Source of the DNA: Cyanidiococcus yangmingshanensis | Taxonomy: Eukaryota; Rhodophyta; Bangiophyceae; Cyanidiales; Cyanidiaceae | DNA length: 64,000 bases | Assembly (NCBI GenBank): GCA_013995675.1 | Contig: VWRR01000004.1 | Coordinates: 310,001 to 374,000 of the forward strand | Reading direction: 5' to 3' | Shown: one piece after another, positions 1 through 64,000 of the stretch | How positions within the stretch are numbered: the stretch's first letter is position 1 | Layout of the letters: each line of letters begins with the position of its first letter | Made by a program: the position numbers and the translations under genes | The notes under the pieces: generated by a model | What the model was told of the DNA's origin: nothing | The model's database searches: none | What the model saw: the letters and a program-made list of their open reading frames with translations, nothing else

Positions 1-52
1 AGACCAACAGCCGACCAAGCTTGTTCAGAATCGCGATCGCAAGCACTACCAT
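1..52 (-). CDS. ARCN1: Coatomer subunit delta, N-terminal fragment
   Basis: The gene runs off the left edge of the window; only the first 17 codons are present. They read MVVLAIAILNKLGRLLV, which matches the start of delta-COP proteins of plants and animals (Met-Val-Val-Leu-Ala, then Asn/Lys-x-Gly-x-x-Leu-Val). In the family this is the first strand of a longin-like domain. Delta-COP is part of the COPI coat that returns vesicles from Golgi to ER. The ATG is at 52-50. The identification rests on a short stretch, but the order of residues is distinctive. A sigma or zeta adaptin-like chain would be the alternative, since those share the longin start. Confidence 0.62.
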   Translation of the reverse strand, partial: MVVLAIAILNKLGRLLV

Positions 53-582
53 GGTCGTTTCCTCACTATGCACAGCTAGTTGACTGGTTTTCTTATATTC
101 AGGTTCGATGCCGATCGAATTTGGTTGTCTTTTGGTGAGCGAGCGAGCGAGCGAACAGTTCAACAACCGCCAACGACGGCCGCTTGCCGAAACGGATGCG
201 GCCACGTCTCCGCTCAGAAGACTGAACTTCCTCGAAGGCGGTTGCAGCAAAAGGGTCGTAGACGCTCATCCAAGTTGGAGTTGGAGATATGAAGAAGTAA
301 GACTGGTTATGGAGTGAAGAGGGTTGGTGGTGCCTTCGATAGTAATCATAGTATGTTGAAGCGCTGCTCTTGGTTTGCGGGGGAGCAGCAGGCTTTGGAT
401 AGCTCCGAACAACTTTCGCACCGGTCACTGATCAGGTTGTTGAATCGGTGTAAGTCGATCCGAGCTCTTGTGATGACACTGATGCGGATAGAGGTTCAAG
501 AACCTAGGTGCCCGGTTTACTGGACAGATCGCGTGTTTCATTGACTATCAGTTTCCGTTCCCAAGCGGGCTATCCGGAAACG
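53..582. other. Intergenic region upstream of delta-COP
   Basis: No convincing gene is seen. The stretch holds a short GAGC tetranucleotide run at 137-154 and is probably the promoter and 5' leader of the delta-COP gene that reads leftwards. Small ORFs here overlap each other on both strands and resemble no family I know. Confidence 0.5.
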
Positions 583-855
583 ATGCCAACAACAAGTGGT
601 GCAAGTCTTTTCCAGCCTACGTATGAAAACCGTGTTGGGTGTCGGAACGCACTTGGAGTGTTCATGTCTAAAACGCTGATATGCCAACAACAAGTGGTGC
701 AAGTCTTTTCCAGCCTACGTATGAAAACCGTGTTGGGTGTCGGAACGCACTTGGAGTGTTCATGTCTAAAACGCTGATATGCCAACAACAAGTGGTGTGA
801 GTCTTTTCCAGCCTACGTATGAAAACCTTGATGAATCTCTGAAGGCGCTTGGGGT
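583..855. repeat. 98-bp tandem direct repeat, about 2.8 copies
   Basis: A unit beginning ATGCCAACAACAAGTGGTG recurs at 583, 681 and 779, an exact spacing of 98 bp. Copies one and two are nearly identical; the third diverges in its second half. The diverged end of copy three runs up to the stop codon of the pentapeptide-protein gene that ends at 858, and its last part (cttggggtgttcag) resembles the matching part of the full units (cttggagtgttcat). The repeat therefore probably arose by tandem duplication of that gene's 3' flank. There are no spacers of unique sequence between units. Confidence 0.9.
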
Positions 856-857
856 GT

Positions 858-1610
858 TCAGTCTGAACAGCCAAGAGAATCCCTGGTAGCCACTCCGGTC
901 TGCGAATTCACTCCAGCTGCCGTTTTGCACAGATATCGACGCTGGTCTGGTCGCAATAGAACATCTGTCCAGTCGGAGCCCTCAATGAGCACACCTTCCA
1001 CCTTCGTCTGACCCACGACATAGGCATTCATGAGCACTGCATTGGTTAGGTCTGCTTTGCGCAAGCTAGCCAGCTCCAGGTTGGCCCTGGACAAGTTCGC
1101 ATTCCGGAAGTTTGCGTTGCTACAGTCGGCATCGAAGAAGGAGGCATCCTGCAGGTTGCTTCCAGAAAAATCACAACCCCGCACAATGCTCTGCTGAAAA
1201 GAGACTCCGTGCAAGTCTTGGTTCGCGAAGTTTGCGCCTTCCAGATTCACTCCTCTCGTGACGATCTTTGACGTGCCAGAAGCGAGTGTCGAGGCACCCC
1301 CTCCACGCACCTTGAAGGGTTCCTCTGCCAACGCGGGCGGGTTTGTTCCGTGAATTACTGTCAAACCAAACAGGAACAAAGTTGCCGAGGTCCCGATACT
1401 GGCAGCAAGCCTTCGAAAACCTGGCGCGTCTCGCGAATCACTAGGACGTTGAGCGAGCATACGACTGGACAGGCTCCGACCTTTTCGTTTCGCACTCCCA
1501 AAGTGATCCCAGTCAACGGCCCTTTGGTGGCTGTTCAAGATCCCCACACGACGACCACAGTAAGGTGTATTCATACCACGGCAATAGAAAGGACTCGCTA
1601 CCACAAACAT
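858..1610 (-). CDS. Thylakoid lumen pentapeptide-repeat protein (TL17-like)
   Basis: About 250 residues from the ATG at 1610; the frame is open a little further up but without another ATG. The precursor begins MFVVASPF, the Met-Phe start typical of red-algal plastid transit peptides. A second signal follows: a twin-arginine (FRRLAASIGTSATLFLFGL) with a hydrophobic stretch ending PPALA before EEPF, so export to the thylakoid lumen by the Tat route is likely. The mature part carries about a dozen pentapeptide repeats of the A(N/D)Lxx kind (for example GANFAN, SNANFRNANLSRANL). It ends with a motif, LLRPDQRRYLCKTAAG, close to that of plant lumenal 17.4 kDa proteins. The biochemical role of that family is not known to me. 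The stop codon abuts the 98-bp repeat. Confidence 0.85.
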   Translation of the reverse strand: MFVVASPFYCRGMNTPYCGRRVGILNSHQRAVDWDHFGSAKRKGRSLSSRMLAQRPSDSRDAPGFRRLAASIGTSATLFLFGLTVIHGTNPPALAEEPFKVRGGGASTLASGTSKIVTRGVNLEGANFANQDLHGVSFQQSIVRGCDFSGSNLQDASFFDADCSNANFRNANLSRANLELASLRKADLTNAVLMNAYVVGQTKVEGVLIEGSDWTDVLLRPDQRRYLCKTAAGVNSQTGVATRDSLGCSD

Positions 1611-1652
1611 ACCGTCAAAAGTTTCAGAACGAACTAGGAACAGGGCTGACAA

Positions 1653-2892
1653 TTCATGAATTCGAGGTTTACTGCAGCGAGATTCCGTATCGTCCTTGAT
1701 TCCGAGCAGCGATGGACTCGTCGGGAAAAGGCGTTCCAGCCCGATACGCTTCGAACTAGACTAGAGTGCATCTCCATATGGAATAAAGTAAAGCATACAC
1801 TGAAGGCGAGTCTACATGGCCTCATTCGTGAAGACATGAGAATGCATCGCTCTGGCCGAAGACGTATGCCACTGAGCGCTGGGGTTTGCCCAACATCGTC
1901 CGACGCTTTCAGCGACGTGCACTAGGCCGTCTTGAACATGAATCCTGTACGATGCTCACGTCTCGGTTCATACGCATCGAATGAGCTCATTAGAGTTGTC
2001 GATGATATGTTCCGAGAGGCGGTGCATGCCGTCTGTCGCTCACGCATCCCGAACTGGATGATTCATGGGTGCTAGTGACTTAAAATCCGATGGAGGGTAG
2101 AAAAGCATCCACAGAGGTCAAGGATCGCAATCAAAGCTGCTTCATTCGTCCACTGGACAATACAAAGATGTCTGGACAATCTGGCTTTGCGGTTTACGGA
2201 TAATTGAGTTTTATATTCCTGCACGAGCGTTCGAGCGATGGGGGTGCTTCTATCTTTGGCAGAGAAAAACTCGCTACTGACAGAAACAGACAAAGCCATG
2301 TTTGCAGACCACTGATCCTTGACGTCCGCTCATTCCCCTGAGGCTCCCGCAGAGCTCCTAGCGACACGACGGCCTATCTCTATCGGTGTCTTCAAGCATG
2401 CGTCGCTCGTGAACAGTGACGTCGTTCGAACGATGACCCAGCCGGCGCCTCTCTGCAAGATGCCTCCGAGCTGAGGTTGGTGGAGGCGCCGAAGGCCTTC
2501 TTGCCAAGGACAGGGCTTTATGAGTTCGCGGTTCTAAGAAATAGGTATTCGCTTTGGGCTTTCGCTTGGTCATTGAGGCTTGCACTGGTCGAGCAAAAAA
2601 AACGGAAGCTAAGCGCTATAGATAGGCGTGCGAGAATCCAGAACGCTGTGCGTAGCCCTTCTGAGGCTTTGCGATCAAGACTGGTCGGCCGAGCGTTTGT
2701 TCAGCGTCCAGCTCGACTACGTAGTTTCATTCGAGTTCGATTTTGTGATGAGACCTAACCAAAGGGGAGCGATAGTTGGAGGAAAACGTAGGAGCAGAGT
2801 GGGAATCATGTCAGAACGGTCTGCCCAGCGAGACACATCGTTGCAACGCTCTCAGCGGGGTCATCGTCGACGTTCAGCACCCTGTCGTCCGA
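1653..2892. other. Intergenic region without a recognised gene
   Basis: Only short, mutually overlapping ORFs are seen (longest about 93 codons) and none resembles a known family. The left part should hold the promoter of the lumen-protein gene. From about 2893 the sequence may already belong to NOC2 (see that entry). Confidence 0.45.
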
Positions 2893-3091
2893 ATGGGAGC
2901 TGGCTCTAGTAATAGAAAAAAATTTTCACTGCGAACTCGGTCGAAAAAGCGGTCGAGGCTATCTCTGAGAGAATGGTTCAGAGGCCGGCGCCAACCCGAC
3001 GGCACTGGAGCAGCATGAGCATCTACATGGCTCGAGTCGAACAACGACAGACAAGCACAGCGACGAATCTCTTGCGGATACGAATGCTGAT

Positions 3092-5002
3092 TTGCTCGAC
3101 TCCCTCGAAGACCCTGTTGCAGAGCATCGTCGACACCTAACCGAGCTGCGTCAACAGGACCCCGAGTTCTATGCATTTCTGCAGTCTCACGATGATTCAC
3201 TTCTGCATTTTGCCGAAGGATCTATGGCACTTGCAGAAGCGCCAGAGGCGGATTCGTCGATGAACTCAACACACGAAGATGATGGTGAGCTTTCCAGCAG
3301 CGCGCCCTCTGAGGTGGGCTTAGAAGACTCCCGTCGAGGTAGCGACATTGAAACAGGCAGCGTGTCCAACGTAGAAAGGGCTGTGAAAGAGAAGCCAAAG
3401 ACGCTCTTGCGCATTGATGTATCATGGTTCCGTCGAATTCAACGTGATCTCAAGCGTTCATCGAAACGCATGGCCGCTCTACGACGCCTGGTGAGTGTAT
3501 TCTCCCGACTCGTGCGTGATCGTGAACCGCTTGCGAGAGGCGGCGAGCCTCAGGCAGCCTCCTTGGCGGACAGCAGTGGCCATCGGGTGCTACTCTACAT
3601 CGTGGTCACTGTGCCATCGGTGCTTCGTCGTGACCTGGCTGCCAAGCTTCATGACCTCAATCCAGAAGACCGGGATTGGCAACGCTACCGACGTGTCCTT
3701 CTCTCCTACGCAAATACGTTTTCAATGCTACTGTCCGTAGTGCGCGACCCTTTCACGAAATGTTTCCTGCTTCGACGCATTGATAGCCTTGCGCCATTCC
3801 TGGCTTTGCTCCCCAAATGGACCAAGGCTCTGATCAGAGATCTTGCAGCACGTTGGCTTGATGTCGATGAACTCGTCATCATCCGTTCACAAGTACATTC
3901 AACCTTGAAAACGCTGGCGCGGAGCGCAGGTGACCAGGTGCCGGACATGATTCTTCGCGAATGTTACCGCAGCTTTATTCACCAATTCAAGAGTCGAAAT
4001 CCACGAGTTTCGCCAGCAATTGATTTTTGCCTACAGAGTGCTCGTGAACTCTTTGCAGAGAATGTAGAGGCTTCATACCGAGTGGGTTTTGCGGAGCTTT
4101 TGGAGTTGGGCGTGCTGTTGCGCAAGTCCCTCCAGACCGGTCATGGATGTGATTCTGATGCGATTCTGAACTGGTCATTCATGCATTCTTTGGAGTGGTG
4201 GTCGCATGTCCTCGCAGTTCACCCGGGCTTGACGTCGTTGCGTTTCCCATACACGCAGATTGTACTCATCCTCATCGACGGTTTGCGAAGCCTGCGGCTG
4301 TTCGGAGCCCGTTTTGCCTGTATACGGGCTCTGCTTCGACTGACACGAGAGACGCACCTCTATCTACCACTTGTGCCGTCGTTGTTGGAGATGCTTGACT
4401 TTGCGGATCTGCAGCGAAAACCTAGCGAACATGCGGAGCGGAAAAATGCCACCATTGATTGGCAGCGTCTGCTGCGCATCCAAGAGGAGACGCTGCGAAC
4501 CGCTGCCTTTCGAGAGGCAGTCATTGACGAGGTCCTATATCTGCTCCTCGAATGGCTTGCATTGTATGCGCGCGATGCAGCGTTCCCTGAACTGGCTTTC
4601 CCGGTTCAAAGGCAACTTTTGCGATATCAACGCTCCAGCAAATCCAGTTTTCTTCGGGAACGCATCGCGGCTTTGATAGGCCGGCTCAAAGAGGATATTC
4701 AGGCGATATCGCACTGGCGAACTGGAGCTGGCCAGGGGCTCGCAAGCGCACCTTCTCAGTTTGTTAGCCGACTCGAACAACGTCTAGTTGCGGAGCAGGA
4801 GAAACGGGCCCGGCTTCGTCCTACGGGTATCGTGATTCCGTCGAAAGAACACAAGGCAACGGCTGCGCGTCGAGAGGATATTTCGAACAACTTTGTGGAG
4901 GACTGGCATGTACCTGACCAGTATTTGGAGCAAGCAGATGATGTGCTGGTAGCGCTCGATCTGGACGACGATGTCGATGAGACAGAGAACACCGAGTGCT
5001 AG
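3092..5002 (+). CDS. NOC2: Nucleolar complex protein 2 (NOC2)
   Basis: Noc2 joins Noc1 or Noc3 in escorting pre-60S ribosomal particles from nucleolus to nucleoplasm. The N-terminal motif LTELRQQDPEFYAFLQSHD is typical of the family. The central region has the conserved stretches YANTFSMLLSVVRDPFTKC, LRECYRSFIHQ and NWSFMHSLEWWSHVL, and the C-terminus is acidic after VEDWHVPDQYLE. At 636 residues it is slightly shorter than most homologues because the basic N-terminus is missing. The frame opens after a TGA near 2968 and contains no ATG before codon 45; the listed first codon is TTG. A lysine/arginine-rich stretch beginning MGAGSSNRKKFSLRTRSKKR at 2893 in another frame looks like the missing N-terminus, so either a frame break or a short intron lies between about 2960 and 3018. 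Identity is secure, the start is not. Confidence 0.9.
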   Translation: MLDSLEDPVAEHRRHLTELRQQDPEFYAFLQSHDDSLLHFAEGSMALAEAPEADSSMNSTHEDDGELSSSAPSEVGLEDSRRGSDIETGSVSNVERAVKEKPKTLLRIDVSWFRRIQRDLKRSSKRMAALRRLVSVFSRLVRDREPLARGGEPQAASLADSSGHRVLLYIVVTVPSVLRRDLAAKLHDLNPEDRDWQRYRRVLLSYANTFSMLLSVVRDPFTKCFLLRRIDSLAPFLALLPKWTKALIRDLAARWLDVDELVIIRSQVHSTLKTLARSAGDQVPDMILRECYRSFIHQFKSRNPRVSPAIDFCLQSARELFAENVEASYRVGFAELLELGVLLRKSLQTGHGCDSDAILNWSFMHSLEWWSHVLAVHPGLTSLRFPYTQIVLILIDGLRSLRLFGARFACIRALLRLTRETHLYLPLVPSLLEMLDFADLQRKPSEHAERKNATIDWQRLLRIQEETLRTAAFREAVIDEVLYLLLEWLALYARDAAFPELAFPVQRQLLRYQRSSKSSFLRERIAALIGRLKEDIQAISHWRTGAGQGLASAPSQFVSRLEQRLVAEQEKRARLRPTGIVIPSKEHKATAARREDISNNFVEDWHVPDQYLEQADDVLVALDLDDDVDETENTEC

Positions 5003-5481
5003 GGCGAGCACGTCCGCCTGCCACGATAGCTCCAAAACGTGCATGTAAAGCGCAAAAAGAAAGAATCTTTTCTCGGCGTAGCGCTCGGGGCACAATGGCA
5101 AAGAGTCTGGAGGCACTCGCCGAAACTTGGATGCAAGTTAGCGGGATCTCGCCTGAACCGACAGCATCAATCTCGATGGGAAGCTTCGGATGAACTCCGC
5201 CTATTTCTCGATGACTGGACGAGCTCATTTCACATTGTGTACGAATGCAAAGCGAAACGTTCTCGTATGTAACGTCTCATGAAACAGGTGCCGCAGCGTT
5301 ACCGAGCGGTGCACCCAGACGGTTCCCAGCAGCAGTGATACGCATAAGGAATCGCTGCTGGTCGGCACGGCTCTGAAGGGTACTTGAACGGGTGCTTGTA
5401 CAAACTTTTCTCCCGGTGCATACTCGTATGCCAAGCGCGTGCGGGCGAGCGTTGGCCGTTTTGGGGAGTTGGCAAAAACAT
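5003..5481. other. Spacer between NOC2 and the tRNA gene
   Basis: No gene is supported. It holds the presumed 3' end of NOC2 and, at 5474-5478, the T5 run that would end the minus-strand tRNA transcript. Confidence 0.5.
5474..5478 (-). terminator. Pol III T-run downstream of tRNA-Arg
   Basis: Five consecutive T residues on the minus strand begin four bases after the tRNA discriminator base. This is the usual RNA polymerase III termination signal. Confidence 0.7.
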
Positions 5482-5614
5482 CACGCGCGGGGGGACTTGA
5501 ACCCCCAATCTTTGGATGGGTTCGCATGAGAGGCCGAAGTCCAACGCCTTCTCCATTGGGCCCCTGTGGATTGGTCGACGAAGTGACTGCTCCAGCGGGA
5601 TAGGCCACGCGCGC
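5482..5614 (-). tRNA. tRNA-Arg (anticodon UCG) with two introns
   Basis: Read on the minus strand, the 5' acceptor strand GCGCGCG (5614-5608) pairs with CGCGCGT (5489-5483), leaving G at 5482 as discriminator. The D stem GCC...GGC is interrupted after GCC by about 44 nt (5602-5559; the junction can slide because GGCC occurs at both ends). The anticodon stem TTGGA/TCCAA encloses CTTCGG, anticodon TCG, followed by a 16-nt intron (5533-5518) at the canonical position after base 37. The T arm is GGGGG-TTCAAGT-CCCCC. Removing both introns leaves 73 nt. The anticodon-loop intron is ordinary; the D-arm intron is of the ectopic type described in Cyanidioschyzon and splits the A-box internal promoter. 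The one weak pair is G1-U72. Confidence 0.88.
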
Positions 5615-5640
5615 TGGCGAGAATTGAGATGGAAAATCAG

Positions 5641-5650
5641 CATATAAAGC
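5641..5650 (-). promoter_or_regulatory. TATA-like element upstream of tRNA-Arg
   Basis: The minus strand reads GCTTTATATG about 28-36 bp before the first base of the tRNA. Because the A box inside this gene is split by an intron, an upstream TATA element may help position RNA polymerase III. The assignment rests on position and sequence only. Confidence 0.45.
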
Positions 5651-6925
5651 GTACGATTTTTTTCTCATTGATAAGCTTCTAGGCGGGGATTTGGGCTCGT
5701 CGCAAAGGATGTTTTGAAGCCGTCTCTATCCAGTTTCCGAAGCTGAGACCACAAACGGTTGCGCATTCGCTTACCTTCGAGAGAATGGGTTCGGATCTGT
5801 TCTGATTTATTTAGGTAGATGAAAAGAATTGACAACGCAAGCGTCTCAATTGGCGGTTGAGAAGTGTTGTGGTAGCGCTGGGCTTGTGATTCTCTGAACG
5901 GGAACCTTTGAACAGTATCATTTGGTACTAGAGACGCTCTTCAATTTCAGAGTGCGGGCCTAGAACACCATATGGTGACTGGTGTCTCGGGATGTTGCTT
6001 TGAAACTGGGTTCCGGCTGTGTGACGGTCGCTCGGCGTTGAGGTGTCGACACTTATTCTCTGTTTGCGGTTCCTATGGGCTGTTTCTTGCCAAGATCGGC
6101 AACCTGGGGACAGAAACGTTTGGACATTCGGGACCCCTCTAAGTCACGGATATTTCTAGCGTTTTTACTAGAATCGAAGAGTTTCGGAGTATTTAACACC
6201 GGCGTATCGCGTGCGTTGGGAGCACTATATCCTCTCTGGTTATAGAGATCGCATCGTTAGAAAGTTTGGTCCAAATATATAGCTATGGATGGGGGGCAAA
6301 ATCAGCTTACATTAGAGAACTCTTTCCCTGTTCACCGCTTTTGTTGGCGAGTGTATTTTCGCGCTCCGTTGGCGTTGCGCTTGGACCAAAGCGAGTGCGC
6401 CATGCCCTGGAGCAGCAGCCTCATCGAATATGCTCCATGTTCGCGACCAACTCGATTGTGAGTTCGGTGGCAGTTGACCTGCGAGGCATACTAATCGTGC
6501 TAACGATGCGTTTATAAGCAAGTTCGACGAACAGGTCTAAAATTGTTATCGCTCACCTGCGTCGCCAAGAGATGCTCCTACGCCGGTTCCTAAAATGAGT
6601 GGCATCCAGACCTGTTTCGGAATGAGCCGGGCTCGAGGTCAAGCGCTCATAGGTTCTTGTCACGAAAAAAAGTCGCAGCTTCTATATATATAGCAGCTGC
6701 TCGCTCGTCGATAATTTGCGCGCGTATACGACTTGGATGCGCCATCAGGGACAACAGTGCAACCATTGCAACCACGCCCCTGCTAGCCCTAAGCGCGTGC
6801 TCGGGCCTTGTCCGATAAAGGCACAATGATAGGCATGAAACATCCGCTCCAAACCGAACACGAGTGGATTCGGCCACGAGCGGCGCCTGACGCTCCCACG
6901 AACGGCTTCATGCAGCGAGTCGAGC
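5651..6925. other. Intergenic region without a recognised gene
   Basis: About 1.3 kb with lower GC than the flanking genes and only short ORFs (longest 83 codons) that do not resemble known proteins. I looked for tRNA T-arm sequences, U6-like and 5S-like motifs and saw none. It may hold an RNA gene that cannot be recognised by eye. Confidence 0.4.
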
Positions 6926-7735
6926 TTAGCTCTCCTCCATGACATTCGTCCCCGCTGCTTCGGCAGCATCTGCCCCCGGGGATGCATCTCCTTCCATCTG
7001 TTGATGTTCGAGCTCGGCTCGTTGGCGAGCGCTTGAGATGAGCGACATCGGAACGCGCGCAAACTGGCGGTCACAGACTTCGCTGATCCATGCCATCTCA
7101 AGTTCATAGGGTTTGTCCTTGGCAATATCCCGTGACTGATGAATCATAAGAGCGATCTCACTGACTGCATCTGCGCAAGTGAGCTGATCAAAGTTCAGTT
7201 TATTCAACGCGGTGCGAACCGCCGTTCGACCTTTGCCATTCGCATATGCCCTGTATTTGTATCCACTTCCATCAGGCTCCACGATGTAAAGGCATGGCCC
7301 AGACGTCTCATCCCAGCCGCCAATCAAAATAGCACAACCAAACGGACGCACATGCCAGTAGAGAGAATATACATGCGCATAGCTGGCCAAGCGCTCAGCG
7401 AGCAGACTCGGTGGAATCTCCTCCGCGTACACGTTCCGAAAGTTCTGCGCCTCGCTTCGCGCTCGACTGACCATCTGCCGTCCATCTGGACCGATGCCAG
7501 CAATGGCGATACCGATGTGACGATCCACCGCAAAAACTCGACGAAGTGAGTTCGGTTGCAACAGTTTCGTAGAGCGCAGGTTCTCCACAGCCAGGACGAC
7601 GCCGTCAACGCATCGAACACCGATCACCGTGCCACTCTGCTCAACTGCTTTTACCGCATACTCCACCTGATATACCCGACCTTCTGGAGAAAATGTTGTT
7701 GTGCTCAGGTCGTACCCGGAGCCCACGCCAGCCAT
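6926..7735 (-). CDS. PSMA3: 20S proteasome subunit alpha type 3 (alpha-7)
   Basis: An alpha-ring subunit of the 20S proteasome core, involved in ring assembly and gate formation rather than catalysis. The N-terminal alpha signature GYDLSTTTFSPEGRVYQVEYA is directly visible, followed by KAVEQSGTVIGVRC, the TLY/VRPFGCAILIGG segment and DGSGYKYRAYANGKG. The motifs SLYWHVRPFGC and KDKPYELEMAWISE point to the alpha-3 type (PSMA3, plant PAG1, yeast PRE10) rather than other alpha subunits. It is 269 residues, with a short acidic tail ending in EES, close to the family's usual 245-260. The ATG at 7735 gives the conserved N-terminus directly. Confidence 0.95.
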   Translation of the reverse strand: MAGVGSGYDLSTTTFSPEGRVYQVEYAVKAVEQSGTVIGVRCVDGVVLAVENLRSTKLLQPNSLRRVFAVDRHIGIAIAGIGPDGRQMVSRARSEAQNFRNVYAEEIPPSLLAERLASYAHVYSLYWHVRPFGCAILIGGWDETSGPCLYIVEPDGSGYKYRAYANGKGRTAVRTALNKLNFDQLTCADAVSEIALMIHQSRDIAKDKPYELEMAWISEVCDRQFARVPMSLISSARQRAELEHQQMEGDASPGADAAEAAGTNVMEES

Positions 7736-8352
7736 TGCTGATCACTACGCTGAAGACGCAGACCGGAGAACGAGACAAATCGGATACCTTGTGGCCGCGC
7801 CCGCCGGGGTGAGCAGCAGGCGGTGCTGGCGCTTCCGTTCAGCACGGGATCCGAATGCCCGAGCCACGCCAGCGCGCTCCGCAGGGTGTGGCGCTCAAGG
7901 ACGCTACCGACATATGGTTGGTTGACTCGCACTGAAAAACCTGCGCACTGTCGTTTCCGGGGACCACTGCCACAGACGGATAGAATCGGTCTATCTGGTA
8001 AGCAATACCGCAAACGTACCCTACGTCTCTGCTGAGCATCTCCATTCGGGGCCGTGTTCGAATGCGACCCGCATCTCGCCATTCGCACGGCTGCTGAAAC
8101 GAATCAGTATGCAGTTTGACCCGTCGATCGTCGATTTCATTCCACACCCCAGCGCTCGTTCTCGAGAAACCGATTCCGTCCTCAGCTCGAGCACTTTGCT
8201 GTAACCTTCTTCGATCCAACAGTCTGGAAACAGATCATCAACGAATGCATGCAATGCTTTCATCCATCGATGACTCGAGACAGCGCGTCATCCTAGGAGC
8301 GTTCGGCTTGCAAGTACATCCAAACCAGGGCCTGCATACGCATCCGGAGTCG
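7736..8352. other. Spacer with a possible unidentified minus-strand ORF
   Basis: Between the proteasome gene and the MOR1 leader, the minus strand is open in overlapping frames. One reads from ATG 8263 to 8021 (80 codons, starting MKALHAFVDDLFPDCWIEEG). The adjoining frames contain GYVCGIAYQIDRFYPSVAVV and similar stretches that look protein-like. If this is a gene it is spread over more than one frame. I cannot name a family. Confidence 0.25.
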
Positions 8353-8370
8353 CCTTGGCATGCGCCAAGG
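8353..8370. other. Short perfect hairpin
   Basis: CCTTGGC (8353-8359) and GCCAAGG (8364-8370) form a 7-bp perfect inverted repeat around a 4-base loop. It lies 17 bases before a much longer hairpin, in the presumed leader or promoter of the MOR1 gene. Confidence 0.6.
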
Positions 8371-8386
8371 AGAGGCCGCCTTTGGC

Positions 8387-8435
8387 GCCGTGCCGCGCGA
8401 TCGTCTGCGCGTCTCCGTCGATCGCGCGGCACGGC
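8387..8435. other. 17-bp perfect GC-rich inverted repeat
   Basis: The arm GCCGTGCCGCGCGATCG (8387-8403) is matched exactly by its reverse complement at 8419-8435 around a 15-base loop. The arms are extremely GC rich and would form a very stable stem in RNA, or a cruciform in DNA. It ends about 160 bp before the chosen MOR1 start codon. It could be a structured 5' leader, part of a small RNA, or a protein-binding palindrome. Confidence 0.75.
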
Positions 8436-8597
8436 CGATCGCCTGTCGTCGCTGGCGGAGACCAGGGGTGTCACACGCCAGACCAATTTGTGACACCACG
8501 ATTGGCTCGCCATTTTGAATTTTCGAATGGGCACTCGATAGACGTACACGGGCTGGCGCGAGTTGCGCTGCAGTCAACGCTCTTGTGCCGAGCGCTG

Positions 8598-11500
8598 ATG
8601 GCAGACGAAGATCAGTTGATTGAGGAAGCAAAGAAACTTCCGATATCCGAGCAGGTATGTCACAAGTTATGGCGAGTTCGAGAGGCGGCCCTGCGAAAGA
8701 TGCGGGAGACGCTGGCTGAGGACGGGTCACGGCCGAGTGCCTCTGAGGCCAACTGGCTTGTCGGTGCGGTACGGGATGCCAACGCAGCTGTGCAACTCGC
8801 CGGTCTCGATGCTGTTGTTGCCCTATGTGATGCTTGTACGGATGAGGCGATGGCGAACGCTGTCCTTCGGAAAAGTGGCGTTGCAGTCGCTATTGGGCGG
8901 GCGATCGCGGAAAAATGTCTGGCTGGGCGACCTCAGAATCGAGCACGCGCCGTTGACGCCGCCATGGCACTTGTTTCTTGTGACGCTGGTGATGAGTTGG
9001 TTGGTGCGTTATGTGAGGTTGGATATGTCCACCGGCTTCCAAAAGTCGTCGCAGCGTCTGCAGATACGTTACGAGAGTGCATCAAAGTGTTTGGTTGCGG
9101 AGAGCACGCTAGCGCTGCTATTTCAGCACAGTCAGCAAGTCGGGGATTGGTTAAGCTGCTGGATCATTCCAGTCAAGATGTTCGATCTGCCGGCAAAGCC
9201 TTGCTACTTGAGATGTTTTTGTGGCTCGGGCCATCAATCCTTGAGCGCACGCTTCGTCAAGACTGCATAAAACCGGTCATGAAATCAGAGCTCGAGGAGG
9301 CATGTCGTCAATTGGCGAAGCACTCGACCGTTCCACCTGGAGGAGAACGCATGCCGTCTCGGTTGACCCGTCGTCTTGAACGTATTCAGCACTCGAAGAC
9401 GCAGGAGAAGCCAAAAACATTACGAGCGCATGAAGAGGCCGAGCATGCTCTCGGGATAGGGGCGAAACCTGCGTCGTCGCCCGGAGCTGATCACTCTCCG
9501 GGAACTTTGGTCTCTGATATTGTGAGCTTGGTGCAGGTTCGTGTAGATGCGGAACAAGAGGGCCAACCGCAACAGACACTGGACTTTTATCAAGCTCTAG
9601 GTCAACCGAAATGGAGCGTGCGAAAGAGCGCTCTCGACAGCTTACTGGAACGCCTATCAGAACTGCCGCGGATTGACGCGTCGCAAGGCGGTCGACTTGT
9701 TGCAGAACTACAACGAATCATGGCCAAGGATGCGAACGTCGCTGTCGCGACTGCAGCGGCCCGTGTTACTACACAACTTGCAACTCGAGCCGACAGAACG
9801 CTGAGTATTTATGGAAAACCTCTGGCAACCGCAGCGTTATCTCGCCTCAAGGAGAAGAATCGAATCTTATTGGAGGCTTTACGCGCGGCTTTGGACGCCC
9901 TGGCGGTGAATCGCTCAGTAGATTTTGCAGAGATGACGACTGCTCTGGTAGAGGCAGCAACCGGGAAGGTTCCAGGTGCCCGCGCCGCAGCTCTCCAGTG
10001 GTGTGCAAAGCTTATCCGAACAAGTAGCGCCGGGGATCTGCGGCCCGCCTTGCGAGAATTGAAGCCAGCGCTCTCCCAGACCGCAGCGGATGCCGTTGCT
10101 GACGTTCGCGAGGCTGCCCTTGAGTGTATCGGTCTGCTGTGTTCACGTTGTGGTGAGAATGCCCTCGTGTCGCTGATAGAGGGTCTCGAGAAAACCAAAA
10201 TAGACAAGATTCAGAAAATCTCGAGGGATGCAAGCCAGCAGAAAGCGGCAGTGCCTTGCACAACACCGCATCGAGTGGCCGCTGGACAGCCGATGCGTCG
10301 ACCTGATGCGGCCTCGTATCTCTCTGCCAGCATCATGGAAGATTCGCTGGAGTTGGCTCCAAAGGCCCCCGCTTCTTTGGACGCTCCGTCTGCAACAAGT
10401 GATTCGAATGGCTCAGCAAAGGCGAGAAGAGGCCTCCACCGAAACCCTGACCATGGCGTCATCGATCATGCACAGAACAAGGCGTATCCATCTGCAGGTT
10501 CGAATCTCATGATTCGAGGAATGGCCTCCGCTGCACCCAATACTGCACTTGGCGCGAGCGATAGAGTCGATTTGGCTCTTCCAGAGAAAATCGAGCAAGA
10601 TCGGCTTCTTCTGGAGCAGTATCTAGAGAATCCGCGGTTGCTTGATGAACAGGTCATGCTGCGACAGTGCCGGGGACTGCTGCAACAACTCCACCACGCG
10701 CTGGAGGGTTGCCAACGAAATGGCATCCGCACTGCTCGATTGGCCTCCCTGGCAGAGACGGTTGCGAGTCTTTGGGTCTCTGCTCCATCGCTCGTTGCGT
10801 GCACGAGTATTCTGGTGCGACTCGCCGAGCTTGGGACTCCTGCACTCGTATTCGCTTGCTTCGAGCGTCTCTGCAGTGAGCATCCAGGGCCGAATGCAGT
10901 TGCACTAAGTCTTGAGTTCATTCAAAGTCACCTGATCGAGCGGTTCGGCATCGACTCTCTGCCGATTGGAGCTGTGCTCGATATAACGAGGCCACTCCTT
11001 CAGGAACAGCCGTCGGCGATACGGGAAGCGGCCCTGCGGATAGTTGCGAGAATTATCAGAGAAAAATATGCAGCAGATGTGCAGCGGGGACTCGCAGAAT
11101 TGACCATTCCGGCACATTGCCAAGAAGTTCTGCTCCAATGGGATCGAGAGAACGCCCCGCCGTCTTCGATGAATAGGACAAATTCAGACAGACCCGATAC
11201 GAACAAAACCTCCACGACTGGTATCGTGCAGCGGACGATGCAGGACGCGAACGCGATCCGAAAAGATGAGCGCGTCAGCGCTAATCCTCCATTGTCGGTT
11301 GTGTCGAGAGAGGCTCCAGACCGCGAGACCCATTTAGAGCCGAAATATCTGCTCGCACTGGAACTAGCCGCTCCTGCGATTCTTCAACGCCTTGAAAATC
11401 CTAACTGGAAACTGCGTCAGGATGCGCTTAGCGATCTTGTTCGGATGCTCGACAGCCCTAATGTAGCGGTAGATATTCGCAAGCTGCCAACAGAGACTCT

Positions 11501-13796
11501 CAAGCTATTAGCGGGCCGAGTCGCCGACACCAACCGAAATTTAGCAGTCACAGCACTGAATGTGCTCACTTGTCTGGGCCGAGCCACAACCGCAGCTGCA
11601 AGGTCGAGCACTCCAGTTCGTGGAGCCGACGATACAATCCTGCGTCTCTTCCTGGGAGCTGTTATTCAGCACGGCATCAATGATAACAAGAAAGTGGTAC
11701 GTGAGGCAGCACTCGCGTGCTTGGATTCCTGGTATTCGGCTTTGGAGCGCAATGCATCCGAATGTCGACTGGCCTTTGCAAAGTACCTGGCGACGGCACT
11801 GGGCCTCGAACTGCCTGCTTCTCGTCTGGACACGTTGCAATGGGTCATCGAACGCTGGTCTGGCGACTCACAGGCCAAAGCGTTGACCGAACCTGAGGCA
11901 CGTCTGCTGCTCGAGCCAACGCTCCATTGTCTCCGGGACAAAAACGCCCAGGTTCGTCAACAAGCCGAGCGGCTGCTGGAGTTGATCGTCCGCCTCGTTG
12001 GCTATGGAACTGTTTCGAGCCACATCCGAGAGAATAACAACGATCAGGCACGCAGAGAACTTGTCTCCAGGCTGGAGAAGTTTCGCGGTATGTCTCCAGC
12101 TCGAGTGGACGCGCCGGTGCCGTCACCGCGTCAACCATCTCCTGCAATCTCTCCGTCAAAGAGTAACCGTCCGAGCGTCGCATCAGAGACTCAATCACCG
12201 ACCGCGCAAGCACAGATGGGCATCACGTCGCCGAATGCAACAGTCGGCACAGAGCGTTTACCGCCCGTGTGTCCAAACCCGTCAACAGACTTTCAGCTCG
12301 ATGCGACCATGCAGAACAGCGAGTCACAGTTTGCAGCCATGTTGGCTCGGGCCAAAGCCGAAAGCGCTTCAGTGATCGCATCGGCGGCATGTTCGAGCTC
12401 CCCGGCGGTCATGCCTGAACCGGAGCAGACGGTCATGCCCAATGCCACTCGTACAAAACCGAGTCTCATACCGCCAGCTGGAGCATCCACGCGTGCCGTG
12501 CTCGATGCTCGTTGCTCAGACGACCCGGAACGCGTCGAACTGCACCAAGAGACGTTCCAGGCGCCTCGTTCTTCCGCTGAGTATACGATCGCTCCGACTC
12601 CTTGTCTGCCACACGGACGTTGCTGGCGTCGAACTGCTGATGCAGCTTCTGGTGCTGTGAACGAGCAGTCCACAAGGTTGACCCAGATCCTGCTCAGCAG
12701 CACGGCTTCGAATGACGACCGCATCAATGCCGCCAAACAACTCTCTGCAGTGATGAAAGACGGCAAGTGGCAAATGCTGCAAGGTCATGCCGGAGACCTC
12801 TGTCTCGGTCTAGTTCAAGGCATTCGAGCCATTCTCGCTAGGTGCAATGACTCGAACTCGGTCGATGCTGCCGCGATGCGCGTTGTCAAGTACCAACTGA
12901 ATGCACTCATGCACCTGATCATGAAACGCGAACTGGCTCGCGCACTCTCTCTACCAGCACTGGAGCTGCTCATTGAGGAGGTCGTCGATCGACTGCTGGA
13001 CCCTGGCGTCCCTGGCTACCCTGAGGGGTCCCAGCTCCTGCGAGCCTATAACCTGATGATGTTGAAAACGCTGGAGCATGTGCCTTTGATTCTGTTGGGC
13101 AGAGCGTTTGTTCGCGCTCTTCGCGCCGCCGTGCGACAGAGTCACTCGTGGTCTGCAACCGAACAAGTCACAAGCGTCAGCGACTCAACACCGAGCCGCA
13201 TCACGTTGCTCCAAAAATGTCTTCATCGCTTGAACGGCCAGGCGCTCTCTGCAGAGAACGCCGCCACCATCAGCGCCGACGAGTTGGTACAGCGAACCAT
13301 TGAGACACATCTCGACATGCTGCTGTATGAGCTACATGTGCTCTTCACCCAATGTGCGGTTCTGCCGGCCGCGCAAGCACAGCACACATGTGTCGAGGCA
13401 CGAGTCCTCGTCCGCGTCTTGTTCGCGCAGTTCGGCGCCCCAGTACTACACACCCATCTGCGACTCGTGCCGGTCACTGTGCAACCCTATCTGGTGCGAC
13501 TGATTGACGCTTTGGCTCGAAGCGATCCCCAGTGGGATCGTCTGCCTCTCCTTGTACAGCTGCCTTCAACCGATGCAACCACTTTGGCACCCATAGACGA
13601 GCGCCTTAACGTGCCGGAGACCGCGCCACTGCCGCCCAAAGCGCCACCTCCGTTTCCGGCCAACCAGTGCAGGGCATCGCCTCGAACGCAGTCTCCTGAA
13701 GCCAAAGCGCAACCAAGCTCGACGATCCACGCCGAAACGCAGCACATTAGAGAGCGTCTGGCGCACTTGCGCGCCCAGCGCCAATACAAGGGGTAA
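8598..13796 (+). CDS. MOR1: XMAP215/Dis1/MOR1-family TOG microtubule polymerase
   Basis: Members of this family bind tubulin through arrays of HEAT-repeat TOG domains and speed microtubule growth at plus ends and spindle poles. The start chosen is the ATG at 8598, giving about 1732 residues and the family-like opening MADEDQLIEEAKKLPISEQV; the frame is open upstream to 8355 but that extension covers the palindromes and looks non-coding. TOG-like units are visible at the N-terminus (KLWRVREAALRKMRE), around LGQPKWSVRKSALDSLLERL and around LENPNWKLRQDALSDLVRML, separated by serine/proline-rich linkers. The C-terminal part (DDRINAAKQLSAVMKDGKWQ onward) matches the conserved C-terminal segment of plant and animal homologues. 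No intron is needed. Confidence 0.9.
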   Translation: MADEDQLIEEAKKLPISEQVCHKLWRVREAALRKMRETLAEDGSRPSASEANWLVGAVRDANAAVQLAGLDAVVALCDACTDEAMANAVLRKSGVAVAIGRAIAEKCLAGRPQNRARAVDAAMALVSCDAGDELVGALCEVGYVHRLPKVVAASADTLRECIKVFGCGEHASAAISAQSASRGLVKLLDHSSQDVRSAGKALLLEMFLWLGPSILERTLRQDCIKPVMKSELEEACRQLAKHSTVPPGGERMPSRLTRRLERIQHSKTQEKPKTLRAHEEAEHALGIGAKPASSPGADHSPGTLVSDIVSLVQVRVDAEQEGQPQQTLDFYQALGQPKWSVRKSALDSLLERLSELPRIDASQGGRLVAELQRIMAKDANVAVATAAARVTTQLATRADRTLSIYGKPLATAALSRLKEKNRILLEALRAALDALAVNRSVDFAEMTTALVEAATGKVPGARAAALQWCAKLIRTSSAGDLRPALRELKPALSQTAADAVADVREAALECIGLLCSRCGENALVSLIEGLEKTKIDKIQKISRDASQQKAAVPCTTPHRVAAGQPMRRPDAASYLSASIMEDSLELAPKAPASLDAPSATSDSNGSAKARRGLHRNPDHGVIDHAQNKAYPSAGSNLMIRGMASAAPNTALGASDRVDLALPEKIEQDRLLLEQYLENPRLLDEQVMLRQCRGLLQQLHHALEGCQRNGIRTARLASLAETVASLWVSAPSLVACTSILVRLAELGTPALVFACFERLCSEHPGPNAVALSLEFIQSHLIERFGIDSLPIGAVLDITRPLLQEQPSAIREAALRIVARIIREKYAADVQRGLAELTIPAHCQEVLLQWDRENAPPSSMNRTNSDRPDTNKTSTTGIVQRTMQDANAIRKDERVSANPPLSVVSREAPDRETHLEPKYLLALELAAPAILQRLENPNWKLRQDALSDLVRMLDSPNVAVDIRKLPTETLKLLAGRVADTNRNLAVTALNVLTCLGRATTAAARSSTPVRGADDTILRLFLGAVIQHGINDNKKVVREAALACLDSWYSALERNASECRLAFAKYLATALGLELPASRLDTLQWVIERWSGDSQAKALTEPEARLLLEPTLHCLRDKNAQVRQQAERLLELIVRLVGYGTVSSHIRENNNDQARRELVSRLEKFRGMSPARVDAPVPSPRQPSPAISPSKSNRPSVASETQSPTAQAQMGITSPNATVGTERLPPVCPNPSTDFQLDATMQNSESQFAAMLARAKAESASVIASAACSSSPAVMPEPEQTVMPNATRTKPSLIPPAGASTRAVLDARCSDDPERVELHQETFQAPRSSAEYTIAPTPCLPHGRCWRRTADAASGAVNEQSTRLTQILLSSTASNDDRINAAKQLSAVMKDGKWQMLQGHAGDLCLGLVQGIRAILARCNDSNSVDAAAMRVVKYQLNALMHLIMKRELARALSLPALELLIEEVVDRLLDPGVPGYPEGSQLLRAYNLMMLKTLEHVPLILLGRAFVRALRAAVRQSHSWSATEQVTSVSDSTPSRITLLQKCLHRLNGQALSAENAATISADELVQRTIETHLDMLLYELHVLFTQCAVLPAAQAQHTCVEARVLVRVLFAQFGAPVLHTHLRLVPVTVQPYLVRLIDALARSDPQWDRLPLLVQLPSTDATTLAPIDERLNVPETAPLPPKAPPPFPANQCRASPRTQSPEAKAQPSSTIHAETQHIRERLAHLRAQRQYKG

Positions 13797-14006
13797 ATGG
13801 AGTACGAAACTCGCCAACCAGGTTGTCAAGCGAAGACCTCGCCCTGGCCAGCCGCGAGATATTCCAAGCTGGCCAGTCAACCTCCCCCAGTATTCTCTCT
13901 CCAAAGCGTCTCCAACACCCAGTTGCTGCTCAGAGAGACATCGTCGTCATGATCTTTCACGCCAAAGCCATCAAGCCTGATCGAAAACAGTCAGAACGGG
14001 CTGGTC

Positions 14007-14966
14007 ATGGGGCGTCGCCACACCCCAGAGGCGCATACCTACCGGGGCTGGCTCAACGTCGCCAACGCCACGTTCCTCGTCTGCGCTGACCCGGAAACGA
14101 CTCGAGGACGGCTGGTTAACGTAGGCATGTGGGCTCGCGACCCCTCGAAATCCTGGGCGGAACACTACTTTCTCCTTGTCTGTCCGGTTGCCATCGGTTT
14201 TTTGCTGATCGGCATCGTTGCGACAGGCTGGTACCGTCAACTGGACAGACTCGGCTACACGCTCGTGTCGTTGCTCATGGCCGCAGTCTGCATCGTGCCG
14301 CCAGCGCTCTCTCCAGGCTGACCTGATCGACAACGACCCTGGTATGAGCGGTTTGTATTCAAGGCAAACGCCTGGAATGCGGTCTTCGGCTTTATCGGAA
14401 ACTACTTTTGGACGCACTATTTCTACACGCTTTTGGGAGCAGAGTACACCTTCCCCAACTGGCGGTTGAATAACGTCCCTGTGTCCTGCTTTCTGGCGAC
14501 CCAGCCGTATTTCTGTTTCTATCATACGCTGACCACGCTGGTTTTGCGATACGGGGACCGACGACGGCACTGGACAAGGTTCGAACGAGCGCTGGTGGTT
14601 GTGCTCCTGGCCTACGGGACTGCCCTCGCCGAGACGGTCACCATCGCTGCGTTTCCACACTATCGCTTTCGTGACTGGCATCGGATGGTTCTCTTCGGAT
14701 CGGCCTTTTATGGCTTGTATTTTATTGTCTCTTTCCCAATGTATTATCGCTTGGATGAGGTCGATGAGATGACGCGGGTCCCGCTGAAGCGCGACGAGAA
14801 GCGCCTGTTGTCGGCAGCATCGCGTTGGACGCTCGGACAGGTCATCTTGGACGCTTTGGCGGCAGCCATGATCGTGACAATCCTCCTCGACATCTGGCGA
14901 CTGGCCATTGGTGGCATTGGTAAGGGTTTAAGGGCCCCAACGAATCCATGGATGGGGATCGCATGA
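14007..14966 (+). CDS. CPI1: Cycloeucalenol cycloisomerase, with an in-frame TGA
   Basis: CPI1 opens the cyclopropane ring of cycloeucalenol to obtusifoliol in plant and algal sterol synthesis at the ER. The C-terminal half is unmistakable: RPWYERFVFKANAW, GNYFWTHYFYTLLGAEYTFP, WRLNNVPVSCF, ETVTIAAFPHY and FYGLYFIVSFPMYYRLDE. The N-terminal part from ATG 14007 (DPSKSWAEHYFLLVCPVAIG and further membrane helices) is in the same frame but a TGA interrupts at 14319-14321, just before PDRQRPWYERF. No GT-AG intron I tried restores the family sequence. The base after the TGA is C, a context known to be leaky in other systems. A base error, a recent null allele or readthrough are all possible. Total about 319 codons, a little longer than plant CPI1. 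Confidence 0.85.
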
Positions 14967-15446
14967 ATGGCCGAGACCGGTTGTGTCTCTCCCGGAAACA
15001 GCTGGGGTTTCGGGCAGCGAAGCGAACGTGGCGTCTCTAATACCGCGGGTTCGCCGACAAGTATAGCACCGACCTCGTTTGCAGCAGCAGTCGTAGTAGA
15101 AGTAGTAGTAACGACGACGACGGGCAACCACGTTGCCAGTTTGGTGCCAAAATCTAGCTGGCATTCATCCTGGCGCTAAAGCGAGCATCCTGGCCACAAC
15201 GCTCGCGAGCACGCCCTCAAGGACGTATTCGGGAGATACTCAGTGTGCATAGAGCGCTCTCTTTTTGAACTGCCCTGTCGTGGAGAATCCACGCTGTCGT
15301 CAGGCCCGACACCATGCGCCTCTCAAGCGCTATCCCAGACGCTCATCGGGCGCCTTGTTGCGCCGAAAACAGAAACGGCGCGCTCCTTTCGGGTCAAGCG
15401 CCTCAGTCGTGAGCGGTGGCGGCGCGGCAGCCGAACCCGCATCCAT
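14967..15446. other. Spacer between CPI1 and UTP10 with trinucleotide repeats
   Basis: Tail-to-tail intergenic stretch of 480 bp. It includes a run of imperfect GCA, GTA and ACG triplets at 15081-15122. No gene is supported. Confidence 0.55.
15081..15122. repeat. Imperfect trinucleotide repeat cluster
   Basis: Successive short runs of CAG, GTA and ACG triplets lie side by side in the spacer after CPI1. This is simple-sequence DNA, not part of a recognised gene. Confidence 0.7.
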
Positions 15447-18400
15447 TCATACCGCAGGCGTCTCTCGAAGCTGCGCAAAGATATCCTCGCCGGTGATCTT
15501 GCTCAAACGCTCTCCGATATCCAATGCAACTTGTTCGATCAGTTCATCCGTGCTCTCGAGCGCTTCAGCAAGCCAAGGTAATGTCGATGGCAATAGCGGC
15601 AAGAACCTGTCGGCCAGCGTCTCGACCAGGACACGCATCAGCCGCGCACGCATCCGCTGGTGCGTCCTGCGGCTTTGCAGATCGCCGCGCCGCCCCAGAA
15701 CGGTCGTTGGCGCCGTCAAGAGGCGATGGAGACGCTGCAGCAGCGGTGACGTGTCCACTGCGTGGCTTGCGGAAACGTCATGGGTCATCCATGGTGCAAG
15801 GCCCGCGATAAAGCGCTCGAGCACGGACACGCCTGCGTCATTGTCGGTGGCCGAGGATGGCGACGACGATGCGGCCTTTGACAGCCACCACGACGCCACG
15901 CTCAGACACGCATCGCATTCCGCCGCACTGAGACACGTGTCCCGCTTGGTGGCGAGACACGCAGTCAGCGCATCGAGGGCGGCAAGGCGCACACGCATGG
16001 TGTATGCGTGTATGTGCACGGAGGTTCCTTTTTCGGGATCTTTTTGTTGTGCACTCATGAGTACTTGATCCCAAACGAGTTCGACATGCCTCTGGAAGAG
16101 GGTGTCGAGGCGTTCTGCTAGCGCTCGAATAAGTTTGAACCATACGAGGAGGCGCCAGTTGGGTTCTAACGCTGCTGTGGCGATTTGGGATGCATTGGGT
16201 TCGGTTGCAGGTGCCAGACGCTGACGTTTGCGCGATTCCGTATCCGCCTCGGAAGCGACTTGAGGAAGCGGTTGCACGTCATCACTCGCTGGCGCCATGG
16301 ACCACAGCATACTGCGATACAGGGCGTCTGCGAAATCCGAGTCAGAGAGTTGGAGCGCCATGGCCACGAATGCGTCCACGCTGAGCGTCTCGACGAGTTC
16401 TGGCTCGGCAGTGATGCACGTATCAAGGTTCGCGGCATTCTTTTTGGTTAGAACGATGTACTCGCGAGTTTGCATGGCTTGCCAGATGATGGCCAGGAGT
16501 TGCTCCAGGTGACGCTGGATTAATGGCGATTTCCAGCTCGTGAGGGCGATCGATAAGCAGCGCAAGGCCTCCTCGCCTGATGGATTGACGCCAAAGCAGT
16601 CCTCCGTATGAATGATCATCCTGGCGGCCTCTAGAAGAGACAGAGGGGTTACTGATTCAACGAGGAGGATGCGGATCGCCTCGCGATCACGATCATGCGG
16701 GCAATGCTCTCGTATCGTTTGCCAAAGCTCGCGTATATACGCCGCTGATACGAAATTAGGAAGCGCCTCGAGCATTGCCTGGACGATCGCTGGTGCTGGC
16801 CAGAGACGCATCACCTGCGGCAGATAGGGAATTGTTTGGAGACCGAATGTTCGTATTGCAGCGGCGACACAAGCAGTGTCCGTGAGCGTGGCCAGGCGCG
16901 GTAGCAATGATAGTCCGGCTGTGCTGGTGAGCGGGTTCCGTAGCCAGCGCCGAAGCAGTTCTGGCTCGACGACTTTGTCGAGCAATAGGGGACCAAGTGC
17001 TTGAAGCGTCTCGACGATCTGTTGGCGGCGGTTCTTGTTTCGTTGCGCTGCGCGATTTCGGACAAAACGTTCCAAGTAGTCCAGGAGAATCGATACGATG
17101 GACTCATGCGGTCGCTGAACGATTGCTTCTCGGATGGTCTCTAGTGGCCAGACATTGGTGATGAGCTCTTTCAGAAGCGCCATCGGCAGATGCGGGTGTT
17201 CCAGGAACATCACTACCTCGGCCGTAGAATCGCTTCCGAAAATGCGCCGCAGGTTCAAATATCGCGGTGCCAACTGCAGCAGAGGCGTGGCCGCCCCCAT
17301 GAGTACCTGCCGAACAGTGCTCGGACATCGCGCTTGAGCGATTCGCAAGAGTTCCATAGCCAACCGGTCCAGTGCCGCAGCGCTTGGGGCTTTGGCAGAA
17401 CGTGCTCCTGCCGCGGCAGCGACGGGCGGCATCTGTTGTGTACCGGTGACAGCGCGTCTATCTCCGCGGCGCAAAGTGCTCAGATACGACACAAGTGGGA
17501 CCAGCGCATCCGTATCCCGATACACGATTTGTTTGAGCAGCTCGCCGACAGTGGGCCAGGGGAGATGCGCGCTCGCTGTCGTGTAGACGAGCGACCAGAG
17601 CGACGCCGACTGGTTCGTCGTCTTGGATGCATATGTTGTCAGCGCGCCGACCATGGTTTCCAGAAGTTTCGTGCGTTCCGATTCCGAAAGCTGGCTGTAC
17701 CGCTTCCAGATTCCCCCTAGTAGTGCTTCCATCTGATCTATTTCGAGCGCCGAGCCAGTCGCGCCAGCATCGATTAGATACTGAACGAGCAGGGTTTCCG
17801 CATATGCGCTGCATCGGCGCCAGTTGGAAGGAATGGGCGCTGTCTCCAGAGGAGCGCTCACCAAGGCGGCGATCTGTTGAGGCAACAGCGCTGCTCGTGC
17901 GGTTGCATCGTTGCGCGCAATCGACAAGAGACAAAGCACTTGATCCGCGTCTCTAGTCACCTTCCATGCTTTGGTAAACTGCCGCTCAAAGAGGACACAC
18001 CAAGGATTCGGCGTTGAAGGGGGCACCACGACAGGCTCCTGATCGGTCTGTGCTTCCTTGGCAGCGTCCAGCTTCCACGTGCCCCAGCGGATGCATTGCA
18101 TCTCTATCGCCTCAAACAACCACCGGTCGATTCCCTTGTGCTTTTCCGTGTTCTGTGTCTGCAACAGTCCTGCGATCCATTGCACAGGCAGGTACAGCGC
18201 CGGGCCAAGCGCGTCTGAAGCACTCGCACAGAGCCAGCGACACGCGACAATCACGGCTGGGACCAACTCCGCCGGTATCTCTGGATTCATGGACGCTTGC
18301 TCAATGGCATCGCGAAGCGAGAGGAGCAAAAGACGAACCACTGGGAGGCCAGCCGGAGCTGGCAACTCCCAAAGCGGCTGCAGGGATAACCAGTCCGATG

Positions 18401-21400
18401 CCCGCAAAGGCTGAGTGAGGCGAACACACGACGCGAGTAGCCGCCCAATGTCCTCGTCGGCGTCGCTGGTCCGCCATTGCTGCCACGCTGGTCCCGCTTC
18501 ATCCACATGAATGGCTCGTTGGATGATTGTGGCTGCAGTTTGCCGCCGTTGCGATGCCAGCGTGCTCGACTCAAAGCCAGTCATCGGGAGCGCTGCCACG
18601 CGCTCCAAAAGTACAGCAGCAGACGCAATACCTAGCGTCATAAAAAACTCAGCCACGAGCGCAAGACAGGAACAAGCCTCATCGATTGTCATGGACGGTG
18701 AGGAGAGCCACCGTGCCACGTCTACGCCAGCTTCGGCCAAGAAGGCGATGAGATCTGGGCCGTAACCACCAGCATTCGTTGCCAAGCGCACTGCTTCGCA
18801 TTCCAGCTGCGTTGACTGACTTGCCGTCCATAGGATGGTCTCAGCGAGCAGGTCCATTCCGTTGGGGTGCGGCGTGCTCGCTGCCTGTCCAAGGGCAACC
18901 TCAAAGACGCGTCGAATCAGGGGTATGATTGCGCTCGGCACCAGGCGTGGCTTTTCCACGACATCGATCTCGTTGAGGCGTCGCACAATACGATATGCAG
19001 CCGACACCCAGTATTCGCCCATGCTAGCACCGACCCCACTCGCTAGTACGCGCCAAACAAGGGCGATGTCAAGCGCCTCGTTACACTCAGCGACGAGCGC
19101 CAAACTCAAGGCCGCTGCTGGTTGCACCACCGATGCGTCTGTCTCGACTTGATCCAAGAGTTGCACGAGCAGGATCTCCAACGCACCAACACCCTGCAAT
19201 CGTGCTAGGAGGTTGCCGAAGCAAGTAAACCACTGCGCAGGCGGATGACACTGGCGCTCTGTACGCTCCGTGTTCGTCTCTGGGGGCAGATGCCAGCATG
19301 CGCATAACTGCTGATAGGCCGCCTCTAGAATGCGAAACGATGGACGCGGATCGTTCATGCCTGAATCACTCCCTGCTGATGGTCTAGCAGATTCATCCGC
19401 ACCAACAGAGGCGGCGTACGCTCGAACAAGTGCGCGGACAGGACGCGATCCCTTCGCTCGCAGGTACAGGCCCGTGTGACGAGGAAGCAGCGGTTCCAGG
19501 ACCTCTGCCCCGAGACGCGTCAGTCGCTCGTCCAACCAGTTCAGTTCTCGGGACGCTGGCCCTGACGACTCCAGTTCCGCATGCAGGGATTCCTCGAATC
19601 CGTCGGGACGCTTCATGAGCTCAAGAATCAAATCCAGTGACTGATCCTGTTCCCTCGGCGACGCATGGCTAAGGAGTCGCACGGCTTGCGATCGCACACC
19701 ACCACCATGATGGTGTAGTAGCGCACTCGGACGCAAGCTTGAAGTTTGAAGCTCATTCCACAGTGGTCGCCACCAGGCGCTATCACCCATCCTCTGCTCG
19801 ATTGCTTGCACAACATCCCAGAACATCGCTGGTTCAGCGGCTATGAGCAGGTCCTCGAGCGCCTGTACACACAGGGTCATGGTCTGTGTCCGAGTTTCAT
19901 CTGAAGGTTGGACCAAAGTCACTGTCGATTTTCGTTCAATATCGACAGATACATGTTCTTTCAACGTCTTCGAGTCGATGGGATCAGCGGCCACTGTGGA
20001 CTCTCTGATACTGACCCGCTCGTAGGGCCGCTGTTCGATCCTGTCGACATGTTTTCGCAATGAAGGCGTCGACTCTTGCTTGGGCCTGTTCGAGGTTGCG
20101 GATTCCCATTCAGTTTGATCGTTCGTGGATCTTATCTGGTCTGGACACTCCAGCGTACAGGCTGTGTCGTCAATGCGTCCCTTCTCTGACCCGGCCCGAT
20201 CGACAAGGTGCTTCGTTTCCAGCAACTTTGTTTCCACGTTCCATTGATCCTCTGAGTTCGTGGTCGTCGTTCCATGGGCTGTACAGACCGGCGACTCCCC
20301 CATTTCTGCGGACTGGTTCGCTGTCCGATGCAGATGCATGGTCCATGATGCGGCCTCTTTGACGTCAATGGCTCCAGCGTCGGTCTCTGCAAAACGCTCA
20401 TACCGCAACAGGATCTGCTCTATAAATGTGTACACTAGTGCTCGACTCAGTCGAATCCGGGAAACTAGAGGACGCCATGACGGGCTCCAAGCAGCCGCTT
20501 TCAAGGCCCTATCGATGGCAACCATGCCGTAGGCACGCAACAAAGCCTCCGTTGAGTGGGAATCCAACGCAGCCAGCCCTGCATACCACTCCTCGCAACA
20601 AGCCAGCTGCTCATAGCTTTCAGGCGGAAAAGGCTGCTGCGGGTGCCTCGCATACATAACCGCAATGGTTTTCAAGAGACGTCGCTGCCATGATGGATCC
20701 TCCGGGTACCACACTCGGGTTTGCTCGTAGAGCCGCACAAGCGCCCGTGCTGTCGCCAGAAAGAGGTCCTTTCGCACGCTTTCCATCACACCAAACGCCA
20801 CGATCAGCACACCTAGGCAGGCATACCAAAACTCCTGCCATAAAAGCCGATCACGGTGCGATACCTGTCCACACTGCATGAGTATCGTTGTGAGCGAGCG
20901 AATGAGTCTTCCAGCTACCTCCCTACTTTGCTGTGCCGCTGCACATCCGTATCGAAGTAAGAGTCGATTCCACGGCGATGCAGCAATACGAGCTCGTAAC
21001 AAGTCGCTTGCTGTATCCCACAGAAACGGGATAAACCAATTCAGGTCAATGGAGTGCTCCACCAAATCATGAAATCGATGCACTCGATCAAGCCAATGCC
21101 ATCGTGTTTTCGCCGCAGCATTATACGCAAGTCGCAACGCGGTGATGAGCCGTTGAAATGCCTCGGTCGACACATAGGGTAGTGCAGCGGTGATGAGGGC
21201 CTCAGGCTCGAGCGCACCCACCGAGTGTGCCCGTAACAACCACTCGACACACTTCTGTGCAGGTTTCGTCGTAAAATGCGGCACCAGAAGCAAACAAAAC
21301 CGCTGTACGAGGGCACGCATCTCCGCCTCGGCCGCTTTGGTGTGCTGACCTCGATCAAGGTCGGCTGGTACAGTCTCTCCCTGCAGAACGTACTTGCGGT

Positions 21401-21611
21401 GGAAGAGCGCGCTCTCTTCGAAGATGCCAAAACGTTCATCAACGCTCATCAACTGAATGAGCCCATTACGAGCCAGTGCCGCCAATTCAGACCATGAAAC
21501 GCGTTTGGCAACATCCGCTGGAAAGAGCACCGAGCAGTGACTCGCTCCCAGAATGCCGTGTGACTCCTCTTGGCTTCGGATCGCCTCTAACTGCTGCTGC
21601 AAACGACTCAT
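15447..21611 (-). CDS. UTP10: U3 snoRNP protein UTP10/HEATR1
   Basis: UTP10 is a very large HEAT-repeat protein of the t-UTP/UTP-A complex. It binds the 5' external transcribed spacer of nascent pre-rRNA and is needed for small-subunit processome assembly in the nucleolus. The protein is 2054 residues, between yeast (about 1770) and human (about 2140) forms. The N-terminus MSRLQQQLEAIRSQE, then DERFGIFEESALFHRKY and KPAQKCVEWLLRAHSV, matches the UTP10 N-terminal domain. The rest is helical repeat with a charged, less ordered part around residues 430-570. The end (PWLAEALESTDELIEQVALD then ITGEDIFAQL) matches the family C-terminus. The ATG at 21611 gives the conserved start. It diverges from the tRNase Z gene across 521 bp. 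Confidence 0.92.
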   Translation of the reverse strand: MSRLQQQLEAIRSQEESHGILGASHCSVLFPADVAKRVSWSELAALARNGLIQLMSVDERFGIFEESALFHRKYVLQGETVPADLDRGQHTKAAEAEMRALVQRFCLLLVPHFTTKPAQKCVEWLLRAHSVGALEPEALITAALPYVSTEAFQRLITALRLAYNAAAKTRWHWLDRVHRFHDLVEHSIDLNWFIPFLWDTASDLLRARIAASPWNRLLLRYGCAAAQQSREVAGRLIRSLTTILMQCGQVSHRDRLLWQEFWYACLGVLIVAFGVMESVRKDLFLATARALVRLYEQTRVWYPEDPSWQRRLLKTIAVMYARHPQQPFPPESYEQLACCEEWYAGLAALDSHSTEALLRAYGMVAIDRALKAAAWSPSWRPLVSRIRLSRALVYTFIEQILLRYERFAETDAGAIDVKEAASWTMHLHRTANQSAEMGESPVCTAHGTTTTNSEDQWNVETKLLETKHLVDRAGSEKGRIDDTACTLECPDQIRSTNDQTEWESATSNRPKQESTPSLRKHVDRIEQRPYERVSIRESTVAADPIDSKTLKEHVSVDIERKSTVTLVQPSDETRTQTMTLCVQALEDLLIAAEPAMFWDVVQAIEQRMGDSAWWRPLWNELQTSSLRPSALLHHHGGGVRSQAVRLLSHASPREQDQSLDLILELMKRPDGFEESLHAELESSGPASRELNWLDERLTRLGAEVLEPLLPRHTGLYLRAKGSRPVRALVRAYAASVGADESARPSAGSDSGMNDPRPSFRILEAAYQQLCACWHLPPETNTERTERQCHPPAQWFTCFGNLLARLQGVGALEILLVQLLDQVETDASVVQPAAALSLALVAECNEALDIALVWRVLASGVGASMGEYWVSAAYRIVRRLNEIDVVEKPRLVPSAIIPLIRRVFEVALGQAASTPHPNGMDLLAETILWTASQSTQLECEAVRLATNAGGYGPDLIAFLAEAGVDVARWLSSPSMTIDEACSCLALVAEFFMTLGIASAAVLLERVAALPMTGFESSTLASQRRQTAATIIQRAIHVDEAGPAWQQWRTSDADEDIGRLLASCVRLTQPLRASDWLSLQPLWELPAPAGLPVVRLLLLSLRDAIEQASMNPEIPAELVPAVIVACRWLCASASDALGPALYLPVQWIAGLLQTQNTEKHKGIDRWLFEAIEMQCIRWGTWKLDAAKEAQTDQEPVVVPPSTPNPWCVLFERQFTKAWKVTRDADQVLCLLSIARNDATARAALLPQQIAALVSAPLETAPIPSNWRRCSAYAETLLVQYLIDAGATGSALEIDQMEALLGGIWKRYSQLSESERTKLLETMVGALTTYASKTTNQSASLWSLVYTTASAHLPWPTVGELLKQIVYRDTDALVPLVSYLSTLRRGDRRAVTGTQQMPPVAAAAGARSAKAPSAAALDRLAMELLRIAQARCPSTVRQVLMGAATPLLQLAPRYLNLRRIFGSDSTAEVVMFLEHPHLPMALLKELITNVWPLETIREAIVQRPHESIVSILLDYLERFVRNRAAQRNKNRRQQIVETLQALGPLLLDKVVEPELLRRWLRNPLTSTAGLSLLPRLATLTDTACVAAAIRTFGLQTIPYLPQVMRLWPAPAIVQAMLEALPNFVSAAYIRELWQTIREHCPHDRDREAIRILLVESVTPLSLLEAARMIIHTEDCFGVNPSGEEALRCLSIALTSWKSPLIQRHLEQLLAIIWQAMQTREYIVLTKKNAANLDTCITAEPELVETLSVDAFVAMALQLSDSDFADALYRSMLWSMAPASDDVQPLPQVASEADTESRKRQRLAPATEPNASQIATAALEPNWRLLVWFKLIRALAERLDTLFQRHVELVWDQVLMSAQQKDPEKGTSVHIHAYTMRVRLAALDALTACLATKRDTCLSAAECDACLSVASWWLSKAASSSPSSATDNDAGVSVLERFIAGLAPWMTHDVSASHAVDTSPLLQRLHRLLTAPTTVLGRRGDLQSRRTHQRMRARLMRVLVETLADRFLPLLPSTLPWLAEALESTDELIEQVALDIGERLSKITGEDIFAQLRETPAV

Positions 21612-22132
21612 CTTGTTCCTGACAGTCTCAGTTTCACTTTAAACGTTGATGAAAAGTCTGCTGCAAGCAGTTTATACCGATCAAGCGTTTCGGTGTCCCT
21701 GATACGACACCCACTGCTCAAGTACGGACTCGTTTCGACGTCGTCGACGCTTTGGCGAGAAAAGAGGGACGCCGACCAACGCCGCCGACGCGTGCATGGC
21801 CGGACATTGTGTTCAGGCAACCATCAAGGACGAACATCTTGGAAAGAAGGTTGAAATCAAGAGTTGGACGCAGTCCCTGAAGGACGCTTGATCGTTTCGG
21901 GGGCCGAGTGCTCAGAGACTGGCATCGGGCCTGCACGCTGTCGGAGTCGTACCCGTGTGTGCCTGCGCCCCGTTCCAGCACCGGTCTGGGAGTGCCCTAG
22001 CTCGCAGACACCGCAACCGTCTGGGGTGCCCTGCCCTGACAAGGGCAACGAGACGAGTGTGTAGGTCTCTCGTTCACTGAGGGTGTCTTTGGTGCCCCAT
22101 CGGTGCGTGAACGGTTCTCTCGCTGCTAGGAT
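21612..22132. other. Divergent promoter region of UTP10 and tRNase Z
   Basis: A 521-bp spacer between two genes reading away from each other, so it should hold both promoters. Short ORFs are present on both strands but resemble nothing. No repeat or RNA gene is apparent. Confidence 0.5.
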
Positions 22133-24462
22133 ATGCGCGCCTACGCGGAATGGCTTGGTTGTGGCTCCTCCGACGCCTCTGCGTCGGTCGTATTTCATTT
22201 TGAAGAGCGGAGACTTTTATTCAACTGTGGTGAGGGTACTCAACGGCTTTGCAATGAGTACAAAGTGCGTATGGGAAAACTGTCGCATATCTTTCTCAGT
22301 CAGATAGATGCTCAGACTTGTGCGGGGTTCTTAGGTCTGATGCTCTCTCTCGCTGATGCCGGACACCCCGGTCTCCTGCTGTTTGCACCCAAGGGTATCG
22401 AAAAAGTTTTGCATGTCTCGAAACGATTTGCAGGCCGTCCCGAGTACCCATTACAAGTTCATGAGATTGAGGTACAGGAAACTTTGGACATGTTGTATGC
22501 AGATGCACAGTTGGAAGTTCATGCCTTGACATGGCTGCTGGAGGAGCGATTGCCCCGGTCCTTGATAACAAAGCTTGAGAATCCAAAACGTCACTGTGGA
22601 GCGCAGCGTGAGGACGAGACACCGCAGTCGCTCCCTAGGTCCAGTCCTTGAACGGCCAGTTCTTGACCTATCTGGTCCGAACGGCGGATCAGAAAGGCCG
22701 TTTTCTGCCCGATAAAGCAGCAGCACTGGGTATTCCTCGAGGACCTCTTTATGGAAGATTACAAAAGGGAGAAACAGTTCAGTTCGACCTCGCGGATGGG
22801 CGTTCAAGAACGGTGCACCCCTCTGAGGTCATGGAGCCATCGACACCGGGACCCTTGTTCGTGATGCTCACCTGCTCATCGCCTGCACTGTTTGCATTGA
22901 TGAACGCTCCCCAAGGTCGACAACGCTTGGGTGACTGCTATCGAAGACTACGCGCAACCGATGCGGGATCCGGTCTTCGTCCAGTATGCGTTTTTCACGT
23001 CCTCTGCGATGAAGTCCTCGGTGATCCCATGTATCATGAATGGGCCCTGGATGTGTTTGGTACCGATGCCCATCACTCTGTCGCGAGTGAGACCTTGGGC
23101 AACCGACGTACCATATACCGGGCCCAAGCAGCCCTACTTGAACGTCTAAGACAAATTGAGCGTAACTGGTTTCTAAAACCATGGACCGAGGATGAGGCTC
23201 GCTTTCAGCAGTGCTTGGCAGCTGCACCAGCGACGTGGCAGATTGCCCAACCCCAACTACGTTTCAACATCGCGCCTGTATCTGTCCTGGGCTGGGCGTT
23301 GCCAGACGCAAACCCGACTCAGGAGTCAACAGTCTCGCCGAAGAGGAACGAGCGACGAGCGCATCGTGATATCCAGGATAACGAATGGACAGATGCCTTT
23401 TCAGTTTTATTTCTGGGTACTGGCAGCGCGATGCCGAGTCGTTATCGCAATGTAAGTGCTATTCTGGTGGATCTTGTGGATCATGCGCTTTTCCTCGACG
23501 CTGGAGAAGGCACTTTTGGTCAGCTGGTTCGAGCCATTGGTGTCGATGCCAGCAAATCACTTTTGCTGCACCGGACCCGTTGTATTTGGATCTCTCATAT
23601 GCACGCTGACCATCATTTAGGGACGGGTTCTCTGGTTGCGCTCCGAACCCGACTCGCGAAGGAGCTCCCTCGAGCCGAGCGTCTTGGTACTGCGATCATG
23701 CCACTTTTGGTGCTGGGGCCTCGGCTCCTAGGGCGTTGGTTGGAGACCCTTGCAGAGCTAGAGCCGCTCTCTTATATTTTCCTGAACAATAGCGAACTTT
23801 TGCGAGCAGAAACCTCACCAGTTGCCGAGTACTTTCCGCAGGCACTGGGGATGCATCTACGCACGTTGCGTGTCGACCACTGTCCGGATGCGTATGCGTT
23901 GGTCCTCGAGAGTGCCCTCGGTAGTGAAGCTCTCGAGACCGACCTTGCCCCTCGAGAAGCAGATATATCGAACTGGAAGCTCGTATACTCTGGCGATACG
24001 CTGCCTTTCGACGCTGGCCTCATTGCGGCTGCCAAAGGGGCATCGCTGATCATCCACGAGGCCACATTTGAGAATGGCAAAGAAGATGAAGCGCTTTTGC
24101 GAAAGCACTCTACCATTGGACAGGCACTTGGCACGATCGAGCAAATGCATCCAAAGCAGGCGATACTGACGCACTTTTCTCAGCGCTATCCGAAACTGCC
24201 GCTTGTCGCAAATGAAGACACCCAGAAACAATTGACCGCAAATTGTTGCTTCCTGGCTTGGGATCTCATGCGCTTTCAATGGCTACAAAAATTCGGTGGA
24301 AAGCATAGATTAGAGGGAATGGTTTCTCCGCAGGCCGAGTCGAACAGCAATGCAGTGACCGAGTTTCATCGAAAATTGGTCACAAATTTCGCTCGTGAAT
24401 TCGAAGAGGCAGTCCATGCTGCAACTGCAGAGGAGACAGACTGGATCGGGCGGGAGGCGTGA
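22133..24462 (+). CDS. ELAC2: Long-form tRNase Z (ELAC2), in two frames
   Basis: Removes 3' trailers from precursor tRNAs before CCA addition. The N-terminal half (ATG 22133, 172 codons) is the degenerate, non-catalytic metallo-beta-lactamase domain with LGCGSSDASAS and LFNCGEGTQRL. The catalytic half carries SVLFLGTGSAMPSRYRN, the zinc motif HMHADHH, YSGDTLP, LIIHEATFEN, HSTIGQA and ILTHFSQRYP, the usual set for an active tRNase Z. The two halves are in different frames, meeting between 22639 and 22651. The downstream frame starts at GKG-type linker residues (RFLPDKAAALGIPRGPLYG) that are well conserved, so only the poorly conserved linker before them is affected. No GT-AG intron joins them in phase that I could find. 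A single indel, real or in the assembly, is the simplest reading. Confidence 0.92.
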
Positions 24463-25560
24463 TGGACGCCTCTACGAGATGACTCTGGGTGGAGCAAGTG
24501 TTACGCAGGACGCAGATGCGATGCACTGCACTATTGTAGCCAATGAAGTATTTCGTTGACGACGGAAGGATTCAGGTCCTCGTTTCGATCGTGCTGATGG
24601 CGATTCATGAGGCAAAGCTCCTGGGGCATCCTTGGCGTTGAGAAAAAGACCAGAAGGTTCTCCTGGACACAGGTCAGATCTCGTGAGCACGACGGAAAGA
24701 TACTTAGACGTGATCCTCGTTAGGAGTTGGCACCCACGCTCGTTGGGATTCTAGCGTTCTCGGTATTCGTTTCGGCTTCCTCCAGATCACGTCAATGAAA
24801 GAGCTGGCTCGCGGTGAATCATGGCCAAGGGGGGAATGCACCAAACGCGATCACCTTTTGGCGATGGTTACCGAACGAGCACGTGAGGCAAAATGCCGTA
24901 AAGCCAAGGAACGAGCTCGTTCTCGACGCAGGCCCAGTCCATGGTGTGATGAAGCCGTTGATTGCGTGCTCTGTGCGAGCCTTTGACAAACGTCGCTACC
25001 GATGAGGTCACGATCATCCATTGTTGTTGAAAGGCGGCTACAGAACAGAGCGTAAGAATGCACTCGAGGGTAAGGTCCGCCGAACCTCGTTGGCGGATCT
25101 CTTTGCCAGGCTGCAAATGCATCTATCGCCGTCCGCCTAGGAGTGAATCCAACGCCAGCGTATGCGCTGGATACCGGTAAAGCAACCAACTTGGGTCTGC
25201 GTTATGGATCAGCGCCAGAACGGGCGTGCGGCCAGCTTCTAAAGACGTTTCGTGTTCGGTATATCGTCAACATCCACCCGTGTCGTCTCTCGCGAGCGAT
25301 ACTGTGCAACCCGGTCGCGGTCTCGCTCCTCGGACGCCATCTGAACAAAGTGCATTGCAGACTGTATACAAGGGGAATTCAGCGCGCTCCCTGACAAGCA
25401 AGCCCTCGTCGCTCGTATGCGAACACTGTGCCAACCAGGGACTGGATTCGAGCGCAGCGACCCCTGCTTGATCCTCCTTTCGACAAGTGTACATTGGCTC
25501 GAGCTTTCCAACGCACCATTACAGGCCCGTCAAACGACTGCATCATCTTGTTGCTTCCTT
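24463..25560. other. Intergenic region without a recognised gene
   Basis: About 1.1 kb lying between two converging genes. Only short overlapping ORFs are present, none with family resemblance. I see no tRNA, repeat or palindrome of note. Confidence 0.45.
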
Positions 25561-27983
25561 TCAACACGTTCGCCGCAGTCGACCCTTCGAATCGATTCCA
25601 TAGCGATGGGGAAACAGGTCGAACCAGCTGCGTTCAGGCGGGCGCATATACAGAACGGTTATCGCGTCATCCATACAGGCCTTCAACAACGTCGTCGCGG
25701 CGGTTTCCACGAATCCCCGTAGAGACTCGTCCATGATCACCAAGGCAGGACGCAGGTAAAGGGCTCGAGCGATGCTGAGACGCTGTTGTTCAGCTCGTGA
25801 CAAAACTTGGCCCCATCGAGCGAAAGCGTGGACACCACCAGCGCCATTCACTTTTGAAGAGAGTCCGACTCGTCGAATGGTATCACCCATCCGTATCGTG
25901 TCGTCCTCCAGCGCATGCTCAACAGCGGAGCAATCGGATAGGTTGCCACAACAGCCGTAACGGAGGCATTCGGAGAGACGAAACGCCCCGCTACGTACGG
26001 GTAGATGTGGCTCTGTCGGCAGAAACAGGGCATTGGTCGGCAGGAGCAGGCGTGATCGTTTTGTGCTGGTAGACGCCTCCAGGGACCAGATACCTCGCAG
26101 TGCGCGCATTAGAGCGCTCTTCCCAGCACCACTAGGACCCTCGATGAGCGTGTGTTCACCAACGCTCACGCGAATGCTCAAGTCCTGAAGCAGGATTTGG
26201 TTGCTACCAGGTACGCGTACACGAACGTTCTCGAGCCAGAGCAGATCCGTCGTGTCCGAATACTCTTTTCCAGTCGACAGACTTTGGTCTACATTCGCTG
26301 GCGGGTATGATTGTAACAACCTCCATAGAGAGAGCAACCGATTAGCGTGCAACGCATGGTGACGCAAATCGACGGTGAATTGTAAGAGACCAGAGAGTGA
26401 CCCGAGAAGTTGCATGAGCTCCGCAATGAGTTGTGCAGTCCATTGTACTCGTTGCTCGGGGGCTTCCGGCCCCAAAGTGCTTGTTTTCGATCGAACGAAC
26501 GCTAGTGCTGCTGCCGCATACGCCATCCACGCGTTCCCATAACCGGAGGCATGTTGCACAAAGACCAACGGGAGTCGACGTCTCAACTGACGCCGCATGG
26601 CCAGACAACACGAGGCCAGTTGCGTCTGCAGCGTGTCGAACTCGTCGCGGCCGCAACTGCACAAGGTTAAGGCTTCCGCCCCTTGACCATGGATGTATAC
26701 TGTGCTCGCATGCTGGTTTCAGTGGCATCCAAGTCGACCGTAGCCCGTTCGCTTCGACGAGCGAGGCACCAGATCAGACCATAGGAGCAAAGCACATACA
26801 CGAGACCGAGTATCAACACGAGCGGTGGCATGAAACAGTATGCTTTCCGAAGCTGCCAAACTGCCGTACCCATGTGCTCTAACAAGCCGCCGGAACCTCC
26901 GCCGCCACCTGTCACCAACGAGACGAGATCGACAGTGAGTACACGAACACTCGTGGTCGTCACTTGTTCAAATAGCTGCGCGAGCGCTGCATCCGATGCC
27001 ATCGCGAACAGAGGATTACACTTATGCATACTCGATAACTGGCCTCGCACTCCTGACTGACCAGAGGACGAAAGACAAGTTCTAGAAGCGCTCGGCCGGC
27101 CAGTCAGTTGACGATGCAGTTCGGCGGAGAGTCGCTCTCGCCACTGCCTCGCGATACGCTCATTCAGGGCAGCTCGAATCGTACGCCATACACTCAGGCA
27201 TGCAGACAGCCAGAGTAGTTCTCGGAGTGCCTTATGCAGACGTTCGACCTCGTTTGACCACAAGGCAGCGTAGAGGATAGAGGTTTCGATCACCAGCTGA
27301 TGGGTCAACCACAAGGTCACGGCAATAGTCAGTGGCACTACCATAAAAAATAAAAACTGATCGGGGCGCTTCTCTGTACATATACGCAGGGCGTTTATCA
27401 AGTCAATCCATCGCTGAAAACCCGACGCAAACGATGTTACGGGCGTCTCAGGAGACGTTCTCGTCGAGCGTTCCGACCAGACCGAGTCGTCAACCTGGCC
27501 GTGTGTCCAAGCCTCTTTTTCTGGTGCTCGAGTTGCCCTTCGAGTCCTTGAATGGTCTCCATACCCTCGATATCTTTCTCTTCTTCGCCATTCGCTTTTC
27601 ATGGTGAAGCATGCAGTCTGATCCGTCGAGTTTCGTCCGGGGGCGTCTGACTCAACACAGGGTTGCTCGGTTGGTTGGAACTGCCTCGCCGTCGAACTCG
27701 TCCTGGTCGTACCGTCACGGGACCGCGAAAGTTTGGTAAGATTCGCAGTCCATCTATTGGTCATTAAAGTGATTTTCGGTATATTCTGGATTGTGAACGA
27801 GGATTGGGGTCTAGTGGTGGACACCCGGGACGAGCGGTGAAAGACTGCTCTTCGGGACGAGGCTCGTTGGCGTTGGTAGCGCTCCTGTTCGCCGTCGTCT
27901 AAGGAGGCAAAACCTGCTTCTGGTGCGTTCTTTTGGCTGACTTCTTGAACAAGAGTCGGATCCAGTTTGAAAGGCGCTTTCAT
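25561..27983 (-). CDS. ABC half-transporter, ABCD-like, in two frames
   Basis: The upstream part (ATG 27983, about 438 codons) has a long basic, serine/arginine-rich N-terminus and then membrane segments (QFLFFMVVPLTIAVTLWL; PLVLILGLVYVLCSYGLIW). The region RTIRAALNERIARQWRERLS resembles the ABCD helix around the EAA motif. The second part (to 25561) is an ATPase domain with Walker A GPSGAGKSALM, a C-loop written LSRAEQQRLSIARALYL and Walker B ALVIMDES. The LSGGE signature is altered: both glycines are replaced. The two parts are one base out of frame, meeting at a GGGG run near 26668. ABCD proteins import fatty acyl-CoAs into peroxisomes; cyanobacterial-type relatives also exist, and the wording EQQRLSIARALYLRPA fits those. 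Membrane and substrate remain open. Confidence 0.8.
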
Positions 27984-28018
27984 TGATTGAAGAACGTGGC
28001 GAGAGCGTTGTGAGTAGC
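27984..28018. promoter_or_regulatory. 35-bp divergent spacer between ABCD and SDA1 starts
   Basis: The ATG of the ABC gene (27983, minus) and the ATG chosen for SDA1 (28019, plus) face away from each other with only 35 bp between. The promoters must overlap each other's leaders or coding regions. Confidence 0.5.
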
Positions 28019-30368
28019 ATGGTTGGCCGTCGGAGCGCGAGTCGAGTGGTGACGGAGGACCTCAACCTTTTGGCCAGTCGATGTGTTGCGGATCCCTTAG
28101 CGTACAAGGAGGAGTTTCTCGAGCAACAACAGCAGTTTGAGGCGCTCGCCTTCGTTGGCAGCACTGGAACCCTCGACTCGCCATGAACGTTTCGGTCGTT
28201 TGGTTGCGTTTTTGGCAGCCGTCTCTAGTGCGTACCCAGACGAGTGCCGAGCAACAGCCGACTGGGTCTGTACCTTTCTAAAGGAGCGAGCCATGACGCT
28301 AGACCCTGATCTGCGCTTTGGGCTCGTACAGGCCCTGGCACGCTTTCGTGCTCGTAGCTCGATGCAATTCCTCGCCTTGCCCGACCTCGTCGACCTCTAT
28401 CTGCAACTCTTGTCTTATCGTGACAAGTCACTTCGTCGATTCGTGTCAGGAAAGATGCTCGCCGAGTTACGCCGAACGAAAGAACATCACCGCCTGCTCC
28501 ATGAAAAGGTCAAAACGCGTCTGTTGCAAGTCTCTCAACGGATGCTTCCGGATGCAGATGCCTCGGCAGCGAGACCCATGTTACGACTCTTTTTCATGGC
28601 ATATCGACGCAATCTGTGGCGAGGCGACGGACGGCTTGTGCAGCTCATTGCGGACACCTGTTTTCATTCGAGCACAGTCGTCGCTACCCAGGCTTGTCGA
28701 TTCTTGTTGGAAGCGGATAGAGCTGGTCGAGACTCCGCTGATAGCGATCGTGATACAGAATCAGGTTCCACCGAAAGCGACGCGATGGAGAGCGGGGTCA
28801 ACGGTTTTATGCCCAAGGGCAAGTCAGCATCCGTAACGGTTGACTCGAGCAGCGCGAGCATCCTTTGTACTCGTTTCAAAAGAACCCAAAAGAAATCAAG
28901 TCGACGCAAGCAACGGTTTCTTCGCCAGATGCGTCGCGCTCAACACAAGGGCACCGAACATGACCACGCTTTTGAGGCCGTCGCAAATGCCAATGGCACC
29001 GAGTCTCATATGTCGGAGCAACCGATCTTGACGATGCTGTTCGATCCGCAAGCTTTTGTAGAGCGCTTACTGAACCAACTCAAGACCCGGCACGAAAAAT
29101 TCGAATTCAAACTGCTTGTGCTTCAACTTGCCTGCCGTTGCTGTGGTGCTTGTCGATTGACGGTCCCATCGCTCTATCCCGTACTACAACGCTATCTGAT
29201 GCCGTCACAGCGGGAGGAAACGCGCATCCTGGCCATGCTGGTGGACGCGGTACACTCGGAGGTGCCGGCAGAACTCGTGACACCCATTTTACGCCATCTG
29301 GCCTATTACTTTGTCAGTGACCGGCGTGCAGACCAAGTGGTCGCCATTGGTCTGAACACGGTTCGGGAACTGTGCGCTCGGGTACCTGACGCAATGGACG
29401 CGATTCTTCTCCAAGACTTGGTGCAGTATCGAAAGTCACGCTGTCGTGGAATCATGATGGCAGCGCGTGGTGTCCTGCAACTCTACCGGCGCGTCATGCC
29501 GTCGTTGCTTCCTCGACGCGACCGCGGTAGACCTCCGAAACCATTCGATGCCACGCTGAGTCGGTCTGGTGGAGCGGCCACTGCAGCTGCAACGGCATCC
29601 GTGGATGGTGCGGCCGACCCGACTGAAGAAGTCTCCCTGTCGAGCAGATCCGAGTCGGAGAGCTCAATGTTGTATGCATCTGATGCATCTTGGGCACGCT
29701 CAGCATCTAGCTGGAACGACGACCTGACAGACTCGAGTGGCCAGGCCGAAGCGACTGCATCGGAAGCGGAACTCGAAGAATCCGCCTCAGAAAACGAATT
29801 CTTGAATGAAAGCATCTCTTCGGATATTATCCCCGTATGCGCTCCAGCCATGCATGGGGATACGAGATTATCGGTAGAAGGGCATGACGCGGCGAATGAG
29901 ACCTCAGCGTCGACCGATGTGGTACGGAACGAAGACACGAAGACTGTAGTCGCGTCTACCGCTACGAACGACACCCAGTGCGTTCCATCGCACCATGCAT
30001 GGGTCGAGGTATCGGCCAACGCCGCTGGCACCTTTGCAGGAACCCAAGCCGAGGACTCGTTCCCCAACAGGGTACCCCAAACAACCTCGGTGAGATTCGA
30101 AGAACCATTCCGACCAACAAATCCAAATCGATTAGAGTCTACATTTGTTCGGCGTCGTCGTTCTCTCGAGGAGCGGCTTGAAGCCGTGCGTCGAGGGCGC
30201 CAGGGCCGCCCACGCTACAATGGTGATCCCCACCGACACCATAAGAAAAGCGGCGGTCTCTCAAACACAGAGAAGGCGAAACGCAAAAACATCGCCATGT
30301 TACGTCCAAAAATTGTCCAAAAAAAGCGGCATCGTGGTCGAAAGCGAGGCCCCCGACGAAGCGCATGA
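28019..30368 (+). CDS. SDA1: SDA1 60S ribosome biogenesis protein, in two frames
   Basis: SDA1 is needed for nuclear maturation and export of pre-60S particles. The N-terminus from ATG 28019 (MVGRRSASRVVTEDLNLLAS, then DPLAYKEEFLEQQQQFEAL) matches the family opening but runs into a stop at 28186. The remainder, open from about 28137, carries LDPDLRFGLVQALARFR, YRDKSLRRFV, KFEFKLLVLQLACRCCG, PSQREETRILAMLVDAVHSE, AIGLNTVRELCARVPDAMD and LVQYRKSRCRGIMMAARGVL, all characteristic of SDA1. An acidic stretch and a very basic C-terminal tail (KKRHRGRKRGPRR) follow, as usual. The frame change falls in the 30-50 bases between FEAL and the segment RFGRLVAFLAAV. About 780 residues in all. Confidence 0.92.
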
Positions 30369-31459
30369 ATGCACCGACCCCTGAACCAACAACAACCTTC
30401 TCTACGAATGCAGCGGATCCCTTCATCACGGATTCGAAAGGACATACGCGATGCTCGAGTTCGTCGCTACCAGAATCGATCGTAAAAAATAGGCAACGGT
30501 TCCATCATTCCAAGCGTTGCCGCGACTCCCATGCGACCTTGGTTATCGTGCTGGACAAGAACCCCGTGATCCGAGCATGCGGCCTCTGCCCAAGCCTGGC
30601 TCAATCGCGCGCCCGTGCAACCGACCAGGACGGGACACGCGATCCACTCAAACGAAGAATAGATTTGTCTCATCTGTTTTCTCTGGAGATCCATCGATCG
30701 GTGTGTGGATACACCCACGACCTGTCGCTGTACGCGCCATCGCGACGTGTCCTTGACGTAGACGGAACGCCACGTGGCCCGCATCCAGTACCTGGCACGT
30801 AGAGATCCAGAACGCATCATGCATGGGACACGTATCCTCGAGCATCGTCTCTGTTCTTGGAGATAATGGCACCGACGAGCGCCACCACGCCTATGATGCG
30901 CGCCGGCAATCCGTGGTGCGTGTTTCGCCACGGGGGCGCGATCTCGCTGACCGAGACGCGAACCTCTCGGCGGCGGCGCCTGGCCAATCAATCACCACGC
31001 CTGTGTGCGGTGCGGGCATGGCTTGGTGCGCATCGCCTCGATGCAACAGCGCACCGAGTGGCGTCCATCAAAAACGCCACCCATCCCCAGGAATGCCTCT
31101 GGCTGAAGGTGGCGGCGGCGAACGCCATGCGGCGATGACCGAAACGCTGCGCCATCGATTGGTGTACAGCACGCCGCGTAGACGACAAGCTCAGGGTTCG
31201 TCTTTGGGGTGTTGTGCCGCTTGTTTCTCGTTGCGCAAGTGGTAGTGCTTCAAAGGAACGGCTTTCGAAGCTGCTGCTTGATCAGGTGTTTGTGTTGACC
31301 TGTGCACGAGGGCGTTCGAACTGTGGGACGCGTTTGGTAACAGCAAGCGCTGTCGGGAGTGTTGTGCACACAACGACTCGGTGGGGTGGCGCTTGGTGTT
31401 ACCCCGAACGTTGGACTGTACCGGCACGGTTTGACGGGACCCTGGCGCTGTCGTGAATT
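30369..31459. other. Intergenic region with one doubtful minus-strand ORF
   Basis: About 1.1 kb between SDA1 and the heat-shock factor. On the minus strand from 31188 to 30817 a frame is open apart from one TGA (30988-30990). It contains MAFAAATFSQRHSWGWVAF, which looks like a red-algal plastid transit start, and near its end PARIIGVVALVGAIISKN, a possible membrane helix. No family is recognised and the codon use is unconvincing. Nothing else is supported. Confidence 0.25.
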
Positions 31460-32830
31460 ATGGTCTCGGCAGAAACCTCGAACAAGCTAAGCGCTTCTAT
31501 CGCCATGGATAACGACAAGCCACAAACGACGGTCTTCATCCAAAAAGTATATGACTTGGTGCAGGACTCGGAGACATCAGATACGGTGAACTGGGAGGAG
31601 TCCGGTGACTCGTTTGTCATCTGGCGAGTCGGTGACTTTACGGAAAAGGTTCTTCCCGCGTATTTCAAGCACAGCAACATGTCCTCTTTTGTGCGACAGT
31701 TGAATCAGTATGGGTTCCACAAGATCAGCCACGAGCGCTGGGAGTTTCAACACGATTTTTTCAAGCGAGATCGACCAGATCTCCTAAGTCAAATTAAGCG
31801 GAACCGTCCTGAACGAAGGAAAAGAACGTTGACGGTGACGAGCGGGGGTGGCTCGTCGAGCTCGGCGTTCTATGGCGGCTCGTCGGGGTCTGTACGAGGA
31901 CCTCGCACCCTGCCTGCAGCGGTCGCAACCAAGCTGCGGCCGGACGCTGGAGCCGCCTATATTCAACAACATGTGAATGTTCCGTTGGCAGCATCGCAGT
32001 TGCTCAGCGAGGAGGACATGAACAGTTTCGATGCCTCAGGGTCAGGTGACCAGCGAAAGCCGCTGTGGCTGAGTCGTCTATTTGGCCGAGGGAACAAGAC
32101 CATCGAAATTGGGAAATACGGCTCTCTAGAGGACGAAGCTGTACGGCTTCGTCGCGACAACAGCTTGCTACTACAGGAGCTGTCCGAGTTGCGGCGCCTC
32201 TATGCTCGTTTGGAGCAACGGCTCATGGAGAGCGAACAACGCGAAACAGAGCGCGAGGAACAGTTCCGGCACCTCCAGGGGTTCATGCTCCGAATTTTCT
32301 CCTCTGTGGAGATCATGAACAGTCAGCTTGCGAATGCAGGTCTGGATTTTCTCGCCCTCGATCAGGAGTGGACTCAGGCCCTGACGTATCTGGCGGAGCA
32401 CGCCGATCTACCGAATCAAACGGATTCGAACTTTTGCCAGGTGGGTGCTGCATCCGGGCGCTTGATTCATGACGCGGACCCTCTGGAGCTACTGCGGAGC
32501 GACGGCGCTCCGCCAGAGGGCGTCTCGCTGAGCAACATCACCAGCGATTCTGTTGGGCGAGAGGTTCCACAAACAACGGTCGCCGATGCATACAGTTCCA
32601 TTCAGCAAAGCGGCACGACAGATAAGGAGCTTGAATCGCTTCAGGAGCGAATGCAGAGTATGTATCAACAGGAAAGTGCAGGAACGCAGGGTTTTGAAAT
32701 GATGCTTGAGCAGCAGCGAGCAGCAGCGAGTCGAGCTGCTCCAGAGCTGACACCTGGTGCACAAGGTGTTCGCATCCTCAGCGATGATGTTCTTCTACCA
32801 GCATCAACGGATTCTCCGGGAACTGTGTAA
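31460..32830 (+). CDS. HSF: Heat-shock transcription factor
   Basis: A DNA-binding domain begins near residue 20 and follows the family closely: FIQKVYDLVQDSETSDTVNW, FVIWRVGDFTEKVLPAYFKH, NMSSFVRQLNQYGFHKISH and WEFQHDFFKRDRPDLLSQIKR. HSFs bind inverted GAA repeats as trimers and activate chaperone genes. A heptad-rich stretch follows (DEAVRLRRDNSLLLQELSEL and on to about residue 285), fitting the HR-A/B trimerisation coiled coil. A glycine/serine linker lies between the two. The C-terminal third is acidic and glutamine-rich and may be the activation region. 456 residues from the first ATG; a second in-frame ATG at 31505 is equally possible. The next gene starts very close, 12 bp after the stop, if its first ATG is used. 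Confidence 0.95.
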   Translation: MVSAETSNKLSASIAMDNDKPQTTVFIQKVYDLVQDSETSDTVNWEESGDSFVIWRVGDFTEKVLPAYFKHSNMSSFVRQLNQYGFHKISHERWEFQHDFFKRDRPDLLSQIKRNRPERRKRTLTVTSGGGSSSSAFYGGSSGSVRGPRTLPAAVATKLRPDAGAAYIQQHVNVPLAASQLLSEEDMNSFDASGSGDQRKPLWLSRLFGRGNKTIEIGKYGSLEDEAVRLRRDNSLLLQELSELRRLYARLEQRLMESEQRETEREEQFRHLQGFMLRIFSSVEIMNSQLANAGLDFLALDQEWTQALTYLAEHADLPNQTDSNFCQVGAASGRLIHDADPLELLRSDGAPPEGVSLSNITSDSVGREVPQTTVADAYSSIQQSGTTDKELESLQERMQSMYQQESAGTQGFEMMLEQQRAAASRAAPELTPGAQGVRILSDDVLLPASTDSPGTV

Positions 32831-32842
32831 AATTCTCTTAAA

Positions 32843-33577
32843 ATGATTCCATGCCGGCACGTGGAAGAACGTTTCATCGAGAGGCTGGTGATCGGTGCCG
32901 TTGATGGCACCGGGGTGATCCTCGCGAGCAACGCCATCCTCGACTGTTGCTGTACAGTGGGCGTCATAGTGCCTCAGAAGCTTTGCGAGCACTTCACGGT
33001 AGTGAAGTATAAAAAGATCGGGTTCTCAATTAAAGCTCGATGGAGTACTGGGCCTTTGTTGAGGGTGGATGGCTTTTTCGCGGTGCGCTCCGGGAGCGAA
33101 CACGACGACGAGTGCACTTCGAACGCTTGTCGTGGGCTTTGTACTCGGCAGCGGTGCGTAGTGACGGCGTCGCTAGAACCGCCTTCAAAAAGTCGTCGGA
33201 TTTTTCTCGGTCAGCTCGGTGCCGCAATAACTGCACTATTCACGCAGCAGTTGCTCACTGGTGTTGATCCGGCGCAGGGGCGAGCGCCTGCACCGACAGG
33301 GCCTTGTCCGAACTGCCGCGGAAAAGGTCGAGTCGTTTGCGACATGTGCAACGGCACAGGTTTCTGGAGAGCAGGCGGTTTTGCGGAAGATAAGCGAGCT
33401 CAGTACAAGGGCACAATATGCCCACAGTGTGACGGACAAGGGACCCTGACTTGCCCGGTTTGTCTCGGCACTGGGGAGGCGAATATTCAGGGAATGCTGC
33501 GGCGGCGGAAAGTGCCGACCGAGCCAGGTCGCACGTTGCAGACAAATTTTCCAGAAGAGGACGAGTCAACACCTTGA
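32843..33577 (+). CDS. DnaJ-type zinc-finger (CxxCxGxG) plastid protein
   Basis: The C-terminal half holds four cysteine motifs in order: [24 protein letters not shown] and CPVCLGTG. They form a DnaJ-like zinc finger without a J domain, as in plant BSD2, LQY1 and related plastid factors that help fold Rubisco or repair photosystem II. Before it lies [17 protein letters not shown], a twin-arginine plus hydrophobic stretch that could be a thylakoid signal. The listed start (ATG 32843) leaves only 12 bp after the HSF gene and gives an odd N-terminus. A better transit peptide, starting [20 protein letters not shown] at 33069, is in another frame, so the true start may lie there with a one-base break before about 33165. 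The zinc-finger assignment is firm; the exact homologue is not. Confidence 0.75.
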
Positions 33578-36009
33578 GACGTTGAGAAACGGCTTTTCGG
33601 GGAAGAGGGTGTTATTCGTGAGCGTGTTGAGAATCTCGGCATTGACTCCAGACCGCTACAGTGATGAAGAGCACACAAGATTGGGTTGTACCTGTAGAAG
33701 ACGATTTGCTGCACAGCCTCGCTGCCCTGGAACTGGATCGATGAGACAGCCCGCAAAAGAGGAAGCAGTAGGGTGGAAGTGGATCGAATCATGTGCGATG
33801 AAAACGTTTGATGCATGGCACCATCCCGTCGTAGCATTGGGGAAAGGCACTCGCCAGAGCCGTCTGACTCCTCATCGGGACGCTTTTGGCCCTGTTTGAG
33901 ACACGAGATGATAAACTGGTTGCGGACGGATCTACAGTTGACGTTGCATGGCGCGCTCTAGATGATTTCTTTCTGGAACTGGTTTTGGTGGAATGCTTGG
34001 CCAGAGCGACCGCTGATGAGTATCTACCCGACGAAATGGGTATGAATGCAAACGCTCGCTCTTTCGAGGTTTTGCGTGCATCGCGCGGATGCCTGTTCAT
34101 GGATTGCAGACCGAGGTAGAGCGCCTAAACTCGATGGTATTGAAGGCATGCGCATTCAGAGATTTCGTCTCCAGGCATGATGCAGTAGCATCTGGAGAGA
34201 GGATCGCGGGACACGAGTCCGATCCATGTGCAGTTTCGAAACGAAATTCAGTGTCTTTGCATACGATTCGACAGGATACGCGTTCTAGTTCCTGACGAGA
34301 TCATGCTGCCGGGGGAAGCACGTCCGCCGCTCCGGTTTCGTTTGAGCGAGCTACAGATACAATCCGGCAACCGAGCACCACATCAGATAGAATAGATCCA
34401 AATTCGATGCGAACGGTCAGTATTGGTTTCGGATGCCAGCATCGCTCAGTTGACTGGAGTCGGCCAAGAAGCAGCAGTCCACATTTGTGAGGCATCTGCC
34501 CTATCTGCATGTGCGTCAGCGCATCTAGGTGTCGTGGGTGTGGCCTTGCTTCATGGATCGTATCCAGCGCGACCTGTTTGTTACGTGAACGTACATCGAT
34601 GCGGACCATTGCTGAATGACAGCGCAGCGCGTACTTTTTGTAGCGACACCTGGTATGGGCTTTCTGGCGGAGTGATCACGTTCCACGGCGAAGACCTAGA
34701 CGCTTGAGGTTGCTGCGCAGATCGCTGGAGACGATGTCTGGTCGCTTCGAATCCAAATGGATGACTCGGTCCAGGGTACTTGGCGGATCATGGTGACGGA
34801 TCTCTCCATACCGACTCAGTGATCTGGTATACTGATTGAACGGATGCTGACAGCACTCCTTCATCGGCGAGTGCTTTCCCGCCGGAATGCGGAATGATTC
34901 TATCAGGCCTCGAGGGTGCAGATTCCGTATCGAGTCGGGTAAGGATGGGTTCGCACGGCCATGAACCGACGCTGGCCGATGGCCATGGTCGCAATGATCG
35001 GAGATAAACCGTTTGAGGACGGAAACGACGCCCGTGCAGCTCGCTTCAGTGAAACCTTGGGGTATCCATCATGGCCGCACACAGCCGTATGAAGGCAACC
35101 AGATCCTTTACGTGATACGGTCCAGAACCTGGGCTCTGAATCTGAATAGTTGGCAGAGCACACCCTCACGTTCACAAATTCGTGAATAGAATACGAATGG
35201 AGAGCACTAGTGCAGGCAAATATCCCAGACCGCGAACAAGAGTCCAAGGAAGCATGCAAAACAGCACGGCAAGATGGACGGCCCAAACAAAATCGACTCG
35301 GACTGGATCGCGGCTGTGGCTGGTCGGTGCGCAAATACCTCCTCAAAATGCTCAGTTCCGAGCATGATCTTTTCGGCATTGCAAGTGCGTAAACAAGACG
35401 ATGGCGACTAAGATGTTCTACAACGCTTGACCCTTGTCCATCTCAAGTCGATGGGTTTCGCGTCCACCTGCTTCTGTTGCGCTCATCCAATCTCAAGATT
35501 AAGTGTGTGAACATGGCTCGAGCGAGGACACGAAGAGAGAGAATCAGCGTTCAATAATTAACTTTAGCCATACGCTTCGAAACGTGTCTCGTTCGTTTGC
35601 TCACCCCCGATGGCAGTCAGAGAGAAGCAACGCTGCGAAATCTAAAGAATCGTTCTTGTTCTACAATACAGTTGGTAGCATGGGTAGAAATAACGGGAAT
35701 AGATACCGATTCTGCCGACGAGATCGCAAGCTAAGCTTCGAATGAGGACAAGCGTGCAAAGCTGCCTCCATGCCTCGCCCTGCTGGCCATAGGTGTCCCT
35801 TGTCCGACACGACTGCTCTGACTGATCGCTCTCCCTGAATTTTCTGTTCGGACCAGCCACATGGTCCAAGAGGCCCTCCGTATATGTATAAATTTTCGGG
35901 GCAGGAAAAAGAGTCGCATGGATGAAAACCAACAAAACCGAACCCCGTCCTTGTAGCTAGCCAAGAAAGGTATCGATCATCGCTCGAACCAGCATTGCTC
36001 TGGAGGCGT
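33578..36009. other. 2.4-kb stretch without a recognised gene
   Basis: The longest gene desert in the window. ORFs up to 158 codons exist on both strands but overlap and resemble no known family. The best, on the minus strand at 34301-34609, contains ILTVRIEFGSILSDVVLGCR. No tRNA, tandem repeat or long palindrome is visible. Given the frame breaks elsewhere, a decayed or fragmented gene cannot be excluded. Confidence 0.4.
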
Positions 36010-37624
36010 TCATGCGGAACGCTCTAGCGCACGTCCACGAACATGTTGACAGAACAGACTCGTCAACGCGTCGAGCCAGGATCTCACGGTCGATAGGCAT
36101 TCACGAAATTGGTAGAGGAAGCGAGCGTATGGATGGAATCCGTCTCGACTAGAGCCCAGATCGGTCAGTCCGAGTGCATCCAGCGGGAGCCAGCGGTAAA
36201 GGCGATGCACGAGCCGCAGCGGCAGCATTGCACGATGTGCACGGTTGTGCGACTCGGTGTGCGCGTAACAGGAAACCAGCAAACCGTTCACGAGCGCCGT
36301 TCCTGATTCAGTTAGGGGTCCATACGCCCCGGTCCGGGAGACGGACGTGATACTGCGCACTTGGGCGGTTTTCCCAGACCGCAAGACAAGATAGGACCCT
36401 GGTTCTAGCAAACGCGCTCGAACGAAATCTAATGGTTGGTCCGAGAGGTCCCCGCTATGGACGACGGCGAGCAGATGATCTGGTGTTATCTCCAACGCTC
36501 CTTGGTTTCCCTCGAATTCCAGACGAAGGAACATTGTTTCCTGATTCGCTCTTCGGTCTAGAAAGCCAAGGAAACGAGTCTGAGCCAGATATGGAGCACC
36601 GTCTATGGCACTGAATGCAAGCGTCTCGACCCGATCACCAACGCTGAGGTCCTGTATCGAAACTCGGTTACCGTTGGAGACGCTGAAGCGTTGCGTCGCC
36701 GGGAAAGCAAGAGAAACTGGACGAGCCACTGCTTCCACCTGAGTCATTCACGAACGATATCGTTGTACCAGCGTTCACGATGATGTAATCCTGGCCCGAC
36801 ATTGTCCCGTTCGCCACCTGATACACCTGGCCATGAATGCAGGAACGGGTCACTCACACACATCATGTTTTGTACACCTTCCTGACTGTAAAAATCTTCA
36901 CACTGTACCTTCTGGTTGTAGTTGATGTTCACTTGGGCATTTTCCTCGAAGACCACATCAGGCAAACTGTCGCAGAACGGTTGCAGGTTCTGAAAGCCAC
37001 CCTCTTCGATCGATGTGGATCCGCCCGCCTCAACTGTAAAAACTGAAGCAGAATATCGGGGAACTCTTTCCGACAATGCCCATCGGGAGCGAGGTCGGCT
37101 TCGAATCCAAGGCCGGGTACGGGCCAGCGTCAAGGAACGCGAGGCCATTGGCCAGATACGCAAACGCAAACTGCCTCGCCGAACGTATACGAGTTGATGG
37201 TTTCAGCACTGCCAGAGGCACCGCGATTGAGCACAACGGCTCGGCTGATGTTTGTTGGGTTCGAAAACCTCCACAAAATCGTACCTTCAGTCTCGTTCAC
37301 CCAAGTCCATGTGACCTGCACGCCTGCACCACTTACACATGGGCTCGGACTCGCCTCTAGAGCAAAAACTTCTTCCCCACTGGACAAGGGGTGTTTAGAA
37401 CCTCTCGATCCAGGCAGGAGATAGGATCGGTGCACACTCGACCGCCCCCGACTGGTTCCGGTGCGCACTCGCTCGGGGACCGCGCCCGCTTTCACGCCTC
37501 TACCGAGCCATACCTCAGAAACCCGTTCGCCTCGGTTGCTCAGTCGTGCCCAAACGGAATACGAACCTAGACACACGAAGATAAGCAGAATCCACCAAGC
37601 CGTCGTTTTCGAAATCTTGACCAT
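36010..37624 (-). pseudogene. Secreted Hint-domain protein, paralogue spread over several frames
   Basis: From ATG 37624 the protein begins MVKISKTTAWWILLIFVCLG, a signal peptide or anchor. It continues with a domain also found in the neighbouring plus-strand gene (compare VNETEGTILWRFSNPTNISRA and the following VVLNRGAS). It ends in a Hint domain with SFSCFPGDAT, NRVSIQDLSVGDRVETL, ALEITPDHLLAVVH and GAYGPLTESGTALVNGLLVS followed by CYAHTESHNRAH. The pieces are in order but occupy about five successive reading frames, with changes in the same direction. Two of the changes fall in T runs. Either this copy is decaying or the assembly has indels here. It is the host's own gene. Unlike its partner, the domain ends in Ser-Cys-Tyr-Ala, the form found in animal Hedgehog proteins. 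Confidence 0.8.
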
Positions 37625-37961
37625 AAATAAGGAAGTTCGTTCTTCGTGAACAGGAAATAGGTCCCACGTGGCCGTGTCAAGCGCCGTGGCACTCCAGCAC
37701 TGGTGCACCACGAAAGCGAATCTCGCTGGTGCTGTCTGCGCGCGTGTGGCCGCACGGACAAGTTTCGACGCGATTTCGAGCGTGCGGTTGCGGTGCAGAT
37801 TTGCAGCACTGCAGAACTTGGACATTTGAACGGCATCGTCGCAGCATGCGATTGGTGCGCGATTCCCGGGACGCGCTACGAGCATTCACGTGGCGTGCAG
37901 ATCCCGGTTGCCATACGCACTCCCGAACGAGTCCACTGTTGTCTTGGATCGACGTTGAGGG
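37625..37961. promoter_or_regulatory. Shared upstream region of the divergent Hint gene pair
   Basis: 337 bp between the two signal-peptide start codons, which face away from each other. It should hold both promoters. I see no repeat or clear symmetrical element. The frame of the minus-strand gene stays open through part of it, but no signal peptide starts there. Confidence 0.5.
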
Positions 37962-39473
37962 ATGGCACCAGGCTTTCGTAGGGTGCCCCTCAATGTTTTG
38001 GTTCTTATATTTTGCTTGTATAGCCTTTTTTCCGGATGGTTTCATGTAACAGCTGCCCCAGTACGAGAACGAGGGCTGCTGGCTTCACTGGCACCTCAGT
38101 TCGCCAAGGTGTTCCAGTTCCATCGTCTGAAGCGTCGAGGATATCTGTCCTCTGGTTCCAGAATCAGTTCACGTATACGTCGGGCGGTTTTATGCGAAAG
38201 TGCGCTAGGTGTGCAAGTGCGTTGGATCTGGTTAGAGCAGTCCCAGGGGGTCATTTTCTGGGTGATCACGAACGCTGGGAATGAGACGCTCTCCGTTGTA
38301 CTTAACCGTGGTGCGAGCAACGTACCCGCGTATCCATTTGGTGGTGCTTTTTTTCCGGCCTATTTGACGGACGGAACGGACGGCGTGCAGCTCGCGACCA
38401 TTGGCACAGGTCCGTATCCCCCGGTGACCACGACACCGACGCTGCCCCTGGCGTTGATCGATGCCCAGCAAACAGGTGTTGCTTTTGTGCTTGTGATACC
38501 TGCTCGGACGGAAGTTTTCATCCCCGAAGGTGGATTTGTTAATGGTATCGTTCCTTTCTGCGAATCTGTTGTAGATGTGGATTTTGTAGCCAACCAGGGC
38601 ATGAACATGACCTATTCAGTGTGCGAAGAGTGTATTGAATTCTATGCGCAGACAGAGATGAATCCCCCATATGATTGCCCGACCAGTCCAATGGAGACCA
38701 ATATTCCGGTGTATCGCCCTAGAAATGAGTCTGCTTCGTTCGACTTTTGGCCGCAGAAGGGGAGCATCATCGAAATGGGCCCCGCCAACTTTACGGGAGC
38801 AGTGGAATTCACCGCGACCGATTCTGCGGCGAGCTGTCCCTCATCGGATACTGGTGGTTCGAGCTCGTCGGTTTTGATCGGTTGCTTCCCCGCCGCTGCT
38901 GTTGTTGAGCAAGAAGATGGTGAATTCGTATCGCTGGCATCACTTAAGCGTGGGACCCGTATCGCCACACTCGTACAAGATGAGCGCCGTGGCTGGGTGA
39001 AGCACTTTACGACTGTGTACGCTTTTGCAGATTCGCAGCCTGATGCAGACTCGCTTACGTATCTGGAGCTCCATACCAGTAGAGGCGATACGTTGCTGCT
39101 GACGCCCGACCACTTGCTCTATGCAAGCCTGTCGAATGACAGCCGCACCAAACGGTTCGTTCGTGCGCTGCACGTCAGCCCGGGCATGGCACTCGTGCGA
39201 GCAGACGGCACCCAGGATTCGATAACGCACATCGCTGTGACCAAGGCGCAAGGCGCTTTCGCACCGCTCACATTCGAGGGTACCATGCTCGTGAATGGCT
39301 ACTTGGTTTCGAGCTATGCAGACGTTGCTTCACACGAGCGTGCTCATTTGGTATTCGCACCGTTGCGAGCCTGGCATCGCCTTTTCGGTACCCCAACGCG
39401 TGCAGATTTTGCTGGACTCCATGGGTATGCGCAACTTCTGATATCACTGCGCAACTTGATTCAAAGCAAATGA
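37962..39473 (+). CDS. Secreted protein with Hedgehog-type Hint (Hog) domain
   Basis: 503 residues. Residues 1-31 (MAPGFRRVPLNVLVLIFCLY, then SLFSGWFHVTAA) form a signal peptide. Residues about 40-295 are a domain I do not recognise, with many aromatic and beta-like segments and cysteines (PFCESVVDVDF, CEECIEFY, CPTS). A serine/glycine linker leads to a Hint domain from about 305: GCFPAAAVVEQEDGEFVSL with the nucleophilic Cys, RGTRIATLV, LLLTPDHLLYA with the conserved Thr and His, and AFAPLTFEGTMLVNGYLVSS. The last matches the animal Hedgehog C-terminal segment, and the following ASHERAHLVFAPLRAWHRL resembles the Shh segment after it. Hint domains cleave their own chain at the Cys; in Hedgehog the released N-part is also lipidated. 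Here Ser replaces the late Cys of Ser-Cys-Tyr-Ala. Cleavage is inferred from conserved residues only. Confidence 0.9.
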   Translation: MAPGFRRVPLNVLVLIFCLYSLFSGWFHVTAAPVRERGLLASLAPQFAKVFQFHRLKRRGYLSSGSRISSRIRRAVLCESALGVQVRWIWLEQSQGVIFWVITNAGNETLSVVLNRGASNVPAYPFGGAFFPAYLTDGTDGVQLATIGTGPYPPVTTTPTLPLALIDAQQTGVAFVLVIPARTEVFIPEGGFVNGIVPFCESVVDVDFVANQGMNMTYSVCEECIEFYAQTEMNPPYDCPTSPMETNIPVYRPRNESASFDFWPQKGSIIEMGPANFTGAVEFTATDSAASCPSSDTGGSSSSVLIGCFPAAAVVEQEDGEFVSLASLKRGTRIATLVQDERRGWVKHFTTVYAFADSQPDADSLTYLELHTSRGDTLLLTPDHLLYASLSNDSRTKRFVRALHVSPGMALVRADGTQDSITHIAVTKAQGAFAPLTFEGTMLVNGYLVSSYADVASHERAHLVFAPLRAWHRLFGTPTRADFAGLHGYAQLLISLRNLIQSK

Positions 39474-39530
39474 CGCGATTTTTCCTTGGACAGAACCTTA
39501 ACCCTAGAATTGAATGTGCGGTTTTCGCAG

Positions 39531-40044
39531 TTACTGCTTTGGCGGCTGTGGTAAACCATAGGACTGGGTCAGATCGGCGAGCTGTTGTCGCATGAGCTCT
39601 GCGCTCTTCAAGTGCGCATTGCGTACCGCCTCGGTCACTGCATCGCTAACCTGCCGGATTGCCTTCAGCGAGAAGATCATCCGAAACTTCGACCCTGATC
39701 GGTATCTGTTGACCGGAGACAACGGCCCGAACACGGCCATCGCTGGATGTTGCTTCAATTTCCGTGTTCTTAAGCTCCTCCTGCAACGCTTGCGCAGACT
39801 TGGAAAACTCTTGAGCTTTTTTCATAGCGTCCATCAAGTTTCCCAGGCCACCAAACAAACCGCCACCCTTGCCTCCCGCTTTCCCATCCTTACTCTCCCC
39901 GTTGGACTGAAGGTGCTGCACACCCCAGCCGGGTCGGTCCTCGCTGGCTCGCACGGAGCGCAAACGCGCCTGCCCTCGCGGACACACAGCGGCGCCGCGT
40001 GCAAGCGCGCTCACCGAACAAGGGAAACTGCCACTTATGAACAT
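39531..40044 (-). CDS. YbaB/EbfC nucleoid-associated protein, plastid-targeted
   Basis: From ATG 40044 the chain starts MFISGSFPCSVSALARG, a red-algal type transit peptide. A glycine/lysine linker follows, then the YbaB fold: GLFGGLGNLMDAMKKAQEF, a helix with AQALQEELKNTEIEATSSDG, and the strand VRAVVSGQQIPIRVEVSDDL. The last helix, QVSDAVTEAVRNAHLKSAEL then MRQQLADLTQ, lies one frame away, ending at 39531, so the gene shows a single frame change near 39670 (between DDLLAEG and IRQVSD). YbaB proteins are small dimeric DNA-binding proteins of bacteria and plastids. The gene converges with the plus-strand Hint gene, 57 bp away. Confidence 0.85.
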
Positions 40045-41279
40045 GACCAAACGCAGAACGCTTGCGATAACGCTGACCGAGATCAGCGTCTATGTGAACC
40101 GCTCGTGCGAACGAAGATGCACTCGTTCGATAAGCGTTCAAGCCTGATGAATTGTGTCTCGATGGCGAGACGGCGCCGGTCGACGCGATGGCACCTGCCA
40201 TAAAAGTGCAGGCTTGAAGCAGCCTGATGGGACCCAGCGTTTTCTGGCCGATCCGGGGTTGCGCGCGAGAGACACCCACGCAGGACATCGGCTGGCGTGC
40301 ACGCATACATCCTAGATGTGTTGCGCCGAAGCTCATCCACAAAGGTGACGTGTCTGTCACTCGGAGAGAACAGATGGTCTGTGTCCATTATTGGGAAGAG
40401 ATGACCTACGGATGGATGGATGGATGGGACTCGAGCCATTCCTGTTTCTGGGTTGCGTTTCATCGCGTGGCGTCCATGGGCATGGGCGGAACGCATGCCT
40501 TCGATCGCGGTCGCAATTTACTCGGATTCGACTGGGACCGGACCCCTCAGCAGAGCATGAATTCGGTCGCGGGAATCATGCACTTGATTGGAACCTCTCC
40601 ATCAAGGCCAACGACGGTGGAAATCTGGTTCCTCTATTCAGAGAGACGAGCGGTCGTTGCATCCATCAAACGCGGGGATACCGAACGCCGACTTGACCGG
40701 GATGACGCTGCGGAACGATGCAGAAAGGGTGCGAAACGGCCTTTGTCTCAATGCCGTCGGGAGCGCGAGACGTAGAATTCTAGCGCTCACGCCAATACAT
40801 CTCTCGGTTGCGTCCCGCGTCCAGTGAAGATCGACGTGGCGCTGCCGACGGTTCTAGCCTATTGTTGCCGTCATCGCCTGGAGCCGAGTCCTAATATTCA
40901 AGTCTCGGGGACAGTCTACGCAAGCACACAATCCTTTGAATCATATATCTTGAGCCGAAGAGTTCGTCGATCGTCTCGGTTTCGGACGTTGCGTCTTGGC
41001 TGGACGCCCCACGGCCGTCTGGACCACGCGGGGATGTCTGCGCTGCCCCGCGTGGCGCCGGCTGCGCCACTCGCCAAAAATCGGTGTGTTCAGCACTGTC
41101 CAGGACTTGCTTGCTTCCAAGGTCGTTCCGTTCTGGTAGAGCTCCTCAATTACCCAAGTACTGAAAGGGAAAACGTCTTTGAAACAAGTGGGTAGTAAAC
41201 GAAGGTGGCAGTTCTCGGGGGCTTGCGTCTTGTTACACAACTGGAAAGGTGCACCGAGGCGCGCAAACGCTCCCGTTTT
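40045..41279. other. Intergenic region without a recognised gene
   Basis: About 1.2 kb. An ATG-started ORF of 182 codons (40227-40775, plus) is the longest but has no family resemblance and spans a GGAT tetranucleotide run near 40413. The right part should hold the GPC1 promoter. Confidence 0.4.
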
Positions 41280-42539
41280 ATGAACGGACAAACGTCTTTC
41301 GTTTCTCGGGAGGAGCGCATCCCGCAAGTAACTGCCATGGGCCACACCGATGAAAAGTCTAACTCAGATGATCGTGGTCGTCTGGTTGCCGAAGAACTGA
41401 ACGAGTTCCAAGTTTCTGACGCATACTACGAACCGGACTTGGTCAACCTCTCGCTCTCTGATGTGTTCACGCTTGGCAGCCTGGCAAGCCTTGAAGATAA
41501 GATAAGAAACACCAAACATCGTATCGTGGAACGACGTCGCGCTCTGGAGAGACGCGTGCGTACGCCCGAGGTCATTCGCTTGCGGGACAAGCTTTCGTTT
41601 GTTCTGGGGCTGCTGAATGTCCTCTTCACAGAATACGTGATTCTTCGCCAGCCATCCCATCTCTGGGAATGGTACCTGTACCAGCTGACACCCCTGTTGA
41701 TGCTGCGCTACTACTCTTATCGCAAGTCCGCCCAACATTACTTCATGTACGACTATTGTTATTTCGTGCAGGCGCTTTTGGTGGCGTTCTATTTCGGCCT
41801 ACCGCGCGCACAGACCTGGCGCCAGATTATGTTTGTGGCCCTGTTTGCATCTGCGAATGGACCGGTGCTCTGGGCGATGGTGGCATGGCGTAACGCGTTG
41901 GTGTTCCACTCGCTCGACAAGATGACATCCATATTTATTCATATTTTCCCACCACTGGTTACATATAATGCGCGGTGGCATTCCGATGTCGTTGCTTCAC
42001 ATCGACTGGGCGTCTGCGATCACGAGGAAGATTGCCTCGCACTGGGACGCCGTGCCTTCACCATTGCAGTGCCGTTGGTGATCTTCCTGGTTTGGCAGTC
42101 CTTGTATCTGGCCAAGGTCTTGGTTATATCCCGCAGGAAGCTTGATCGGAATCCAGAAATGATTACGAGCCTTCGGTGGCTGACCCGTCATTCAGGGTCT
42201 GCAGTCTTTCGTATGTTGAATATATTTGGCGAACGATACCAGAATCTGGCGCTCGCCTTTTGGCAACTCATTTTTACCGTGGTGACCTGCCTTCCAACCG
42301 CTCTCCTTTGGAGGTACAAATGGATGCATGAGATCGTGCTGGCGCTCGTCGGTCTTGTCGTGGTATGGAACGGCAGCAACTATTATTTCGAGGTATTCGC
42401 CTCGCGTTATACCCGCCGTATGCTCGAGTACGCGCGTGATCGTGTTCAAGAGATGGAAACGAACGCAACGGCGCAGACCAACAAGCGCGACGAATCGGTG
42501 AGCGACGTGCATGACGCTCAGCCAAACGCCAGTCAATAG
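41280..42539 (+). CDS. GPC1: Glycerophosphocholine acyltransferase GPC1
   Basis: GPC1 (formerly DUF2838) transfers an acyl group from acyl-CoA to glycerophosphocholine, feeding phosphatidylcholine remodelling at the ER. The conserved block is clear: LRDKLSFVLGLLNVLFTEYV, LWEWYLYQLTPLLMLRYYSY, HYFMYDYCYFVQ, NGPVLWAMVAWRNALVFHSL and DKMTSIFIHIFPPLVTYNAR. About eight membrane helices are spread over residues 100-370. The C-terminus has the family's WNGSNYYFEVFASRYTRRM. Two ATGs are possible, 41280 (MNGQTSF, 419 residues) and 41337 (MGHTDEK, 400 residues); the acidic segment after the second fits either. The gene converges with an unidentified minus-strand ORF whose end overlaps its last bases. 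Confidence 0.92.
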   Translation: MNGQTSFVSREERIPQVTAMGHTDEKSNSDDRGRLVAEELNEFQVSDAYYEPDLVNLSLSDVFTLGSLASLEDKIRNTKHRIVERRRALERRVRTPEVIRLRDKLSFVLGLLNVLFTEYVILRQPSHLWEWYLYQLTPLLMLRYYSYRKSAQHYFMYDYCYFVQALLVAFYFGLPRAQTWRQIMFVALFASANGPVLWAMVAWRNALVFHSLDKMTSIFIHIFPPLVTYNARWHSDVVASHRLGVCDHEEDCLALGRRAFTIAVPLVIFLVWQSLYLAKVLVISRRKLDRNPEMITSLRWLTRHSGSAVFRMLNIFGERYQNLALAFWQLIFTVVTCLPTALLWRYKWMHEIVLALVGLVVVWNGSNYYFEVFASRYTRRMLEYARDRVQEMETNATAQTNKRDESVSDVHDAQPNASQ

Positions 42540-43079
42540 ATTTCTGGGTCTAAAGAACCGGGTGCTCGATCAAGGACCTTACGAGAGCGCTTGATCCACG
42601 GACAGTTTTCGCGAGCTGCAGAAGCGAGGAACCACTTTTTCATGTGTGATGCATAGCTCGATAAAGAGGAGTCAGGCTGTCGCGTTATCGATGTGTCAAC
42701 GATGACCTGGATGCGAATTGCATCGCGCAGCTGGGTGCGAACGTTCGCGTTCCGCTTGGCTGCACGAATCGTCTCCATCACCTTGGAGTTCATGGGTGTC
42801 ACAACGGTGGCATGCGCTCTACAGAGCGATGCGACCGCTTGCCACCCAGATCCGACGCGGAGATGGAGCGCGATACCGTTCGGGATCACGGAGGTTCATC
42901 ACGGAAAATGGAGGTGTCGGATCCAGCGGGTCCGCTGTTGTGCAGGGACCCCATTCGATGGCCACGATATGGTCCCAATTTCCGTCAAGAACGGAGCCTG
43001 ACACCTTCTCGTCGGGGAACCTGAAGCGCTTCCGAGCATCTAGATTGCAGCGGCCTCGGTGCTCGATTGAACGCTCCAC
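42533..43079 (-). CDS. Unidentified possible protein, in two frames
   Basis: Two minus-strand ORFs overlap in a way that suggests one gene. The first (to 42819) contains LDARKRFRFPDEKVSGSVLD followed by GNWDHIVAIEWGPC and FSVMNLRDPERYR. The second (to 42533) contains RVGSGWQAVASLCRAHATVV, NSKVMETIRAAKRN and SSYASHMKKWFLAS. Together they would give some 180 residues ending at the tail of GPC1. There is no good ATG at the beginning, so the N-terminus may lie in a third frame. I do not recognise a family. It could also be chance. Confidence 0.3.
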
Positions 43080-43679
43080 CGCTCGCTTGATCGTGTATCG
43101 TCGCTTACCCAGTGAACTCTACGGTTTTCATTCAGCCAGACTCATTGCTTACGACAAAAACCAATCCGTTAGGTCTTTTAACGCTTTCTTGGGGCCAGGC
43201 TACCAAGAAAAGCAGGCGCCTTTCTGATGGACAACGCCAGATGGACATGCAGCAAACGACACAAATCGTCCGGAGGATTCCGTTTGCATCTTGAGGTCAG
43301 GTAGCGTTTTGGTAGATGAGGATCTGACTGGCAATCATGCTGCATATTGTCATAGCGATGCGTTCTCCGCGCTGCATCATTCATGCAAAGATCTCGAGCG
43401 AGCGCGCACGCAGCCTAGATGCAATGAAACCGACTGGATTCGTCTGGCAGATCCATCGAAACCTGAGCGGATACAAAAGCTGGGTGCAACGCCTCCAAGA
43501 ACAGCGTCATTGGAATGTTCTTTATAGACCTGAGACGCCGGTGAGACGTTTTCGGCTCGCATGCAACACAAGATCGATGACAGGGTGCTGGATGTATACA
43601 CCGAGGCACTAAAGCGCCGGTCGTATACTGTGCGCGTAGATGAGCGACCTTTTCTAAGCTCTTGCTGCTTGCACAAGTC
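43080..43679. other. Intergenic region without a recognised gene
   Basis: About 600 bp with overlapping short ORFs on both strands and no family resemblance. It may hold an upstream part of the doubtful minus-strand gene to its left. Confidence 0.4.
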
Positions 43680-44249
43680 TCAAAATGGGCGCCTGAGTCT
43701 TCTCCCAACGCTGATATCTTTTTTGCCGGGAGAGGTTTCGAACTGAACGAGCCGTAGACTGCAGCTCGCGCTCTTTTCCATCTGCCAGCTGCGTCCTGTT
43801 GCGCACGATTCCTTCATAAAAGAAAGTTTTCTGGGTTTTTCCGCAGAGTGAGCGTCACTATCGTTCGCCACGACTTGTACGCACTCTGGGATCCGGTCAC
43901 GAATAAACTTGTCGAGACGCTGTAAAACCACTGAGCGTTGGTGCCAGAACTGCCCGGTGAACTCTAGCACGACCGTGGCTCCATCAGTACCAACGAAGCG
44001 AACGTCTCCGGTGATTCCGACGCGCCGATTCTCGTCGTTCCCGAAAACCGTCGACAGTGTTTGTTTTGCCTCCTGCAGAACTGCTTGCACGTTTTCATCC
44101 GTAAGAATTCGTTGTTCCTGCGCTTTCAAGGACCGTGCGCCTAGCCTTAGGCTCCGTTCTTTCACACAGCGAGAGCGGAGAGCAACCATAAAATCCGAGC
44201 ATCGAGGCGTCGATGAACGCCATCTATGACCTGGGTAGAGCGCGAACAT
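43680..44249 (-). CDS. NFU-like domain protein lacking the CxxC motif
   Basis: Start chosen at ATG 44249 (MFALYPGHRWRSS), giving 189 residues with a likely plastid transit peptide. The core, LTDENVQAVLQEAKQTLSTV, GITGDVRFVGTDGATVVLEF, TGQFWHQRSVVLQRLDKFIR and DRIPECVQVV, has the length and pattern of a NifU C-terminal (NFU) domain. NFU proteins carry an Fe-S cluster on a CxxC just after the central strand. Here that place reads GQFWHQR, so the cluster ligands are absent. A family with this wording occurs in plants and cyanobacteria as far as I recall; its function is unknown to me. The C-terminal tail past residue 110 is basic and may not be conserved. Confidence 0.6.
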   Translation of the reverse strand: MFALYPGHRWRSSTPRCSDFMVALRSRCVKERSLRLGARSLKAQEQRILTDENVQAVLQEAKQTLSTVFGNDENRRVGITGDVRFVGTDGATVVLEFTGQFWHQRSVVLQRLDKFIRDRIPECVQVVANDSDAHSAEKPRKLSFMKESCATGRSWQMEKSASCSLRLVQFETSPGKKDISVGRRLRRPF

Positions 44250-44417
44250 GATACCAGCTGTTTGCGACACGAAGCGCTGGCCCCGTCCCGTGGAGACTGT
44301 TCCGCGGCGCACGTCACGCCCATGGCGAGGTCGCCTGGCGAGCACCTCGCCCAGAGGCCAGTTCTCGCTTGTATTCACTCAAAAACGAGTCTATTATGTT
44401 GCTCGGAACCAGTTCGT

Positions 44418-44780
44418 TTACCCCATAAAGTTCGTTGCGGTAAGAAACAACACCAGGTGACAGAGCAGCCACCCCACATAAGCGTACTCGAGCGTGTTCT
44501 GCTCCCAACGGTTTCGCTTGTCGACTCTGCTTCGAGCGTCCAACTGCATTCGCAGTCCAACTGTGAGTATGGCACTTCCAACGATGCAAAAACCGGCAGC
44601 CAAGAGGGCGTTGAACGGGTACGTCCCGACGAGAGCCGCGTACACCGCGATCAAACTCAAAATGACCCCTAGCAGAATCACGTAGAGATCGAGCAGCCGC
44701 AGCTCTGGCGGTACACGTGACTTATAACCTTCCGTAAGCGCTTTCCATACGTCGCTTATTTTTAACTCTGCAGCCGACAT
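44418..44780 (-). CDS. DAD1: Oligosaccharyltransferase subunit DAD1/OST2
   Basis: DAD1 is a small, essential membrane subunit of the oligosaccharyltransferase complex that N-glycosylates proteins in the ER. The 120 residues match the family along their length: a short cytosolic N-terminus, LRLLDLYVILLGVILSLIAV, then YAALVGTYPFNALLAAGF, GLRMQLDARS and a last helix ending FLTATNFMG (animal forms end VMNFIG). Three hydrophobic segments are visible, as expected. The ATG at 44780 gives the usual length of about 113-120. It lies 168 bp downstream of the NFU-like gene start and reads the same way. Confidence 0.95.
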   Translation of the reverse strand: MSAAELKISDVWKALTEGYKSRVPPELRLLDLYVILLGVILSLIAVYAALVGTYPFNALLAAGFCIVGSAILTVGLRMQLDARSRVDKRNRWEQNTLEYAYVGWLLCHLVLFLTATNFMG

Positions 44781-45067
44781 GGTCGCTCTCCTGATCCGAC
44801 GAAAAAACGAGCGACGCCTGCGTCAGCTGCTCTAGATAAGTACAAGGGCGAGAATTTGCGTCGCGTAGATGGACAAGGGTCATGAGCCGAAGTGAGACAT
44901 GACTGTACCACCCGTCCGGTGAACGAGAGACGCTCGTTTGCGGGCTCGACGACCATCGGACCGTCCATCGCTTATCTTCGACGATCCCTGGATTGCGTCT
45001 ACCCTGATCGGAACGTATCCTGCTTCTCGATTTAACGGACAAAACCTCTTAAGCTGCAAGTACAAAT

Positions 45068-46153
45068 ATGAATTCTATGTTGGCATTTGTGGCTGGCCCA
45101 ACACTGTCGTCGACGAGGAGCAACCGAGCTGGCCATCGTAGGAGGCTCCTCGCCTCCGCGGCGACGCCCGTCGAGCAGGGTCCCCAGGGCCACCTAGCTG
45201 CACTACTTGTGCGAGGCGTGCTCGCGTTCCCGCCGACAGCTTGGCTATTGAAACGAGTCGGTCGTGCCGGCGTCGTGAAACGAGCCGAGGAGATAGGCGT
45301 GCCCTGGCGAGAGAACGTGCGTCAGCTTCGTCTGCAGTGGGATACGCTGGAGGAGAAGCGCGCTCGCCTCACGGAACGAAATCTCATCTATCCGGACTAT
45401 TACACACGCGCACCATTTCACACGTATCCGGAGGGAAACCTGGGCTGGATTCCGGCTATGGAAGTGGAGTCATCGGCGCTCTCCGTTCATGCACGACTCT
45501 TCCCTGAGGCCCCGCCGACAGACGGCGACCGACTTTTGCGCGACTCGTTTCTCAACCGGGTCTGGCCGCGACTGGAGCCCATACTGGCCTCGGGGCGACC
45601 ACTCTGCGCCCTGGATCTCGGCGCATCCACTGGGCTCAGCACTCTTCACTTTATCGACGCATGGATCTCTCGTTTTCCGAACAAGCCCCTCGACGTGACC
45701 GGCATCGACCTTTCCGCATACATGCTTGCCGTTGCGGAACTGAGGTCGGAAGAGCGCCGGTACCCACCGCAAATTCAGGTGCGATTCAAACAGGCAGCTG
45801 TGGAAGAATTGCCGAAGGAGACCAACTCGATGGACCTGGTCCTATGCTCTCTGGTAACCCATGAGCTTCCACAAACCTCGACCGAAAAGCTCGTGAAGGA
45901 GGCGTATCGCGTTCTTCGTCCTGGTGGACTAGTGGCTATCATGGACTCTGATCCCCACAGCGAAGCGTTTCGTTCGATTCCACCCGTGGCAGCGGCTATA
46001 TTTCGGAGCACAGAACCGTACTACGCTGAATACGAGCAGATCGACATGGTCGCCTTGATGGAGACGGCAAGATTCACGGATATTGAAACGCAGAATAATA
46101 CGCCGCGACATCGGGTCTGGATCGCAACGAAACCATCCACTGATCGCGCTTGA
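45068..46153 (+). CDS. Plastid SAM-dependent methyltransferase (class I, type 11)
   Basis: 361 residues from the ATG at 45068. The first 50 or so are serine/arginine-rich (MNSMLAFVAGPTLSSTRSNR) and fit a plastid transit peptide. A conserved N-terminal region follows with NLIYPDYYTRAPFHTYPEGN and LGWIPAMEVESSALSVHARL, typical of a cyanobacterial and plant family of unassigned methyltransferases. The Rossmann core shows motif I ALDLGASTGLSTLHF, the acidic end of strand two (VTGIDLS), and the post-motif AYRVLRPGGLVAIMD. The SAM-binding residues are thus intact. The substrate cannot be read from the sequence; a plastid lipid or quinone is only a guess. The gene is divergent from DAD1. Confidence 0.82.
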   Translation: MNSMLAFVAGPTLSSTRSNRAGHRRRLLASAATPVEQGPQGHLAALLVRGVLAFPPTAWLLKRVGRAGVVKRAEEIGVPWRENVRQLRLQWDTLEEKRARLTERNLIYPDYYTRAPFHTYPEGNLGWIPAMEVESSALSVHARLFPEAPPTDGDRLLRDSFLNRVWPRLEPILASGRPLCALDLGASTGLSTLHFIDAWISRFPNKPLDVTGIDLSAYMLAVAELRSEERRYPPQIQVRFKQAAVEELPKETNSMDLVLCSLVTHELPQTSTEKLVKEAYRVLRPGGLVAIMDSDPHSEAFRSIPPVAAAIFRSTEPYYAEYEQIDMVALMETARFTDIETQNNTPRHRVWIATKPSTDRA

Positions 46154-46843
46154 AGGCCACGTGTATTGGAGGAACCTAAAACATCGAGTCCGAAAAGATA
46201 CGCGTCACTTTCAGCACCTCCGTCTGCCTAGCACGCCATATCGTCAGATGGACGCCCTCCGCATTGTCCCGGGTCCTAGCAACAGACGAAATTCGTCGAA
46301 CACTGGTTGGCGCTACCCCCGAGTGACGCTTTCTGGGATCGAGGGTATTCAATTCCATACCCACGCCGTTGCGCGTACACGAGTTCCCTGCTACATCCTT
46401 ACGTCTGAAGAACAAATCACATACTGTTTTTGAAGCACACCCAAAGCTTCGTAAACCGATGCTGATGACGAACCATTCAACAAACAGCGTCCTGATGATG
46501 CACTGAACATGGACAGGCGACATCGACTGAGGTCTCAGCACCCAACCATTCCAGTTCGTATGAAGGTGGCCTGCGCGCGCCGTTTCCAGAGACCGCAACT
46601 CCCGCCGGCCCCGAGCGGCGCATCACGATCGGCATACCCAGATCGGCGCCGAGACCCACGCCTAGCGCCGCAGGAACGTGTCCAGCGGCCGCGCGATCGT
46701 AAACGGATGCGCATGGCGCGCTGCCGAGATGACGACTGCGCGGCAACGGGACGCGCGCCCACTGGGATTCGGCTCCCGGATTCGGGTGGCGATATCGCAC
46801 GCGCGCCACGTCGCTCGAGTCGGCGTCTTGGGCGTTCTTTGTC
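46154..46843. other. Intergenic region without a recognised gene
   Basis: 690 bp between two plus-strand genes. The right third is very GC rich and opens long frames on both strands by composition alone. No family resemblance, repeat or RNA gene is seen. Confidence 0.45.
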
Positions 46844-48514
46844 ATGCTCAAAACTGCTGTTTTTTTCTTTGTCGCCCTTGAGGCACAAAAGTGCCTTGCT
46901 CGCATTCTCGGAATAGAACATCCGGCTTCAGAGAGAAATCTGGATGCGTTGGAAGCGCAGGCGCTGGCTGAAGCGGGTCTGAAGCTGCAACGTGAGTACG
47001 GTTTCGGGCCTGTCGACTCGACCGAGAACATCGAATCGACGCGCGGCCCATACCATCGAGTTCGAGCGTTGAGAGAGAAATGGCGGAGATCAAGCCTCTC
47101 GAGGGCTGTAGATAAGCGGATCGTGGTTGGGCGGCGGGTCGCGCTCTCCCGTTGGCACTCGTCCACTGTAGCTGCTTGCGATCAGGAGACGTCAGCGACT
47201 GAAGAATGGTCCTCGGTGCAGCGAAGGCTCGATTTTTCTGAAATGGCTGTAGATAGTGACGAGGACCGGGTATCAGCGGACGTTGATTCGATACCGCTTC
47301 GCCGATGCCCCTCGATGAGCTCACTGAGCTCTGATGTGACAGGCGCGTGGTCTGGATCCGAGAGCAAGTCCCACGCTGATCGCCGTCAGCCGATGGATGG
47401 CTACTTGTCTCCTGTAACGGACGTGGATGAAAGCGACTGCGTCCAATCGCCGTCGATTTCGACTTGTTCTCACGAGTCCATTTCCACTGGCAAGCTCGGG
47501 ATCGACGTTGACGCAACATCCCCGTTTGTGCACGTTCTGGTGGCCGGCGACGAACGCGCGATGTTTACTGGTGCGAATCCAGAACTGCGACCGCTGTTGC
47601 TCCTGCACGGACACTCGATGTCCTCCGTGTATTTCCGGCACGTTCTGGCCGAGCTCGCCTCAACCGAACGGTATGTTGTCTATGCGCTTGATATGCTTGG
47701 TTGGGGCAGGTCATCGCGACCTCCGTTTACGGCAAAGGGCACCCTACGAGATCCGCAGACGGAGGCTGAAGAAGCTTCCCAGTTTATGGTGCGAGCTATT
47801 GATGAATTCCTGTATAGTTCTGGCATCGAAAGCTGGTGTCGCAAGAGCGGCAGAGGCATCGATGTGATCGCCCACTCTTTGGGTGCCTACGTCGCGAGCA
47901 AATACGCGGTTGAAGCGTCTCGCGGACTCATTCAGAATCTTATTCTGGTGACCCCTGCTGGCATCTGGCCTGAGCAGAGCTACAAAAGAGCCGTGTATTT
48001 TCGGCTGACACCGCAGCTAGTCATGCGAAATGCTGGCCTGCTGGGGTACATCTGTTTCCGTCTGCGATGGCCGGGCAGGGATCCCGGCTTTCAGTCGCGT
48101 GACCTGCGAAGGTATACGTACGCCTTGGCAACTCGTCAGGGAGGCCGGAGTGCGGACATCGCATTCGCTGCGCTTGTGACCGTCTCCCATGTCCGGAGAA
48201 AAGCCCAATGTCTGCGAGCCCTGGGTCAGGAAGACACTGCAGGTGCATCTATTCTCAAGCGTCTGCCCTGCCACGTCGCTGGCAAGTTGCGCATTATTGC
48301 TGGTGCCAAGGATCCGCTCATTGGTGTCCATGAGCTGGAACGGGCGTATCAGACGCTCTATGAAGCGGCCCCGCGAAAGAACCAGGTCTCATTTTGCGTC
48401 ATTCCAGAGTGCGGTCACGTGCCGTTTGTCGAACAGCCAGCTCGTTTCCTGGAGGCATGTGGGCTGGCCGAGGTCCCCGACCCCATCATCCATGACGCCC
48501 GAATCTCTGAATAG
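46844..48514 (+). CDS. Alpha/beta hydrolase of the ABHD4/5-CLD1 group
   Basis: 556 residues. The start MLKTAVFFFVALEAQ may be a membrane or targeting segment. A serine-rich stretch (about 70-220) without structure follows, then the hydrolase fold: RPLLLLHGHSMSSVYF (oxyanion region), VVYALDMLGWGRSSRPPF, the nucleophile elbow VIAHSLGAYVASKYA, and late Asp (IIAGAKDPLIG) and His (PECGHVPFVEQP). The triad is complete; the first Gly of GxSxG is Ala. The wording resembles CGI-58/ABHD4-5, plant At4g24160-type and yeast CLD1 lipases or acyltransferases, which act on phospholipids. The acyltransferase HX4D motif is not evident, so lipase or deacylase activity is more likely. The long N-terminal insertion is unusual for the family. 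Confidence 0.85.
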   Translation: MLKTAVFFFVALEAQKCLARILGIEHPASERNLDALEAQALAEAGLKLQREYGFGPVDSTENIESTRGPYHRVRALREKWRRSSLSRAVDKRIVVGRRVALSRWHSSTVAACDQETSATEEWSSVQRRLDFSEMAVDSDEDRVSADVDSIPLRRCPSMSSLSSDVTGAWSGSESKSHADRRQPMDGYLSPVTDVDESDCVQSPSISTCSHESISTGKLGIDVDATSPFVHVLVAGDERAMFTGANPELRPLLLLHGHSMSSVYFRHVLAELASTERYVVYALDMLGWGRSSRPPFTAKGTLRDPQTEAEEASQFMVRAIDEFLYSSGIESWCRKSGRGIDVIAHSLGAYVASKYAVEASRGLIQNLILVTPAGIWPEQSYKRAVYFRLTPQLVMRNAGLLGYICFRLRWPGRDPGFQSRDLRRYTYALATRQGGRSADIAFAALVTVSHVRRKAQCLRALGQEDTAGASILKRLPCHVAGKLRIIAGAKDPLIGVHELERAYQTLYEAAPRKNQVSFCVIPECGHVPFVEQPARFLEACGLAEVPDPIIHDARISE

Positions 48515-49303
48515 TGTCTTATTCTCCATCGTATGTAAATGTCACCACGAGACGTTCTTCGCAACCGTGTTCTGCGATGACCATGAACCGGGTTGTCGCA
48601 CAGGCTCTGTTTTGAGTGCGGGTCCCAATAGTCGTTCGCGCGAGCAACCAACCGACTGAATGAATGCATGCCGTGTTCGTGTCTTGACTACGACTTGTTT
48701 GGGTGCTCAGACCCTGCTAACTGAGCCTTATTTCTCACTGCGACCCTTTGACTTGTCCGTTCGTTAGGATTTCGCGCATTCGCAGCCAGAATCTAACCAA
48801 GACGCTTGTTTGGTACGCATACAAGTCTGACATACACACGTAGTGAGCGTTTCAAACCAGAATGGCCAAGGTCGTCGAGAGGGGACTCTCACCCAGCACC
48901 TGCCATTGCGGCCCGCTTCGTTTGCCTGAACTCCAGTCCCAGCACGGTTACGAACGAACAGCCGCTTGGGTGACTGTTCTCGTTAAACTTGAGCAGACGC
49001 CCTAGATCGCCTTTTACGAGCGTGCAGAAGAACCCAAGCCTGTCATAAAAGGGACCAAGGCTACAGCATCAGTCCATATCACAAACATACAACAACGGTT
49101 TCATACCATCGAGCCAGGCCTTTTCATACCACTCGTCCCAGACAACTCCCTAAGAATCGTTTAAGCGCAACGAGGTTGTTCCTTTCACCTGGTCAGAATT
49201 GGGGCGTCCGCCTCGATCCGTAGCCCTGTTTCGCCACAACGTTCGCTGGCCAACCAGTTCGAAGCCATGTATTTAGATTCGGTTTCAACGACTGATTGGT
49301 TGG
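48515..49303. other. Intergenic region without a recognised gene
   Basis: About 790 bp between the hydrolase and Pelota. No ORF of note; no tRNA T-arm or repeat recognised. Confidence 0.5.
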
Positions 49304-50488
49304 ATGAAGTTGCTGAAAAGGAGTGTTCATCTCAAAGAACAACGATTTGAAGTGACGCTCCAAGCTGAAAATAGTGAAGACCTATGGCATGTCTATAATC
49401 TCGTTGAAGCTGGCGATCTCGTCCGAGCAACGACCTGGCGTAAAGTGACGAACACTGCCGCGTCCGAACAGCGGGCTAGCTCTAAGAACACGGAACGCGT
49501 GCGCTTAATCTTAACAGTGAAAGTCAACCAAGCCGACTATGACCCTGAGACGCCGTCGCTGCGCATTCAAGGTGTGAACGTTTCCGAAAATGAGTACGTG
49601 AAGCGACTCCAACACCACACCCTGGAGTTGGTACCGGGGGTCAAGTTCACCCTCACTAAATTTCACTTTGACAGATTACATCTGCGGACTCTGGAGGCGG
49701 CTTGTGATCCCGCAGCAACGGCAGACATGCTTGTCTGCGTCATGGAGGAGGGGCTCGCACACTTGTGCCTCGTCAACAGCACGTCGACAATTCTGCGAGC
49801 ACGTATCCAGCAGCATGTACCGAGCAAGTTACAACGAGCAGCCACGGCCTTTGGCGCGAGGGACAAGGCAATGAATCGCTTCTTCGAAGCCATTACGCAG
49901 GCATTGCTTCAACAGGTGGATTTCGATAAAGTGCGTTGTGTCGTGATTGCGTCGCCCGGGTACCTGCGAGAGCAGTTTCTCGAGTATCTCTTTTCAGAGG
50001 CGTCGCGGCGAGACTTGCGACCGATTCTGGAACACAAGAAACAGTTTCTGAGCCTTCCGGTAGGTAGTGGGCGTCTGCAATCTGTACAAGAGGTATTAGC
50101 ATCAGCGGAAGCAGCCTCTTTGATCGCAGACACCAAAGCGGCAGCGAACCTGCGCTTGCTGCAAAGCTTCTATGACCAGATGAATCAGGACTCCGATCGA
50201 GCGCTCTATGGACCGGATCAAGTTGAAAAAGCAGCAGAAATGGGTGCTGTCGAGCACCTACTCATTGCTGATTCGCTGTTTCGTCATCGCGATGTGCAGA
50301 CGCGGAAGCGATTTGTGGCGCTGGTCGATCAGGTCGAGTCGACCGGAGGCAAGATGCATCTTTTTTGTAGCACGCATGCAACTGGACAACAGCTGGTAGA
50401 TATTGGTGGGGTCGCTGCCCTCCTACGCTTTCCATGGATGAACGATGACGACGACGACGACGATAATGATCATCATGGGACTTTGTAG
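49304..50488 (+). CDS. PELO: Pelota/Dom34 ribosome rescue factor
   Basis: Pelota, with Hbs1, enters the empty A site of stalled ribosomes and triggers subunit splitting in no-go and non-stop decay. The N-terminal domain (MKLLKRSVHLKEQ, ENSEDLWHVYNLVEAGDLVR and then ATTWRKV) is typical. The central eRF1-like domain lacks GGQ, as expected (PGYLREQFLEYLFSEASRRD). The C-terminal domain shows VEHLLIADSLFRHRDVQTR and ALVDQVESTGGKMHLFCSTH followed by GQQLVDIGGVAALLRFP. At 394 residues it is of normal length (human 385). It ends in a run of seven aspartates encoded by GAC/GAT repeats at about 50445-50470, a little longer than the acidic tails usual in the family. The ATG at 49304 is the conserved start. 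Confidence 0.95.
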   Translation: MKLLKRSVHLKEQRFEVTLQAENSEDLWHVYNLVEAGDLVRATTWRKVTNTAASEQRASSKNTERVRLILTVKVNQADYDPETPSLRIQGVNVSENEYVKRLQHHTLELVPGVKFTLTKFHFDRLHLRTLEAACDPAATADMLVCVMEEGLAHLCLVNSTSTILRARIQQHVPSKLQRAATAFGARDKAMNRFFEAITQALLQQVDFDKVRCVVIASPGYLREQFLEYLFSEASRRDLRPILEHKKQFLSLPVGSGRLQSVQEVLASAEAASLIADTKAAANLRLLQSFYDQMNQDSDRALYGPDQVEKAAEMGAVEHLLIADSLFRHRDVQTRKRFVALVDQVESTGGKMHLFCSTHATGQQLVDIGGVAALLRFPWMNDDDDDDDNDHHGTL

Positions 50489-51397
50489 CAGTGCGAGAAA
50501 ATCCATAGCTTGGTACTGTGCACTGTTTTGTGATTCCAGAGTGGCGCAAAATTCGGGCTTGCTGGGCACCCCATCTCCAAGATGCAAGTCACTGATCGTA
50601 GTCAATCGGAAGCAAGTCTCCGCGTACGCGCATCCACATCCTTGCCGGTCGAGGCGCCTTGATTCAAAGCAGTCTGAGGCCGCCTCTGGCTGACTCTATG
50701 ACCTTGACCTGAGAAATCGGAGTTTCGAAGGGCGCCAAATCCATCATCGAGACTTCATCGAACGAACGGCCATCTAGGACGGGCGATTGGCAACGTCCCC
50801 GAATCCTGCTGTAGACCCGGGAATGAACTTGCCTGGGTTATGGGGATGCGTCGCTCCTACACATTCGAGTGCTCCAAGGCATCCGCAGCCCGCAACCAGG
50901 CCGAGTGAGCAGGTCGCCGCGAAGCGCTGGTCGCAGAATCCCGCAAACGTTCGTTTCCATGAAAACCCCACCATCAACATCCAGAGAAAGGAATCTCCAA
51001 ACAATTTAAAACCAAAACGCTCAAGATTCTGATATAGGAAACGTTTACACACTATGCGAGCGTCGCACGTCAGTAGTCGCCATGGAATCGGGTTGAATGC
51101 TCCCGTGCTTCGCTGGAATAGAACTACGATCCGGATGTATGCCAACGGGAGCCGCCTGCGACGGCCTCTTGCCACACGCCCGTTCCAGCGTTTCCGTGCT
51201 CTGACAACCCCTGCAACGTGGGCGCGTCCTCAGGACCCAAGCACGCTGCTGCACCTCTGGCCATCACGATCCCAAAATACCAACCGCTTGCCCTCGTTCA
51301 TCCAAATATGCGAGCGTGCCCCAATACCAACAACTCTACGCTCAACCAAGGACGAGATGAGCAACCAGGGACCACAATGGTTCATCGCCAGGCGTAT
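50489..51397. other. Intergenic region without a recognised gene
   Basis: About 900 bp with overlapping ORFs on both strands. A minus-strand ORF of 133 codons (50774-51175) has hydrophobic stretches but no family resemblance and probably arises by chance. Confidence 0.4.
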
Positions 51398-51538
51398 TTA
51401 CTTGCCCTTTGGTTTACCACCTGGCTTCCCTGCTTTATCGCCCGGCTTTTCAGCCGCTGGTTTCGCCATCGCAGGACCACCCATTGGTTTGGATTGCTCT
51501 CCCTCCTTTCCTTTACCTTTGTCTGCAAATGGAGCCAT
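51398..51538 (-). CDS. Small basic lysine/proline-rich ORF, perhaps a C-terminus
   Basis: 46 codons from ATG 51538, MAPFADKGKGKEGEQSKPMG then a Lys/Pro/Ala/Gly-rich tail ending KPKGK. The same frame is open upstream with YWCYRNAHALYRYFKANN. A neighbouring frame just upstream holds DDALFTYVGVVASTSIGAIV, a possible membrane helix. A small single-span membrane protein broken by one frame change would explain the pattern. The low-complexity basic tail is unlike chance sequence here, but I know no family for it. Confidence 0.35.
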   Translation of the reverse strand: MAPFADKGKGKEGEQSKPMGGPAMAKPAAEKPGDKAGKPGGKPKGK

Positions 51539-52401
51539 ATTATTCGCTTTGAAGTACCTATAAAGTGCGTGCGCGTTACGATAGCACCAATACTTGTCGA
51601 TGCGACAACACCAACGTACGTGAACAGGGCATCGTCACCGAAACCGAAACGGAATCCGAATCCGTGTGCGGTGTCCGGTGGACATTCCCCGACAATCTCG
51701 TTGGCGCAATCTGGTGGTGCCACGTGTTCCCCTCGCATGGGTTCTCGCCGAGCTCGGGCGGGGATGCATCCACGGATCGCGGATCGATCCGTCGCGTGGC
51801 GATTCCAGCGACACGAGACCCCTCCCCCTTGGTCTCGGACACGAATGCATCTGCTCCATGGTGTCATGAATTCAGGTCCAGATCATTCCACTCGGTTATG
51901 AGAGGCAAGTGCGTGTGAGAAATCGTCTGATCGACGACTGAAATGATCGGGCGTTGATGTGTCGTTTCGTGCACGGCACAAGGCCCGTATCGGGTGTTTG
52001 CGTGCCGCTGCTGGTTGGCGCTCCTTTTTCGCGGCCCATGGTGTCTCGGGCACGTTTCAACGCTCGAGTGAGGCAACTCTCTGGTGCATTGGATCGGGAC
52101 AAGAGACCTATTCAACATCGCTTTGTGGATCGGCATGGATGGATTTCTTTCCCTGGAAGATGCGTCCCAGAGGATGCAGTTTCTCTGCAATCCCTAGATT
52201 GTGTGTAAAGGGAGCGCTTGCAGTCCAGGTGCCAACAGGTCCAACGTCGCGCCGACGCGAATGACCGTTCACCGGCGACGGCCGTGACCGATTTCCTCGA
52301 ACGCGGCACGCGCATCGGGAGGTTTTCGGAAACAGCTGGACTCGCGGCTGCATGATTGCGCTTCCCATCGCTTCATTGGATACCATCAAGCTCACAAGGC
52401 T
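51539..52401. other. Intergenic region, partly possible upstream exon or frame of the small ORF
   Basis: About 860 bp. The left 150 bp may belong to the small basic ORF (see there). The remainder shows no gene, repeat or RNA signature. Confidence 0.4.
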
Positions 52402-55400
52402 TTATTGCTGATTCTGTCGTGGGTCAGTCTCTTTCGCATCAAATGCCGTTGGTGCCGGAAACGGTATCGGAGGTAACCGTTTGACCAGCGCTTGGAAGGT
52501 TGGGCGTTTCGAAGGATTGCGATCCCAGCACTCGCGCAGCAGCTGAACGAGGTCAGGGTGCCAGTGCCGGTTCAGCGGTGGCCGCTCGTTCATGTGCAGA
52601 ACCGCTGCAATCACCCGCATTGGTTCCATGCCTTGGTAGGGCAGTTCTTCTGCCAAAAGTTCCCAGAGCAGTACTCCGAAGGAGAAAACATCGGCACCTG
52701 CGCCGTATGGTGTCGAGGCCAACACCTCAGGGGCCATGTACTGCGGAGTCCCACAATTCCCCGTCATGGGCTGACACAGTGCAATATAGCGAATGGATTT
52801 GGACAGCCCAAAGTCACCAATTTTCACGCGGTAGGAGCTATCCACCAACAGATTCGAGGATTTCAAATCGCGATGCATGAGGCCCCGGTCGTGCAGATAC
52901 GCCATACCACGGCATACGTCCAATGCCATGCTCTTCTTTCGGAGCGGCGAGAGCACTTCACGTCGTCGATGAAGGAGGTCAAAGAGCGTTCCTCGACTCA
53001 TGAATTCGGTGACGATGAACAACCTTGGTGGACTTGGTGCTCGACCAGCGCCAATAAACTGGAGAATATTCTCGTGGTCAAGGTTGCATAACGTGCGCAC
53101 CTCTGAATAGAAATTGCGATACTGATCACCTTGAGAGCAACTGCGACCGATCTCGAATACCTTCACCGCCACGATGTAACCAAGATACTTCGCTTTGTAG
53201 ACGGTACCGAAACTGCCCCTTCCGAGCTCCTCGACAAGTTCGATGGTCGACCAATCGATGTCCAGATTTCGTGGCAGGGTCGCGGGTGAATTTGCCGCTG
53301 CCAGTGGAGGCTTCGTTGCACGGGCATGGAGGCTGGGCACCGCGCTCATGCTTTTGCTACGAGCTCTCGAGTGTTCCGGAGGAGGCTTCTTCGAATCCAC
53401 TCGGGCCACAAGCGGTATCGAGGATGCTTCGGGCATTGTTGACGTCGTCTCTTTGGGTGTCGCTCTGAGAACGTAGAGCGCGACTTGGGGAAGCGTCGCG
53501 AAAGAGTCGGGCGCTCGCAGGCCGCAGCCGATCGAGAGCTCCTCGGGCAGGCGACGACTCACCAAAGCAAAGACACTACGCTGATCAATGTTGAGGTTTT
53601 GCGACAGCGACCACAAGCTGCGGCATGCTCGAGCTAATTGCTCGTAATTTCGGTCGTTGTAATGCGGGATTGCAATCGCGAAGACTCGAGTTAGTTGACG
53701 CAGATTCATCATGAATTCGTTACACATTTTCTCACTCTCAGTTGCACTCAAGCGCGGGGCGAGGACGCTCGCCACAGACGCCATGCCAAAAACGATTTCC
53801 AACACCAGTTCGTCACGGATGGCCTCATGCATGGGTAGTGTCTGCCGGTCAGCGAAGAGCTCTTCGGCAAGCTTGCCGGCCATTTTCGAGATACGCAGCA
53901 GAGCGAACGCCATCGCGAGCCGTTTCGATTGGTTTCGGACATCCGCCTTCGCAACCGTACCCTGATCGCGCCACAATCGCAAGGCGTCGACTTTGCTCAT
54001 CAGGATGGCACCATAAGCGCTGGTCAGGGCATTGGTGCGTTCGACGAGCATTTCTTGCCTGTCGAGCCGGTTCCGATCTTGGCGCCTGCTTCGTTTTCCT
54101 CCTGCGTCATGGTTCTCCAGCCAGCCTGTCTGGTCATTTGTCTGGTCGCGGCGAATGACTCGAGCAGCATCCTGGAGGCGCTCGCTCAGGCCCTGAATCC
54201 ACGAGCCTAACGGCGCTGATTTGACGGGAAATCGTTTCCAATCTGGTCTCAGGAATCGCTGACCAGAGGAACGAAGCAGCGAGATGAAATCCATATAAGT
54301 GGCTACGCTGTCATAGACGTTCCGCGGGCCGCGAATCAACAACACATGAATGATGTACAGTGCTCTCAAGCGAGCGAATGAATTCAAGGAATACTGTAGC
54401 ACCCGCCTTCGCAAAGTTTTGATCACTGTATCGATTGCAGTTGTATCAGAATAGATAAAAGTTTCCATGACGAGCGCTCGAAGACACTGCGGCGGAACGG
54501 AGCTCTCTTCCGCTGTTCCAAAAGCCAGTTGCGTGATCTGCTCGACTCGATCCGGATTGCGATGTGGTGCATCTGATTCAATCAACGAGTACCGTGCTTT
54601 CGGGTCGTCATCGGTCGATTTGGAATCAGTGTTGACACGCGACGGTTCCCGGGATACTCCCGCTCTTGACGTTGCCGCTGGATACGGAACATCGAAGCAA
54701 GCGTGCTTGGGCTCTTTGCTCCTGGGCTTTCCTGTCTGCCATTCATTGAGCACATCCTCGAGGTCATCATGGCTTCGCGCCGGAGCACTCACATCGCTCG
54801 CTTCTGGTGTTGAGGGTATTTCGTCTCGTGCTTCGGTGGAGCCAGCCTCGGAGCTGGCTCGACCCCATCGATGGATCTGGCGACACAGCTTGCGCTCGAC
54901 GATGTCGAGGGACGGACGCGCCTCTGGCATCTCCCGCAAACAGCTGGCCTGTAATCGGAGCAAGTGCTTGGAGTATAGCGCGTCGTGTTCCCCTACTAGC
55001 TCGCGCATGAGACAACCCAGGAGAAATACAGTGTTTTTGTCGTCTACGCATGCGGATGTCGGTGTCTCTCGACTGAGGGCCTCTTCAACCTTCGAGCCTA
55101 TTCGGTGCAGAACGCCAGGCCCAAAACCACGTGCCTTGCCTTGAACGCTGAACTCACTCGCGGCCAGCCTGTATTGAACGCGTGTGCCCAACTCTTCACA
55201 AATACGAGCAAGACAAAATGCCTGCGCAACGACGCGGACCAGGTCGCTCTCGCTCAAGGGTGCTTTGAGCTCCACCGGCACGTGTTGCTCGTAGACGAAC
55301 ACGCAGCACTGCGCATCCACTGGTATAAAGTCCACAAGCCGCACAACGAGTTTCGGAGCTCGCTCCGCCGCCTGGAGCCACAGTTCTGCCTCTGCCGCTG

Positions 55401-55620
55401 CTGCCTCAACGTTGGTGCCGTCCAAACGCTCCGCCAATAGGGCTCGATTCGAACCAGTTGTCGTGTCACGGTGCTCGTCTGCAGTCTCTCGGCGCTCCAC
55501 CAGGGCCATCACCGACTGTGACTCCACGCGCAGTACGCTCTGAACCGTATACTTCCATCGAACTGAGTCGATGCCCTCTGTCAGTCTTTGAGACCCAAGC
55601 TGGTTCAGCACGAGGTCCAT
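52402..55620 (-). CDS. Pseudokinase-ANTH-like-TKL protein kinase fusion
   Basis: About 1072 residues from the first ATG (55620). The C-terminal 290 are an intact kinase of the TKL/Raf-like class: GRGSFGTVYKAKYLGYIVAV with the lysine AVKVFE, HRDLKSSNLLV, IGDFGLSKS, GTPQYMAPEVL and LRECWDRNPSKRPTF. The N-terminal 290 resemble a NAK-type kinase but are degenerate (CLARICEELGTRVQY then RLAASEF where HRDLKxEN would be). The middle, LRRRVLQYSLNSFARLRALY, IIHVLLIRGPRNVYDSVATY and RFLRPDWKRFPVKSAPLGSW with helices to about residue 690, resembles the ANTH lipid- and clathrin-binding domain. In animals AAK1/GAK kinases and ANTH adaptors work together in endocytosis. Here the parts seem fused to a Raf-like kinase. 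The TKL assignment is firm, the other two rest on pattern. Confidence 0.8.
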   Translation of the reverse strand: MDLVLNQLGSQRLTEGIDSVRWKYTVQSVLRVESQSVMALVERRETADEHRDTTTGSNRALLAERLDGTNVEAAAAEAELWLQAAERAPKLVVRLVDFIPVDAQCCVFVYEQHVPVELKAPLSESDLVRVVAQAFCLARICEELGTRVQYRLAASEFSVQGKARGFGPGVLHRIGSKVEEALSRETPTSACVDDKNTVFLLGCLMRELVGEHDALYSKHLLRLQASCLREMPEARPSLDIVERKLCRQIHRWGRASSEAGSTEARDEIPSTPEASDVSAPARSHDDLEDVLNEWQTGKPRSKEPKHACFDVPYPAATSRAGVSREPSRVNTDSKSTDDDPKARYSLIESDAPHRNPDRVEQITQLAFGTAEESSVPPQCLRALVMETFIYSDTTAIDTVIKTLRRRVLQYSLNSFARLRALYIIHVLLIRGPRNVYDSVATYMDFISLLRSSGQRFLRPDWKRFPVKSAPLGSWIQGLSERLQDAARVIRRDQTNDQTGWLENHDAGGKRSRRQDRNRLDRQEMLVERTNALTSAYGAILMSKVDALRLWRDQGTVAKADVRNQSKRLAMAFALLRISKMAGKLAEELFADRQTLPMHEAIRDELVLEIVFGMASVASVLAPRLSATESEKMCNEFMMNLRQLTRVFAIAIPHYNDRNYEQLARACRSLWSLSQNLNIDQRSVFALVSRRLPEELSIGCGLRAPDSFATLPQVALYVLRATPKETTSTMPEASSIPLVARVDSKKPPPEHSRARSKSMSAVPSLHARATKPPLAAANSPATLPRNLDIDWSTIELVEELGRGSFGTVYKAKYLGYIVAVKVFEIGRSCSQGDQYRNFYSEVRTLCNLDHENILQFIGAGRAPSPPRLFIVTEFMSRGTLFDLLHRRREVLSPLRKKSMALDVCRGMAYLHDRGLMHRDLKSSNLLVDSSYRVKIGDFGLSKSIRYIALCQPMTGNCGTPQYMAPEVLASTPYGAGADVFSFGVLLWELLAEELPYQGMEPMRVIAAVLHMNERPPLNRHWHPDLVQLLRECWDRNPSKRPTFQALVKRLPPIPFPAPTAFDAKETDPRQNQQ

Positions 55621-56366
55621 CGTGGCCACCAACCAAGTGGAAGGTGGCTTGCGTATACCCAGAAAGCAAGATTCGTTTTCGATGCCTGGCGGAAGCAACC
55701 CTGCACCCAGTTGGCCGGTGCCGTCCAAAGCGGCGTGTTCGAGGGCGTTTTCGCGCGGACAGGCGACCGATGGGCGGTCCTGGCGACTTGATGCGACCGT
55801 GTTACCTTCTTACGATGATCATGACAAGTTTATGTTTGCGTATATTGAGATTCATTGAGTAGCCGTCGGGAATATGTCAGTGATCATCAAGAAATTCGTT
55901 GTTATTGAAGTGATCGACTGAAAACGGTGAGCATTTTCATCCGATTGCCTCGAGGAATCTTTTGGTGTGAATGCGAGTTCGGGACTGGGTGACAGCTCTT
56001 CGATGCATATGCAGGGCACTTGTACAGAGAGAGTGCTCGATTGTAGTCGCTTCATGGCATCGAATCATCTCTAATCGTTTCACATGGATACTTTATTTGT
56101 TTGAACGAAGGAATCAATTTCTCTGATCGTGTCCAGCGTTGAAGGAGTGCAGATGCCGATCTTCGGGTGGCGGTACGGTCATCGCTTCGAGGTTCCATGA
56201 CGCCGTCGCCTTGTCCCATGTTGGGCCATACTTTTTTCACGAGCTTGACCTTGGATCTGTATACAGCTTCTTGGAATTATCCGAGTATTGATTTCTGCCT
56301 GAGAAATCTATCTTTACGCCGCATTTTGAAAATCTTGTCGCCGACACGTTTCGATGCCTCTAATCC
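55621..56366. other. Spacer upstream of the kinase gene
   Basis: About 750 bp, AT-richer than its flanks from 55800 on. It should hold the kinase promoter and the 3' end of the next minus-strand gene. No gene recognised. Confidence 0.5.
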
Positions 56367-58766
56367 TCATTCCCTGGGGTGTGGATTTCTGCTTCGCAGA
56401 CTGTGACGATTTGCAATCGCAGGCCAAGTGTGCCAGGCTTCGCCATTGTCGGCATCCTTCTCGTTGGTCTGTTCTGATTCATCCTTCAGCGTGCGCTTGC
56501 AGTTCGCACAGAGCGTCGGGGTCGGTGCGTGCTTTCTATCGTTGGACTCATGACGCAGTAGGCAAGCCGCGAGAATACCGCAAACCATGATGAAGAAGGT
56601 GGCGATCAGCCGAGAGCGCGGTATCTCCTCCATCGGGCGACTGTTTGTTGGGACATCATGGATCTCGAATAGACGCCATCCATGGTGTTCCAGCACGAGC
56701 CGAATGCTCTCTGTTCCATCTGTTGATCCGAAATCAGGTGGCCCCATATCGGGTTCAAAAAGAACGTAATTAATAAAGCGGGATCTCAAAGCGTCTAAAA
56801 CCGAAGTACCATCATCCAGGGTGCCCTCGTAAACAAAGTACCGGAATGAATAGCGATCATGTGATCCCGGGATACCATGCGTAAGGGTGAAGCAGCCAGG
56901 GCCGATATAGAGTGCTCGCCCTGCAATGCATGCAGGCGGTGAAAAGTGATTACTTTCCCCTGTAAGAAATACTGCATTTGGAGGTGTATACTCGCGGATC
57001 CATTCGCCTACCTGACTGGCCACAATGTCGATGTGTCCGACCCGTAAACCAGCCATCTCCTTCCGCATCGCAAGGAAACCACTCATCATTGTGGATACAA
57101 TCGAAACAGTGAGCAGCATACGACCCCATGGTTGCCGCTCTAGTCGAGCGTACAGTTGCATCAGGAGAGCTGCGTTCCAGGCAGACGCTTGAATCAACCA
57201 AACGTAAAAGATTTTGATATTGTCTTTCTCCCATGGTTGGAATCGAATGACGTTGGCCAGTACGAAAAGACTCGCAAAAGGTAACACCAGCTTCAAGCGC
57301 CATCTGCCGTCCTTGCGGATGCAGCACGCTGGTAGCAATGACGCGCAAATGGCATCGCGCCAGCGACCCATGCGGGATTTCGAGCTGGCGCCCTTCGAAA
57401 CGATTTCGAACACGAGCAGGGCCATAGAGCTCAGATAGAGCGGGACTTGGATGCCGAGCGCGCGTAGCCATGTGCGCCAAAAGTTTCCATTGAAACCCGC
57501 GACCGTTTCCGGGGCAAAGGCCGTGAACTTCGTGCCGTATGCTTCGGAGCCGATCCGATCAAAGTAGAAGAGGATCTGCGGCGCGCCGATACCCGCAAAG
57601 ACGAGCAAACCCGGAATCCAGCCACGCCATAGCAGCCCTGGTGACCGCCTCCATCTTTGCATGTCAAGCACACAGAGCATTGCACCGATCATGCCCGCAG
57701 CCGCATACAGATGAGCGTGGAAGAGAGGCAGCACGCCTGCCAAGACCGCAGCCCAGAAAATCGAATGAGCTGAAGTATCCAAATCTGTCCCTGGATCCAG
57801 AGACGCCGTCAGCAACAGGAAACTGACGAGAGCGGCTGGCAGCGCAAAGGCGATGGAGCGTTGCGGTGCCATTACCTGGCCCAGAAAACCGAACCAGAAG
57901 ATGTCCGCACCATTCCCGATACCGTTGATCTGGATAGGGTCATCATCTGCCTCTGGGAAGATCAGACGTTTCCAACCATATCTGAATGCAAACTCTACGT
58001 AGCCAGTGCCACCAGACCAAATCAGCAATCCCAGCGAGAGCAGAGCGCTTCCGATACTCCCCGTCAGACGCTCTCCGAGCAAGAAAAGAAGCGGCACACA
58101 GCTCGCGCTAAGAAGCAAGCTCGGCACACGAAGCGCATTACGCCAGCTGAAACCACCGACAACCAGTGCAGCGGCATGAAAGTCACACAGGAACGGGTAT
58201 GCAAGCAGTTTTCCGGCAGAGATAGGTGACTCGACGCGCCCATACCAGAAATGTTTGTTTGATCCGTACAGAAAAGAGGTCAAGAGGTGCAGATGCAACG
58301 GAATATCGCCCCAGCTCCCACCAGATGTCTTCCATTCGCCATCCACATCCTCTAGGGTAAAATGCGCCGAATAAATCGGCCAGCAACAGAAGAGCGCAAT
58401 CGCGAAAAGGGCCAGTGCCCAAACCGATAGTCGACCCGAGCATACCTCCACCCAAAAGTTTCTCTTTCGAAGAGAGCGTTCCTTGTACGCTCCCCGTTGC
58501 CGACCAGAAATAGCACGAAGACTCCATCGCACCGCAAACCATATCAAATACACCCATTGAATCACGCAGCAAACCCATATGGAACGCTCATCAAGCGTGT
58601 AATACCATGTCGCACTCGACAGAAACACGATCCAAGTCGAGCTTAACAGACCGATTGGAACTGCCCCAAATAAAATCTCAACACTCCTCAACTGCTCAGC
58701 AAAGTTTGTCTGCAGAAATACAAGCGCAGCAGCGAATGAAGACAAGGGCCAGATCCAGGCCAGCAT
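56367..58766 (-). CDS. GT-C-like polytopic membrane protein, copy A
   Basis: 799 residues from ATG 58766 with about 13 hydrophobic helices. Early lumenal-loop motif SWGDIPLHLHLLTSFLYGSN, then YPFLCDFHAAALVVGGFSWR, GGTGYVEFAFRYGWKR, FLGQVMAPQRSIAFALPAAL and, later, PWEKDNIKIFYVWLIQASAW. After the last helices comes VFLTGESNHFSPPACIAGRA then LYIGPGCFTLTHGIPGSHDR. This layout (acidic first loop, many helices, C-terminal soluble part) is that of GT-C or YfhO-like glycosyltransferases that use lipid-linked sugars; bacterial homologues with the same wording exist as far as I recall. The donor and acceptor are unknown. It forms a tandem pair with copy B, same strand, 784 bp apart. Confidence 0.7.
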   Translation of the reverse strand: MLAWIWPLSSFAAALVFLQTNFAEQLRSVEILFGAVPIGLLSSTWIVFLSSATWYYTLDERSIWVCCVIQWVYLIWFAVRWSLRAISGRQRGAYKERSLRKRNFWVEVCSGRLSVWALALFAIALFCCWPIYSAHFTLEDVDGEWKTSGGSWGDIPLHLHLLTSFLYGSNKHFWYGRVESPISAGKLLAYPFLCDFHAAALVVGGFSWRNALRVPSLLLSASCVPLLFLLGERLTGSIGSALLSLGLLIWSGGTGYVEFAFRYGWKRLIFPEADDDPIQINGIGNGADIFWFGFLGQVMAPQRSIAFALPAALVSFLLLTASLDPGTDLDTSAHSIFWAAVLAGVLPLFHAHLYAAAGMIGAMLCVLDMQRWRRSPGLLWRGWIPGLLVFAGIGAPQILFYFDRIGSEAYGTKFTAFAPETVAGFNGNFWRTWLRALGIQVPLYLSSMALLVFEIVSKGASSKSRMGRWRDAICASLLPACCIRKDGRWRLKLVLPFASLFVLANVIRFQPWEKDNIKIFYVWLIQASAWNAALLMQLYARLERQPWGRMLLTVSIVSTMMSGFLAMRKEMAGLRVGHIDIVASQVGEWIREYTPPNAVFLTGESNHFSPPACIAGRALYIGPGCFTLTHGIPGSHDRYSFRYFVYEGTLDDGTSVLDALRSRFINYVLFEPDMGPPDFGSTDGTESIRLVLEHHGWRLFEIHDVPTNSRPMEEIPRSRLIATFFIMVCGILAACLLRHESNDRKHAPTPTLCANCKRTLKDESEQTNEKDADNGEAWHTWPAIANRHSLRSRNPHPRE

Positions 58767-59550
58767 AGCTTGAGAGTATTCGACAACAGCGAGAAACGCT
58801 TGTACAGACAGATAGAAAGCTAGCAGGAAATTAATTTCCCATCACACAGCGCGCTCGTCAACGAACGGCGGCCTCGCGTGCCATCAATTTGTTACCGCAT
58901 GAGCGAGCGAGCGGCGGCCTCGCATGCGATTGGACGCCGATGGCGCATGCATGCCGATGCTGGGGTCGCATCACGAACGCCGACACGGATGCATTCGCGC
59001 TGGACGCGACGTGATGACGCTGTTTCCAACGATCTGATGTAAACAGAGGCGGGCACAGAGGCCATCTGGAGAAGATTTGGAGACTTGAGCGGCACTGGAG
59101 GTGGAACCAAAGGTTTTGCAGTGCTTCTGAGAAGTGCTCTACAGTTGCTTGTATCCGAAAGTGATCCTGCTTCAACGCCAAACTGCGGTACAGGATATGT
59201 GAATATCAATGCTGCTCAATCCGGTCGGTTTCTTCAACGATAAATTGCCACAATCAATCATGGCGTCCAGGGACACGAGTTGCAAGGGAACGCCCGATGA
59301 AATGATGAATCGCCTCAGCCTGGCTGCAGGCGAGGTGTGTCCCGAGACAGGGACGTAACGAGAACGTGTGCTCGCTCGCGTGGGATGCGCTGCCTCACCA
59401 CGATTCGAGCAGAGTCTCTCTACTCGAGGAAAGACTGCGTGCGTCTGATCTGACCTGATGGCTTGACAACTGTTCGATTCACGCTGCTTTCTATGCATGA
59501 ACGCCAGGGTATTGCTTTACCAGAGATATTGAATCAACCGATAGCATCCC
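58767..59550. other. Spacer between the two GT-C-like genes
   Basis: 784 bp. A 12-base motif CGGCGGCCTCGC appears twice, near 58864 and 58912, the second beside a GAGC repeat. No gene recognised. It should hold the promoter of copy A and 3' end of copy B. Confidence 0.5.
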
Positions 59551-61908
59551 TTATTGTGCTTTGATGCGCCGACCTGCCACCGTGCTATGAGGGAGCAAGC
59601 CGTTCCCGTCCTCTTCAAACTTTCGAACAACACAAATACGCGAAAAGTGCCACATGCAGAGTGCGGCCATCCACAGGGCTAACCACGAGATGCCAGTTGC
59701 GAAGAACAGTTGCTCTCGGGTAATGAACTCAATCGGACGATCACCCAGCACAACATCTTTGACAAAGTAGAGGCGCCAACCATTGTTTTCATATGCTAGC
59801 CAAACATCAGATGAGTCGAAAATGCTCTCAAAATCTGGATCAGGGACTTGGGGATCCAACAAAATATGACTGATCCGTCGCAGGCGCAGTGTCTGCAAGA
59901 GTTCGGTGCCGTTCCGATCCTGGCTGCGGAAGAGCGTATCCCGAAGTTGAACACGCTCATATATGTTCGGCAGACCATGTGACCAGACCCAACCCAAGTA
60001 CCCGATGAAGAGGGATCGCCCCCCAAGCGCGCATGCTGGCGAGACGTGCTCTTCCCCGGTCAAAAAAACAGATTTCCAGTGCGTGTTCATTCGAATCCAT
60101 TCCGCCACCTCTTGGTTGGTTCGAGGAAATATCTCCGCCATGACGCCACCCCACTCTCGACGCATCCCCAAAAATCCGCTCAGAAGCATAACAAAGAGGA
60201 TGAATGGAAGCAAGATTTTGCCAAGGAGTCCTCCACGCCGCCACAGGCGCACCATCAAGTAGGAGGCCATACCCGAGGCCTGAAACAGCCAGACATACAC
60301 AAGCTTAACGTTATCCTTCACCCAGGGCTGGATCAGCACGAGGTTGCAAAACACGAAGACTGCCATGAATGGCGGGAAGAGCTTCATGCGCCACTGGTGC
60401 TGAGGGCCCACATAAGCTGGGAGAACGCCGCGCAGCCACTGCATGACGCTTTTGTGAACGTTCTGGATTGCCGGACGGTAACAGCGCAAACCCGTAAACT
60501 TCTCCAGATCCGCTAGTGCCTGCATCAATAGTATCGCGAACACGATCGTGAAGACGAATACGTAGAGGGGCACATGGAGCGTCAATGCTCGGAACCATGT
60601 GCGCCAGAACCCCCTGTTAAATGAAGCCATCGCGGTCCATGAAAACCTTAAAAAGCTCTTTTTTTCCCCAGGCGATGCAACTCGGCCGAGATACACTGGC
60701 AATTGCGGCGCAGACAACGCTAGTCCAATGCAAGCAGCCGAAAGCCAACCTTTCCACAACAGTTCCATGTGCGGCACCCAACGGTCCATGTCCATGACGA
60801 AAAGCACCGCGCAGATAATCACCGCGCCAAGGAAAGCGTGTGCCTGAAAAAGTGGGAGTATGCCAGCAACAAAGGCGGCCAATCGAAGCAGAGCGGCGCT
60901 CTGATCGATCGAGACGCCTTCCGTCACGGCGAGAACGATCAGCAGGATGAAAACCAAAATCAATGGCATTGCATACGTGGCTGGCCGTTGCGGCAGAAAG
61001 ACATGGCCGAAATAGGCGAACCAGAGGATCTCTCTTTTTCCGCCTTCATTATCCGCTTGAACAGGATCAACATCCCAGGCGACGCGCGTAGCATGACTCC
61101 AACCGCGCTGTCGCCAGTGCTCGAAGGCGCCGGTGCCTCCGGCACACATCACCATGACGACGGAGAGTGCTGCCGCTGCGCGATTACCGGTCAACCGCCA
61201 ATTCACTGCATACAAGAGGCCGGAACCCGAGACTGCCAGAAACAGCGCCGGCAGGAGGAACGACAGACGCCAGCTCATGCCTGCCACACGCAAACATGCC
61301 GAGTGAAAGTCAGGGAGCAACGGGTATACGAGTCGGGAACCTGCATAGAACGCTGCCTCAATGCGACGATAATCAAACTCGCGATTGGTCCCGTACAGAA
61401 AGGACGCCGCAATGTTCATGTGAAAGGGGAGGTCAGCCCAGGTCGCGCCGCCTGATAACACTGCGCCACTGGGATCCTCTTTGAGAAAACGGCTTGATAC
61501 CATCGGCCAGACGACAACCGCAGTCATCGCTACAATCCCTACCCCAACGCGGTGCGATGCACTAACGGCAGCGGCAGCTGTCGAGCCAATAGCGCACGAG
61601 TCCGACTCGCGCTGAACCATACGGCGTCGTCGTATCCACAGGAGATGAAACAGACCTAGAACAGCGTGTAGCAACCAGGCGTCCCGAATCGCACGTGCAT
61701 CGAGGGTATGGTATCGAAGCGACGCGAACAAGTAGGCCAACCAAGCAGATATCGCCCATGCCAGGGGTACCGAAGCCATCACGCGCTCGAACAGACACGT
61801 TATATGGCCAATATGCGCATACACGATCACGTACGTGGACAGGAGCGCCGTGCTGATCCACCAGAATCCCGGCGTCAGCAGGAGCGCCTTGGACCCGGCG
61901 CCTAACAT
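59551..61908 (-). CDS. GT-C-like polytopic membrane protein, copy B
   Basis: About 785 residues from the ATG at 61908; the frame is open further to 62067 but there the first codon is TTG, and starting at 61908 gives nearly the length of copy A. Motifs match copy A in order: TWADLPFHMNIAASFLYGTN, YPLLPDFHSACLRVAGMSWR, CAGGTGAFEHWRQRGW, YFGHVFLPQRPATYAMPLIL, PWVKDNVKLVYVWLFQASGM and VFLTGEEHVSPACALGGRSL followed by FIGYLGWVWSHGLP. The two are clearly paralogues that have diverged a good deal, so the duplication is not recent. Conserved Asp/His in the first loop and KDN-K late in the chain are candidate functional residues. A role in transferring sugars in the ER or Golgi lumen is inferred from the fold only. 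Confidence 0.7.
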   Translation of the reverse strand: MLGAGSKALLLTPGFWWISTALLSTYVIVYAHIGHITCLFERVMASVPLAWAISAWLAYLFASLRYHTLDARAIRDAWLLHAVLGLFHLLWIRRRRMVQRESDSCAIGSTAAAAVSASHRVGVGIVAMTAVVVWPMVSSRFLKEDPSGAVLSGGATWADLPFHMNIAASFLYGTNREFDYRRIEAAFYAGSRLVYPLLPDFHSACLRVAGMSWRLSFLLPALFLAVSGSGLLYAVNWRLTGNRAAAALSVVMVMCAGGTGAFEHWRQRGWSHATRVAWDVDPVQADNEGGKREILWFAYFGHVFLPQRPATYAMPLILVFILLIVLAVTEGVSIDQSAALLRLAAFVAGILPLFQAHAFLGAVIICAVLFVMDMDRWVPHMELLWKGWLSAACIGLALSAPQLPVYLGRVASPGEKKSFLRFSWTAMASFNRGFWRTWFRALTLHVPLYVFVFTIVFAILLMQALADLEKFTGLRCYRPAIQNVHKSVMQWLRGVLPAYVGPQHQWRMKLFPPFMAVFVFCNLVLIQPWVKDNVKLVYVWLFQASGMASYLMVRLWRRGGLLGKILLPFILFVMLLSGFLGMRREWGGVMAEIFPRTNQEVAEWIRMNTHWKSVFLTGEEHVSPACALGGRSLFIGYLGWVWSHGLPNIYERVQLRDTLFRSQDRNGTELLQTLRLRRISHILLDPQVPDPDFESIFDSSDVWLAYENNGWRLYFVKDVVLGDRPIEFITREQLFFATGISWLALWMAALCMWHFSRICVVRKFEEDGNGLLPHSTVAGRRIKAQ

Positions 61909-63587
61909 GGCCCGAGCAATTTTACCCACGATGGAGTGACGTGCAAAACCCTCCTCTTTCCAAAAGAGTTTCTCTTTACAACGAGCAAGCAGAGCGTATG
62001 CAGACCAAGACGATCTGGTGTTGTGCCTCAGCGGCGAAACAGTAACCACCGAGCGAAACGGAAACAAAGCTCTGAGCGAACGATTGTTACCACCGTCGTT
62101 CCACCACTACCGATGAGCCAGATGATGGGGGGATAACCAGATCCAGCACCAGCACCACTCGCTACAGAGAAGCCTTTCGTGTTCCCGCAGTCTTGTCGTG
62201 CACGACCGACCCCCGAGAGAATCACTGTTTTAGCGGTTTCGCGCGGGCTTGAGGCCGCTGCTGCTGTTGCGCAACGACGTCGGGGCGAGCGAGCGTCGAC
62301 CAAGCTAGATCCCAGCGGCGGGAAAGACGGTTCGTACGCCACGTTGCCTGTTTGCGAGCCGGCATCCCCGTGGTCGAAGGGATTTGTGTTGTGACCCTCT
62401 CGGATGCTGTATCTTTTCCTTGATCATCGTTACTGGTGAGTATCCGATTGATGATGACGGACGAGACCATTGTCGGGTCCCTTGACGTGAGCATCGATCC
62501 AATCGCTGACTTAATCCGATGCAATGCGCTCGCTTGGGTGCGCTCTGTGAGCCCGCGACCTCACGGATATTCCCCGCCAAAGAATTTCGGATGATGCTTG
62601 CTGATTGGGGTATGAATGCATCCATGAAAAATGACGAGTTGGTCGCTGCCACGCTCACCTGCCATCAGAAACCATCGAGACAGTCGTTGCGCATGCTTGG
62701 CAGCGTACACAGTCGAGATTGAGGCTCATCTATCGGACATACTGAGTGCGCAACGTCCGTATTCCTCCATGGACTCGTGCTCGCGAGCGTGCGCTCCAGA
62801 TTGCCTCGAGATCTTTTCGCGCTTGCATGGCAGCTGCACCGAAATCCACCTGGCGCACGCGCTTCGACAGAGCCTGTCTCACAACGCATGGCTGCACTCA
62901 TCTTCCTGGTGATCAGGTCGACTCGTAGCGCCCGTTGCCGTGGACGTGCGCTGATCTGCATCCTGTCAATACGATCCAGTCGGGCGCACCCACACGATGC
63001 CGTGATGGGCGGCCGGCCCCGCTACCGCCAGGGCGGGACAGATGGACAAATCGCGTCCCGTTTCCGTTATGTCACGTGTGACCGCCGCACTGGCGCTACC
63101 TGCCGGCGCACAACACGCCATCACACGGCATCGCGTGCGCCCGAGCGCTCCGCCGGCCGCGCGACTGCAGCGCCAGCCGGAGGCGCGAAACGCTGGATGC
63201 CGCACGGAATCTCAAGTGCGACGGACACGCGGCGATGTCACGCGAGTGGGTGGCCATTCGGCGCCATGACATCACCCGTCCGCCGAGGGCGGTCGTCGTC
63301 GACTGCGGGATGCGCGTCTCGTTGACGCCGCCCCAGCAAACGCGTCTCGTTGACGCCGCCCCAGCAAACGCGTCTCGTGTTACCCTGTTGCGGAACGCGC
63401 AGCGACGGCGTCTCGCATTCGGACAGCGACCGCGAACTGTACTTGACAAGCGTGCTGGGTGGCAGTCGACCCACTTTGGGTTTCGGCTCTCCGTACAGTC
63501 TATTTCCTCTCGTTTAGACCAGTTTCGTTTGGGGTGATTTTTGTTTGAGGGACGTTGTGGATCGCTGGAAAACATCACATCAAGGCT
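61909..63587. other. Intergenic region without a recognised gene
   Basis: About 1.7 kb upstream of copy B and of ANP32, which read away from each other. The right part (62990-63430) is very GC rich and opens long frames by composition. It contains a 28-bp tandem repeat (63314-63378). No gene or RNA signature recognised. Confidence 0.5.
63314..63378. repeat. 28-bp tandem repeat, 2.3 copies
   Basis: Unit beginning GCGTCTCGTTGACGCCGCCC occurs at 63314 and 63342, with nine more bases of a third copy at 63370. Copies one and two are identical. It lies about 210 bp before the ANP32 start codon. Confidence 0.9.
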
Positions 63588-64000
63588 ATGGAGGCGGCGA
63601 TCAAGAAAGCGATCGGGGAGCAGCACCCTCGGCAAGTAAAGGAGCTTGTGTTGGATAACCGCTGCAAGCAGGCGCATCCAAGTGGGCTTGAAAACTTTGA
63701 TTCGCTTGAAGTTTTGTCTATGAACAGCTGCGGTCTGACGTCACTGAGTCCGGGGTTCCCGATGCTGCCGGCCCTGCGAAGACTCGAGCTGAGCGACAAC
63801 CGCCTTTCTGGTGCTGGTTTAGAGCTTTTGGCTGCACACGCGCCGCGCTTGGAGGTGCTGAATCTTTCCGGGAACGCGATTCGTACGCTAGACGCACTGA
63901 AGCCGCTTCGCGGCTGTCTGCACCTTCGGGTTGTGGACTGCTACGGCTGCCCGGTGAGCGACCTGAAGGACTACCGTTCATTCATGTTCCGAGAGGTTAG
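63588..64000 (+). CDS. ANP32: ANP32 acidic leucine-rich nuclear phosphoprotein, N-terminal part
   Basis: Starts at ATG 63588 and runs off the right edge (137 full codons seen). The opening MEAAIKKAIGEQHPRQVKEL then VLDNRCKQ is characteristic. Leucine-rich repeats follow: FDSLEVLSMNSCGLTSL, LPALRRLELSDNRLSG, APRLEVLNLSGNAIRTLDAL and the LRR cap LHLRVVDCYGCPVSDLKDYR with SFMFREV. ANP32 proteins are histone chaperones and phosphatase inhibitors of the nucleus, ending in a long acidic tail that lies outside this window. No intron appears within the part seen. Confidence 0.93.
   Translation, partial: MEAAIKKAIGEQHPRQVKELVLDNRCKQAHPSGLENFDSLEVLSMNSCGLTSLSPGFPMLPALRRLELSDNRLSGAGLELLAAHAPRLEVLNLSGNAIRTLDALKPLRGCLHLRVVDCYGCPVSDLKDYRSFMFREV

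Follow-up and report, generated by a model that had tools for sequence, protein, structure and literature searches.

A divergent pair of putatively secreted Hog-domain proteins in Cyanidiococcus yangmingshanensis and a natural Asp/His split at the Hog active site

The window analyzed here, a 64,000-nucleotide stretch of the Cyanidiococcus yangmingshanensis genome (C15:310001-374000; assembly of 12,072,675 bases in 20 contigs), carries two divergent genes for proteins that end in a Hint domain of the Hedgehog type. We consider it reasonably probable that the pair are secreted Hog precursors of the non-Hedgehog (non-Hh) kind, long-separated paralogues that would cleave themselves and leave their N-terminal domain (N-domain) sterol-linked and tethered to the membrane. 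This proposal builds on the domain, its fold, its catalytic residues, the SRR motif that follows it and the sterol-synthesis genes of the genome. Hog domains near the contig ends of the same genome carry a different residue at the Asp303 position of the active site.

GC content across the window ranges from 52 to 59% in 4-kb steps, and the pair lies at 346-349 kb of a 724-kb contig, which is internal and not near a chromosome end. The initial annotation had described a divergent pair reading apart from a 337-bp spacer, and the positions of the two start codons give exactly this spacer (37625..37961); the description is right as to layout, but the minus-strand gene is frame-broken in this record. 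The plus-strand gene (37962..39473, +) is an intact ORF for a putatively secreted 503-aa Hog protein with a C-terminal Pfam Hint match at residues 300-500 (E 1.8e-34), in agreement with that annotation. It begins with a hydrophobic stretch that is a probable signal peptide (37962..38060, +; hydropathy maximum 2.1); the N-termini of both proteins are strongly hydrophobic (best 17-residue means of 2.1 and 1.8), while the signal peptides claimed for them remain putative. A beta-rich N-domain (38169..38786, +), defined by alignment and a structure model and matching no Pfam family above cut-off, is followed by the Hint fold (38883..39320, +), in which C308, D357, T381, H384 and S451 correspond to C258, D303, T326, H329 and C400 of Hedgehog. 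The protein ends in an SRR-like helix-loop-helix (39321..39470, +; DSSP on the model) that contains GLHGYAQ and keeps the HWY-hinge His. The full-length model has a mean pLDDT of 59.8 and a pTM of 0.38, with low fold confidence outside the Hint domain. A protein search with the plus protein, self excluded, returned three relatives: P0002 (61%), P0003 (50%) and P0004 from Cyanidium caldarium (42% identity, 84% covered). A YbaB/EbfC-like ORF (39646-40050, minus) adjoins the plus gene.

Both Hint domains resemble Hedgehog more than inteins, as had been proposed from shared motifs, which we found as TPDHL, (A/G)PLTxxGTxxVNGxLVS and HERAH/HNRAH. The annotation had suggested a Pfam profile search and a structure prediction as checks; the PF01079 scores are 119.7 and 123.6 bits against a curated cut-off of 29.7, with the minus Hint ORF (36010-36747) matching far beyond chance (E 1.1e-35), and the predicted structure has the Hint fold by structure comparison. 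A PDB profile search matched Hedgehog chains alone, and Hedgehog comes out on top in the Pfam, PDB profile and fold comparisons. The similarity to animal Hedgehog (Drosophila Hh, Sonic hedgehog) extends to the Cys nucleophile, the APLT-GT-VN block, the SH..AH..FAPLR and GxH.Y motifs of the SRR, TxxH (T381/H384 in the plus protein, TPDH in the minus) and the Hedgehog-specific Asp303, which is Asp in both window genes. The residue before the nucleophilic Cys is Gly, as in animal Hedgehog, in the plus protein, P0002 and P0003, and Ser, Val, His or Thr in the other members with Asp at position 303 (D-type). An intein identity, or protein splicing of any other kind, is extremely improbable for these domains: the Hint fold is common to both groups and two of eight members give weak NCBIfam intein N-terminal matches, whereas Hedgehog comes first in each of the three comparisons, the domain is C-terminal with only SRR helices downstream, and the junction reads S-S-Y or S-C-Y instead of the His-Asn of an intein. 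Unlike animal Hedgehog, the pair lack the Hedge signalling domain, with no HH_signal among the Pfam matches of the plus protein (E<=1) or of eight relatives (E<=10), their beta-rich N-domain is unrelated, and the C400 position holds Ser451 in the plus protein (Cys in the minus). Because replacement of this Cys is known from red algal Hogs (PMC2362128), the Ser is no bar to Hog membership.

The N-domain is shared by both genes, as previously suggested and now supported by sequence comparison. It gave no Pfam match above cut-off in 8/8 relatives, and within this genome it occurs in the four D-type genes only (six matches). Cys 78, 200, 224 and 239 (plus numbering) are invariant across eight aligned proteins. 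Modelled alone, the domain forms a beta-rich sandwich (pLDDT 73, pTM 0.73) with no more than weak matches to known folds (Ig-like and transglutaminase beta-sandwich). Among the sequences found, the domain appears specific to Cyanidiales, and our guess is that it may be an external, disulphide-bonded binding domain.

The minus gene (36010..37624, -) was initially treated as one ORF, which it is not: ORFs, homology and coding score place the homologous protein in five stop-free pieces, and the four frame changes between them, at about 37170, 37045, 36833 and 36685, share one direction. An open 245-aa ORF (36010..36747, -; located by Pfam and alignment) holds most of the Hint/SRR region and keeps D303, T326, H329, C400 and the HWY His. 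The nucleophilic Cys lies in a different frame from this ORF, which reads A-F-P there; the proposed Gly/Ser-Cys-Phe-Pro start holds for Gly-Cys308 of the plus protein, but the SCFP of the minus gene is out of frame with its Hint ORF. With X placed between the five pieces, the minus sequence retrieved P0005 (51%, 97% covered, 534 aa), P0006 (47%, 94%) and P0007 (38%, 78%) in a protein search, each of them a single protein.

The minus gene is most likely functional and its frame changes are most likely errors of the record. That it is a decaying pseudogene, with the plus gene acting alone, would fit the four frame changes and the fact that the plus protein needs no frame-broken partner; a second D-type pair, in tandem at C20:82563-87291, likewise has one frame change, in its first gene, the second gene having an intact 500-aa frame. 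We regard decay as unlikely, since the homologous frame is stop-free and the best scoring of the three frames in 5/5 pieces, the active-site and hinge residues listed above are all kept, two relatives of the minus gene (P0005 and P0006) are intact, and TrpB, present at one place in the genome, is likewise split across three frames. The TrpB gene (C14:~208400-209500) has two frame changes, with a middle piece matching positions 86-215 of 385 (E 6.3e-67) and the rest of the protein visible in two other frames. An alga is expected to need TrpB, and the breaks in this gene, at least, are therefore more likely record errors than decay. An ABC-transporter gene in the window (25561-27983, minus) is also split in two frames, near 26680.

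Three points bear against errors of the record: short reads were used to correct the published 8.1.23 F7 assembly (PMC9812998), the HMM scan described below missed the minus gene's own changes, and the direction shared by the frame changes of the minus gene, the C20 gene and TrpB is left unexplained. This common direction, seen in four, one and two changes, respectively, would fit changes that are real and bypassed in the cell by programmed frameshifting. A codon-score HMM scan of 264 kb, made up of the window and twenty 10-kb stretches, gave candidates in both directions, however, with five of eight in one direction, three in the other and two of the eight in TrpB; the scan is insensitive, because it missed the minus gene's own frame changes. 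One of the three opposite candidates adjoins a homopolymer run, as expected of sequence error, and a literature search found no paper on frameshifting in these algae. We regard programmed frameshifting as a very slim prospect.

For the proteins themselves, secretion and self-cleavage with attachment of a lipid or sterol is plausible and the most likely course. Once the precursors had entered the secretory pathway, the C-terminal Hint domain would form a thioester by an N-S acyl shift, at Gly-Cys308 in the plus protein and at Ser-Cys in the minus. The SRR would bind an endogenous sterol and the Asp303 equivalent would activate it for attack on this thioester. The N-domain would thereby come free with the sterol on its C-terminus, as a surface protein tethered to the membrane. 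The genome encodes a squalene epoxidase (E 6.2e-95) and an oxidosqualene-cyclase-type protein (E 3.5e-42). Against this proposal stand the broken minus gene, the low fold confidence outside the Hint domain, the variable residue before the Cys among D-type members and the Ser at C400 in the plus protein, shared with P0003 (2/21 aligned rows); both steps are reported as impaired in C400 mutants (PMC4695875). The absence of Hedgehog signalling assumed by the initial annotation is supported in part: a genome search gave no match to the Patched family with positive controls, while the lack of an HH_signal match is weak because no control genome gave one either.

To our knowledge, cholesterol uptake is known for animal Hedgehog only. 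This would also suit Hog domains that cleave themselves with water or another nucleophile (glycerol, a glycan or another lipid), so that the N-domain would be freed or otherwise anchored; the SRR is divergent outside the hinge, and Burglin did not settle which adduct the non-Hh Hogs form (PMC2362128). On the other hand, Asp303, which is important in transferring the sterol but not in the acyl shift (PMC4695875), is kept in 10/10 D-type rows, and so is the HWY-hinge His. We consider another adduct rather unlikely and a sterol the better reading of the D-type proteins.

PF01079 matches at 14 places in the genome, 13 of them complete and one (C20:3853-4296) a 5′-truncated terminal Hint copy without the Cys and Asp/His columns. 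We built a 21-row alignment from these 14 copies, the relatives P0002-P0007 and the Drosophila Hint. The Asp303 column holds Asp in the four internal copies, 6/6 relatives and Drosophila, and His in 9/9 complete chromosome-end copies, where it lies 24 residues from the Thr, the same distance as in Drosophila. The HWY-hinge column holds His in 10/10 D-type rows and Met in 10/10 chromosome-end rows, including the truncated copy; the Drosophila fragment stops short of it. Other catalytic columns are nearly constant, with Thr at T326 in 20/21 rows (Ser in C20 gene 1), His at H329 in 21/21, Cys at C400 in 19/21 (the two exceptions being those with Ser) and Cys at C258 in 19 of the 20 rows that cover this column, the exception being the minus Hint ORF, by frame. 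None of the ten terminal copies is more than 14 kb from a contig end; the four D-type genes sit in the interior of C15 and C20. Kelch matches occur in the nine complete terminal copies above cut-off (4), below it (2) or not at all (3), some frames being cut by the stretch taken; no kelch match was found by Pfam in the plus protein or the three minus ORFs scanned. In an unrooted tree with several long end branches, the D-type rows and Drosophila separate from the H-type rows (100/99). Many members of the nine-copy H-type set are recent duplicates that hardly differ, so that the set represents far fewer than nine independent events; the one divergent H-type is C13. This Hog (C13:293431-294036), near a chromosome end, carries an N-domain of its own and gave no kelch match.

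The His of the chromosome-end copies occupies the same position as in the engineered fly Hedgehog D303H (D46H; PDB 6TYY), which keeps structure and activity with coprostanol activity up >200-fold and epicoprostanol activity up >300-fold (PMC9163320). In contrast to this laboratory mutant, the algal His is naturally occurring, and the SRR hinge of these copies differs too. The literature searched gave no description of a natural His at position 303, although an earlier one may exist elsewhere. We tentatively suggest that this alga may have two classes of Hog, in which internal Asp303/His-hinge proteins would be ordinary sterol-linked surface proteins and chromosome-end His303/Met-hinge domains, many on kelch proteins, would accept other sterols or alcohols through the same exchange of the general base as in the mutant.

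The initial annotation had said that the paired arrangement looked new, but Hog genes of Cyanidiophyceae, including Cyanidiococcus, are published (PMC9812998, PMC13353863). A secreted N-domain of unknown kind joined to a Hog is shared with the non-Hh Hogs of red algae and other protists (Burglin 2008), and the motif J Cys is replaced in some red algal members, which is also true of the plus gene; the species lists there, in the part available, name Chondrus, Griffithsia, Porphyra and Gracilaria and no cyanidiophyte (PMC2362128). Subtelomeric hedgehog genes of C. merolae (PMC1955436) and kelch/trefoil/Hint duplications in Cyanidiales (PMC9812998) have been described. The pair belongs to the same genome family with C-terminal Hint as the subtelomeric kelch/trefoil/Hint genes (Cho 2023; Nozaki 2007) and the Cyanidiococcus Hog genes (2026 Plant Cell), and differs from the subtelomeric copies in its internal position, its own N-domain and its lack of a kelch match, and in Asp303 and hinge His versus His and Met in the nine complete copies. 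Ten Hog genes are reported for Cc. yangmingshanensis, eight mainly in haploid and one mainly in diploid cells (PMC13353863), and the window pair is likely counted among them; the difference from the 13-14 found here is one of strain, annotation or counting. The available part of that paper draws no active-site distinction between internal and terminal Hogs.

The family is ordinary in kind and published; what merits testing is the split at the active site. Animal Hedgehog has been demonstrated to gain a sterol through its Hog domain, and since 2008 the question has been whether the many protist and algal Hogs do the same. The alga lineage is haploid, transformable and cell-wall-less (PMC13353863). 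With an intact D-type Hog, sterol-synthesis genes and natural Asp and His classes in one genome, the origin and chemistry of protein sterolation can therefore be tested outside animals. If the two-class proposal is true, the cell surface would carry two differently anchored sets of proteins, possibly by life-cycle phase.
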